From Candidatus Saccharimonadota bacterium (GTDB taxonomy: Bacteria; Patescibacteriota; Saccharimonadia; Saccharimonadales; AQU-01), in contig JAHBAU020000018.1 of assembly GCA_018499905.2 (NCBI GenBank), forward strand, positions 1 through 36,460: a stretch of DNA of 36,460 nucleotides, read 5' to 3'. The stretch's first letter is position 1. The number at the start of each line of letters is the position of its first letter. Of this stretch, positions 1 to 36,460 are shown piece by piece. The notes under the pieces were generated by a model. That model saw only the letters and a list, made by a program, of their open reading frames with translations, ran no database searches and was not told the DNA's origin. The translations under genes were made by a program, and so were the position numbers.

Positions 1-19
1 AGATGTGTATAAGAGACAG
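1..19 (+). other. Nextera/Tn5 mosaic-end adapter (artefact)
   Basis: The first 19 bases are exactly the Tn5 mosaic-end sequence used in Nextera libraries. They are not genomic. An in-frame ATG inside the adapter creates the false N-terminus MCIRDR on the rplO fragment. Confidence 0.97.
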
Positions 20-407
20 AGGTACTAAGGGTCAGATGGCTCGTACTGGTAAAGGCAAGCGCCCAGGTTTTGAAGGTGGTCAAAATCCACTCGCACAGCG
101 AGTGCCAAAACTACGCGGTTTTCGCTCATACAAAACAGCTGCCGAAAACGTTTACACCGGTCAGCTTGATCAGTTAGGTGCTACCGTTGATAACCAGGCA
201 TTGGCTGACGCCAAGCTAGTGTCGAACGCTCATGTGGCAGTAAAACTCATCGTTAAAGGTGAAGTTACCAAAAAGCACACCGTTAAGCTTCAGTCGGCAT
301 CAGCAACAGCCATTGCCGCGATAGAAAAAGCTGGTGGCACATTTGCCGCTGTTGAGCGGGTTGCCCGTCCAGCCAAGGCTTCGAAAAAAGACGCCAAGAC
401 TGAATAG
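20..407 (+). CDS. rplO: 50S ribosomal protein L15, 5'-truncated
   Basis: C-terminal part of ribosomal protein L15, a large-subunit protein that binds 23S rRNA late in assembly. The visible sequence begins in the conserved glycine-rich region (GTKGQMARTG) and continues with RPGFEGGQNPL and LRGFRS, both typical of L15. The N-terminal rRNA-binding tail is missing because the contig ends in adapter sequence; the first complete genomic codon is at 21. The C-terminus carries a short Lys/Ala-rich tail. secY follows after 107 nt, the standard spc-operon order. The truncation is a contig-end artefact, not a pseudogene. Confidence 0.95.
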
Positions 408-432
408 GGCCACTGGTGTGAATTACACGCTG

Positions 433-459
433 TTATGACCAGCATAGTTATGTCATAAT
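433..459 (+). promoter_or_regulatory. Candidate extended -10 promoter before secY
   Basis: CATAAT at 454-459 is preceded by TG and one base, an extended -10 form. TTATGA at 433-438 could be a weak -35 with a short 15-nt spacer. Downstream, AATGG and CCATT enclose GGCC repeats (about 457-477) and could form a small hairpin. It may provide internal transcription of secY; the match is only moderate. Confidence 0.35.
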
Positions 460-514
460 GGCCTACTAACGGGCCAGTAACCATTTTAAGAGGGAGAGAA
501 CAAAAAGGCTGCTT

Positions 515-2038
515 ATGAGCTGGAAAACGATTTGGCAATCACTGAAAAATGCTGATATGCGCCGCCGTATTCTGGCAGTTTTAGGCATGCTCCTGGTATT
601 TCGTATCTTGTCGCATATTCCTGTCCCGCTGAGCGATCCTGCCACCCTCAAGCAAGTACTTGAAAACGTCTTTACCGCTAATGACACACCCCAATTACTG
701 AGCTTTATTAACGTTCTTTCTGGTGGGGCTTTAGCTAACTTTTCAATTATGTTGGTCGGGCTTGGGCCATATATTAATGCTTCGATTATTTTACAGCTGC
801 TCACCCGGGCGATACCCAAACTGGAAAGCCTGAACAAAGAAGGTGAATACGGTCGCAAAAAAATCAACCAGTATACCCGCATGCTCAGCCTGCCGCTAGC
901 GATTGTTCAGTCAATTGGCGCTATCTATCTTATTAGACAGTCAGCCATTAGTTACGGCGGACTTGGCGATATCACGGCCAATACCTCACTCGATCAGTGG
1001 GTCTTGATGGTTGCAGCACTAACAGGTGGTGCGCTGATTCTGATGTGGCTAGGTGAGCTAATTACCGAGAAAAGTATTGGTAACGGTATCTCACTGATTA
1101 TCACGGTAGGTATTGTGAGCAGCCTTCCGACAACCATTGCCCAAGTGGTTAACACGGTTATCACTAATGACGCCAAGTGGCTGTTGTTTGGTCGTGAGCT
1201 TCCTATTAGCAAATCCGCGCTCTTATTCAGTCTCCTGTTACTGGCTATCGTGACTGTCGTAACGGTGTTTATCGTGAAGCTCAACGAGGCCTCGCGCCGC
1301 ATTACGGTTAACTATGCCAAGCGCGTGCAAGGCAATAGGGCTTACGGCGGGGTGACGACGGTCTTGCCGGTCAAGCTTATTACGGCTGGTGTGATCCCAA
1401 TTATCTTTGCGGTGGCTTTCTTGTCAGTACCAAGTTTTGTTGGGCAGCTGTTAACGACCAACTCAAGTGCTCGGCTGCAAGAGCTGGGAATCAATCTTGT
1501 TAATCTCTTCCAGAACCCGAGTGTGCAGAGCTTCCAGGTTGGCGGTTGGCAACCCTACGTCTACCCAGTCGTTTACTTCTTCTTGGTCGTCGTCTTTACG
1601 TACTTTTATACCAGTATTGCCTTTAATGCCAAAGAGATCGCCGAAAACCTCCAGAAGCAAGGCGGGTTCATTGCTGATATTCGTTCCGGTGCGCAGACTG
1701 AAAAGTATCTCTCGGGATTGGTCAACCGGTTGACGCTCTTTGGCTCAATGGCGTTAGGTTTCTTGGCATTATTGCCGATTATCGGACAGATATTCTTAAA
1801 GACGAATATTACTATTGGCGGCACCAGTATATTGATCTTGGTATCAGTAGCACTCGAAACACTGCGGCAAGTTGAATCACGTGCGTTGATGGTCACCTAC
1901 GACCAATACACGGAGCCCGACTTCTTCTACGACGTTTCAGAGCCGATTGACGCTGCATCTGGCGCCAGACGACTAAAAGTTGGTAAGCTTTCCGTTCGTC
2001 GTCCGAGCCTCAGATTGCCGCGGCGCAAACAGAAGTAA
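515..2038 (+). CDS. secY: Preprotein translocase subunit SecY
   Basis: SecY is the channel-forming subunit of the Sec translocon in the cytoplasmic membrane. The protein has about ten hydrophobic segments, the N-terminal pattern RRRILAVLGMLLVFRILSHIPVP, split here as RRRILAVLGM and RILSHIPVP, the loop NKEGEYGRKKINQYTR, and the cytoplasmic loop EASRRITVNYAKR, all characteristic of SecY. At 507 residues it is longer than the usual 430-450, with the extra length partly in the extracytoplasmic loop around residues 310-345 and in a basic C-terminal tail (RRPSLRLPRRKQK). An AAGG lies 5-6 nt before the ATG. In most bacteria adk and map follow secY; here infA follows instead after its own promoter. 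Confidence 0.96.
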   Translation: MSWKTIWQSLKNADMRRRILAVLGMLLVFRILSHIPVPLSDPATLKQVLENVFTANDTPQLLSFINVLSGGALANFSIMLVGLGPYINASIILQLLTRAIPKLESLNKEGEYGRKKINQYTRMLSLPLAIVQSIGAIYLIRQSAISYGGLGDITANTSLDQWVLMVAALTGGALILMWLGELITEKSIGNGISLIITVGIVSSLPTTIAQVVNTVITNDAKWLLFGRELPISKSALLFSLLLLAIVTVVTVFIVKLNEASRRITVNYAKRVQGNRAYGGVTTVLPVKLITAGVIPIIFAVAFLSVPSFVGQLLTTNSSARLQELGINLVNLFQNPSVQSFQVGGWQPYVYPVVYFFLVVVFTYFYTSIAFNAKEIAENLQKQGGFIADIRSGAQTEKYLSGLVNRLTLFGSMALGFLALLPIIGQIFLKTNITIGGTSILILVSVALETLRQVESRALMVTYDQYTEPDFFYDVSEPIDAASGARRLKVGKLSVRRPSLRLPRRKQK

Positions 2039-2110
2039 TAGCGGCCTGTAACAGATATCGGATAGGACTTGCTGGAGTGGCAAAAGTATATTAGTATGGA
2101 TGGAGAACAA

Positions 2111-2133
2111 CTCGTTAAAAACGAGCGTTATTT
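2111..2133 (+). terminator. Possible weak terminator after secY
   Basis: CTCGTT (2111-2116), loop AAA, AACGAG (2120-2125) form a 6-bp hairpin, followed by a mildly T-rich stretch. It lies between secY and the infA promoter, a sensible place for termination, but the T-tract is poor. Confidence 0.3.
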
Positions 2134-2150
2134 CTTGAGGTTAAAAAGTG

Positions 2151-2179
2151 TTGCAAGACAGTGGTAAAATTGCTATACT
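2151..2179 (+). promoter_or_regulatory. Promoter for infA
   Basis: TTGCAA (2151-2156), a 17-nt spacer and TATACT (2174-2179), with an extended -10 TG at 2171-2172. The predicted start near 2186 leaves only about 9 nt before the infA ATG and no Shine-Dalgarno sequence, so the transcript should be almost leaderless. Confidence 0.75.
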
Positions 2180-2194
2180 TCACTCTTGTTATAT

Positions 2195-2413
2195 ATGGCG
2201 GCCAATAAGGAAGTTATCGAACTGACCGGAACAGTGGTTGAGACCCTCCCGGGTACTCAATTTCGGGTCGAGCTCGAGAATGGCCACCAGATCATAGCTC
2301 ACGTTGCTGGAAAGATGCGAAAGAACTTTATCCGCATCGTCCCTGGCGACAGCGTGACGGTTGAGCTGACACCTTACGATCTAAGTAAGGGTCGAATCAC
2401 CTATCGCAAGTAG
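2195..2413 (+). CDS. infA: Translation initiation factor IF-1
   Basis: IF-1 is a single OB-fold protein that occupies the 30S A site during initiation. The family signature is clear: [26 protein letters not shown], shown here as [19 protein letters not shown], then [14 protein letters not shown] and [14 protein letters not shown]. The length of 72 residues is normal. I chose ATG 2195 (MAANKEV) rather than the in-frame TTG at 2186, because 2186 sits at the predicted transcription start and would add residues absent from the family. A very long inverted repeat begins one base after the stop. Confidence 0.95.
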
Positions 2414-2414
2414 T

Positions 2415-2537
2415 AGAACTTTCACAGAACGGCACATTTTGCGTTTGCGGCATGCGCTCCGCGCTCACCGTACTTATAGTACGGCTCACTTGCGTTGCTC
2501 GCCACAAACACAAACTGCACCATTCTGTGCAAGTTCT
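2415..2537. repeat. 123-bp imperfect inverted repeat after infA
   Basis: The two halves form one long hairpin with no gaps, centred on CCGTACT-TAT-AGTACGG (2468-2484). The outer arms pair from AGAACT (2415-2420) to AGTTCT (2532-2537). About 30 of the outermost 38 positions match; the inner region near the centre is poorer. Several mismatches are C opposite A on the plus transcript, which would be G-U pairs on a minus-strand transcript. It starts one base after the infA stop. It could be a terminator, an RNase III site or a small repeat element. Confidence 0.7.
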
Positions 2538-2600
2538 TGTCGGGAACACTCCGACATATTAAAAACTTTAAGCAGTGTGTTGTTCGGCAATAGCCGAATG
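2538..2600 (+). promoter_or_regulatory. Two small hairpins in the rpmJ leader
   Basis: TGTCGG/CCGACA (2538-2543 with 2551-2556) and TTCGGC-AATA-GCCGAA (about 2583-2598) are two tidy 6-bp hairpins upstream of rpmJ. In Escherichia coli the rpsM operon leader binds S4; whether this leader does the same cannot be judged from sequence. Confidence 0.4.
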
Positions 2601-2635
2601 ATCCGCATACAATCCGAGAAGGAGATTCTAGAAGG

Positions 2636-2752
2636 ATGAAAGTGCGTGCAAGCGTCAAAAAGATCAGTCCCGACGACAAAGTTGTTCGTCGCAAAGGACG
2701 AGTCTATATTATCAACAAGTTTAAGCCAAAGCATAAGCAAAGGCAGGGTTAG
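2636..2752 (+). CDS. rpmJ: 50S ribosomal protein L36, cysteine-free type
   Basis: L36 is the smallest large-subunit protein. This 38-residue reading frame begins [11 protein letters not shown] and ends KPKHKQRQG, both diagnostic of L36. In the zinc-binding (C+) form, Cys11, Cys14, Cys27 and His33 hold a zinc ion; here positions 11, 14 and 27 are Ser, Asp and Asn, while His33 remains. It is therefore a zinc-independent (C-) form. A good Shine-Dalgarno region (GAGAAGGAG, then AGAAGG) precedes the ATG, and rpsM begins 2 nt after the stop. Confidence 0.95.
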
Positions 2753-2754
2753 GT

Positions 2755-3141
2755 ATGGCACGTATTTCTGGTGTTACTATCCCCGCCGATAAGCAAGTGC
2801 ATGTGGCGCTGACCTATGTCTATGGCATTGGGCCAAAGACCAGCATGGATATCTTGGCTGCTGCAAAGGTAGAGCCAACGGTAAGGGTCAAGAATTTAAC
2901 TGATTCCGAAATCTCTAAGATCCAGGATTATATTAACGAGCATTACATTGTTGAGGGTGAGCTGCAGCGCATCGTCACCACCAACATCAAGCGCTTGAAG
3001 GACATTAGTTCGTATCGTGGCTTACGTCACAAGAACAACCTGCCTTCACGCGGTCAACGCACCAAGACGAATGCTCGAACACGACGCGGTAAAAAGGTAA
3101 CTGTCGGTGGTACGGCTAAGAAAGCAGTCTCTAAGACTTAG
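2755..3141 (+). CDS. rpsM: 30S ribosomal protein S13
   Basis: S13 sits in the 30S head and contacts the P-site tRNA and the B1 intersubunit bridges. The start [10 protein letters not shown], the helix-two-turn-helix region with [11 protein letters not shown], the motif [26 protein letters not shown] (visible parts: [20 protein letters not shown]) and a basic tail identify it. The length of 128 residues is normal. It is tightly coupled to rpmJ upstream and rpsK downstream (6-nt gap). Confidence 0.97.
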
Positions 3142-3147
3142 GTAGTA

Positions 3148-3582
3148 ATGACTATGACTGATGAACAAGTAACAACAACTACCGAGACAGCTGCAGCGCC
3201 AGCGCCGGTAAAGAAGAAGAAAGTAAAGCGCTCTGTCCCACACGGTCAGGTGCATATTATGGCTAGTTTCAATAACACCATCGTCACTTTTACAGACAGT
3301 AATGGCGGTGCGTTATCAGCTGCCAGCGCCGGGAGTTGCGGTTTCCGCGGTTCCAAAAAGGGCACAGCCTATGTTGCCCAAGTCGTTTGTGAAAAAGCTG
3401 GCCAGATCGCCAAGCAGCAATACGGTTTCAGCAAAGCTGATGTGTACGTCAAAGGTGTTGGTCTTGGCCGCGAAGCCGCCATCCGTGCACTCGCTGGTTT
3501 GAACATCGCTGTTGACAGTATCCGCGACGTAACAGGCGTGCCACACGGCGGCGTTCGTCCACCTAAGGCGAGGAGAGTATAA
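3148..3582 (+). CDS. rpsK: 30S ribosomal protein S11
   Basis: S11 lies on the 30S platform near the Shine-Dalgarno duplex. The core begins near residue 30 with GQVHIMASFNNTIVTFTD and ends with PHGGVRPPKARRV, the conserved C-terminus. An N-terminal extension of about 28 residues is rich in Thr, Ala and Lys (APAPVKKKKVKRS). The core alone matches the family length. Two in-frame ATGs lie close together (3148 and 3154); I keep the first. rpsD begins 2 nt after the stop. Confidence 0.95.
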   Translation: MTMTDEQVTTTTETAAAPAPVKKKKVKRSVPHGQVHIMASFNNTIVTFTDSNGGALSAASAGSCGFRGSKKGTAYVAQVVCEKAGQIAKQQYGFSKADVYVKGVGLGREAAIRALAGLNIAVDSIRDVTGVPHGGVRPPKARRV

Positions 3583-3584
3583 CC

Positions 3585-4205
3585 ATGGCACGTGATATGC
3601 AATCTATTGTTAAAATGAGCCGCCGCGAAGGCTATGCGCTGCACCCCAAGGCTCACAAGGCGCTGATGAAGCGCAGTAGCAAGCCAGGCCAAAGTGCCAA
3701 TGCACGTCCGGGCGGCAAGCCCAGCCAGTATTCGTTGCAGCTTCGTGAGAAGCAAAAAGTTAAGCGTTTGTATGGTCTGCTCGAAAAGCAATTCTCAAAC
3801 CTCATGAAAGAAGCCGCCAGAACTCGTGGTCAATCAGGCCAAGTCTTGCTTTTGCTTTTGGAACGACGTTTGGACAATGTGATTTATCGAGCTGGTTTTG
3901 CGCCTAGCCGCCGTGCTGCCAGACAGCTGTCCACGCACGGTCACTTTATGGTTAACGGCCGCCGCGTAGACATTCCTTCTTACCGCGTCACCCCGAACGA
4001 CGTTATAGTTTTACGACCAAAGAGTCTCAAGTCCGAGTATTTCAAGAATATCGATGATAACAGTCCGGTTAGCCCAGATTCAGTTCCAGGCTGGCTTAAG
4101 GTCAATCGTAAGAAATTTGAAATCACGGTAACCGGCACCCCGACTCGGGATGATGCCGAACCGGACATTAACGAGCAATTAATTGTTGAGTACTACTCAC
4201 GCTAA
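3585..4205 (+). CDS. rpsD: 30S ribosomal protein S4
   Basis: S4 nucleates assembly of the 30S body and is often an autoregulator of this operon. The S4 RNA-binding domain is clear around residues 92-150: LERRLDNVIYRAGFAPSRRA followed by VNGRRVDIPSYRV. The upstream LREKQKVKRLYGLLEKQF is also diagnostic. The length of 206 residues is normal. The N-terminus has no zinc-binding cysteines, as is also true of S4 in many other bacteria. A strong GGCGAGGAGAG-type ribosome-binding site overlaps the end of rpsK. Confidence 0.96.
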   Translation: MARDMQSIVKMSRREGYALHPKAHKALMKRSSKPGQSANARPGGKPSQYSLQLREKQKVKRLYGLLEKQFSNLMKEAARTRGQSGQVLLLLLERRLDNVIYRAGFAPSRRAARQLSTHGHFMVNGRRVDIPSYRVTPNDVIVLRPKSLKSEYFKNIDDNSPVSPDSVPGWLKVNRKKFEITVTGTPTRDDAEPDINEQLIVEYYSR

Positions 4206-4224
4206 AGGAGAAGGAAATAATATT

Positions 4225-5172
4225 ATGTCAAAAATGATTCACACTCCCGGTTTGGCAAAAGTCGATGATCACCACGCGACTTCTGCAACCTTTGTGGTTG
4301 AGCCTTTGCACACCGGTTATGGTATGACCCTTGGCAACTCACTCCGCCGAGTACTACTCTCGAGTATTGCTGGTGCAGCTGTTACCGGCTTTAAGATTGA
4401 AGGTGCAACCCACGAATTTACAACCTTGCCAAACGTTAAAGAAGATGTTGTTGAGATTATGCTCAACCTCAAGAATATTCGTTTCCGCGTGTTTGGTGAT
4501 GAAGCCCAGGTTTTGCGGATTAATAAGACTGGTAAGGGTGTGGTAACGGCTAAAGACATTGAAACCAATGCCGACGTTGAAATTGTGAACCCAGACCAAG
4601 TTATTGCAACCCTAGACGACAGTAAAGCCAAGTTTGTGATGGATCTAGAGGTCGAAACCGGCCGCGGGTATCGTACAGTAGATGAAAGCGCACACCGCAG
4701 CCGCAGCGATATGATTGCCGTTGACGCGATCTTTAGCCCAGTTGTTCGTGTCCGCTATAAGGTTGAGAACACCCGAGTCGGCCAGATCACCGATTTGGAC
4801 AAGCTTTTGATTACCATTGACACTGATGGCAGTATTTCACCTCGTGACGCTTTTGAAGAAGCAGCTGCTATCTTGGTTAACCAATACACGGCGCTTGCTG
4901 GCCAGACTCGCGTCGAAGCCAGTGCTGCTCCTGAGACTGCTGGCAGCGATGAAGCTTCAGTGAGTGCATCAAGCGATGACACACCTGAGCTGATGACTTC
5001 TATTGAAGACCTTAACCTCTCGGCTCGCACGACCAACGCCCTCATCAATAATGACATTCACACCCTAAAGGATCTCTTTAGCCTGAATGACAGTGAGCTA
5101 CGAGACCTGAAGGGTTTTGGTAACAAAGCACTCGACGAAGTTAAAGATAAGTTAGCGGAGTTGGAGCTCTAA
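4225..5172 (+). CDS. rpoA: RNA polymerase alpha subunit
   Basis: Alpha dimerises to start RNA polymerase assembly and contacts UP elements through its C-terminal domain. The dimer region shows GYGMTLGNSLRRVLLSS near residues 31-47, and the last 60 residues form the C-terminal domain with SARTTNALINNDI and KGFGNKALDEVKDKL. The DNA-contact Arg and Asn of the SxRxxN motif are kept. A Ser/Ala/Glu-rich linker joins the domains. I chose ATG 4225 because AAGGAGAAGG precedes it; an upstream in-frame ATG at 4183 would overlap rpsD. The length of 315 residues is normal. Confidence 0.97.
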   Translation: MSKMIHTPGLAKVDDHHATSATFVVEPLHTGYGMTLGNSLRRVLLSSIAGAAVTGFKIEGATHEFTTLPNVKEDVVEIMLNLKNIRFRVFGDEAQVLRINKTGKGVVTAKDIETNADVEIVNPDQVIATLDDSKAKFVMDLEVETGRGYRTVDESAHRSRSDMIAVDAIFSPVVRVRYKVENTRVGQITDLDKLLITIDTDGSISPRDAFEEAAAILVNQYTALAGQTRVEASAAPETAGSDEASVSASSDDTPELMTSIEDLNLSARTTNALINNDIHTLKDLFSLNDSELRDLKGFGNKALDEVKDKLAELEL

Positions 5173-5173
5173 G

Positions 5174-5617
5174 ATGCATCGTCACGGATATAAAGGCCGC
5201 AAATTCGGCCGCGAAAGAGATCAACGCCGGGCTCTTATGAAGGGTTTAGCTGATTCACTCGTCAAATACGAAGCGATCACGACAACTTTACCCAAGGCGA
5301 AAGAAATTGTGCCCTACACTGAAAAGCTGATAACGAAGGCTAAAAAGGGTGATTTACACAATCGTCGACAAGTAATTTCTGGTCTGCAAACACTTGCTTC
5401 AGCCCACAAGCTGGTAGATGAGCTTGCACCAAAGATGAAAGGCCGCAACAGTGGCCACTTGCGCATCGAGAAACTCGGCACACGCCGTGGTGATCGTGCT
5501 GAAATGGCTAAAGTCTCGTTTGTTGATGACCTCAAAGAGGCACCAGTTGCCAAGGCGGCTGCTGCTAAGCCAGCCAGCACCAAAAAAGCGCCAACCAAGA
5601 AAGAAGGCGATAAATAA
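5174..5617 (+). CDS. rplQ: 50S ribosomal protein L17
   Basis: L17 lines the outer rim of the peptide exit tunnel. The start MHRHGYKGRKFGRERDQRRA (a variant of the usual MRHR..GRKLGR..sHR) and the region LRIEKLGTRRGDRAEMAKVSF are typical. The core is about 120 residues, followed by a low-complexity Ala/Lys/Pro tail. It starts one base after the rpoA stop, so translation is probably coupled. Its TAA overlaps the rplM ATG by one base. Confidence 0.95.
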   Translation: MHRHGYKGRKFGRERDQRRALMKGLADSLVKYEAITTTLPKAKEIVPYTEKLITKAKKGDLHNRRQVISGLQTLASAHKLVDELAPKMKGRNSGHLRIEKLGTRRGDRAEMAKVSFVDDLKEAPVAKAAAAKPASTKKAPTKKEGDK

Positions 5618-6078
5618 TGAAAAAAACCTATTCCCAAAAACCAACTGAAGTCACCAGGGCATGGTTTGTGCTCGATGCTGCCGAATTACCGCTTGGTCGT
5701 ATTGCAACGCAAGCCGCCAGCTTACTGCTAGGCAAGGGCAAGCCCAGCATTACGTCACACGTTGACGGTGGCGACTTTGTGATTGTCGTCAATGCTGATA
5801 AAACAATCGTGACTGGTCAAAAGTCTGACGACAAGATCTACTATCGTCATAGTGGCTACCCTGGCGGTTTGACTGAAACGAGCTTCAAAGAGCAGTTAGC
5901 GAAAGATTCTCGTGAAATCATTTTTAAGGCAGTACGAGGTATGTTGCCAGTCAATAAACTTCGTGATGGCCGATTGAAGCGATTAAAGATCTATGCCGGT
6001 GCCGAGCACGAACACGCCGCTCAAAAGCCGGTTGCGATAAGCCTGAAGAAGTCTGTTAAGAAAGCGAGCAAGGCATGA
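5617..6078 (+). CDS. rplM: 50S ribosomal protein L13
   Basis: L13 is an early-assembly protein of the large subunit. Markers are RAWFVLDAAELPLGRIATQA, GDFVIVVNADK, YYRHSGYPGGL and the motif AVRGMLPVNKLRDGRLKRLKIY (seen here as RGMLPVNKLRDGRLKRL). The length is 153 residues. rplM-rpsI form a conserved pair. In many bacteria this pair is a separate operon; here it is fused to the alpha operon through 1-nt and 4-nt overlaps. Confidence 0.96.
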   Translation: MKKTYSQKPTEVTRAWFVLDAAELPLGRIATQAASLLLGKGKPSITSHVDGGDFVIVVNADKTIVTGQKSDDKIYYRHSGYPGGLTETSFKEQLAKDSREIIFKAVRGMLPVNKLRDGRLKRLKIYAGAEHEHAAQKPVAISLKKSVKKASKA

Positions 6079-6476
6079 GTGATAAGAAAAACTACTATTA
6101 CGGCTTAGGTCGCCGCAAAAGTGCGACGGCTCGAGTACGTTTAACCACTGGCAAAGGCCATATTGTGGTTAATGGCAAAGAGTTGGACGATTACTTAGCT
6201 GGCAGCAAATTTCTACTGAATGTCATCAACAAGCCATTTACGGTGCTTGAGCAGAATGGTAAGTACGACGTGAGTGTTGTTGTGACTGGTGGTGGTTCTG
6301 CTGGCCAAGTCGATGCAATCCAGCTAGGCATTGCCAAGGCATTAGTTGCCTTTGATGAGAACCTTAAGTCCACTCTAAAGCGAGCTGATATGCTCGGTCG
6401 CGATCCTCGAGAGAAAGAACGCAAGAAGTTTGGTCTTAAGGGCGCTCGCAAACAACGTCAATTCACGAAGCGCTAA
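6075..6476 (+). CDS. rpsI: 30S ribosomal protein S9
   Basis: S9 binds the 30S head and its C-terminal tail reaches the P-site tRNA anticodon. GLGRRKSATARVRL at the start, VTGGGSAGQVDAIQLGIAKAL in the middle (given in part) and KGARKQRQFTKR at the end are diagnostic; the final Lys-Arg that touches tRNA is present. The length is 133 residues. It overlaps rplM by 4 nt (ATGA), so translation is coupled. A long inverted repeat begins one base after the stop. Confidence 0.96.
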   Translation: MSDKKNYYYGLGRRKSATARVRLTTGKGHIVVNGKELDDYLAGSKFLLNVINKPFTVLEQNGKYDVSVVVTGGGSAGQVDAIQLGIAKALVAFDENLKSTLKRADMLGRDPREKERKKFGLKGARKQRQFTKR

Positions 6477-6581
6477 TCTAGCGGCATCTTTACAAGTTTT
6501 TCTTCCAGTCCGTTTGGAGCAGTAGCTCGTCTACAGCTCCAATCCGGGCTTCAGAAAGAACTTAAAAATCTGCACACTAGA
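6477..6581. repeat. 105-bp imperfect inverted repeat after rpsI
   Basis: TCTAG (6477-6481) pairs with CTAGA (6577-6581), and the core TTGGAGC/GCTCCAA (6514-6520 with 6536-6542) is perfect. The arms between align with a few gaps, for example AAGTT on both sides. It starts immediately after the rpsI stop, like the repeat after infA, and probably ends or processes the ribosomal operon transcript. Confidence 0.6.
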
Positions 6582-6603
6582 TGAGCTCTTCGACAATAGG
6601 GCA

Positions 6604-6631
6604 TTGATTTTTAGAAAAGGTATAGTATATT
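6604..6631 (+). promoter_or_regulatory. Promoter for the Trp leader
   Basis: TTGATT (6604-6609), a 16-nt spacer and TATATT (6626-6631). The predicted start near 6638 lies about 3 nt before the leader-peptide ATG at 6641. TATAGT at 6621 is an alternative -10 without a matching -35. Confidence 0.65.
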
Positions 6632-6640
6632 TAACCGAGA

Positions 6641-6709
6641 ATGAGCAGCATAAGCCGGTATTATGGTTTTTGGTTTACCAACCCTTATAAGGGCGGCATT
6701 GCTGCGTAG
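6641..6709 (+). CDS. Putative Trp-containing attenuator leader peptide
   Basis: A 22-residue reading frame, MSSISRYYGFWFTNPYKGG followed by IAA and TAG. It has a single Trp codon at 6671-6673 inside an aromatic cluster (two Tyr, three aromatic residues in FWF). The ORF runs through the first two arms of the attenuator described next, and its Trp codon is placed about 9 nt before the first arm, as expected for ribosome stalling to select the antiterminator. There is no Shine-Dalgarno, but the predicted start of transcription is so close that leaderless initiation is likely. No homologue is claimed. Confidence 0.65.
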   Translation: MSSISRYYGFWFTNPYKGGIAA

Positions 6710-6762
6710 AAGATCATTCAAACAAAAGCAACATCGTAACCGCCCTAACAAGGGCGGTTTTT
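6682..6762 (+). promoter_or_regulatory. Four-segment transcription attenuator
   Basis: Segment 1 CCCTT (6682-6686) pairs with segment 2 in the palindrome CCCTTATAAGGG. Segment 2 AGGGCGG (6690-6696) can instead pair perfectly with segment 3 CCGCCCT (6740-6746). Segment 3 also pairs with segment 4 AGGGCGG (6751-6757) in an 8-9 bp terminator hairpin with loop AACA, followed by TTTTT. The 2:3 and 3:4 pairings exclude each other. A ribosome stalled at the Trp codon would cover segment 1 and leave 2 free, giving read-through; a ribosome at the stop codon would cover 2, giving termination. Confidence 0.75.
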
Positions 6763-6781
6763 AATTAGAAAGGGCAAAATC

Positions 6782-7189
6782 ATGTTGATTCGCAATCCAA
6801 ATAGTCATGAACTCATGACGTTGCCGCGCGGCGCTGCTTACCTAGCAGCACGAGCTTCTTTGGCAGGTGGGGATTTAACTCAAGTGCCAATGGAGAGTAT
6901 CACCACTGCAGAAAGATTATTGCAGACTGCAGACTGCGTGGGGACGCTAGTTTGCTGTAAGGGCTGTGAAATTGTTGCTACTCCATGCCCGGTTGCGATG
7001 CGCACACGGCAAGCAGTGACAGCCGCCATTCTTGGGAGGCCGGCGGGGATTGAGGGTGTGCCAGACGAAAGATCCGTGCTAATTGCAGCGATGGACGCCT
7101 GGCAAACTACCTATGCTGATGAACAAGCGGCGATTGCGCAGCACCTGGCGCTTTTGCGTAAGGCGGCAAATGCAGAATCTGAGGTATAA
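6782..7189 (+). CDS. Orphan Cys-rich protein upstream of trpS
   Basis: I do not recognise this 135-residue protein. It is predicted soluble, with a cysteine cluster in the middle (CVGTLVCCKGCEIVATPCP, about residues 52-70) that could bind a metal or act in redox chemistry. The C-terminal half is largely helical and Ala-rich. It is the first gene after the Trp attenuator and is followed 11 nt later by trpS, so the attenuator acts on it directly and on trpS by read-through. A role connected with tryptophan or Trp-tRNA is suggested only by position. AGAAAGG lies 11 nt before the ATG. Confidence 0.75.
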   Translation: MLIRNPNSHELMTLPRGAAYLAARASLAGGDLTQVPMESITTAERLLQTADCVGTLVCCKGCEIVATPCPVAMRTRQAVTAAILGRPAGIEGVPDERSVLIAAMDAWQTTYADEQAAIAQHLALLRKAANAESEV

Positions 7190-7190
7190 T
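7185..7190 (+). promoter_or_regulatory. Internal leaderless promoter for trpS
   Basis: A perfect TATAAT preceded by GG, within the last codons of the upstream gene, with 10 nt to the trpS ATG at 7201. No good -35 at 17 nt. It would give trpS a basal, attenuator-independent transcript. Confidence 0.55.
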
Positions 7191-7200
7191 CAAAGTGAGT

Positions 7201-8265
7201 ATGAGCAAACAAGTTATCTTAACGGGGATTCGGGCGAATAACGATCTGACGATTGGCAATTATTTCGGGGCGATTATGCCAACAATTGACATGGCTGCGA
7301 CACGCGCCGATGAGTTCCAAGTTAATTTATTCGTGCCTGATCTGCACAGCTTTACGACACCGATAGATCATACTAAATTACATGATCAGATTTGGCACAA
7401 CATCCGCGTCTTTGCCGCTGCTGGACTGCCGCTGGATAAGCCAGATATTCACATTTACCGCCAGAGTTATATTCCAGCCCACTCAGAAATGACCTGGATT
7501 TTGGATTGCTTTACCGGTATGGGTGAAATGGCTCGTATGACGCAGTTTAAAGATAAGTCTGGCGCCGCTACGAGTGATGATGAGCAGTCTTCCTCGCAAG
7601 ACAGGGTGTCAGTCGGTTTATTCAACTACCCAGTGCTGATGGCGGCTGATATTTTGCTATATGGTGCAACCTATGTACCTGTTGGCGACGATCAATCGCA
7701 GCACCTAGAGTTTACTCGCGATATTGCAGAGCGTTTGAATGCCAAGTTTGGTGAGTTGTTCACCGTGCCTAAGCCTGTACAAGAACAACATGCATTTTTT
7801 GGGAAAGATCAGGGGCTACGGATCAAAGATCTTCAAGACCCGACTAAGAAGATGAGTAAAAGTGATGACACTGGTAACGGGGTTATATTTCTCGGCGACA
7901 CTCCTGAGACAGCCGCCAAAAAGATAATGAGTGCTACGACTGATTCAGTGGGCAAGGTTGCTTACGACCCTGATAAGCAGCCTGGAGTCGCTAATTTATT
8001 ACAAATCCTGGCCTTGTTTAGTCATCGGGACCTGCAAGAGGTTATAGGGGAATGGGAAGGCAAGACCATGTATGGCGATCTCAAGAAGGCGGTAGCCGAT
8101 GCCTGTAGCCAGTTTTTGACGACTTTTCAGGCTAAACTCGCGTCAGTAGATGATAATCTTCTGCAAGCGAAGCTCGAGGCTTCAGAAGCGGCCATGCGCG
8201 AGCAGGCGGGCAGAACCTTATTAACCGTCCAGCAAGCTGTCGGTTTGCGACCCAAAGGCCAATGA
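7201..8265 (+). CDS. trpS: Tryptophanyl-tRNA synthetase
   Basis: Class Ic aminoacyl-tRNA synthetase that charges tRNA-Trp. The HIGH motif is present as TIGNYFG near residue 17, the second signature as KKMSKSDDTGN, and family features include GIRANNDLTIGNYFGA, NYPVLMAADILLY and PVGDDQSQHLE. The length of 354 residues is in the bacterial range (about 330-350). I chose ATG 7201 over the GTG at 7195, because a perfect TATAAT ends at 7190 and the GTG would lie at or before the transcription start. Its stop overlaps the next ATG by 4 nt. Confidence 0.95.
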   Translation: MSKQVILTGIRANNDLTIGNYFGAIMPTIDMAATRADEFQVNLFVPDLHSFTTPIDHTKLHDQIWHNIRVFAAAGLPLDKPDIHIYRQSYIPAHSEMTWILDCFTGMGEMARMTQFKDKSGAATSDDEQSSSQDRVSVGLFNYPVLMAADILLYGATYVPVGDDQSQHLEFTRDIAERLNAKFGELFTVPKPVQEQHAFFGKDQGLRIKDLQDPTKKMSKSDDTGNGVIFLGDTPETAAKKIMSATTDSVGKVAYDPDKQPGVANLLQILALFSHRDLQEVIGEWEGKTMYGDLKKAVADACSQFLTTFQAKLASVDDNLLQAKLEASEAAMREQAGRTLLTVQQAVGLRPKGQ

Positions 8266-9134
8266 AGCTCACTATAGACGAGAATGACCGGGGTAAGCGA
8301 CTGGATCAATTTGTGCTTGCCCTCTATCCGGCACTCAGCCGAGCGTTTATTAAGCGGTTAATTGAGGATGGCAAGATTACTGTCAATCAAGAGGTGCTGA
8401 AAAGTGGCCACCGGCTGCGCATCGGCCAGATAGTTGACATTCAGTTTGATCCAGTCGAGTTAGAACAGATTGAAAGCATTGATTTACCGGTGCTGTATGA
8501 AGATGACGATGTACTGGTAGTGGACAAGCCTTCAGGAGTGATTAGCCATGCTAGGGGCAAGTTCTGGAATGAGCCGTCGGTCGCCTCATTTGTGCGCGAA
8601 AGAAGCGGTCAGGTTGGTGAGCGAGCTGGGATTGTCCACCGGCTGGACCGGGCCACCAGCGGTGTTATGATTTGTGCTAAAAACAGTCAGGCTCTCAAGT
8701 TCTTGCAGCGGCAATTTGCTGACAGGACGGTTGAAAAGACCTATATTGCGATAATTCGGGGAACTTTGGATCCACCAAAAGCCATTATTGACGTGGCCCT
8801 GGCTCGCAATCCGGCAAAACCACAAACGTTCATGGCAGACCCAAATGGCAAATCAGCAGTGACCACCTATGAAATTACCAAGGATAATGGTGTCTATTCT
8901 GAAGTTACAATGCTGCCAAAAACCGGGAGGTCGCATCAGCTCCGGGTACACCTGCATTACGTTGGCCATCCGATCGTTGGGGATCTGTTGTACGGCGGCG
9001 AGCCTGCCGAGCGACTGCTTCTCCACGCAGCCAGTCTTCGGATAACCTTGCCATCCGGCGAAACCAAGTTATTTGAAGCGCCGCTCCCAGCTGCATTTAA
9101 CACCATCATGAAGTCGGAAAAAATGCATGCCTAG
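8262..9134 (+). CDS. RluA-family 23S rRNA pseudouridine synthase
   Basis: Isomerises specific uridines in RNA to pseudouridine. An N-terminal S4 RNA-binding domain (KRLDQFVLALYPALSRAFIK, about residues 8-60) precedes the catalytic domain with the RluA signature HRLDRATSG around residue 125, in which the Asp is catalytic. Other family blocks are DDVLVVDKPSGV and GRSHQLRVHLHYVGHPIVGD. Domain order and length (290) fit RluD/RluC-type enzymes; the exact target site cannot be assigned. It overlaps trpS by 4 nt and the next gene by 8 nt, so the three form one operon. Confidence 0.92.
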   Translation: MKLTIDENDRGKRLDQFVLALYPALSRAFIKRLIEDGKITVNQEVLKSGHRLRIGQIVDIQFDPVELEQIESIDLPVLYEDDDVLVVDKPSGVISHARGKFWNEPSVASFVRERSGQVGERAGIVHRLDRATSGVMICAKNSQALKFLQRQFADRTVEKTYIAIIRGTLDPPKAIIDVALARNPAKPQTFMADPNGKSAVTTYEITKDNGVYSEVTMLPKTGRSHQLRVHLHYVGHPIVGDLLYGGEPAERLLLHAASLRITLPSGETKLFEAPLPAAFNTIMKSEKMHA

Positions 9135-9996
9135 CGATTTGCTGATTTCAGACCAAACCAATCAGGCAATACGGGCCTTCTTGGCTCGCCCGAGCCACGC
9201 TGTAGCCATTCTAGGGCCTGAAGGGGCAGGAAAGCTCGCTCTGGCTATGCGGGTTGCCGCAGATATTCTCCAGATTGATACGCAAAAATTAACGGAATAC
9301 CCCTACTTTACTCAAATAGATTACGGAGAAAAGGCTATACCTATTGAAGCGATCCGGGAACTGCGGGGTGTCACGACGCTTAAAACTCTTGGAACAGGCA
9401 CGATACGGCGGGTTATTATCATCGCCAATGCCCATCAAATGACCATTGAAGCTCAGAATGCCTTGCTGAAAACACTGGAAGAACCACCTGAAGACACCGT
9501 CCTGATTTTGACTGCCATACCCGATGAAGGGCTCTTACCAACTGTTTTGTCTCGGCTCACCAGAGTGCGGCTAGTGGTACCGTCCATCGAAGCTGCTAGA
9601 AGCTACTTTGACAAAGAGTTCGCGCTTACAGACATTGATAAAAACTACCTGATGAGTGGCGGCCGACCAGGCATTATGGTGAGTTTGCTGCGCGGTGATC
9701 AAAACCACCCCATGGTGGCGGCAATAACCGAGGCCAAACAGCTCATTGCCAGTCAACCGTTTGAACGGATGGTGAAGGTAAATGATTTATCTAAGGATAA
9801 GAAAAGCGCTGACATGCTCCTTGATGCGCTAGCTCTGGTGTACCGTTCACTATTAACCGCTGCTGCCACAAATGGTACGCAAGATCGTCTCAAATATTTT
9901 CACCGAGCTCTTATGGCAATTAATGAGCTACAAGAGCTTAAGCGACATAACCCGAATACTAAGCTTGTATTAACTAATCTGATGTGGCAGCTCTAA
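9127..9996 (+). CDS. holB: DNA polymerase III delta-prime-like clamp-loader subunit
   Basis: AAA+ protein resembling the delta-prime subunit of the sliding-clamp loader. It has a Walker-A-like GPEGAGKLAL near residue 30, the highly conserved NALLKTLEEPPEDTVLIL, and SRLTRVRL where clamp loaders normally have SRCQ. The four-cysteine zinc module usually found after the P-loop helix is absent: the sequence goes directly from DILQIDTQKL to the beta strand before IPIEAIREL. The length is 289 residues. The C-terminal collar region is divergent but helical. The dnaX gene is also in this window and lacks the same zinc module. Confidence 0.85.
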   Translation: MPSDLLISDQTNQAIRAFLARPSHAVAILGPEGAGKLALAMRVAADILQIDTQKLTEYPYFTQIDYGEKAIPIEAIRELRGVTTLKTLGTGTIRRVIIIANAHQMTIEAQNALLKTLEEPPEDTVLILTAIPDEGLLPTVLSRLTRVRLVVPSIEAARSYFDKEFALTDIDKNYLMSGGRPGIMVSLLRGDQNHPMVAAITEAKQLIASQPFERMVKVNDLSKDKKSADMLLDALALVYRSLLTAAATNGTQDRLKYFHRALMAINELQELKRHNPNTKLVLTNLMWQL

Positions 9997-10023
9997 GGTC
10001 CTTACATTCATATAAAATTCAGG

Positions 10024-10029
10024 TATAAT
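10024..10029 (+). promoter_or_regulatory. Leaderless promoter for the TPR gene
   Basis: GG followed by a perfect TATAAT, 10 nt before the ATG at 10040, with no Shine-Dalgarno between. The start of transcription should fall within a few bases of the ATG. Confidence 0.6.
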
Positions 10030-10039
10030 TAATCTCACC

Positions 10040-10696
10040 ATGCTTGAACTTCTGCTGTTAGCAGCCTTTGGTTTTTACGCCTACAAGAGCAGCGACGTTC
10101 GTGAAGAAGAACTGTCGGAGATTCCTCGTCGCATCGGCGATAAGCTCGGAAAACTCTGGGATATAGCCCACCAGGGTATGCGTGAGAACCGTTTTTTACG
10201 AGCCGAGAAGGCGCTCTTAACCATTTTACGCATAGATGAGCGCAACGCAGCAGCTTATAACCGATTGGGTATCTTGTACGCCAAACAAAAAGAATATAAA
10301 GATGCCATCGATTGTTTTGAAATTGCCTCTAGTATTGAAGCGACACCATCCAGCTTGCACAACCTTGGACTTATCTATTTTGAAACCGAAAATTACGAAA
10401 AAGCAGCTATAGCTTTTGAGCAAGCACTTAAGCTAGAAGACGGACTTGCCACTCGGCACATTGCCTATGCCAAGGTGCAAGAAAAGCTCGGCAACCATAA
10501 ATTGATGATTCAAGAGCTGATCAGGGCCGCCGAACTTGAGCCAAGCCAGGAATCTTACACCTTACTGCTGAAAGCCTACGAAGGATTTGATATGGCTGCC
10601 CAAGCAGATGTTATTCGCGAAAAACTACAGCGCCTCAACCGAAGCTCAACTCCGCGTCCAAAGCGTGTATTGCGCCCCCGCCGAGTGGTCGTATAG
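10040..10696 (+). CDS. Membrane-anchored TPR-repeat protein
   Basis: A short hydrophobic N-terminus (MLELLLLAAFGFYAY) is followed by a charged linker and three or more tetratricopeptide repeats, for example AAAYNRLGILYAKQKEYKDA and SLHNLGLIYFETENYEKAAI, each with the TPR pattern of Gly/Ala at position 8, Ala at 20 and Pro or similar at 32. TPRs are protein-binding scaffolds, so the likely role is assembling or recruiting proteins at the membrane. A basic tail (RPKRVLRPRRVVV) could touch nucleic acid or lipid. The length is 218 residues. No specific partner can be named. Confidence 0.8.
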   Translation: MLELLLLAAFGFYAYKSSDVREEELSEIPRRIGDKLGKLWDIAHQGMRENRFLRAEKALLTILRIDERNAAAYNRLGILYAKQKEYKDAIDCFEIASSIEATPSSLHNLGLIYFETENYEKAAIAFEQALKLEDGLATRHIAYAKVQEKLGNHKLMIQELIRAAELEPSQESYTLLLKAYEGFDMAAQADVIREKLQRLNRSSTPRPKRVLRPRRVVV

Positions 10697-10716
10697 GCTG
10701 GCTGAAGCAGATAGAG

Positions 10717-10745
10717 TTGTAATACAACCCCTGTTTTGATACACT
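10717..10745 (+). promoter_or_regulatory. tRNA promoter
   Basis: TTGTAA (10717-10722), 17-nt spacer, TACACT (10740-10745) with an extended -10 TG at 10737-10738. The predicted start near 10752 lies 8 nt before the mature tRNA-Thr. Confidence 0.65.
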
Positions 10746-10759
10746 TTCCGAGGTAAAAT

Positions 10760-10834
10760 GCCGCCTTAGCTCAGTGGTAGAGCAACAGTTTTGTAAACTG
10801 TGGGTCGTCGGTTCAAATCCGACAGGCGGCTCCA
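10760..10834 (+). tRNA. tRNA-Thr(TGT)
   Basis: A full cloverleaf: acceptor GCCGCCT/AGGCGGC, D stem GCTC/GAGC, anticodon stem ACAGT/ACTGT with loop TTTGTAA, and a T arm GTCGG-TTCAAAT-CCGAC. The anticodon TGT reads ACA and other ACN codons for Thr. The 3' CCA is encoded at 10832-10834. Confidence 0.95.
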
Positions 10835-10915
10835 GATCGAACCTAGCTTCAGCCTCACCCCAAGATTGGCAATCAAGTGACCAATCTTGGGGTGAGGCCT
10901 AGCGCTGTTTCGATC
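10835..10915. repeat. 81-bp inverted repeat with perfect 18-bp core between tRNAs
   Basis: An 18-bp perfect stem (10852-10869 with 10881-10898, loop of 11 nt) lies inside an outer stem GATCGAA/TTCGATC (10835-10841 with 10909-10915). It begins at the first base after the tRNA-Thr CCA. There is no T-tract. It may define the tRNA 3' end or stop transcription. Confidence 0.8.
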
Positions 10916-10919
10916 TTAG

Positions 10920-10945
10920 CCCCACAAAAGCAAGCTTTTGCGGGG
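10920..10945. repeat. Second hairpin between the tRNAs
   Basis: CCCCACAAAAGC (10920-10931), AA, GCTTTTGCGGGG (10934-10945): 12 positions with one A-C mismatch. It ends 16 nt before tRNA-Tyr and, with the repeat just upstream, makes two stacked hairpins in 110 nt. Confidence 0.6.
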
Positions 10946-10961
10946 ACCCCAAATGTACGTT

Positions 10962-11047
10962 GCAGGGTTAGTGAAGCGGTCAAACACGGCAGACTGTAAA
11001 TCTGCTGGCTTATGCCTTCGTAGGTTCGAATCCTACACCCTGCACCA
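10962..11047 (+). tRNA. tRNA-Tyr(GTA)
   Basis: Class II tRNA with acceptor GCAGGGT/ACCCTGC, a 3-bp D stem GTG/CAC, anticodon stem GCAGA/TCTGC with loop CTGTAAA (anticodon GTA), a long variable arm, and T arm GTAGG-TTCGAAT-CCTAC. Discriminator A and an encoded CCA end at 11047. Confidence 0.95.
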
Positions 11048-11060
11048 GTTTCCTTATCAT

Positions 11061-11089
11061 AAAGACTCCTTCGGAAGTCTTTTTTGTTT
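11061..11089 (+). terminator. Intrinsic terminator after tRNA-Tyr
   Basis: AAAGACT pairs with AGTCTTT around a C(TTCG)G tetraloop with one mismatch, followed by a run of seven T. It should end the tRNA transcript. Confidence 0.85.
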
Positions 11090-11103
11090 GCTAAGATATG
11101 TAT

Positions 11104-11586
11104 ATGCCTGAAAAACTGAAATCTGTAATGCTACTTCCAAAGAATGAAAACAGGCTACTACTTCAGTCATTTACGAACCCCGACGGTGTAGTCACCTGGG
11201 ATGGTTTTGGCAGCTTTTATTCAAGCGAAGAAGATCCAGCGTCTACCGCGGAAAGAGTTTTTAAGGAATACTTTAAATCAACAGCACTGCACGTACGACT
11301 AAAGGAACGAGCGCGGCTTAATTATCTTATTGATAAGCCCAGTGGCTTGGTTGATTTAGACGTAACTGTTTATTTTGTCGATATAGATAGTAGCTTGCCG
11401 ATACCTGACCATACCAAGTTGTTTGCTAGTGAGAATATACCATACGCTCAGATGCACCAAGCAACTGGCAAGTGGCTACCGTTACTATTGGAGGGATCCG
11501 AGAGTATTAACGCGCAAATAAAGTTAAAGCAATCCTCTGATCATACGATAGGCATGGTCACTGAATTTACTGTAAATAAGAGATGA
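11104..11586 (+). CDS. Degenerate MTH1-type Nudix protein
   Basis: The fold matches the MutT/MTH1 branch of Nudix hydrolases, which hydrolyse oxidised purine nucleotides: WDGFGS near residue 38 (MTH1 has WNGFGG), a beta strand LVDLDVTVYFV, and KWLPLLLEG near the C-terminus. The catalytic Nudix box, normally GX5EX7REUXEEXGU, is broken here: the helix reads ERVFKEYFKSTA, so the paired metal-binding glutamates are mostly lost. It is probably inactive or a binding protein. TAAGAT at 11092-11097 suggests a leaderless start at ATG 11104 rather than at the ATG at 11098. The length from 11104 is 160 residues. Confidence 0.65.
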   Translation: MPEKLKSVMLLPKNENRLLLQSFTNPDGVVTWDGFGSFYSSEEDPASTAERVFKEYFKSTALHVRLKERARLNYLIDKPSGLVDLDVTVYFVDIDSSLPIPDHTKLFASENIPYAQMHQATGKWLPLLLEGSESINAQIKLKQSSDHTIGMVTEFTVNKR

Positions 11587-11664
11587 TAGTACTTCAAAGC
11601 TGTTGTTCCGGGTCGAATTAGGTTATCGAACCACACCCGTTTCAGAGCTGTCTTTTAGTTACTA
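11587..11664. repeat. 78-bp degenerate inverted repeat after the Nudix-like gene
   Basis: TAGTA (11587-11591) pairs with TACTA (11660-11664); inner blocks AGCT, CGGGT/ACCCG and TCGA also face each other. The pairing is weaker than in the other repeats. It again begins immediately after the stop codon. Confidence 0.4.
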
Positions 11665-11697
11665 GAGCAATTAGGGTTTGATTGACGCGATTATGAT

Positions 11698-12930
11698 CTA
11701 GATGGGCAGGGTGTATGCACTGTTATCTTCGAGACGACGGTTCAACTCGGTGCGTATGCTGTGTAAGACACTCAACGTGCGTCGAGTTTGTGCTTCACTT
11801 GCTTCTGGGTGCGGAACTACTTCGTGTAACGCAATCCTCGTTGCGACTACACCTTCTCTTTGTTGTAGGTCAATCCAGTAACCGACACGATTTCTCTGGC
11901 TCTCACTGTCGTCAGCCGTTGCTACCATAAGTTTCGCGGCCGCAACGTGTTGTCGCCGTCGGGCGGCTTTATAAATTCCATCAAGAGCTTCTATGGCAAT
12001 ATCCCTATCTGACACTGACTCATGGCGTCCATCTCGTATGCGAAGCTCCATTTCGGACATTTGAGTTATTGTCGGATTGAGCACTTGTGCTTGCTCATCA
12101 AGCGTCTTAATTAGACGTACCGTTTCCGGTGGACGAGTCGCATCGTCGTGTATTTGCTCACCATGTTCTTGGACAATATCTTGAGCAACACGTGAAAGCT
12201 GTCGATATATTGCTGGAGCCGTGTGAGGCCAAGATGTACCGTGATTACCCAAGCCAGGTCCTAGGTCATGTCGAGCGAGCCAAAGATTGTCTAATGTTGG
12301 CGCACCCATGGCCATGTCTGCCATAGCTTCTGTAGTAAATCCTGCTGTAAAAAAGCCATTGTTATAGTTACTAGGCATAAATTTTGGAATATCAACTCCT
12401 GGTGTTCTCCCAAGTAGTTCATGCACTCTGTTGGCGCCGGCAGGACCGTTGGTTGTTTCAAAGTAGAAAATTTCTGGTCGTGTAAAATCATCATGTAGTA
12501 TAAGGTGTCCTTCGCGAGCTTCGATAAGCCCATGCAATGACATGTCCTTAAGCTCATCTGGGTCTGGTGCTACGGGTTCGTCGGTCTCAAATAAAAAATC
12601 ATCCCGAGCACGTAATAACCCGTACGCATTCGTCAACATTGCTTCAGTCATGATACCGTCAGCTTTAAGTGGATCGTAATATCGTGCATAGGGTTCTCTG
12701 AGAAGTCCGGCATATCGCCGACCCCCAGTTTCACTCAAACAGGCCGAGGCATAAAAAGTATTACCATTATGATCGCGTGTCTCGCAAGTACTGGGATCAA
12801 ACTCAAAACCAAGATGCTCTGCAACTCTTACTTGTGTGTCGAGGTTTATTGGTGCATGAGCCATAACCCATGAGTCGTCTGATCTGTGCCGTAACATAAA
12901 AATATACTTTAACAGGTAATACGTAACCAT
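11698..12930 (-). CDS. Orphan 410-residue protein
   Basis: I do not recognise this protein. It appears soluble and acidic, without signal peptide or membrane segments apart from a short hydrophobic start (MVTYYLLKYIFML). The C-terminal third is strongly helical with many Arg/Glu pairs, for example RIRDGRHESVSDRDIAIEA, and may form a coiled coil. Cysteines are few. It is divergent to rplK and lies alone on the minus strand. TATATA on the minus strand (12937-12942) lies 6 nt before the ATG at 12930, which supports this start in a leaderless mode; the later ATG at 12897 (MLRHRS) is an alternative. Confidence 0.7.
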   Translation of the reverse strand: MVTYYLLKYIFMLRHRSDDSWVMAHAPINLDTQVRVAEHLGFEFDPSTCETRDHNGNTFYASACLSETGGRRYAGLLREPYARYYDPLKADGIMTEAMLTNAYGLLRARDDFLFETDEPVAPDPDELKDMSLHGLIEAREGHLILHDDFTRPEIFYFETTNGPAGANRVHELLGRTPGVDIPKFMPSNYNNGFFTAGFTTEAMADMAMGAPTLDNLWLARHDLGPGLGNHGTSWPHTAPAIYRQLSRVAQDIVQEHGEQIHDDATRPPETVRLIKTLDEQAQVLNPTITQMSEMELRIRDGRHESVSDRDIAIEALDGIYKAARRRQHVAAAKLMVATADDSESQRNRVGYWIDLQQREGVVATRIALHEVVPHPEASEAQTRRTLSVLHSIRTELNRRLEDNSAYTLPI

Positions 12931-12936
12931 TCAAGC

Positions 12937-12942
12937 TATATA
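12937..12942 (-). promoter_or_regulatory. Minus-strand leaderless -10 box
   Basis: TATATA on the minus strand, 6 nt from the ATG of the orphan gene. It overlaps the -35 of the divergent rplK promoter, so the two transcripts may compete for polymerase. Confidence 0.4.
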
Positions 12943-12969
12943 GACAACAGAGGTAGCTTGTGGTAAAAT
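12941..12969 (+). promoter_or_regulatory. rplK promoter
   Basis: TAGACA (12941-12946), 17-nt spacer, TAAAAT (12964-12969), preceded by TGG. The predicted start is near 12976, giving a leader of about 92 nt. Confidence 0.65.
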
Positions 12970-12993
12970 CATCACTCAGTTACGCACGCAAAT

Positions 12994-13050
12994 GTATAGT
13001 GCAGGCGCAGCTGTAAGCTTCAAAGCAGCTGAGCAAACAACAAACTATAC
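12994..13050 (+). promoter_or_regulatory. Structured rplK leader
   Basis: GTATAGT (12994-13000) pairs with ACTATAC (13044-13050), closing a domain that contains a CAGCTG/CAGCTG hairpin. In many bacteria L1 represses the L11 operon by binding its mRNA; this leader is a candidate for such control, though no L1-site consensus was confirmed. Confidence 0.45.
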
Positions 13051-13067
13051 TCTTCAAGGAGATAATT

Positions 13068-13502
13068 ATGGCTGATGCCAAAAAAATAGTCGCAAATCTT
13101 AAGATGAAAATTCCAGCCGGCAAAGCTAGTGCAGCGCCCCCCGTTGGTAGCACCCTCGGTCAGTATGGCGTTAACATGATGGATTTCATCAATCCGTTTA
13201 ATGACGCAACTCGCGACATGGGTAATGTCACTGTCACAGCACATATTGCTATCTATGATGATCGCAGTATGAAGTTTCGAGTAGTCGGACAGCCGACTGA
13301 TGATATGATCCGTGCCAAGCTTGGTATTGATAAAGGATCGGGCAAGCCAAACAGTGAAAAGATTGCCAAGAAGCTGACTAATGCGCAATTGACAGAGATC
13401 GCTGAAGCTAAGGCGCGTGATATGAACGCTGAAGATATTGATGCCGTCAAGAAAATTGTAGCCGGTACCGCCCGTAGCATGGGTGTCGAAGTAGAACAAT
13501 AA
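13068..13502 (+). CDS. rplK: 50S ribosomal protein L11
   Basis: L11 forms the base of the L7/L12 stalk and binds the GTPase-associated centre of 23S rRNA. The N-terminal domain shows MKIPAGKASAAPPVGSTLGQYG and INPFNDAT (given in part), and the C-terminal rRNA-binding domain ends with DAVKKIVAGTARSMGV. The length of 144 residues is normal. AAGGAG lies 7 nt before the ATG. Normally rplK is followed directly by rplA; here a terminator and a small orphan gene separate them. Confidence 0.96.
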   Translation: MADAKKIVANLKMKIPAGKASAAPPVGSTLGQYGVNMMDFINPFNDATRDMGNVTVTAHIAIYDDRSMKFRVVGQPTDDMIRAKLGIDKGSGKPNSEKIAKKLTNAQLTEIAEAKARDMNAEDIDAVKKIVAGTARSMGVEVEQ

Positions 13503-13529
13503 ACAATCAAAAATAAAGTATTAAAAACA

Positions 13530-13566
13530 ACAAGCATGAGTAAACTGCTCATGCTTGTTTATACTT
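13530..13566 (+). terminator. Terminator after rplK, overlapping the next promoter
   Basis: A perfect 12-bp stem, AACAAGCATGAG (13530-13541) with CTCATGCTTGTT (13549-13560), followed by TATACTT. TATACT (13561-13566) doubles as a -10 box located 10 nt before the next ATG, so one site appears to stop one transcript and start another. Confidence 0.7.
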
Positions 13567-13576
13567 CATAGTAACT

Positions 13577-13915
13577 ATGAGTGGTTATGGGCAACAAGAG
13601 CAGGATCTTTATGTTGGTATTGAAAGACATGGTTTTGTTCCCCAGCCAGTTAGTCTAGATGTACATGAACTGGCTTTAGTCGCTTGCCAGGCTTCAGTTA
13701 GGGGTTTTGAAGCACCGGAGTGGAGCGTACTGCGAGGTGTAATTCGAAACGAAGATTGGCAGCTGACTCTCGATGGTTCGCCGGTTAGGGGTTCGTTTGG
13801 CTTAATACATTGTGGTGTCAGAGCGGCTGTTAACGGTGCTTTAGAAGATGTCGAGAGGGCTATTACTGGCTTCGTAGAACAGTATCCAAGTCTTGGCAAT
13901 AAGACCCTAATCTGA
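13577..13915 (+). CDS. Small orphan protein between rplK and rplA
   Basis: I do not recognise this 112-residue protein. It has no membrane segment or signal peptide and mixes beta-prone stretches (WQLTLDGSPV) with a helical C-terminus (ALEDVERAITGFVEQY). Two cysteines are present, not in a metal-binding pattern. Its own TATACT lies 10 nt before the ATG, so the mRNA is probably leaderless. The rplA promoter begins inside its last codons. Confidence 0.6.
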   Translation: MSGYGQQEQDLYVGIERHGFVPQPVSLDVHELALVACQASVRGFEAPEWSVLRGVIRNEDWQLTLDGSPVRGSFGLIHCGVRAAVNGALEDVERAITGFVEQYPSLGNKTLI

Positions 13916-13921
13916 TAAAAT
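13893..13921 (+). promoter_or_regulatory. rplA promoter
   Basis: TTGGCA (13893-13898), 17-nt spacer, TAAAAT (13916-13921) with an extended -10 TG at 13913-13914. The predicted start is near 13928. Confidence 0.75.
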
Positions 13922-13946
13922 AACATTTAAGTAAATCTAATTTTTT

Positions 13947-13981
13947 GTGGGAGTCTGCCTTACAACAGACGCATGCACCAC
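13947..13981 (+). promoter_or_regulatory. rplA leader hairpin
   Basis: GTGG...CCAC encloses GTCTG (13953-13957) and CAGAC (13966-13970) with loop CCTTACAA. It sits in the untranslated leader of rplA and could be an L1 autoregulatory site, which is inference. Confidence 0.4.
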
Positions 13982-13994
13982 GAAAGGGGATCAT

Positions 13995-14918
13995 ATGGCG
14001 GAAGCCAAAAAAGCGACAAAAAAAGTAACAGAAGCTGAGGTTGTAGAACCGGTGGCTGAAGAAGCTGCTGCTCAAGCTGAAGCTAAATTAGCCAAAGCCG
14101 GTAAACGCAGCGCCAAGGCTGTCAAGGAAACCGAAGCCAAAATTGCCAAGGAAGAGCGTAAAGCTCAGACAAGCGACGGCGCTACTGAAGCAAGAGCTGT
14201 CACTCAGAAGCCAACACGCAGCCGCTTAGAGCGCCGCGGTAAGAAATACCGTGCAGTTGCCGAGAAGATTGAGAAAGACAAGGTTTATAGCCTGAAAGAA
14301 GGCTTGGGCCTAGCTATTGCTACCAGCCCAACCAAGTTTGACGCTAGTGTTGAGCTTCACCTTAATTTGAACGTTGATCCAAAACAAGCTGACCAAAACA
14401 TTCGTGGCAGTGTCGCATTGCCATCTGGAACCGGTAAAGAAGTCCGGATTGCTGTTGCGGCCGACACTGTTGACGCAGCCAAGCTGACGGCTGCCGGTGC
14501 AGCACTCGTTGGTGAAGAGAAAATTTTTGCCGCCCTCGATAAAGGACAGATTGATTTCGATGTACTGATCGCCCTACCAGCAGTCATGCCAAAGCTTGGC
14601 AAGTACGCCCGTTTGCTCGGTCCTAAAGGTCTGATGCCTAACCCAAAGAGCGGCACCGTTACTCCTGATCCAATTAAAGCCGTAACAGAAGCGAAGGCTG
14701 GTCGGGTTGAGTATCGCGTTGACAGCACCGGCATTATTCACCTCTCTATCGGCAAGGTCAGCTTTGGAGTTGAGAAGCTCGAAGCTAATGCAGCAGCTGT
14801 TATTGGCGCTATTAAAGCGGCAAAACCAGCTTCGATTAAAGGCGGAGTCTTCATGAAGGTCGCTTACTTATCGACCAGCATGGGACCAAGTCTCAAAATT
14901 ACGACTTCAGAATCCTAA
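13995..14918 (+). CDS. rplA: 50S ribosomal protein L1 with N-terminal extension
   Basis: L1 forms the mobile stalk that helps release the E-site tRNA. The L1 core begins near residue 75 (KYRAVAEKIEKDKVYSLKEG), with the diagnostic KYARLLGPKGLMPNPKSGTV and a typical end (GPSLKITT). Ahead of it is an extension of about 70 residues rich in Ala, Glu and Lys, likely unstructured or helical. I chose ATG 13995 because AAAGGGG lies just upstream; an in-frame GTG at 13947 lies within the leader hairpin. The length is 307 residues against about 230 usually. Confidence 0.95.
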   Translation: MAEAKKATKKVTEAEVVEPVAEEAAAQAEAKLAKAGKRSAKAVKETEAKIAKEERKAQTSDGATEARAVTQKPTRSRLERRGKKYRAVAEKIEKDKVYSLKEGLGLAIATSPTKFDASVELHLNLNVDPKQADQNIRGSVALPSGTGKEVRIAVAADTVDAAKLTAAGAALVGEEKIFAALDKGQIDFDVLIALPAVMPKLGKYARLLGPKGLMPNPKSGTVTPDPIKAVTEAKAGRVEYRVDSTGIIHLSIGKVSFGVEKLEANAAAVIGAIKAAKPASIKGGVFMKVAYLSTSMGPSLKITTSES

Positions 14919-14928
14919 GATAATCAGG

Positions 14929-14934
14929 TAAAAT
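14929..14934 (+). promoter_or_regulatory. Leaderless -10 box for the dNMP-kinase-like gene
   Basis: GG followed by TAAAAT, 7 nt before the ATG at 14942, no Shine-Dalgarno. Confidence 0.45.
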
Positions 14935-14941
14935 ACTGGTC

Positions 14942-15703
14942 ATGCTTATTATCGGCATGACCGGGCCTATCGGTCACGGCAAAACAACATTTGCCCGTGG
15001 GTTAGAGAAAATTGTTCCAGAGACTATTCATCTCGAATCAAGTCTGGTTATTGCTGAAGTAGTAAACGCGCTGCACGCCAAAACAACCAAGCTGCCCGAG
15101 CGCGATAACCTCGATTCAATTAATGAATGGTTGCAGCCTTTGCCTGAGATATTGCTACAGACTGTCAAAGCACACTGTTCATTTGCACAGATTCAGCTGC
15201 AAGCATATGAAATTGAGCGGCATCCTATAGAGTTTGGCAAGCTATTCCTCCATATTGAGAATATGACTCGAAACCCTGACCTAGCCAAGACCGAGATCGA
15301 TGTTGATAACAAGGAAAGATATCGCCCAATCTTGCAGTGGATTGGTGGCTATTTGGTGAAAAAAGTTGACTCTGGCATCTGGTATAAAGAGCTTGTGCGA
15401 AGAGCCCATAACGCTGAAATAGCTGGCAGTAAAATTTGCGTCATCGGTGGCTTACGGTTCCCCTCTGATGCAACAATCTTGAAGCAAGCTGGCGGGGTTA
15501 TTGTTAAGGTCTATCGACCAGGACATCTGCAATATGACATGCTTGATCCAACCGAACGAGAACGCGATAATATCCCAGTTGATACCACCATTGTGAGTGA
15601 CGGCACTGTTGAAGATATGGAACGTTGTGCTGCCCAAGTTTGGCAGGACATACAAACGCATAATCTGCAGCGCACCTATCGCTCGTCAGACCACTCACAG
15701 TAG
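14942..15703 (+). CDS. P-loop kinase, deoxynucleoside-monophosphate-kinase-like
   Basis: An N-terminal Walker A (GPIGHGKTTFA, residues 8-18) and an overall pattern typical of nucleoside-monophosphate kinases of the phage dNMP-kinase type, which phosphorylate dNMPs to dNDPs. Near the C-terminus VIGGLRFPSDATILKQAGG (residues about 162-180) resembles the stretch in that family, in which the Arg binds substrate. The length is 253 residues. The neighbours (DHFR family, deaminase, thyA) support a nucleotide role. Without a search, a more general P-loop kinase assignment cannot be excluded. Confidence 0.6.
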   Translation: MLIIGMTGPIGHGKTTFARGLEKIVPETIHLESSLVIAEVVNALHAKTTKLPERDNLDSINEWLQPLPEILLQTVKAHCSFAQIQLQAYEIERHPIEFGKLFLHIENMTRNPDLAKTEIDVDNKERYRPILQWIGGYLVKKVDSGIWYKELVRRAHNAEIAGSKICVIGGLRFPSDATILKQAGGVIVKVYRPGHLQYDMLDPTERERDNIPVDTTIVSDGTVEDMERCAAQVWQDIQTHNLQRTYRSSDHSQ

Positions 15704-15738
15704 CGTACAATCAGGAGTACTGACAAGGAGACCATTAT

Positions 15739-16248
15739 ATGAATGTATTTTTGATTGCAGCCACATCTATTGATGGCTTTATTGGTCGCGGGCCTGGCCA
15801 TTTTCCAGACTGGACATCACCTGAAGATACCGAATTTTTTGTGCAGAAAACCAAAGCCGCCGGTGTACTCGTCATGGGGGCAACTACCTACCAAACCTTA
15901 ATTGACAAGGGGCGAAAGCTACCTGGCCGGCGGGTCATTGTGTATACTAACAACCCGACCAAATTTGATGGAGCTGTTGAGACGACGAGCAAAACCCCAA
16001 AAGCCCTATGCCAGCAATTAGAGGCCGAAGGCGTGACAGATCTAGCGGTCTGTGGCGGTAGCACTATTTATGGCTTATTCGTGGCGAGTGGCATGGTGAA
16101 CGAACTGTTTATAACCGTTGAGCCACTGGTATTTGGCGCCGGTTTGCCGCTTTTTGACCGTGAGCTTGATGTCCGCTATGACTTGCAAGAGATAACCCAG
16201 CTTAACCAACATACCCGGCTCATGCATTATGTCGCTAGCCACTCGTGA
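15739..16248 (+). CDS. Dihydrofolate-reductase-family protein
   Basis: The fold is that of DHFR and the RibD C-terminal domain. Family features are AATSIDGFIGRG at the start, DFxSPEDTEFF-like WTSPEDTEFFV, VLVMGATTYQTL, GRRVIVYT and the NADPH-binding CGGSTIYGLF. The length of 169 residues is typical. A thyA lies in the same gene group, and ThyA generates dihydrofolate, so a DHFR role recycling folate is plausible; many proteins of this branch have unknown substrates. AAGGAG precedes the ATG, and TACAAT at 15706-15711 is a candidate -10. Confidence 0.8.
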   Translation: MNVFLIAATSIDGFIGRGPGHFPDWTSPEDTEFFVQKTKAAGVLVMGATTYQTLIDKGRKLPGRRVIVYTNNPTKFDGAVETTSKTPKALCQQLEAEGVTDLAVCGGSTIYGLFVASGMVNELFITVEPLVFGAGLPLFDRELDVRYDLQEITQLNQHTRLMHYVASHS

Positions 16249-17209
16249 AACAATTGAAACAAAACTGGTAGATAGTGTCTGCCGTTTGTACGGTCTGACT
16301 CCTACGACTTATACCATACCAAACAAAGGCTACCGCAATCGTTCATATGGCTTTATTGCTGGCAAAGAGCACTACAATCTACTGCTTTATAAGCGTGAAG
16401 CGCGCGCACTAGAGCTTATCAAACGAGCCAATAGTGTCGGCGATACCTTGGCCAATTCAAGATTTCCGGCACGGCAGACTGTCGATGGTCGTATCATAAG
16501 GGTAGGTAACCGACTTGCCTGTCTGTACCAGTATATCCCCGGTGTGACTATTCCATGGGAAGCCTATACGCGCCGGCACCTTACGGAGCTCGGCAGCACT
16601 ATGGCGCAGATGCATCACTTGCTAAGCAAAACCAGTCTTATTCTGCCCGCCGTAGAAGACGTGCTGAAGGCACAGCTGGCCGAAATGTCTGTCTACTTCA
16701 ATCAGCCAGGTGTTTTACGTGCGTTACAGATAAAACTCAGGCTCGCGCTCACGACCAAAGATTTAGTAGGCTATGCAGTCACTATCGATGAGCTAAAGAC
16801 GCTGTCCGGGCGACAGCCGTTGCATATGGATTACGTGCGAGGCAACATCTTATTCGATGAATCAGCTGCAGCTCCCACAATAACTGGCGTCATTGACTTT
16901 GAGAAGGCGGCTATGGGCCATCCGCTAGTTGATGCCGCACGAACGCTAGCTTTCTTAGCCGTTGACTGCAAGTATCAAACACCAGCGCGGGCGCAGCGCT
17001 ACTTTCTGCATACGGGCTATTTGAACAACGCAGCAGACTTGGAAAACGAAATGAGCACTAATCTATTTACGCAAGTTATTAACCTTTTCTTGCTTCATGA
17101 CTTTTATAAATTCTTACTCCACAACCCGTATGAAGCCTTGAATGAGAACCATCATTTTAGACGTACGGCAGCTCTCTTGGTGCAAAAAAGGCTACTCCGC
17201 CTGTTGTAG
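16229..17209 (+). CDS. APH-fold phosphotransferase
   Basis: A protein of the aminoglycoside phosphotransferase/choline kinase fold. The catalytic loop is HMDYVRGNILF (His-x-Asp-x4-Asn, about residue 198) and the metal-binding Asp is in GVIDFEKAAMGHPLVDAAR. The N-terminal lobe has LLLYKREARALELIKRA as the ATP-binding region. Substrates in this fold include choline, ethanolamine, homoserine, sugars and antibiotics; none can be chosen here. It overlaps the DHFR-like gene by 20 nt. The gene for a cytidylyltransferase-like protein follows, so a Kennedy-type alcohol kinase is one possibility. Confidence 0.8.
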   Translation: MSLATRETIETKLVDSVCRLYGLTPTTYTIPNKGYRNRSYGFIAGKEHYNLLLYKREARALELIKRANSVGDTLANSRFPARQTVDGRIIRVGNRLACLYQYIPGVTIPWEAYTRRHLTELGSTMAQMHHLLSKTSLILPAVEDVLKAQLAEMSVYFNQPGVLRALQIKLRLALTTKDLVGYAVTIDELKTLSGRQPLHMDYVRGNILFDESAAAPTITGVIDFEKAAMGHPLVDAARTLAFLAVDCKYQTPARAQRYFLHTGYLNNAADLENEMSTNLFTQVINLFLLHDFYKFLLHNPYEALNENHHFRRTAALLVQKRLLRLL

Positions 17210-17241
17210 CTTCGACAGAGAGACTGCAACGGTAAAACTGC

Positions 17242-17247
17242 TATAAT
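17242..17247 (+). promoter_or_regulatory. Extended -10 promoter for the nucleotidyltransferase operon
   Basis: TGC-TATAAT, a perfect extended -10. No convincing -35. The leader of about 35 nt carries GGAGGG about 8 nt before the GTG start. Confidence 0.6.
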
Positions 17248-17286
17248 TAAACAGAAGAACTAGAAAGACACTGGAGGGTAACAGCT

Positions 17287-17844
17287 GTGGCAGTATCATG
17301 GAAGAAGCGACTGGTGGCACAAAGCGATTTAATGACGCTTCGTGAAAAACTAAAAGACAAGAACTTAAAAATTGTGTTTACCGCCGGGTCATGGGATCTG
17401 TTGCATGTTGGCCAGTGTCGCTACCTAGAAAAAGCCAAAGAACAAGGTGATATTTTAGTTGTTGGTGTCTCAAGCAACGAGGCTATTAAGCGAGTTAAAG
17501 GCCCAAATAAGCCCATTTTAGATGAGCGCATTCGAGCCGAGATGTTAACCTATTTTCGTTTTGTCGATTTTGTGACGATTCTGCCCGAACCAAGCTGTCA
17601 GCCAACCCTCGGTTTGCTGCAGCCCGACGTGTTTATTACGGTCAAAGAAGACTGGACTGATAATTACAAAGAGTCAAAAGAGTACAAAACTGTCGTGAAG
17701 TACGGCGGCACGGTACAGGTTGTCGATCGCCAGTCGACGGTCCTTTCAACGACTAAAATCGTCCAACGCGCAATTGGCGGTCAATTAGGCGAAGTTTTCA
17801 AGGAGTTCATGGAACTGCGCAAAGACCCGCTCAAAGAACGGTAG
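17287..17844 (+). CDS. Cytidylyltransferase-like protein with altered HxGH
   Basis: The fold is the HxGH nucleotidyltransferase family (TagD, RfaE C-terminal domain, phosphoethanolamine cytidylyltransferase), which joins CMP or AMP to a phosphorylated substrate. Seen are TAGSWDLLHVGQCRYLEKA at about residue 31, VGVSSNEAIKR, and STVLSTTKIV in place of the RTEGISTT motif. The signature reads HVGQ, so the second catalytic His is replaced by Gln, which may reduce or change activity. The length is 185 residues. GTG start with a strong GGAGGG. One base separates it from the next gene. Confidence 0.8.
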   Translation: MAVSWKKRLVAQSDLMTLREKLKDKNLKIVFTAGSWDLLHVGQCRYLEKAKEQGDILVVGVSSNEAIKRVKGPNKPILDERIRAEMLTYFRFVDFVTILPEPSCQPTLGLLQPDVFITVKEDWTDNYKESKEYKTVVKYGGTVQVVDRQSTVLSTTKIVQRAIGGQLGEVFKEFMELRKDPLKER

Positions 17845-17845
17845 A

Positions 17846-18841
17846 GTGCCAAAAGTGACACAGCTGACCCCCGAACAACAAGCAAAGCAAATCTACTATC
17901 GTGACGCCCGCACGAAAGGCCATTACGATAAAATTTGGCAATCGGTTGGTAAGTGTGTGTTTTGCGACTTGCGTGACAAATACATCTTCCATGAAGAGAA
18001 CGGTATTGTTATGACAGTGGCGTTGTTTGCCTACATTGATGGCAATTTCATGATTGTACCCAGACGCCATGTGCGATCGGTTAAGGAGCTATCAGAAGCC
18101 GAATGGCTCACTGTGCAAAAAATGATGTATATTGCCAAAAAAATCATTAAAAAAGCCTACGGGATTAAGGGTCTGCAATTTATTGTTCGTGATGGCGGCA
18201 TTGAGGCGCAAAGCACAGTCAGCGATCATTTACACATGCATGCCATCCCGTTTGATGCGCCGGACTTAAGCGTCTGGAATTACCGCGAGCTGAAACTGAC
18301 GCCTTATGAAAATGCCGAAAGATACCGAAATCACCGTGAGGACATTGAATCACTCGGCAAGAAATTCGACACGAAATATGGTTCCAAGACAAAGCAAAAG
18401 GTCGACGCTAAAGCGCTGTATAGGGAAGCGTTAAAACAAGCTTTGACAGAGAAAAAAGAGTCGAAAGCTGTTAAGACAGCTAAAGTCGGTGCGGCGGTGA
18501 TTGCCGGTTCTAATGTCTTTGCCAGAGCTAACGCCAATCTTGTGAACGATACAATGGATGTGCAAAAAGATGACGGTATATGGACGAGCCCGCCCACGGT
18601 TGCCCACGCCGAAGAGCAATGCGTGGCATATGCGGCAGCAACTGGTATCTCATTAAAGGGATCGACCATGATTGTGACGCTCTCGCCATGCATGACCTGT
18701 TCGCGGCTCATTGTTAGCGCTGGAGTGAAAGAAGTGCATTATATTGATGATTGGTGGGACACGCAGGCTCTCGACTTCTTGCGCGCCAAAGGGATAAAAG
18801 TAGTAAAACTAAAACGAATGAAGAAGGAGAAGCGGCCATGA
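17846..18841 (+). CDS. HIT-domain and dCMP-deaminase-like fusion protein
   Basis: Two nucleotide enzymes in one chain. Residues about 35-160 form a HIT domain, with CVFC (37-40) and the active-site HLHMH (128-132); HIT proteins hydrolyse or transfer nucleotide phosphates. Residues about 205-325 form a cytidine/dCMP-deaminase domain with zinc ligands in HAE (254-256) and PCMTC (281-285). A charged Lys-rich linker (about 160-210) joins them. All catalytic residues of both domains are present. The gene overlaps thyA by 4 nt; a dCMP deaminase would supply dUMP to thymidylate synthase. GTG start at one base after the previous stop. Confidence 0.85.
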   Translation: MPKVTQLTPEQQAKQIYYRDARTKGHYDKIWQSVGKCVFCDLRDKYIFHEENGIVMTVALFAYIDGNFMIVPRRHVRSVKELSEAEWLTVQKMMYIAKKIIKKAYGIKGLQFIVRDGGIEAQSTVSDHLHMHAIPFDAPDLSVWNYRELKLTPYENAERYRNHREDIESLGKKFDTKYGSKTKQKVDAKALYREALKQALTEKKESKAVKTAKVGAAVIAGSNVFARANANLVNDTMDVQKDDGIWTSPPTVAHAEEQCVAYAAATGISLKGSTMIVTLSPCMTCSRLIVSAGVKEVHYIDDWWDTQALDFLRAKGIKVVKLKRMKKEKRP

Positions 18842-19647
18842 CGCACCCCGAATACGAATATCTAAAAATTATGGCCGATATCTTAAAAAACGGTAAAGGC
18901 AAGCCAACGCGTGGCATTCATGGCATAAAATCAATTTTTGGCGCTCAAGCACGATTCGATATGCGCGCAGGTTTTCCGCTGTTAACGACCAAGAAAATGC
19001 CGTTCAAGACCCTCTTACATGAGCTTATATGGTTTATCTCTGGCAGGTCAGATGTGTCCTATCTTCATGAGCACGGCATTAAATACTGGGACGGCTTTTT
19101 GGATGGCAAAAATGACCTCGGGAGAGTGTATGGTGTGCAGTGGCGGCATTGGCGCCGGGCTGATGGCACGGAGTTTGATCAGTTGCAGTGGGCGATTGAT
19201 GAAATCAAAAACAACCCGCACTCCAAGGCAATTATAGTCAGTGCCTGGAATGCCGGCGAGCTGAAGGAGATGCGGTTACCGCCCTGTCATACGATGTTTC
19301 AGTTTGATGTAACTAAGGGCAAGTTGCGATTGCAGCTCTACCAGCGCTCGTGGGACGTGTTTTTGGGCGCGCCCTTCAATATTGCCCAGTACGCACTGCT
19401 ATTGCATATGGTGGCGCATATTACCGGTCTGGAAGCCCGTGAATTAATCATTTCAGCTGGCAATGCGCATTTGTATAATAATCATCTTGATCTGGCCAAA
19501 GAGCAGCTTAGGCGCAAACCGTACCCGTTCCCCAAGTTAAAGATTGTGGGTGATATCAAAAGTATCGATGATTTTACGGAAGATAACTTTGTACTTGAAG
19601 GTTACGAATCCCATCCTAAAATTGCCGGTGACCTCGTCATTATTTAA
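18838..19647 (+). CDS. thyA: Thymidylate synthase ThyA
   Basis: Converts dUMP to dTMP with methylene-tetrahydrofolate. The catalytic Cys is in LPPCHTMFQF, and other family blocks are FPLLTTKKMPFK, GDLGRVYGVQWR-like NDLGRVYGVQWRHW, QRSWDVFLGAPFNIAQYA and AGNAHLYNNHL. The length of 269 residues fits. I chose ATG 18838 because it has AAGGAGAAG upstream and gives the normal N-terminus; an upstream in-frame start would overlap the deaminase by 90 nt. The 4-nt overlap with the fusion gene couples dUMP supply and use. Confidence 0.97.
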   Translation: MTHPEYEYLKIMADILKNGKGKPTRGIHGIKSIFGAQARFDMRAGFPLLTTKKMPFKTLLHELIWFISGRSDVSYLHEHGIKYWDGFLDGKNDLGRVYGVQWRHWRRADGTEFDQLQWAIDEIKNNPHSKAIIVSAWNAGELKEMRLPPCHTMFQFDVTKGKLRLQLYQRSWDVFLGAPFNIAQYALLLHMVAHITGLEARELIISAGNAHLYNNHLDLAKEQLRRKPYPFPKLKIVGDIKSIDDFTEDNFVLEGYESHPKIAGDLVII

Positions 19648-20818
19648 CGAGCTTTTTGTAAGCGGCAATATGGTCGTTCACCATCCGGTCTAGCGTAAAC
19701 CGCGCTTCAAAATCGGCTCGACAGTCTTTTCGGTTGATAGTCTCAATTTGTTTTAGTGCTTTTGCCAGCCCTTGCACAGCGCGTGATTCATCAACTACTT
19801 CTTTGCGGTCTTCTTGCCGCTTGATGAGGGGCACAATAAAGCCAGTATGGCCGTCCTTGACAACCTCGCTAATAGCACCACTGTCAAGACCTATGACCGG
19901 CGTACTAGCCGCCAAAGACTCAATCATGACCATGCCAAAAGGTTCGGTAAAGACAGACGGGATAATGAGCGCCTGTGCTCCTGCTAGCAGCTTGTTCTTT
20001 TGATTCTGGTCTCCGACAAAGCCAAGGTATTCAATAAAAGGGTCATTTAGGAGTGGCAAAATAGTAGATTGCCAGTATAGGTCTTTTTGGCCGGCATAAT
20101 GCTTGCCGGCAATTTTAAGTCGCAACGGCTGTATGGCGGTTTTGTTGTAGAGCTGTACGGCCTTGATTGCCAAATGCAAACCCTTTGCTTCGATAATACG
20201 ACCCAGGAATAGGATGTATGGGTTGTTGGTATCGGGTTTGCCAATGCTGATACTCTTAGGATCTAGGCCGTGGTAAATGTTGGCGATCCAATTTGTGTCT
20301 TTGGGCATTGTTTGCCGCTGAGCAAATGACAGTGATAACCAATTAGCGCCTGCGTACTTGGGCATGACTGCCTTGTAGCGAACGAGGAAATTAAAGGGAT
20401 CGTGGTGCGTGAATACAACTGGCTTATGACACAGAGGAGCAAAAGGTAGTGCAAGCTCTTCTTCGTTGGTATAGATATGCACGATGTCAAGCTGATCTTC
20501 GTTGGCCATCTTGTAAGCTTTTGCAATCAACTCAGCTTGTAATTGCCTAGACAGGGTAATAAAGGTCAACGGGTGTTTTTTTAATAACGAAACAGCACTA
20601 TCACCTCGTGCGGCCAATTCAGCTTCGAACAAAGTCGTATCGCTCGTTATATTGTGCGCAGAGGTTGTCAGCGGGCCTGGTGTAAACAAAAAAACCTCAT
20701 GACCGACTGCCTGCAAACCTTCTGCAAGCTGCTTAGCCAGTACGCCTGGTGAAAAGATCACATGCGGCAAAACAGCGTCCTGCATGAAAATATGAGGCAC
20801 TATCAAGCCTATGCGCAT
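19640..20818 (-). CDS. GT4-family glycosyltransferase
   Basis: Glycosyltransferase with a GT-B fold, GT4 type, which transfers a sugar from a nucleotide donor to a surface glycan, lipid or other acceptor. The N-terminal domain starts MRIGLIVPHIF, the C-terminal domain has ILFLGRIIEAKGLHLAIKA and the donor-binding EPFGMVMIESLAASTPVIG with the Glu-x7-Glu motif. The length of 392 residues is typical. It converges with thyA and overlaps it by 8 nt. It lies just downstream of a tiny acidic ORF on the same strand. Confidence 0.9.
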   Translation of the reverse strand: MRIGLIVPHIFMQDAVLPHVIFSPGVLAKQLAEGLQAVGHEVFLFTPGPLTTSAHNITSDTTLFEAELAARGDSAVSLLKKHPLTFITLSRQLQAELIAKAYKMANEDQLDIVHIYTNEEELALPFAPLCHKPVVFTHHDPFNFLVRYKAVMPKYAGANWLSLSFAQRQTMPKDTNWIANIYHGLDPKSISIGKPDTNNPYILFLGRIIEAKGLHLAIKAVQLYNKTAIQPLRLKIAGKHYAGQKDLYWQSTILPLLNDPFIEYLGFVGDQNQKNKLLAGAQALIIPSVFTEPFGMVMIESLAASTPVIGLDSGAISEVVKDGHTGFIVPLIKRQEDRKEVVDESRAVQGLAKALKQIETINRKDCRADFEARFTLDRMVNDHIAAYKKLVK

Positions 20819-20839
20819 AAATCACTCAACAGAGAGAAA

Positions 20840-20926
20840 TTATTTTTCTTCTTCGTCCAAAAAGCTGATATCAAGCTCTTCATCGGTGAGCTCATCATCT
20901 CCGTAGTATCCATCGGCTTCTGCCAT
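20840..20926 (-). CDS. 28-residue acidic protein
   Basis: A short minus-strand ORF, MAEADGYYGDDELTDEELDI followed by SFLDEEEK. It is strongly acidic with a hydrophobic patch near the end. A clear GGAGAG lies 6 nt before the ATG. It is 21 nt upstream of the glycosyltransferase start, so the two are probably cotranscribed. Function is unknown; a binding peptide or a translational-coupling ORF are possible. Confidence 0.6.
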   Translation of the reverse strand: MAEADGYYGDDELTDEELDISFLDEEEK

Positions 20927-21027
20927 TGCTTGCTCTCCCTCACTTATTCCTAACAGAATATTATGTCTTTTTTGTATCTATAACACAAGTTCTGCTATGC
21001 TTACAGTCATAACAAGGTGTAACTTCT

Positions 21028-22524
21028 GTGGATGACCAAACCACCGGCGCATTACTAGCAATTGACGATGGGTATGGTACGCTCGCGGACGCAGATGTCC
21101 AGGGTCTGGCAGAACTCTTAGCTGCTGAAGGTTATGAGGTGGTCATTTGGGATTATCAAGCAGAGGATATGCCTACTGGTTATTTTGTAGCACGTTATGA
21201 GGCTGGCCAGTATGGACCTTTGTCGTCAACCAACCCCTATATTGCAGTACTGCTTTACATTGTTGATTACTTTGATGCGGCGCAGGACATCGCTGCCCAC
21301 GTTGCCGAAGGTTCGGTTGTAATAGCGCTGAATTTTGCGACCAGTGTCGTGGCGCGGGAGGCGGTAAAGTTTTCATCGCAACCAGAGCGGGCAGCCTTTT
21401 ACTTATGGGCCGATCAGATGCTGTTTGATACGTTTGGGCTAAAGCGCCCGCATAAAACAGTGCTCATTAACGGTGACGCCGCTGAAGTTTCAGTCAAAGC
21501 CCGCGTGTTTACTGAAATGAGCGGTGTTTTCTCACGGGATTACAAAGTTATTGATGCTTACCGTAACGGACACCGTTTGGCGCAAGACGATATCGATCAT
21601 TTGATTATGGAGTCGGTGCGGGGTGTACTGCCAGAGCCACCGTTGTTTGAACCTGCAGTCAAAGAACAAGAGACTGCTTCTGTGCCATTGCCAGAGCTAC
21701 CAGATTCGCTTAGCGAAGAGTATCAGCGAGGGGTTGCTGACTTGCTGCATATGCGAACTACAGTTGTTGTGCAGCTCAAAGAAGCTGGCGCCTCAGAAGA
21801 AGAGTGGATATATGTCCAGGCTCTACTGACACCGTTGGCGCTGCAGCCAATGGAGCCTATGAATGCGCTAAGCAAAGCAGCTGAAGGAATTACGGCTGGC
21901 TACAGCCAAGATCATACCGCCGTTAAACTTGTTGAGCATTGGCCCAAAAACGAATACGATCTTTTGCCAACGCTGTTATTTCCGCACAGTTCGTTATCTG
22001 CAGCCGAACTGACTGCTCGGCTTGACAAGCTGCCTTTCGAGCAAAAGGATGCACTGCTACAGACACTGCTGTCAGAGGCAATGCAATCTGGCACACTATC
22101 TGAACTTCAAATCTCGTATACTTTTGAGCTCCTGACTAGTTATGAAGCTATGCGTACTATCCAAGGTCTCGTACCAGATGCAGTTATATTGGTTCAGGCT
22201 CTAACGCCTCGTTACGAGTATGAGATGCCTGAGAGTATTGAACAGTACAATTTAACCGATGCGTATCTTGAATGTTTTGATAAAAGCTTTGAGCTATTTA
22301 GTCGTCTTGAGTCATCTGCCCAGGATTCAATTGCCCCCAATGCGTGTCTTAGGGGTCACAAATTACGGTGGAGACTCGTGCTTGACGGTGCCAATCAAAA
22401 CACGATCTTCGGCTATCATAATAGCGAGCAAGAGGTCGGACAGGTTGTTGCTAAGATGTTTAGTAAACTTGAACAATACCACCCGTTATTACAGGCCTTG
22501 CTAGTGGCTCGACACTTATCATAA
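21028..22524 (+). CDS. Degenerate thymidylate-kinase-like protein with C-terminal extension
   Basis: The first 150 residues follow the thymidylate-kinase pattern: LLAIDDGYGTLA where Tmk has EGIDGSGKST, GYEVVIWDYQAEDMPTGYFV, NPYIAVLLYIVDYFDA, and ALNFATSVVAREA where Tmk has DRY-SS. The P-loop GK and the catalytic DR are both lost, so kinase activity is very unlikely. The remaining 350 residues are mostly helical; the last 60, with LRGHKLRWRLVLDGA and EQEVGQVVAKMFSKL, faintly recall the FAD-dependent thymidylate synthase ThyX without its RHR motif. That part is a guess. The length is 498 residues; GTG start after AAGGTG. Confidence 0.6.
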   Translation: MDDQTTGALLAIDDGYGTLADADVQGLAELLAAEGYEVVIWDYQAEDMPTGYFVARYEAGQYGPLSSTNPYIAVLLYIVDYFDAAQDIAAHVAEGSVVIALNFATSVVAREAVKFSSQPERAAFYLWADQMLFDTFGLKRPHKTVLINGDAAEVSVKARVFTEMSGVFSRDYKVIDAYRNGHRLAQDDIDHLIMESVRGVLPEPPLFEPAVKEQETASVPLPELPDSLSEEYQRGVADLLHMRTTVVVQLKEAGASEEEWIYVQALLTPLALQPMEPMNALSKAAEGITAGYSQDHTAVKLVEHWPKNEYDLLPTLLFPHSSLSAAELTARLDKLPFEQKDALLQTLLSEAMQSGTLSELQISYTFELLTSYEAMRTIQGLVPDAVILVQALTPRYEYEMPESIEQYNLTDAYLECFDKSFELFSRLESSAQDSIAPNACLRGHKLRWRLVLDGANQNTIFGYHNSEQEVGQVVAKMFSKLEQYHPLLQALLVARHLS

Positions 22525-22960
22525 TTGCTGGGACTGGTGGCTCACAGCCAAGTCGTACGACATCAGGATGCTTTGGTGTAAGTCGATTCAAATCTTCAGG
22601 GGTATAGTCGTCTAAGGAATTTATTGCAGTGACGGTGACTTTCCCTTGATCTTTAACAACCCTTTTAATAGCCCCTACAACCCCGTTGATTGTTATGTCG
22701 CCATTATCAGTAGCTTCAAGACCAAGGGCGAGGCCAATATTGAGGTCGGTCTGAGGTATTTCAACACGACCCTCTGGTGTTCGAATAATCTGTACTACAA
22801 CTGGTTCAATTGGAATATGTTGTTGAAGCTTATGGAGAACGGTATCGCCAGCAATTACACCCAACTCAAAAGCTGTTCGCGGCTTTTCGCCGCGGTCATA
22901 GGATGTTGCGCCATCAGAGCCTGGCCTCAACACGTCGAAATCAATAAATTCACCAGCCAT
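22460..22960 (-). CDS. Orphan 166-residue protein
   Basis: I do not recognise it. Predicted soluble, beta-rich, with stretches such as GKVTVTAINSLDDYTPEDL and PAIMISVEPLARPVITGG. No metal motif or membrane segment. It overlaps the 3' end of the convergent upstream gene by 65 nt, which is long. A consensus promoter on the minus strand (TTGACA, 17 nt, TATGCT) supports real expression, with a leader of about 10 nt. It is divergent to the leader-peptide operon that follows. Confidence 0.6.
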   Translation of the reverse strand: MAGEFIDFDVLRPGSDGATSYDRGEKPRTAFELGVIAGDTVLHKLQQHIPIEPVVVQIIRTPEGRVEIPQTDLNIGLALGLEATDNGDITINGVVGAIKRVVKDQGKVTVTAINSLDDYTPEDLNRLTPKHPDVVRLGCEPPVPAIMISVEPLARPVITGGIVQVY

Positions 22961-22977
22961 ATTTTTTACCGCATTAA

Positions 22978-23006
22978 AGCATAACAGTAATAATTGGTAT
23001 TGTCAA
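22978..23006 (-). promoter_or_regulatory. Consensus promoter, minus strand
   Basis: On the minus strand TTGACA (23006-23001), 17-nt spacer and TATGCT (22983-22978). The predicted start near 22971 is about 10 nt before the orphan ATG at 22960. Confidence 0.75.
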
Positions 23007-23024
23007 TAGGTCGTCTCAAATAAG

Positions 23025-23052
23025 TTGACAATAATATCCAGGGGCGTATTCT
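23025..23052 (+). promoter_or_regulatory. Consensus promoter for the second leader-peptide operon
   Basis: TTGACA (23025-23030), 16-nt spacer, TATTCT (23047-23052). The predicted start near 23059 is about 3 nt before the leader ATG at 23062. It is back to back with the minus-strand promoter. Confidence 0.75.
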
Positions 23053-23061
23053 AGTTTTTGT

Positions 23062-23139
23062 ATGGCATTATCCAAAAACATTAGCCTCATTCTCGTGAAC
23101 CTCTCAGAAGGCTGTGTTCTTAATGGGTTGAAGCCGTAA
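23062..23139 (+). CDS. Putative 25-residue attenuator leader peptide
   Basis: The reading frame begins MALSKNISLILVNLSEGC and ends VLNGLKP-TAA. It has six Leu codons and a Leu/Ile/Val run at codons 7-14. The stop codon (23137-23139) lies 2 nt after the antiterminator strand, so a terminating ribosome would cover that strand. Ending on Pro before the stop recalls stalling peptides such as TnaC, which also ends in Pro; this is only an analogy. No Shine-Dalgarno; initiation would be leaderless. Confidence 0.6.
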   Translation: MALSKNISLILVNLSEGCVLNGLKP

Positions 23140-23198
23140 AGCACCGAACACACGCCAGTTACAAAGAAAGGCTTCGACCCTAAAATCGAAGTCTTTTT
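23125..23198 (+). promoter_or_regulatory. Second transcription attenuator
   Basis: The strand 23125-23135 (GGGTTGAAGCC) can pair along 11 bp, with one G-U, with 23170-23180 (GGCTTCGACCC). That second strand is also the left arm of the terminator: 23167-23177 pairs with 23186-23196 in an 11-bp stem (one G-U), loop of 8, then a T run. The two structures exclude each other. Two further stems, AGCCT/AGGCT (23083-23087 with 23109-23113) and TGTGTTC/GAACACA (23113-23119 with 23146-23152), could modulate the choice. Confidence 0.75.
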
Positions 23199-23216
23199 AT
23201 TTAAAGGGGGATCGCT

Positions 23217-23468
23217 ATGAAGGAAATTTTTTGGAGAGAACAGCGTGGGGCAACATGCCATGTCTTCGATGGCAGTGAACCAGATGGCCTAACGGCAGAT
23301 GGACAAGCCCAGCTGACGATTTGGACTGCTCAAGAATGTCCGGGAGTTATGGTCGTCATTGAAGACGCCTTGCCGAATGCTACTGATGTGGGTTGGGAGT
23401 ATTTCACGCAGCCCGTTCAGATTACTATGCCCGGTGTTGAACTGGGAGCAGTGACATGGCAGGGATAA
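23217..23468 (+). CDS. Orphan protein, first gene of the attenuated operon
   Basis: I do not recognise this 83-residue protein. It is acidic, Trp-containing (four Trp) and beta-prone, with two Cys that are far apart (AGATCHVFDG-like ATCHVFDG and AQECPGVMVV). No signal peptide or membrane segment. AAAGGGGG lies 6 nt before the ATG, a strong ribosome-binding site, just after the terminator. It overlaps the next gene by 13 nt. Confidence 0.7.
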   Translation: MKEIFWREQRGATCHVFDGSEPDGLTADGQAQLTIWTAQECPGVMVVIEDALPNATDVGWEYFTQPVQITMPGVELGAVTWQG

Positions 23469-23713
23469 GCGGGGTGCACAGCACAGAAGGCGGCAGTATG
23501 TTTAGCGATGGCCCGCATCGCGTTTTAGACAAGCGACTTATGGGCGAACAGTTACAATACGATGATGAGGTGACCTGGCCATTCAGCTCAATGCTCCGTG
23601 AGCCTGCCGGTCAGCCAGGTGTGGCAGCGTCAGTCGAAGTCATTGGTGGCTGTATTGCGACCGACCAAGCTGCCGAACGCTGCTTCATACCCGATGAAAG
23701 TCAAGCCTACTAA
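23456..23713 (+). CDS. Orphan protein, second gene of the attenuated operon
   Basis: I do not recognise this 85-residue protein. It looks soluble and without repeats; a short stretch VAASVEVIGGCIATDQAAE is the most hydrophobic part. It starts inside the previous gene (13-nt overlap) and its TAA shares one base with the next ATG, so all three are translationally coupled. An alternative start at ATG 23498 (MFSDGPHR) is possible. Confidence 0.6.
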   Translation: MAGISGVHSTEGGSMFSDGPHRVLDKRLMGEQLQYDDEVTWPFSSMLREPAGQPGVAASVEVIGGCIATDQAAERCFIPDESQAY

Positions 23714-24348
23714 TGGGGAATGTTCGTGTCGTCGGTGAAATACCGGCCATCCTTACGGTTGAATCTGCAGATGATCTTCGAAATCAGCTTGGAAATAATG
23801 TGGCACAGTATCGTGGCGTTTCCAACGCTCGTGACGCAATGCTTTTGCCAATGATTGATATGGTTGCTGCCGCGGTTTTCTCTTCTGATGATGGTCAAGC
23901 AGCGCAGCAGCTGTTTCGTAGGTCATTTTCACAGGAACATTTGCGCGGACGGTCGACGTCCGATGATGCTAGGTTGTTTAAAAGCACACTAAGACATCTG
24001 TTTGGCTTTAACGACCGGGTCAAATTGCCGGTTATACGTGACACTATAGTCTCAGACACCGCTGGTACACCAAGGCGCCAGGTAAGCTGGCAATCTCTCG
24101 CAGAAATTCGCACTACGACCGATTCGACAGTTGTCTGTGAAGGAGTATTTCGACGCCCAATTACCAAACCTAATTCATCAAGGACAATGTGGGTCGAGCA
24201 CGAACTGGTTGGCATCGTCGCGCCTGTTATACGGCATAGAGTAGTAAGATCCGAAGCTCGACCAATCAATCTTGAGATATATGACACAGTAGAGGTGCTG
24301 CCTGGTGATTACGGTAATTGGCAATCACAACTAGCATCGATATGGTAG
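23713..24348 (+). CDS. Orphan protein, third gene of the attenuated operon
   Basis: I do not recognise this 211-residue protein. It seems to be alpha/beta and soluble. The N-terminal half is helical (ESADDLRNQLGNNVAQYRG, SSDDGQAAQQLFRRSF) and the C-terminal half beta-rich and basic in places (VRSEARPINLEIYDTVEVL). Its only Cys lies in STVVCEGVF. It ends the operon, 1 nt before the rplJ promoter region. Confidence 0.65.
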   Translation: MGNVRVVGEIPAILTVESADDLRNQLGNNVAQYRGVSNARDAMLLPMIDMVAAAVFSSDDGQAAQQLFRRSFSQEHLRGRSTSDDARLFKSTLRHLFGFNDRVKLPVIRDTIVSDTAGTPRRQVSWQSLAEIRTTTDSTVVCEGVFRRPITKPNSSRTMWVEHELVGIVAPVIRHRVVRSEARPINLEIYDTVEVLPGDYGNWQSQLASIW

Positions 24349-24378
24349 TTGCACAAGCCAGATCGTATCTGTTATAAT
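24349..24378 (+). promoter_or_regulatory. rplJ-rplL promoter
   Basis: TTGCAC (24349-24354), 18-nt spacer, TATAAT (24373-24378), beginning right after the stop of the previous gene. Start predicted near 24385. Confidence 0.75.
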
Positions 24379-24385
24379 AAACTAG

Positions 24386-24482
24386 TTACCGAAGACAGTG
24401 ACGTTCGCCAGCTGGCGGATTAAGAAGGTCACCGAGGCAAACAACAAACTATTTGTTTTTGTTTCTATAGGTGTGAAAGACT
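24386..24482 (+). promoter_or_regulatory. L10-type autoregulatory leader
   Basis: A structured region at about 24395-24445, with GTGAC/GTCAC closing CGCC-AGCT-GGCG and an unpaired AAGAA stretch, lies upstream of rplJ. Its position and shape match ribosomal L10 leaders, which bind the L10-L12 complex through a kink-turn. The family assignment is from location and layout, not an alignment. Confidence 0.6.
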
Positions 24483-24526
24483 GTCTTCCTTGTATCAATT
24501 CAGATACAGTCAGGAAGACTTTTTTA
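24483..24526 (+). terminator. Attenuator terminator in the rplJ leader
   Basis: GTCTTCCT (24483-24490) pairs with AGGAAGAC (24512-24519), and inside it TGTATC pairs with GATACA. A run of T follows. It lies about 65 nt before rplJ. In Firmicutes the L10 leader also works through a terminator, so partial termination by L10 binding is a reasonable model. Confidence 0.8.
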
Positions 24527-24589
24527 TGCCTTAGGGTAACAAACCACCGTCGGTCGATCGGTGTGTAGCACTAAACAAAGGAGAGATAC

Positions 24590-25123
24590 ATGGCTCAATC
24601 GAGAACCAAGAAAACAGAAGTCATTGACTCAGTCAGTGATCTGTTATCGAGCTCCAAATTAACAGTTGTCGCCAAGTATGAGGGGACAACAGTGAAGGCT
24701 TTGCAGGAACTGCGTCGCGAAGCTAAAAAGAATGGCACGAAAGTCAATGTCATTAAAAACCGCTTGGTCATCAAAGCTTTGGAGAAGGCTGGCAAAGAAG
24801 GTGTTGACACCTCTTCACTGAACGGCATGCTTTTGTATGCTTTCAATGCGGAAGATGAAGTAGCACCAGCTCAAGCCCTGAACACCTTTTTCAAAACCAA
24901 TCCTGGCATGACATTTGTTGGCGCTATTACAGCTGACAACAAATTTATCGGCCCGGATGATGTAAAAGACCTAGCTAACTTGCCAAGCAAAGATCAGCTT
25001 CGCGCGATGTTGGTTGGCACAATTGCCGCACCAATCAGTGGCTTTGTCAATGTTATGGCTGGTAATGTTCGTGGAGTGTTGAATGTATTAAATGCAAGAG
25101 CAGAAGCTCTTGGAGAGAATTAA
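24590..25123 (+). CDS. rplJ: 50S ribosomal protein L10
   Basis: L10 anchors the L7/L12 dimers to the ribosomal stalk. The N-terminal rRNA-binding domain shows [25 protein letters not shown] (part: [20 protein letters not shown]) and [11 protein letters not shown], and the protein ends in the helix that carries L12 ([20 protein letters not shown]). The length of 177 residues is normal. CAAAGGAGAG precedes the ATG by 6 nt. rplL follows after 10 nt. Confidence 0.96.
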
Positions 25124-25133
25124 GGAGAATACT

Positions 25134-25541
25134 ATGTCTGAAGATGCAAAGGTAGAGATACCAAAAGAGTTCGAAAAACTCGTTGCCGAGCTTGATAAGC
25201 TATCGGCTCTTGAAATTAGCAAATTTGTAAAGCTCCTTGAAGAGTATTGGGGCGTCAGCGCCGCTGCTCCTGCTGTAGCTGTTGCCGCTGCTCCTGCTGC
25301 TGGTGAAGCTGCTCCTGCCGAAGAAGGCAAGAGTGAGTTTGACGTTGTCCTGAAGGACGCTGGTGCACAGAAGGTTGCTGTTATCAAGGCTGTAAAAGAC
25401 CTGACTGGTCTTGGTCTTGGTGAAGCTAAGGCTATCGTTGATGGTGCACCAAAGACCGTCTTAGAAAAAGCTAAGAAAGAAGACGCTGAAAACGCCAAGA
25501 AAGCTTTGGAAGAAGCAGGCGCTACAGTCGAACTTGCGTAA
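25134..25541 (+). CDS. rplL: 50S ribosomal protein L7/L12
   Basis: The stalk protein that recruits and activates translation GTPases. It has the N-terminal dimerisation helices ([21 protein letters not shown]), an Ala/Pro-rich hinge (residues about 44-66) and the globular C-terminal domain with [20 protein letters not shown] and VDGAPKTV. The length of 135 residues is slightly long, mostly at the start. I chose ATG 25134 because TAAGGAG precedes it; an earlier in-frame ATG at 25092 lies inside rplJ. Confidence 0.96.
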
Positions 25542-25543
25542 GT

Positions 25544-25565
25544 AAAGCGGTCCAGATCGCTTTTT
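25544..25565 (+). terminator. Terminator after rplL
   Basis: AAAGCG (25544-25549) pairs with CGCTTT (25558-25563), followed by TT. A short but well-placed hairpin. Confidence 0.6.
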
Positions 25566-25574
25566 CTAGTAATT

Positions 25575-25639
25575 GCCGCCAGGGTTGGCAAGTGGTTTAT
25601 CCACAACGCTACACACTGGCGGCTTTACTTATAAGTAAA
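25575..25639 (+). promoter_or_regulatory. Structured leader between rplL and the next gene
   Basis: GCCGCCAG (25575-25582) pairs with CTGGCGGC (25616-25623), enclosing GTGG-TTTAT-CCAC. Directly after it lies the palindrome TTTACTTATAAGTAAA (25624-25639). No terminator T-tract. It may be a regulatory leader of the gene at 25712. Confidence 0.5.
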
Positions 25640-25711
25640 AGCATGGTAGCTTTAGGCCAAGGAGTTGGATTAAACAAACACCTCTTACCCGGGGTACGGA
25701 GTATAAAGAGA

Positions 25712-26221
25712 ATGTCGGAAGTACCAGAAAAACAAATCAAAAGACTACGTGGACTTATCCAAGAAGCAGAAACGAGCCTAGCAGCAGCCAAAGAACTGCT
25801 TGTTAGTCTTGTTGGTGATGATCCTGTTGTGACTGCAGCTGTCAAGGATGAATCACTTGGCAAGGTCATTGAAGGCGTATTTGATGGACAAAACATGGTT
25901 GGCTCTGACGGTAAGATCTATCCGGTACCAGCTAATTACGCTTCGAAATCTAAACTCGTCCAAGGCGACATCCTCAAACTGACTATCGCTGACGATGGGG
26001 CATTTATGTATAAACAGATCGGACCAATACCGAGGAAGCAACTCGTCGGAGTCCTTGATCTTAAAGAAGGGCATTACTTTGTCACGGTTGGAACCAGAGC
26101 CTTTAGAGTGCTGTTAGCCAGTGTGACGTATTTCAAAGCCAAGCCTGGAGATCAGGTGAGTGTAAACGTACCTGAAGACGACAGCACTGCCGAATGGGCA
26201 GCCCTCGAAGCAGCCTTATAG
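25712..26221 (+). CDS. Conserved-looking protein with helical N-terminus and beta-rich domain
   Basis: I cannot name this 169-residue protein. Residues about 1-45 form an amphipathic helix suited to a coiled coil (KQIKRLRGLIQEAETSLAAA). The rest is beta-rich, with GVFDGQNMVGSDGKIYPVP and ILKLTIADDGAFMYKQIGPI, suggestive of an OB-like barrel. I chose ATG 25712 because the 40 residues upstream are read through the structured leader and are basic and unlike the rest. GTATAAAGAGA just before the ATG could serve as promoter or weak ribosome-binding site. It lies between rplL and dnaX. Confidence 0.65.
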   Translation: MSEVPEKQIKRLRGLIQEAETSLAAAKELLVSLVGDDPVVTAAVKDESLGKVIEGVFDGQNMVGSDGKIYPVPANYASKSKLVQGDILKLTIADDGAFMYKQIGPIPRKQLVGVLDLKEGHYFVTVGTRAFRVLLASVTYFKAKPGDQVSVNVPEDDSTAEWAALEAAL

Positions 26222-26257
26222 TATTTTTCACAGACGACAAGACGGACACATAGGCGG

Positions 26258-26307
26258 TATACTTGCTTTATACAAAAGCGCTTTTGCTATACGGTAAAAG
26301 GCGCTTT
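26258..26307 (+). promoter_or_regulatory. dnaX promoter and leader hairpin
   Basis: GG followed by TATACT (26258-26263) without clear -35. AAAGCGC (26275-26281) pairs with GCGCTTT (26301-26307) in the short leader, followed by ATTAAT. It could be a weak attenuator or an mRNA-stabilising hairpin. Confidence 0.45.
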
Positions 26308-26322
26308 ATTAATCGAGGGTAG

Positions 26323-27801
26323 GTGAGTGTGAGTCAAGCGTTTTACCGTAAATACCGGTCAAAGAATCTGTCTGAAGTTGTCGGGCAGGATCATATTACC
26401 TCCACGCTGTCACAAGCGGTCGCTGCCGGCAATATTAGCCATGCCTATTTATTCACTGGGCCGCGAGGTGTAGGTAAGACATCGGTTGCTCGCATTCTCG
26501 CTCACGACATCAACAAATTGCCCTATGACGAAGAAAAGCCGCACATCGACATTATTGAGATTGATGCCGCCAGTAATCGCCGAATTGATGAGATTCGCGA
26601 CATACGCGATAAAGTGCATATCGCCCCCGCCAGCGCCACCTACAAAGTCTACATTATTGATGAGGTCCATATGCTCACCAAGGAGGCCTTTAATGCCCTG
26701 TTGAAAACACTCGAAGAGCCACCGGCTCACGTGGTGTTCATTCTTGCTACGACCGAAGCGCATAAGCTGCCAGAGACAATCATTAGCCGTACGCAGCGAT
26801 ATAACTTTAAGCCTATAGATGATGTAGCGGCGGCTGGGCATCTGGCAAAAATTGCCAAGCAAGAAGGCATAGAAGCTTCTAAAGAGGCACTTGAGCTCAT
26901 CGCTGCCTATGGCAAGGGCAGCTTCCGCGATAGCATTAGTCTGCTTGATCAATTGGCTAGTAGTGGACAAGCAGTTGAGCTCGAAACGGTGCGAGCTTTG
27001 CTGGGTGTACCCGCAGGTACCGCCGTATCGCTTATTCTTGAGACTATGCTGGCCGGCCGTTCTGATCAACTACTTACCCAACTACAAGACTTGCGAGCCA
27101 GTGGCATTGCGCCGGCAACAATCGCTGAAGAAGTAGCCAAGCAGCTCAGGGACAGGATGGTACAAGGCAGTTTGTCCGGCAGTGAGGTTAATTTGGCGCT
27201 GCTAGATAAGCTCATAGAAGTTCCTGCCAAATCACGACCTTATGATTATCTGGAACTGGCGCTACTTTCGGTTGCATTAGCTCGCCAAAGTCCAGCAGAC
27301 ACACCCGCTGAAGTGCCCAAGCCGCCTCATGTTGAAGCGCCTGCTGTCCAGCCGGACAATCAAATGAGCCCACCAGCCGAGCTTACTAAGCCAGAGGTAA
27401 AGCCTGCTCAGCCAGTGATAGTGCCTAAACCTTCCCCAAACGTCAGCGTAAAGTCTCAATTGGATGACAAGGTTTGGAATGCGGTGCTTACAGATATCAA
27501 GAAAAACTACGCCACCATTTACGGTATTATGCGAATGTCACGGCCACGGCTGGAAGCGGGTGAATTGCTGCTTGAGTTTGGATTTCCGTTTCACCATAAG
27601 CAAATTAATCAGGCAGCTAACAGGCAGAAGATTGCGTCGATTATCGCGACGCACCTAGGTGACGGGATAACCATTACAACCGCAGTTAATAGCGAATTGA
27701 ATGCACCAGATGTTGTCTTGGACTCACAGCCTGAGATTGCTCCCGATAGTATTGGCAGCATAACCAATATATTTGGCGGCGGCGAAGTGTTAGAATCCTA
27801 G
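26323..27801 (+). CDS. dnaX: DNA polymerase III gamma/tau subunit, zinc module missing
   Basis: ATPase motor of the clamp loader. It starts QAFYRKYRSKNLSEVVGQDH, has Walker A GPRGVGKTS, Walker B DEVHML, NALLKTLEEPPAHVVFILAT and the arginine-finger SRTQ. Between Walker A and IEIDAASNRRIDEIRD, most DnaX proteins have a four-Cys zinc module of about 20 residues; here the chain runs LAHDINKLPYDEEKPHIDI with no cysteines. The Pro-rich linker (about residues 325-385) and a C-terminal domain follow. The length is 492. GTG start with GAGGG upstream; a second GTG at 26329 is an alternative. Confidence 0.95.
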   Translation: MSVSQAFYRKYRSKNLSEVVGQDHITSTLSQAVAAGNISHAYLFTGPRGVGKTSVARILAHDINKLPYDEEKPHIDIIEIDAASNRRIDEIRDIRDKVHIAPASATYKVYIIDEVHMLTKEAFNALLKTLEEPPAHVVFILATTEAHKLPETIISRTQRYNFKPIDDVAAAGHLAKIAKQEGIEASKEALELIAAYGKGSFRDSISLLDQLASSGQAVELETVRALLGVPAGTAVSLILETMLAGRSDQLLTQLQDLRASGIAPATIAEEVAKQLRDRMVQGSLSGSEVNLALLDKLIEVPAKSRPYDYLELALLSVALARQSPADTPAEVPKPPHVEAPAVQPDNQMSPPAELTKPEVKPAQPVIVPKPSPNVSVKSQLDDKVWNAVLTDIKKNYATIYGIMRMSRPRLEAGELLLEFGFPFHHKQINQAANRQKIASIIATHLGDGITITTAVNSELNAPDVVLDSQPEIAPDSIGSITNIFGGGEVLES

Positions 27802-27824
27802 TACGAACGGAGGGGTTAAACGTT

Positions 27825-29174
27825 ATGGCTGCCATTGTGCCACCACAAAATACCGATGCCGAGGCCAGTTTGCTGGGTGCAATTCTGATTGACTCTGACG
27901 CCATTGTAAAAATTGCTGACCGTTTGCAAGCGGCTGACTTTTACGACCCCAAACATCAGCGGATTTATGAAGCAGTAACCAAGCTCTACGAAAAGCATAG
28001 TCCGATTGATGTGCTTACCTTAGCTGATCAATTACGAGCTACCGGATTTTTAGATTTTGTCGGCGGGGCCGCCTACCTGACAGAGCTGACCAATTTTGTG
28101 CCGACGGCAGCACATGTTGAACAATACGCCGAGATTGTTGCCGAAAAATCCATGAGGCGCCGACTTATCAAAGCGTCACAGGACATTACTTCTCTTGGCC
28201 ACGACGAGAATCAGAATCTAGCTGAATTAATCGAATCGGCTGAATCTAGTTTATTTGAGGTCAGTCAAAAGCATGTCAAACAAGACATAACTAGTCTTGA
28301 AACGATTTTGGGCGAAAGTTTTGATCGACTAGATGAGCTGCACCGTGACAAGGGTAAGATTAGGGGTGTGCCGACTGGGTTTAAGGATCTAGATAACATT
28401 CTGGCAGGCTTACAGAAATCTGATTTATTTGTTCTTGCAGCTCGACCGTCAATGGGCAAGACTGCACTAGTACTTAATCTGGCACTTAACATTGCAGTAG
28501 ATGCAAAAGCACCGGTACTTATCTTCAGCTTGGAAATGAGCAAAGAGCAGCTGGTTGATCGTATGCTGTCTAGGGAATCAAGTGTGGATGCCTGGGCGCT
28601 CCGAACCGGAAACCTGTCTGATAGCGATTTTGAGAAAATAGGACAAGCTATGGGCTCGTTGTCCGAAGCACCGATCTATATTGACGACACTCCCGGCATC
28701 ACTGTCAGTGAACTACGCACCAAAGCCCGCCGGGAAGCCCACCAGCACGAGCTCGGCCTCATTATCGTTGACTATTTACAATTGATGAGCGGTGGTGGCA
28801 AGTTTAGTAATGAGGGCAACCGTGTCCAGGAAATCTCAGAGATTTCACGAGGGCTGAAGGGTATCGCACGCGAACTACGTGTACCGTTAATTGCGCTCAG
28901 TCAGCTGAGTCGATCAGTCGAAAGTCGACATCCACAAATTCCTCAGCTGGCCGATTTGCGGGAATCCGGCTCAATCGAGCAGGACGCCGATGTTGTGGCC
29001 TTTATCTACCGCGAAGACTACTACAATCCGCAGACTGAGCGAAAAAATATCACCGACATACTTATTAAGAAACATCGTAACGGCCCCACTGGCGGAGTTG
29101 AGCTCTACTTTGATAAAGAAAAACAGCGATTTCGAAGTCTTGACACCAAACGCTCGCAACCGTTTAGTGAGTAA
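27825..29174 (+). CDS. dnaB: Replicative DNA helicase DnaB
   Basis: Hexameric helicase that unwinds the fork and recruits primase. The N-terminal domain shows PPQNTDAEASLLGAILID, the RecA-like domain has Walker A ARPSMGKTALVLN, DYLQLMSG as Walker B, the SQLSRSVESR motif with the arginine finger nearby, and DLRESGSIEQDADVVAFIYR. The length of 449 residues is normal and no intein or insertion is seen. GGAGGGG precedes the ATG. It follows dnaX after 23 nt, so two fork proteins are together. Confidence 0.97.
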   Translation: MAAIVPPQNTDAEASLLGAILIDSDAIVKIADRLQAADFYDPKHQRIYEAVTKLYEKHSPIDVLTLADQLRATGFLDFVGGAAYLTELTNFVPTAAHVEQYAEIVAEKSMRRRLIKASQDITSLGHDENQNLAELIESAESSLFEVSQKHVKQDITSLETILGESFDRLDELHRDKGKIRGVPTGFKDLDNILAGLQKSDLFVLAARPSMGKTALVLNLALNIAVDAKAPVLIFSLEMSKEQLVDRMLSRESSVDAWALRTGNLSDSDFEKIGQAMGSLSEAPIYIDDTPGITVSELRTKARREAHQHELGLIIVDYLQLMSGGGKFSNEGNRVQEISEISRGLKGIARELRVPLIALSQLSRSVESRHPQIPQLADLRESGSIEQDADVVAFIYREDYYNPQTERKNITDILIKKHRNGPTGGVELYFDKEKQRFRSLDTKRSQPFSE

Positions 29175-29179
29175 CCATG

Positions 29180-29185
29180 TATAAT
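29180..29185 (+). promoter_or_regulatory. -10 box before the GT-C gene
   Basis: A perfect TATAAT, 17 nt before the ATG at 29203. No clear -35 and no strong Shine-Dalgarno. Confidence 0.45.
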
Positions 29186-29202
29186 ACCTGTTAAGTACAG
29201 CC

Positions 29203-30435
29203 ATGAAGCAATTTCGTCGTATTCGAGCGTGGGTCGTGAACTACTGGCAAGGCATTGTCTTTGGGGCTGCTCTCGTTGGCGCGCCACTTTTCGTGCTAGT
29301 CTATCGTTTGAATACGCTTACTGACCGGTTATTGTTGACGCGCGAAGCCCAGGCTTTAGGCGGTGCATTCAACAAGCAAATCATATTTGAGAACCCACTT
29401 CAGTTGATGTTCAAGTTGCCTGAATATGCCCTAAAACTTGCTAAATTAAATACCTTGTTTGGGGTACGGCTCATCTCGGTCTGTTTTGCACTCATAACAG
29501 CATTGGCTATCTATTACGTGGCTCGGCAGTGGTACGGTAATAAGACAGCCATTGCTACGCTAGTCATGACAGTGACATCTAGCTGGTTATTGGCCTATGG
29601 TCGGCTGGCAACACCAGATATCGTATATCCGTTACTGCTTAGCTTAGGATTAGCATATGGTGCATGGATTCGAAAGACAAAGCGCAGCGGACTGGTTATG
29701 GTCGGTGGGGTGTTGCTAGGACTAGCATTTGTTTATACAAGCGGCTTGATCTGGCTTGCAATTATGGCAATTACCTGGCAGCGACGCATCATACTTCAGC
29801 GTATTGCTGATGCGCCTCGCTTGACGGTTACGATATTAGTGATTGTAGCGGTCGGCATCTCGCCACTAGTTCTGGCCTCGATATTACGCCCCGAACTAAT
29901 CACCCAGGTTGCTGGCTTAGCTAGCAGCCCCAATGACAGCTTCGCGAATCTAGGTATCCGCTCGGTGGATATTATTCAACAGTTTGCAGTTCAAGGGCAT
30001 CAAGAAGCAGAAATTGGCATTGTCAATGTAGCACTGCTAGACATATTTACTTATGTTATGGCAATCCTCGGGTTGTTCACCTTGTTTAATTCCCGTCGTT
30101 TAGACAGATTTAAGGTGATCACTGCCTTATTGGTTGTCGTTTGGGCATTGGTATCGTTAGGTGGGCCTGTACCAGTTATTGCGTTGTTCCCGATCGTCTA
30201 TCTCTTGACTGGTGCCGGTATCAGTCGACTACTTGGTGACTGGCTTAAAGTATTTCCACGAAATCCATTGGCCCGGACTATTGGTTTATCAGCTATTGGT
30301 GTTGCAGTCGGGCTGAGCAGCATATATCACCTACAGCGATATTTTATTGCTTGGCCAGAAGCACCAGCCACAACAGAGGTGCTGCAGATTGCCCGCACAA
30401 ATGCACCTTACTACGAAAATTTGCTACAATATTAG
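29203..30435 (+). CDS. GT-C/PMT-like integral membrane glycosyltransferase
   Basis: A polytopic membrane protein of about 9-11 segments resembling GT-C enzymes (PMT, ArnT), which use lipid-linked sugars. The first extracytoplasmic loop has LTREAQALGGAFNKQIIFENP, in which the acidic residue after the first segment fits the GT-C catalytic position. A block with YGRLATPDIVYPLLLSLGLAY fits the same family (glycine-rich second loop). The length of 410 residues is on the short side, and substrates are unknown. Other glycosyltransferases in the window suggest surface glycan assembly. Confidence 0.65.
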   Translation: MKQFRRIRAWVVNYWQGIVFGAALVGAPLFVLVYRLNTLTDRLLLTREAQALGGAFNKQIIFENPLQLMFKLPEYALKLAKLNTLFGVRLISVCFALITALAIYYVARQWYGNKTAIATLVMTVTSSWLLAYGRLATPDIVYPLLLSLGLAYGAWIRKTKRSGLVMVGGVLLGLAFVYTSGLIWLAIMAITWQRRIILQRIADAPRLTVTILVIVAVGISPLVLASILRPELITQVAGLASSPNDSFANLGIRSVDIIQQFAVQGHQEAEIGIVNVALLDIFTYVMAILGLFTLFNSRRLDRFKVITALLVVVWALVSLGGPVPVIALFPIVYLLTGAGISRLLGDWLKVFPRNPLARTIGLSAIGVAVGLSSIYHLQRYFIAWPEAPATTEVLQIARTNAPYYENLLQY

Positions 30436-30458
30436 AGAAGTAAAACAGGGAGATATTC

Positions 30459-30752
30459 ATGAATAGGTTTGACCAGGCGAAGATGCTGCTCAAGGTAAAG
30501 AAGATTCAGAAAGAACTACAGAAAGAAACACTCATTATTGAAAAAGGTGAGGGTGCTGTACGGGTAGAGATTACCGGTGAACAAAAGATAAAGAAGATCA
30601 AGATTGATCCAGAAGTAGTTGACTTGGAAGATCTGACCCAGCTTGAGCGCTGGCTTGAAGAGGCTGTGCGAGATGCCATTAGCGCGAGCCAAAAGATGGC
30701 TGCCGAAAAAATGCAACCGTTCATGGGTGCGCTTGGTGACTTGGGTCTCTAG
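30459..30752 (+). CDS. ybaB: YbaB/EbfC nucleoid-associated protein
   Basis: A small DNA-binding protein that forms dimers shaped like tweezers. The helix-beta-helix pattern is kept: LLKVKKIQKELQKETLIIEK, then GAVRVEITGEQKIKKIKIDPEVV, then a helix to QKMAAEKM. The length of 97 residues is typical. It lies just before recR, the usual ybaB-recR order, with a 42-nt gap. GGGAGA precedes the ATG. Confidence 0.93.
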   Translation: MNRFDQAKMLLKVKKIQKELQKETLIIEKGEGAVRVEITGEQKIKKIKIDPEVVDLEDLTQLERWLEEAVRDAISASQKMAAEKMQPFMGALGDLGL

Positions 30753-30794
30753 TCAAAGAGACGTGTATTATTTTGTGGAGGGTATCGTCAACGT

Positions 30795-31403
30795 ATGAAT
30801 GTGCTGCCGCCAGCTCTGTTGGAGCTGATTGAAGCTTTTGGTGCTTTGCCGGGTGTTGGGCCGCGGACAGCGGAGCGCTATGCCTATTTTGTTTTAAAGG
30901 CCGGCCAAGACGTACCAGACAGGCTCGCAAACCATCTCAAAGGGCTCCATAACGAAGTTGGGTATTGTCAAAAAACGTATGCACTGGTGTCAAAAGGTCA
31001 GCAATTTTCAGATCTGTATACCGATCCATCGCGTAATAAACGATTAGTGGCGGTCGTTGCCGAACCTTTTGATATTGTGGCTCTTGAAAAGACTGGCCAA
31101 TTTCATGGCACTTATCACGTGCTCGGTGGCCTGATCTCTCCGATCGACAACATTAATCCTGAACAGCTACATATTGCCGAGCTTGTTAAGCGTGTCGCAG
31201 AAGATGCGGTAGAAGAAATCATTCTTGCCACGAATGCCAGCGTAGAAGGCGAATCAACCGCGCTGTATATCAAGCAATGTCTGCAAGGAACAAAGGTCAA
31301 AGTTAGCCGTTTAGCCCAAGGCCTGCCCATAGGCGTAGACCTCGAATATGCCGATCAAGTGACACTGACCAGAGCCTTGGAAGGCCGTACCCTGGTAGAT
31401 TAG
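30795..31403 (+). CDS. recR: Recombination protein RecR with eroded zinc finger
   Basis: RecR works with RecO to load RecA at gaps. The helix-hairpin-helix (GALPGVGPRTAERYAYFVL) and the Toprim domain (VAVVAEPFDIVALEKTG, LGGLISPIDNINPEQL) are intact. The usual four-Cys zinc finger is reduced to a single Cys: the segment reads GYCQKTYALVSKGQQFSDLY before TDPSRNKR. The length of 202 residues is normal, so the finger has changed by substitution, not deletion. GGAGGG lies about 12 nt before the ATG. Confidence 0.95.
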   Translation: MNVLPPALLELIEAFGALPGVGPRTAERYAYFVLKAGQDVPDRLANHLKGLHNEVGYCQKTYALVSKGQQFSDLYTDPSRNKRLVAVVAEPFDIVALEKTGQFHGTYHVLGGLISPIDNINPEQLHIAELVKRVAEDAVEEIILATNASVEGESTALYIKQCLQGTKVKVSRLAQGLPIGVDLEYADQVTLTRALEGRTLVD

Positions 31404-31425
31404 CCAAAAACAATCAGTAAAGCGG

Positions 31426-31431
31426 TATAAT
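31426..31431 (+). promoter_or_regulatory. Leaderless promoter for the DHH gene
   Basis: CGG followed by TATAAT, 7 nt before ATG 31439. The upstream ATG at 31430 overlaps this box and so cannot be in the transcript. Confidence 0.6.
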
Positions 31432-31438
31432 GACAGTA

Positions 31439-32464
31439 ATGGATAAACTAACAGCTCAGTTTCAACAGTTAGTTGAGGCTGCAAAAAATATAGTCGTCAT
31501 TCAAGCCGATAACCCTGACGGAGATAGCTTGGGTAGTGCTTTGGCGCTTGAAGAGATATTGGGAGACTTGGGCAAAGAAATACATCTATACTGTGGCGTT
31601 GATATTCCCGATTACTTAAAGCATCTGGAAGGTTGGGACCGTGTTCATAAAGAGATGCCGACCAATTTTGACCTCAGTATTGTTGTCGACACCAGTGCCA
31701 ACGTATTGCTTGCCAAGTTGGCTGAAAGTCAGTACCGCTCTTGGGTGGCCTCCCGCCCAGCTGTTATCATTGATCACCACAGCGGTGTAGCGTGTGATAT
31801 ACCGTTTGCCACGGTCGTTATTAACGATGAAGAGGCGGTGGCCACGAGTGAGGCAATTTATAAAATTGCTAACGCACTAAAGTGGCAAATTAATCTGCAG
31901 GCAAAGAGTATGATTATGAGTGCTATTTTGTCTGATTCGCTGGGCCTAAGCAGCGCGTCAACGACACCACATACTTACCGCGTCATGGCCGCGTTATTGG
32001 AATCTGGAGTTGATAGAAGTGCGCTCGATGAAGCTAGGCGCGAAATGACAAAGATGCCACTTAGCATTTACACCTACAAAGCCAAGCTTATTTCACGCAC
32101 TCGAATTGCCGCCAATGGCAAGCTAGCGACCGTTGTCATCCCACACGAGGAAATTACAACCTACAGCCCGCTCTATAACCCAGCACCGCTCATACAAGGA
32201 GATATGCTGCAGGTTCAAGGTATAGAAGTTGCCCTCGTCCTCAAGCAATATCCTGGTGGCAAGGTGACCGGCTCGCTAAGGAGTAGTGCTAAAGCACCAA
32301 TATCCTCGGCAATTGCTAAATTGTTTGGTGGTGGTGGGCATGTTTTCGCCAGTGGCTTTAAGATTAATGAAAAAGGTAACACTGATGAAGTGCTGCAAAC
32401 AGTCGAGGAGTATGTAAAGAACCACTTTTCACCAAAGGAAGAAACTGACAATGCAACTGTTTAA
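31439..32464 (+). CDS. DHH-family phosphoesterase, NrnA-like
   Basis: Resembles NrnA/YtqI, which degrades nanoRNA and may hydrolyse pAp or cyclic-dinucleotide products. Motifs are DNPDGDSLGSALALEEIL (motif I), VVDTSA (motif II), IIDHHSG (DHH) and, in the DHHA1 domain, GGGGHVFASGFKI. The metal-binding residues are all present. The length from ATG 31439 is 341 residues. It overlaps cysS by 14 nt. Confidence 0.9.
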   Translation: MDKLTAQFQQLVEAAKNIVVIQADNPDGDSLGSALALEEILGDLGKEIHLYCGVDIPDYLKHLEGWDRVHKEMPTNFDLSIVVDTSANVLLAKLAESQYRSWVASRPAVIIDHHSGVACDIPFATVVINDEEAVATSEAIYKIANALKWQINLQAKSMIMSAILSDSLGLSSASTTPHTYRVMAALLESGVDRSALDEARREMTKMPLSIYTYKAKLISRTRIAANGKLATVVIPHEEITTYSPLYNPAPLIQGDMLQVQGIEVALVLKQYPGGKVTGSLRSSAKAPISSAIAKLFGGGGHVFASGFKINEKGNTDEVLQTVEEYVKNHFSPKEETDNATV

Positions 32465-33872
32465 TAGCCTCTCGCAGCAAGTTGAAGAACTCGTGCCGGT
32501 CCATGCAGGGAAGGTTGGTATGTACAGCTGTGGGCCAACAGTGTACAGCAACCTGCACATCGGCAATCTGTCGGCCTTCATCTATGCCGATATTTTACGG
32601 CGAGTTGTCCGGCTTTCCGGATACGATGTTCGGCATGTCATGAATATAACCGATGTTGATGATAAAACCATTCGTGACAGTAAAGCCAAGTACCCGAATG
32701 AAGAGCCGGTTCAGGCACTCAAAAAGCTCACCGATACGTACACAGACGTGTTCAAAAATGACATAACCGCAGTGGGTGTAGACATTGCTGCAATTGAATT
32801 CGTGTCGGCGGTCAGTGCCATTCCAGATATGATTAAGCTGATTCAGCAGATTCTTGATGCCAAGGTCGGCTACGTCGCAGAGGGCGGCATCTATTTTTCT
32901 GTTTCACGCTACACGGAACTAGGTCACGCGTACGGCCGGCTGCAGAAAATCGACATGACGCAATCTATGAGCCGGATTGCTCATGACGAGTACGACAAAG
33001 ACCAAGCGAGTGATTTTGCGCTCTGGAAGGAGGTCACACCAGGAGAGCCGGCCTGGGAAGCTCAATTTACCGTTGACGGGCAAGTTATAACGATGTCTGG
33101 GCGGCCAGGCTGGCATATTGAATGCTCTGCCATGAGTCAGATGCTAGGGGTACCCTTTGATATTCATACTGGTGGTATAGACTTGAAGTTCCCACATCAC
33201 GAGAATGAGATTGCCCAATCAGTGGCCGCCGGAGCAACAGATCTTGCCATGCTGTTTGTTCACAATAATCACATTTTAGTTGATGGCCGAAAAATGAGTA
33301 AAAGCCTTGGAAATATTACGACCCTCCGTGAAGTGGAAGAAAAGGGGTATGAACCCATGGCTTTTCGGTTGCTCGTTTTGGAAAGTCAGTACAGAAACGA
33401 GAGTAATTTTAGCTGGGCGATCCTTGAAGCGGCTGCAAACCGCCTAAAGAAATGGCAAGCATGGGCCGATGTGCGCTATCAGACTTACAGTGAACTCGAA
33501 CATCCTATGCAATCTATAGAAATAGAAAGTTATAAGCAGGCATATATATTGGCTTTACAGGATGATCTATCAACTCCACAGGCTTTGGTCGAAATTCATT
33601 CGGGTTTGGAGCAAGCAATGTTGAGAGGTGTCGACAAGAATGCAAAATCACACTATGACGACTTTCTAAAAGCAATCAAAGACGGGATAGGCATTGATCT
33701 TATGCAATCTGAAGATATTCCAGTAGAGGCGCAAAAGTTGTTACAAGAACGGCAGGCTGCTCGCGACGCCAAAGACTGGGATAAGTCTGACAAACTTCGA
33801 GATACACTAGCTGAACGCGGCATTAAAGTACTTGATGACCCAGTTCGCGGTCAGATATGGCAGAGACTTTAA
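32451..33872 (+). CDS. cysS: Cysteinyl-tRNA synthetase
   Basis: Class I enzyme that charges tRNA-Cys. The HIGH motif appears as SNLHIGNLSAF, KMSKS as DGRKMSKSLGN. The active-site zinc ligands are retained: Cys in MYSCGPTVY, Cys in WHIECSAMS and the His/Glu of FPHHENEIAQS. The C-terminal DALR/anticodon part has ARDAKDWDKSDKLRDTLAERGI, typical for CysRS. The length of 473 residues is normal. It converges with the next gene with a 4-nt overlap. Confidence 0.97.
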   Translation: MQLFNSLSQQVEELVPVHAGKVGMYSCGPTVYSNLHIGNLSAFIYADILRRVVRLSGYDVRHVMNITDVDDKTIRDSKAKYPNEEPVQALKKLTDTYTDVFKNDITAVGVDIAAIEFVSAVSAIPDMIKLIQQILDAKVGYVAEGGIYFSVSRYTELGHAYGRLQKIDMTQSMSRIAHDEYDKDQASDFALWKEVTPGEPAWEAQFTVDGQVITMSGRPGWHIECSAMSQMLGVPFDIHTGGIDLKFPHHENEIAQSVAAGATDLAMLFVHNNHILVDGRKMSKSLGNITTLREVEEKGYEPMAFRLLVLESQYRNESNFSWAILEAAANRLKKWQAWADVRYQTYSELEHPMQSIEIESYKQAYILALQDDLSTPQALVEIHSGLEQAMLRGVDKNAKSHYDDFLKAIKDGIGIDLMQSEDIPVEAQKLLQERQAARDAKDWDKSDKLRDTLAERGIKVLDDPVRGQIWQRL

Positions 33873-34978
33873 GTTTTCTGATCGTTTTGAATCGATTCTA
33901 CAGTTGGCAAATGTCCCACGACGTATTCATCAAATAGGACTCGCAAACAGCCGGCGACCGGAATAGCAGCTAATGCTCCTAGAATACCCCCGATAGCTGC
34001 ACCAAGAATGGCTGATAGAAAAACAATTAGTGGAGTTAGGTCATTACTCTTTGACTGAATATAAGGTTGTAGTGTGGCATTCTCTGTTTGCTGGTAGATC
34101 AAGAAGAATATGGCCATACCCAGAGCCAAGCCAGGGGAAGAAAACAGTGAAAAAATCACAACTATTGCTGCAGCTAGAGTATTGCCGATCATCGGTATGA
34201 GCCCGAATAGAAAGACTATCCCAGCCATCGCGATCGGATTAACCGCCGTGTCCGCTAAAGTGTTACCGATGAATAGAGCGATAGCCGAAAAGCTAGCCGC
34301 GATACCAGCAATAAGAACCTGGCCATTCACATAGCCCGTAACCACCTTGTACATCTTATAAGCGATTTTTCGCCGTCGTTCTCGCTCGGATTTGGGCTGC
34401 ATATCTAAGATTTTGCTCAGCCAATACGGTCCTTCTACAAGCATCATAAAAGTGAGGATCAGGACAGTAATGGAGGAAACGATAGTACCGCCGATTCTGC
34501 CAGCTGTACTTAAGACAGGGCCAGAAATGTCGCCAGCACGGCCGCTAATCTCATTACCTATATTACGAAGTTGTTCATCGAGATCGTAGCGCTCGATGAA
34601 GCGCGACAAACCCGTGTCGCTAGCTTGGAAATCATTAATAGTCTCAGGCAAGCTTTTAAGAAAGTCGGTTGTTTGTCTGACGAGTGGCGGCACAACAAGA
34701 GCCGCGAACATAACTAATATGGCAATCACAAAAATGTAAGCTATGCCAGTAGCTCCGGCTCGACTTTTGATGTTCATGGCTCGACTAATTCGCCCGACAG
34801 CAGGGTTAAGCGCCAGTGCTAGGAAAAACGAAACCCCAATCAGTGTAAGAATGTGTGTCAGATCGGCGAGTACGCGAAAAGTTATAACAGTAGCCGCAAC
34901 AATAAGAATTGTTCTGATAATCGTATCGTTGGAAATGCTGATTTCAGTTGCCTTGTGTCGACTGCCAAGAAGTTTCAT
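33869..34978 (-). CDS. AI-2E/PerM-family membrane protein
   Basis: A polytopic inner-membrane protein of the AI-2E transporter (PerM/YtvI) family, with about eight membrane segments. Typical blocks are FFLALALNPAVGRIS, VPPLVRQTTDFLKSLPE, LLVEGPYWLSK-like MLVEGPYWLSKIL, FLFGLIPMIGNTLAA and LGALAAIPVAGCLRVL. Members export or exchange varied small molecules or ions; the substrate here is unknown. The length of 369 residues is normal. It lies upstream of cell-surface genes on the same strand order. Confidence 0.88.
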   Translation of the reverse strand: MKLLGSRHKATEISISNDTIIRTILIVAATVITFRVLADLTHILTLIGVSFFLALALNPAVGRISRAMNIKSRAGATGIAYIFVIAILVMFAALVVPPLVRQTTDFLKSLPETINDFQASDTGLSRFIERYDLDEQLRNIGNEISGRAGDISGPVLSTAGRIGGTIVSSITVLILTFMMLVEGPYWLSKILDMQPKSERERRRKIAYKMYKVVTGYVNGQVLIAGIAASFSAIALFIGNTLADTAVNPIAMAGIVFLFGLIPMIGNTLAAAIVVIFSLFSSPGLALGMAIFFLIYQQTENATLQPYIQSKSNDLTPLIVFLSAILGAAIGGILGALAAIPVAGCLRVLFDEYVVGHLPTVESIQNDQKT

Positions 34979-34990
34979 ACTTTTCCCTCG

Positions 34991-36142
34991 TTAGTTAGTA
35001 CTATTATCAGTGTATTGCTTACGTTTTGCAATTGCTTCAGCGTAAATCTTGAGCAAGGTTGCACCAATAACTTTAACATCGTATTTCTCAACTTCTTTCA
35101 TTTGCCATCTATACGCTGTATCTCGAGCACGACTATTATGCAAAAAATGCTTGAGTACTGCGGCAAAAGCTGCTGTATCTTTGGGGTCAAACAGCTGCGC
35201 AGGCCGAGCACCAAGCACGGAGCGGTAGCCAATATTATTTCCGCCAAGTACAACTCGACTTCCGGCAGCCATGGCTTCAATCAGCACGATGCCAAAGCAC
35301 TCCCCGCCAAGCGAAGGGAAAACAGCAAGGTGCGCCGAAGCCAGATAATCTGGCTTGTCAATCTCTGGTACAAAACCAGCAAAATGAACTATATGCTGCA
35401 GATGGTGCTGTTTTACGTAGGCTTTAAGTTCAGGGGCCTTAGGACCTTTGCCACAAAGGATAACTCTGACATTCTCTAAATGATGTTCAGCATGTAGCCG
35501 TTGGATCGCGCTCAAGAATTCTGCGGCTCCTTTACGGGGTACAAGACGCCCAAGATAGACAATATTGAGCTTGCCGTCTTGAAATTGCTTGAGAGCTTTT
35601 CCGTGTTTAAAGAGCGACAGATCAACCGTGTTCGTTACTACGTCTGCATGACGACGATAACTGCGCTTGGCGGCTTCGGCCGCCGGTTGAGAAGCGCCAA
35701 GTAAACGATCAAAACGACGCAGATTTCGCCACAAATATAGCCCAAGTAATCGTGCACCTATAGACTCGATGATCGAAAATGGCACAATATGAAAAGTGCC
35801 GATGACGGCAGTTGAAAGGGGTGCTAGGCGAACAATTCTGGCGCCTAACATCGGGCTGTGCGGCGTCTGAACGTGGAGTACATCAAACTGTTCTGTCACA
35901 AGCAATTCTTTAATCTTCTGCTTGTTAGCAGGCAATGGGATAGACATGCGATTCTGATTAAATATAACTGGGATGTTTCGGCTTAGGCTATGCACAAACG
36001 GCAGATCAGTGCGCTTTGTCTCGCCTACCAGATAGTGCACTTCATGGCCGTGTTTGGCGTACCACTGTCCGAGGGTAAGAATGTATTGCTGAACGCCATC
36101 TGGCTTGTCGAGGCTGTCGTCTAATACAAAGCCGATTTTCAT
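34991..36142 (-). CDS. GT4-family glycosyltransferase
   Basis: GT-B glycosyltransferase of family GT4. N-terminal MKIGFVLDDSLDKPDGVQQY, donor domain with LNIVYLGRLVPRKGAAEFL and the Glu-x7-Glu motif in ECFGIVLIEAMAAGSRVVLG. The N-terminal part suggests a PimA or PimB-like enzyme acting on a membrane lipid, which is inference from overall pattern. The length of 383 residues is typical. It overlaps the upstream GT4 gene by 4 nt, so the two are cotranscribed and probably act in sequence on one glycan. Confidence 0.92.
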   Translation of the reverse strand: MKIGFVLDDSLDKPDGVQQYILTLGQWYAKHGHEVHYLVGETKRTDLPFVHSLSRNIPVIFNQNRMSIPLPANKQKIKELLVTEQFDVLHVQTPHSPMLGARIVRLAPLSTAVIGTFHIVPFSIIESIGARLLGLYLWRNLRRFDRLLGASQPAAEAAKRSYRRHADVVTNTVDLSLFKHGKALKQFQDGKLNIVYLGRLVPRKGAAEFLSAIQRLHAEHHLENVRVILCGKGPKAPELKAYVKQHHLQHIVHFAGFVPEIDKPDYLASAHLAVFPSLGGECFGIVLIEAMAAGSRVVLGGNNIGYRSVLGARPAQLFDPKDTAAFAAVLKHFLHNSRARDTAYRWQMKEVEKYDVKVIGATLLKIYAEAIAKRKQYTDNSTN

Positions 36143-36441
36143 GTTTGTCTCGTAGCCAGTAAGCGCTGATAAATTTTTTCATAACTATTGACAACTTTGA
36201 CGTAGTCAAATTGCTTTATGTACTTTTTGGCCCAGTTTTGCCACTTTTGTCGTTCTTTGCTGTCATAGAGCATTGTTTCGAGCCGATGCGCCATTCTGGG
36301 CGTGTCCTTAGGGTCAACCAACGAGCTAGCGCCTGGACCGACCAGTACTGAGCTGTAACCTGGATTGTTGCCAGCTACGGTTACAACGCCCATGGCCAGG
36401 GCTTCTAGCAAAACAATCCCAAAGCTCTCGCCATACAGGGC
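36139..36441 (-). CDS. GT4-family glycosyltransferase, N-terminally truncated
   Basis: The last 100 or so residues of a second GT4 enzyme, beginning ALYGESFGIVLLEALAMGVV with the Glu-x7-Glu donor motif and continuing GYSSVLVGPGASSLVDPKDT. It closely parallels the same region of the neighbour (GYRSVLGARPAQLFDPKDT), which suggests tandem duplication. The rest lies beyond the contig end; the apparent N-terminus MYKRQ is adapter sequence. Confidence 0.9.
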   Translation of the reverse strand, partial: ALYGESFGIVLLEALAMGVVTVAGNNPGYSSVLVGPGASSLVDPKDTPRMAHRLETMLYDSKERQKWQNWAKKYIKQFDYVKVVNSYEKIYQRLLATRQT

Positions 36442-36460
36442 CTGTCTCTTATACACATCT
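36442..36460 (-). other. Nextera/Tn5 mosaic-end adapter (artefact)
   Basis: The last 19 bases are the reverse complement of the adapter found at positions 1-19. They are not genomic. Confidence 0.97.

Follow-up and report, generated by a model that had tools for sequence, protein, structure and literature searches.

Transcription attenuators that read leucine, isoleucine and valine codons in a short leader peptide are of a textbook kind. The LEU element of Actinobacteria joins a leader peptide with a run of Leu codons to a pseudoknot upstream of leuA; in its base stem the Leu codons are paired to the leuA Shine-Dalgarno sequence, and no terminator is described for it (Seliverstov et al. 2005, PMC1262725). 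Control by transcription attenuation is reported for the candidate leuS attenuators of Streptomyces and the ilvB leader peptides of Corynebacterium (PMC1262725, PMC10272879, PMC11857589). For Patescibacteria, the literature searched yielded no amino-acid attenuator. To our knowledge, gene regulation in these bacteria is almost unstudied. Here we analysed a 36,460-nt stretch of a Candidatus Saccharimonadota genome (hereafter the window), in which one leader is, with high probability in our judgement, a ribosome-mediated transcription attenuator that senses charged branched-chain tRNA, that of Leu first and then those of Ile and Val.

The promoter, 25-codon ORF, 11-bp antiterminator and competing terminator listed by the first-pass annotation of this leader are all where it placed them (Table 1), while a further stem, P1, and the probable leaderless start had been overlooked. 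Antiterminator and terminator are mutually exclusive because nucleotides 23170-23177 are common to both, and P1 encloses the antiterminator 5' strand, therefore P1 and the antiterminator together make a pseudoknot. A competitor helix equally strong against the terminator arm arose in one of 2000 dinucleotide shuffles of the leader, and a scan of the whole window found the 23025-23216 leader to be its sole plus-strand terminator/competitor pair. On the minus strand, a further terminator with a 10-nt competing strand lies at 26307-26350. Predicted energies favour the antiterminator hairpin (-19.3 kcal/mol) over the terminator (-14.4 kcal/mol), so an untranslated leader ORF would mean read-through. 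The start codon stands 9 nt past the -10 box and is not preceded by a Shine-Dalgarno sequence, hence the leader mRNA is probably leaderless. Among relatives of the element, TTGAC or TTGTC occurs 24-50 nt before the start codon in 46 of 63 (control, 6.6%); the window -35 box begins 37 nt before its start codon, which is the median of these 46, and leaderless initiation appears likely.

Table 1. Features of the leader and of the genes behind it, in window coordinates
Feature	Position	Strand	Evidence or remark
Promoter, TTGACA, 16-nt spacer, TATTCT	23025-23030 (TTGACA), 23047-23052 (TATTCT)	+	Sequence
Leader peptide ORF, 25 codons, MALSKNISLILVNLSEGCVLNGLKP-stop	ATG 23062 to TAA 23139	+	ORF table
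Control codons, Ile-Ser-Leu-Ile-Leu-Val-Asn-Leu	23080-23103	+	Leu/Ile/Val enrichment across 64 elements
Stem P1, GGCTGTGTTC with GAACACACGCC, one bulged C	23110-23119 with 23146-23156	+	Covariation
Antiterminator, GGGTTGAAGCC with GGCTTCGACCC	23125-23135 with 23170-23180	+	11 consecutive pairs, one G-U
Intrinsic terminator, stem and U-run	23165-23198; stem 23167-23177/23186-23196	+	Hairpin kept in relatives
Ribosome-binding site, AAAGGGGG	23203-23210	+	7 nt before ATG 23217 of the putative first regulated gene
Orphan gene, 83 aa, HVFDGSEP motif, putative first regulated gene	23217-23468	+	No Pfam, PHROGs or PADLOC match
Orphan gene, 85 aa	23456-23713	+	ORF table
Orphan gene, 211 aa	23713-24348	+	No relative in searches
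Ribosomal protein L10 leader RF00557, separate element	24371-24533	+	41.9 bits, E 1.1e-5, just below gathering score 44
rplJ	24590-25123	+	PF00466

A blastn search of 393 class genomes with the 162-nt window leader as bait gave two matches standing high among many chance matches, both upstream of rplJ and in genomes that are distant but belong to the order of the window genome, probably Saccharimonadales (L005 in genome G211 and L012 in genome G079). The antiterminator pairs are retained in both through compensating changes (GGAGTGAAGCC/GGCTTCACTC and GGATCGGAGC/GCTTCGATCC), as is the pairing of P1 (GGTTGTATTGC/GCAATACAACC). Scanning the regions upstream of rplJ revealed four better examples, and a covariance model built from these four, with the window left out, matched 71 of the 393 genomes at E <= 0.1, most of them far more strongly. 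Under this model the window copy reached 25.5 bits (E 0.014 for its genome) and scores as a divergent member of the family. The working set comprised 64 elements from 58 genomes (60 stretches retrieved). An exact-pattern search of 11 genomes gave no match, and outside the order we obtained weak matches alone (E 2e-4 or worse), the best of which, inspected by eye, were without the structure. Judged by sequence comparison, this RNA is well supported as a family. Rfam returned a single chance-level match to another family at 23000-23260 (E 1.7), with neither Leu_leader RF00512 nor a T-box, and in the relatives nothing except L10_leader; the attenuator itself gave no match to RF00557. In the open literature searched we found no description of the RNA family. 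The first-pass annotation knew of no element of this sort in the literature, which stands for the RNA family, given the Rfam and literature results, but not for the principle, since Leu/Ile/Val attenuators are classic.

Covariation was assessed in an alignment of 65 rows, one of them a weak extra match, fitted to P1 only. Paired cells amounted to 96.9% in P1 and 94.2% in the antiterminator helix (95.5% together), and changes on both sides were seen in 16 of 19 pairs (P1 8/9, antiterminator 8/10). None of 500 shuffles reached any of five covariation measures, and sliding the alignment by one column reduced pairing to 42%. Both pairings are thus retained by compensating changes, the check that had been proposed with the first-pass reading. 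As the P1 and antiterminator helices cross, the antiterminator is an H-type pseudoknot, its linker A-rich, and both helices are probably present in one molecule. A terminator-like hairpin with a U-run follows 59 of the 64 elements (control, 5%). The conserved nucleotides are those of the paired strands, and the loop that separates these differs among copies both in length and in sequence. The P1 5' strand (GGGCTGTGCTTC) is more conserved in sequence than pairing alone requires, a surplus that attenuation does not explain. In one element (L153) the two strands of P1 are altogether different in sequence (GGCTCTTTTG/CAAAAGAGCC) and still pair. G199 has a second attenuator-like match (L103:212-316, minus strand). 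It runs opposite to the ilvA copy, and in it GGTTGGAGTC and GGACTCCAACC pair over a terminator.

The ORF through P1 is open in 64 of 64 elements. In the ten codons before P1, Leu, Ile and Val make up 52.5% in frame vs 17% and 7% in the other frames, with totals over the 64 ORFs of 259 Leu, 112 Ile and 55 Val codons. As the frame had been chosen by its Leu/Ile/Val content, stop codons are the fairer test, and these number 0/64 in frame vs 38/64 and 22/64 in the other two frames. Outside the paired strands, 57 of 59 elements have Leu at codon -4, encoded variously by CTC, CTA, CTT and CTG, and 48 of 59 have it at codon -2; the synonymous variation of Leu codons in an open frame is what the first-pass annotation would have had relatives display. 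The window codons before P1 include Ile-Leu-Ile-Leu-Val-Leu and lie one codon off the consensus position. In 58 of 60 elements the antiterminator strand is followed by the stop codon at a distance of 0-18 nt; in the window this distance is 1 nt.

These properties bear on a riboswitch, in which P1, the internal hairpin and the pseudoknot would bind a small ligand such as a branched-chain amino acid, a ketoacid or ppGpp, the ORF being incidental. A compact covarying pseudoknot with one sequence-conserved strand would suit such an RNA, and elsewhere branched-chain genes are targets of riboswitches (PMC8632094, for ppGpp). We nevertheless consider a riboswitch very improbable, given an ORF that is never interrupted, is enriched in Leu/Ile/Val and varies synonymously at Leu codons outside the pairs, and given that the conserved nucleotides fall in paired strands around a variable loop.

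The usual form of the peptide is ...LLLxLxGLCFxMVEA-stop, with GLCF encoded by the P1 5' strand and MVEA by the antiterminator 5' strand. Conservation of GLCF and MVEA says little about the peptide because the same codons are paired RNA strands. In the window, where the spacer from P1 to the antiterminator strand is shorter by one nucleotide, the reading VEA becomes GLKP with the stop directly after. An earlier idea of ours, that the frame relative to P1 differs between groups, was wrong; the P1 frame is constant, and the window departs from the others by that single nucleotide of the spacer. A subgroup of three elements (L128, L152 and L153, family f8) and the window carry Gly-Cys-Val/Ile or variants over P1, not Gly-Leu-Cys-Phe. 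Sensing of Cys through the conserved Cys codon was rejected, as Tyr, Arg and Asp variants occur and no Cys genes lie behind the element.

Strong conservation of GLCF and VEA as peptide in most copies could also be read as the mark of a drug- or metabolite-dependent arrest peptide, in which Gly-Leu-Cys-Phe...Val-Glu-Ala would stall the ribosome via the exit tunnel and not through an empty tRNA. To this reading we give hardly any weight: the paired strands account for the conservation, Cys is swapped for the residues just named, the window and other copies have lost Val-Glu-Ala through a shift of frame, and the downstream genes are of branched-chain metabolism, not resistance. The window's own Lys-Pro-stop, one of three signals offered by the first-pass annotation, is not the signal: most relatives read that RNA strand in another frame, as Val-Glu-Ala-stop, so that conservation at the peptide end is limited to the RNA strand and to where the stop lies. 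The branched-chain aminoacyl-tRNA, another of the three, is upheld by the genes that follow the element in relatives.

These genes are leuA-like, ilvB, ridA, ilvA or leuS in 26 of 64 copies, with rplJ downstream of 38 of 64 and both rplJ and branched-chain genes in 12 copies; rplJ follows with branched-chain genes absent in 26 of 64, across several families. The downstream genes were identified as leuA-like, ilvB (704 bits), ilvA (667-700 bits), ilvN, RidA and LeuRS (946 bits). Linkage was examined in a panel of 80 genomes, 45 with the element and 35 without. The leuA family was present in 9 of the 45 element genomes vs 0 of the 35 others, in all nine directly behind the element. Biosynthetic ilvA occurred in 12 of the 80 genomes and had the element ahead of it in 11 of these 12, one of which (G066) had escaped the first model and came to light with the second, once the ilvA search had drawn attention to it. 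Three of the four ilvB genes in the panel also lie behind the element. A recurrent gene order is element, small ORF, ridA, ilvA, rplJ, and it seems to be the ancestral one. In a close relative (rplJ 68% identical), ilvA is found at the same place before rplJ, preceded by a different, Ile-rich leader peptide (MTQQGIISIIIMPPQARR-stop) and its own terminator (L162:2070-2240), to which the models give no match.

Of the 83 small ORFs that follow the element, 15 contain the motif [YF][ADS]G-x-[EP] vs 2.7 expected, for example at L074:614-787, in L099 and at window 23217-23468. The motif-bearing small proteins are otherwise unrelated, and the motif was also seen within the N-terminal part of the ilvA-like proteins of L113 and L122. 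We discarded the idea that a Leu/Ile/Val-poor product is an adaptation, as the gap between small ORFs (19.5% Leu+Ile+Val) and large ones (22.2%) is too small.

The leader-peptide attenuator of the first-pass annotation is supported by this comparison. Relatives preserve the ORF with its Leu/Ile/Val codons, P1 and the antiterminator helix, the terminator and the placing of the stop codon, and they show the link to branched-chain genes; from this we infer the direction of control, its signal and its target genes. Transcription would begin at or beside the start codon, and the 25-codon leader peptide would be translated. When Leu-, Ile- or Val-tRNA is short, the ribosome would stall on the control codons, P1 and the antiterminator would fold ahead of it as a pseudoknot that sequesters the terminator 5' arm, and RNA polymerase would read through into the downstream genes. 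We estimate that the ribosome just touches P1 when codon -4 occupies its A site, so a stall there would leave the whole pseudoknot free. Under good supply, the ribosome would reach the stop codon and cover the antiterminator 5' strand, the terminator would form and transcription would end.

The window genome (1.09 Mb, 91% complete) departs from many relatives in what lies behind its element, namely orphan genes and not branched-chain genes. Searches of this 91%-complete genome found no leuA, ilvB or ilvA, and the orphan proteins had no relatives among the 393 class genomes, contigs from GTDB, viral contigs or plasmids, and no match in Pfam, PHROGs or PADLOC. Upstream of the element, the gene at window 21028-22524 is homologous to L012:2313-3047 of G079 (32% identity across 197 aa), so synteny extends to both sides of the locus, though the intervening orphan genes differ. 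The genes served in the window are presumably the orphans and perhaps, via read-through, rplJL; rplL follows rplJ. At its edge (window 1-19) the contig begins with AGATGTGTATAAGAGACAG, which we take to be the Tn5/Nextera mosaic end, i.e. untrimmed adapter.

With leuA, ilvB and ilvA not found in its genome, the apparent ancestral order carrying ridA and ilvA, and a score that is, together with that of L133, the lowest in the family, the window copy might be a relic, an attenuator decaying without function after ilvA and ridA were lost from the locus. This seems unlikely. None of its parts is damaged, be it the promoter, the ORF, P1, the antiterminator, the terminator or the stop position, and their changes compensate one another, a good ribosome-binding site and three ORFs follow, and the 26 copies before rplJ that are without branched-chain genes, in several families, imply that retention is common. 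The window copy is likely to be a functional attenuator, and the simplest history is a lineage that lost the branched-chain pathway and retained the sensor before the remaining small genes.

The frequent presence of rplJ downstream (38 of 64 copies) raises the question of whether control serves rplJL more than the orphan genes, such that ribosome stalk supply tracks amino-acid supply. We think this slightly less likely still than decay, because rplJ is preceded by a promoter-like site and an L10 leader of its own, one third of copies are elsewhere, before leuA or ilvB, and the direction would be odd, with starvation raising a ribosomal protein. In several relatives the L10 leader strands CCAAAGAC/GTCTTTGG compete with a terminator too.

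Returning to an attenuator that reads branched-chain tRNA, we see perhaps an even chance that it belongs to a Patescibacteria-specific family, distinguished by a leaderless peptide and an antiterminator that forms a pseudoknot, which was inherited from branched-chain synthesis operons, outlived them, and now reports starvation to fast-evolving orphan genes beside the ribosomal stalk operon in bacteria that must obtain their amino acids from elsewhere. The family offers a testable regulon of leuA-like, ilvB, ridA, ilvA and leuS genes and a set of unnamed small proteins, and with it a starting point for learning what amino-acid-dependent epibiotic bacteria turn on when branched-chain amino acids are scarce. 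Orphan genes under the element are candidates for uptake or host-interaction functions.

Among described systems, the L10 leader RF00557 shares the stretch upstream of rplJ with the element, but occupies a separate site and has no leader peptide. The enterobacterial leu/ilv attenuators (leuL, ilvL, the ilvB leader; Leu_leader RF00512) are alike in their Leu/Ile/Val leader peptide, their mutually exclusive antiterminator and intrinsic terminator, and the leuA/ilv genes behind them, which here are found in relatives. They differ in that the leader peptide here has no Shine-Dalgarno sequence and the window genes are orphans. The classical enterobacterial switch also works through a 1:2 hairpin that excludes 2:3, whereas here the antiterminator 5' strand lies in the P1 loop and is compatible with P1 as a pseudoknot. 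The attenuators of Streptomyces leuS and Corynebacterium ilvB likewise have Leu or Ile/Val/Leu leader peptides, and also stand before leuS or ilvB; unlike the present family they belong to another phylum, with no common RNA sequence seen and no pseudoknot reported for the terminator switch. Nearest in design is the actinobacterial LEU element, with its Leu-run leader peptide and pseudoknot upstream of leuA, although the present element does not have its defining base stem: the Leu codons here are upstream of P1 and outside the structure, covariation is seen in P1 and in the helix that competes with the terminator, and the pseudoknot has a terminator as its rival. As a Leu/Ile/Val attenuator the element is of a known kind; the RNA family and the topology of its antiterminator are new.
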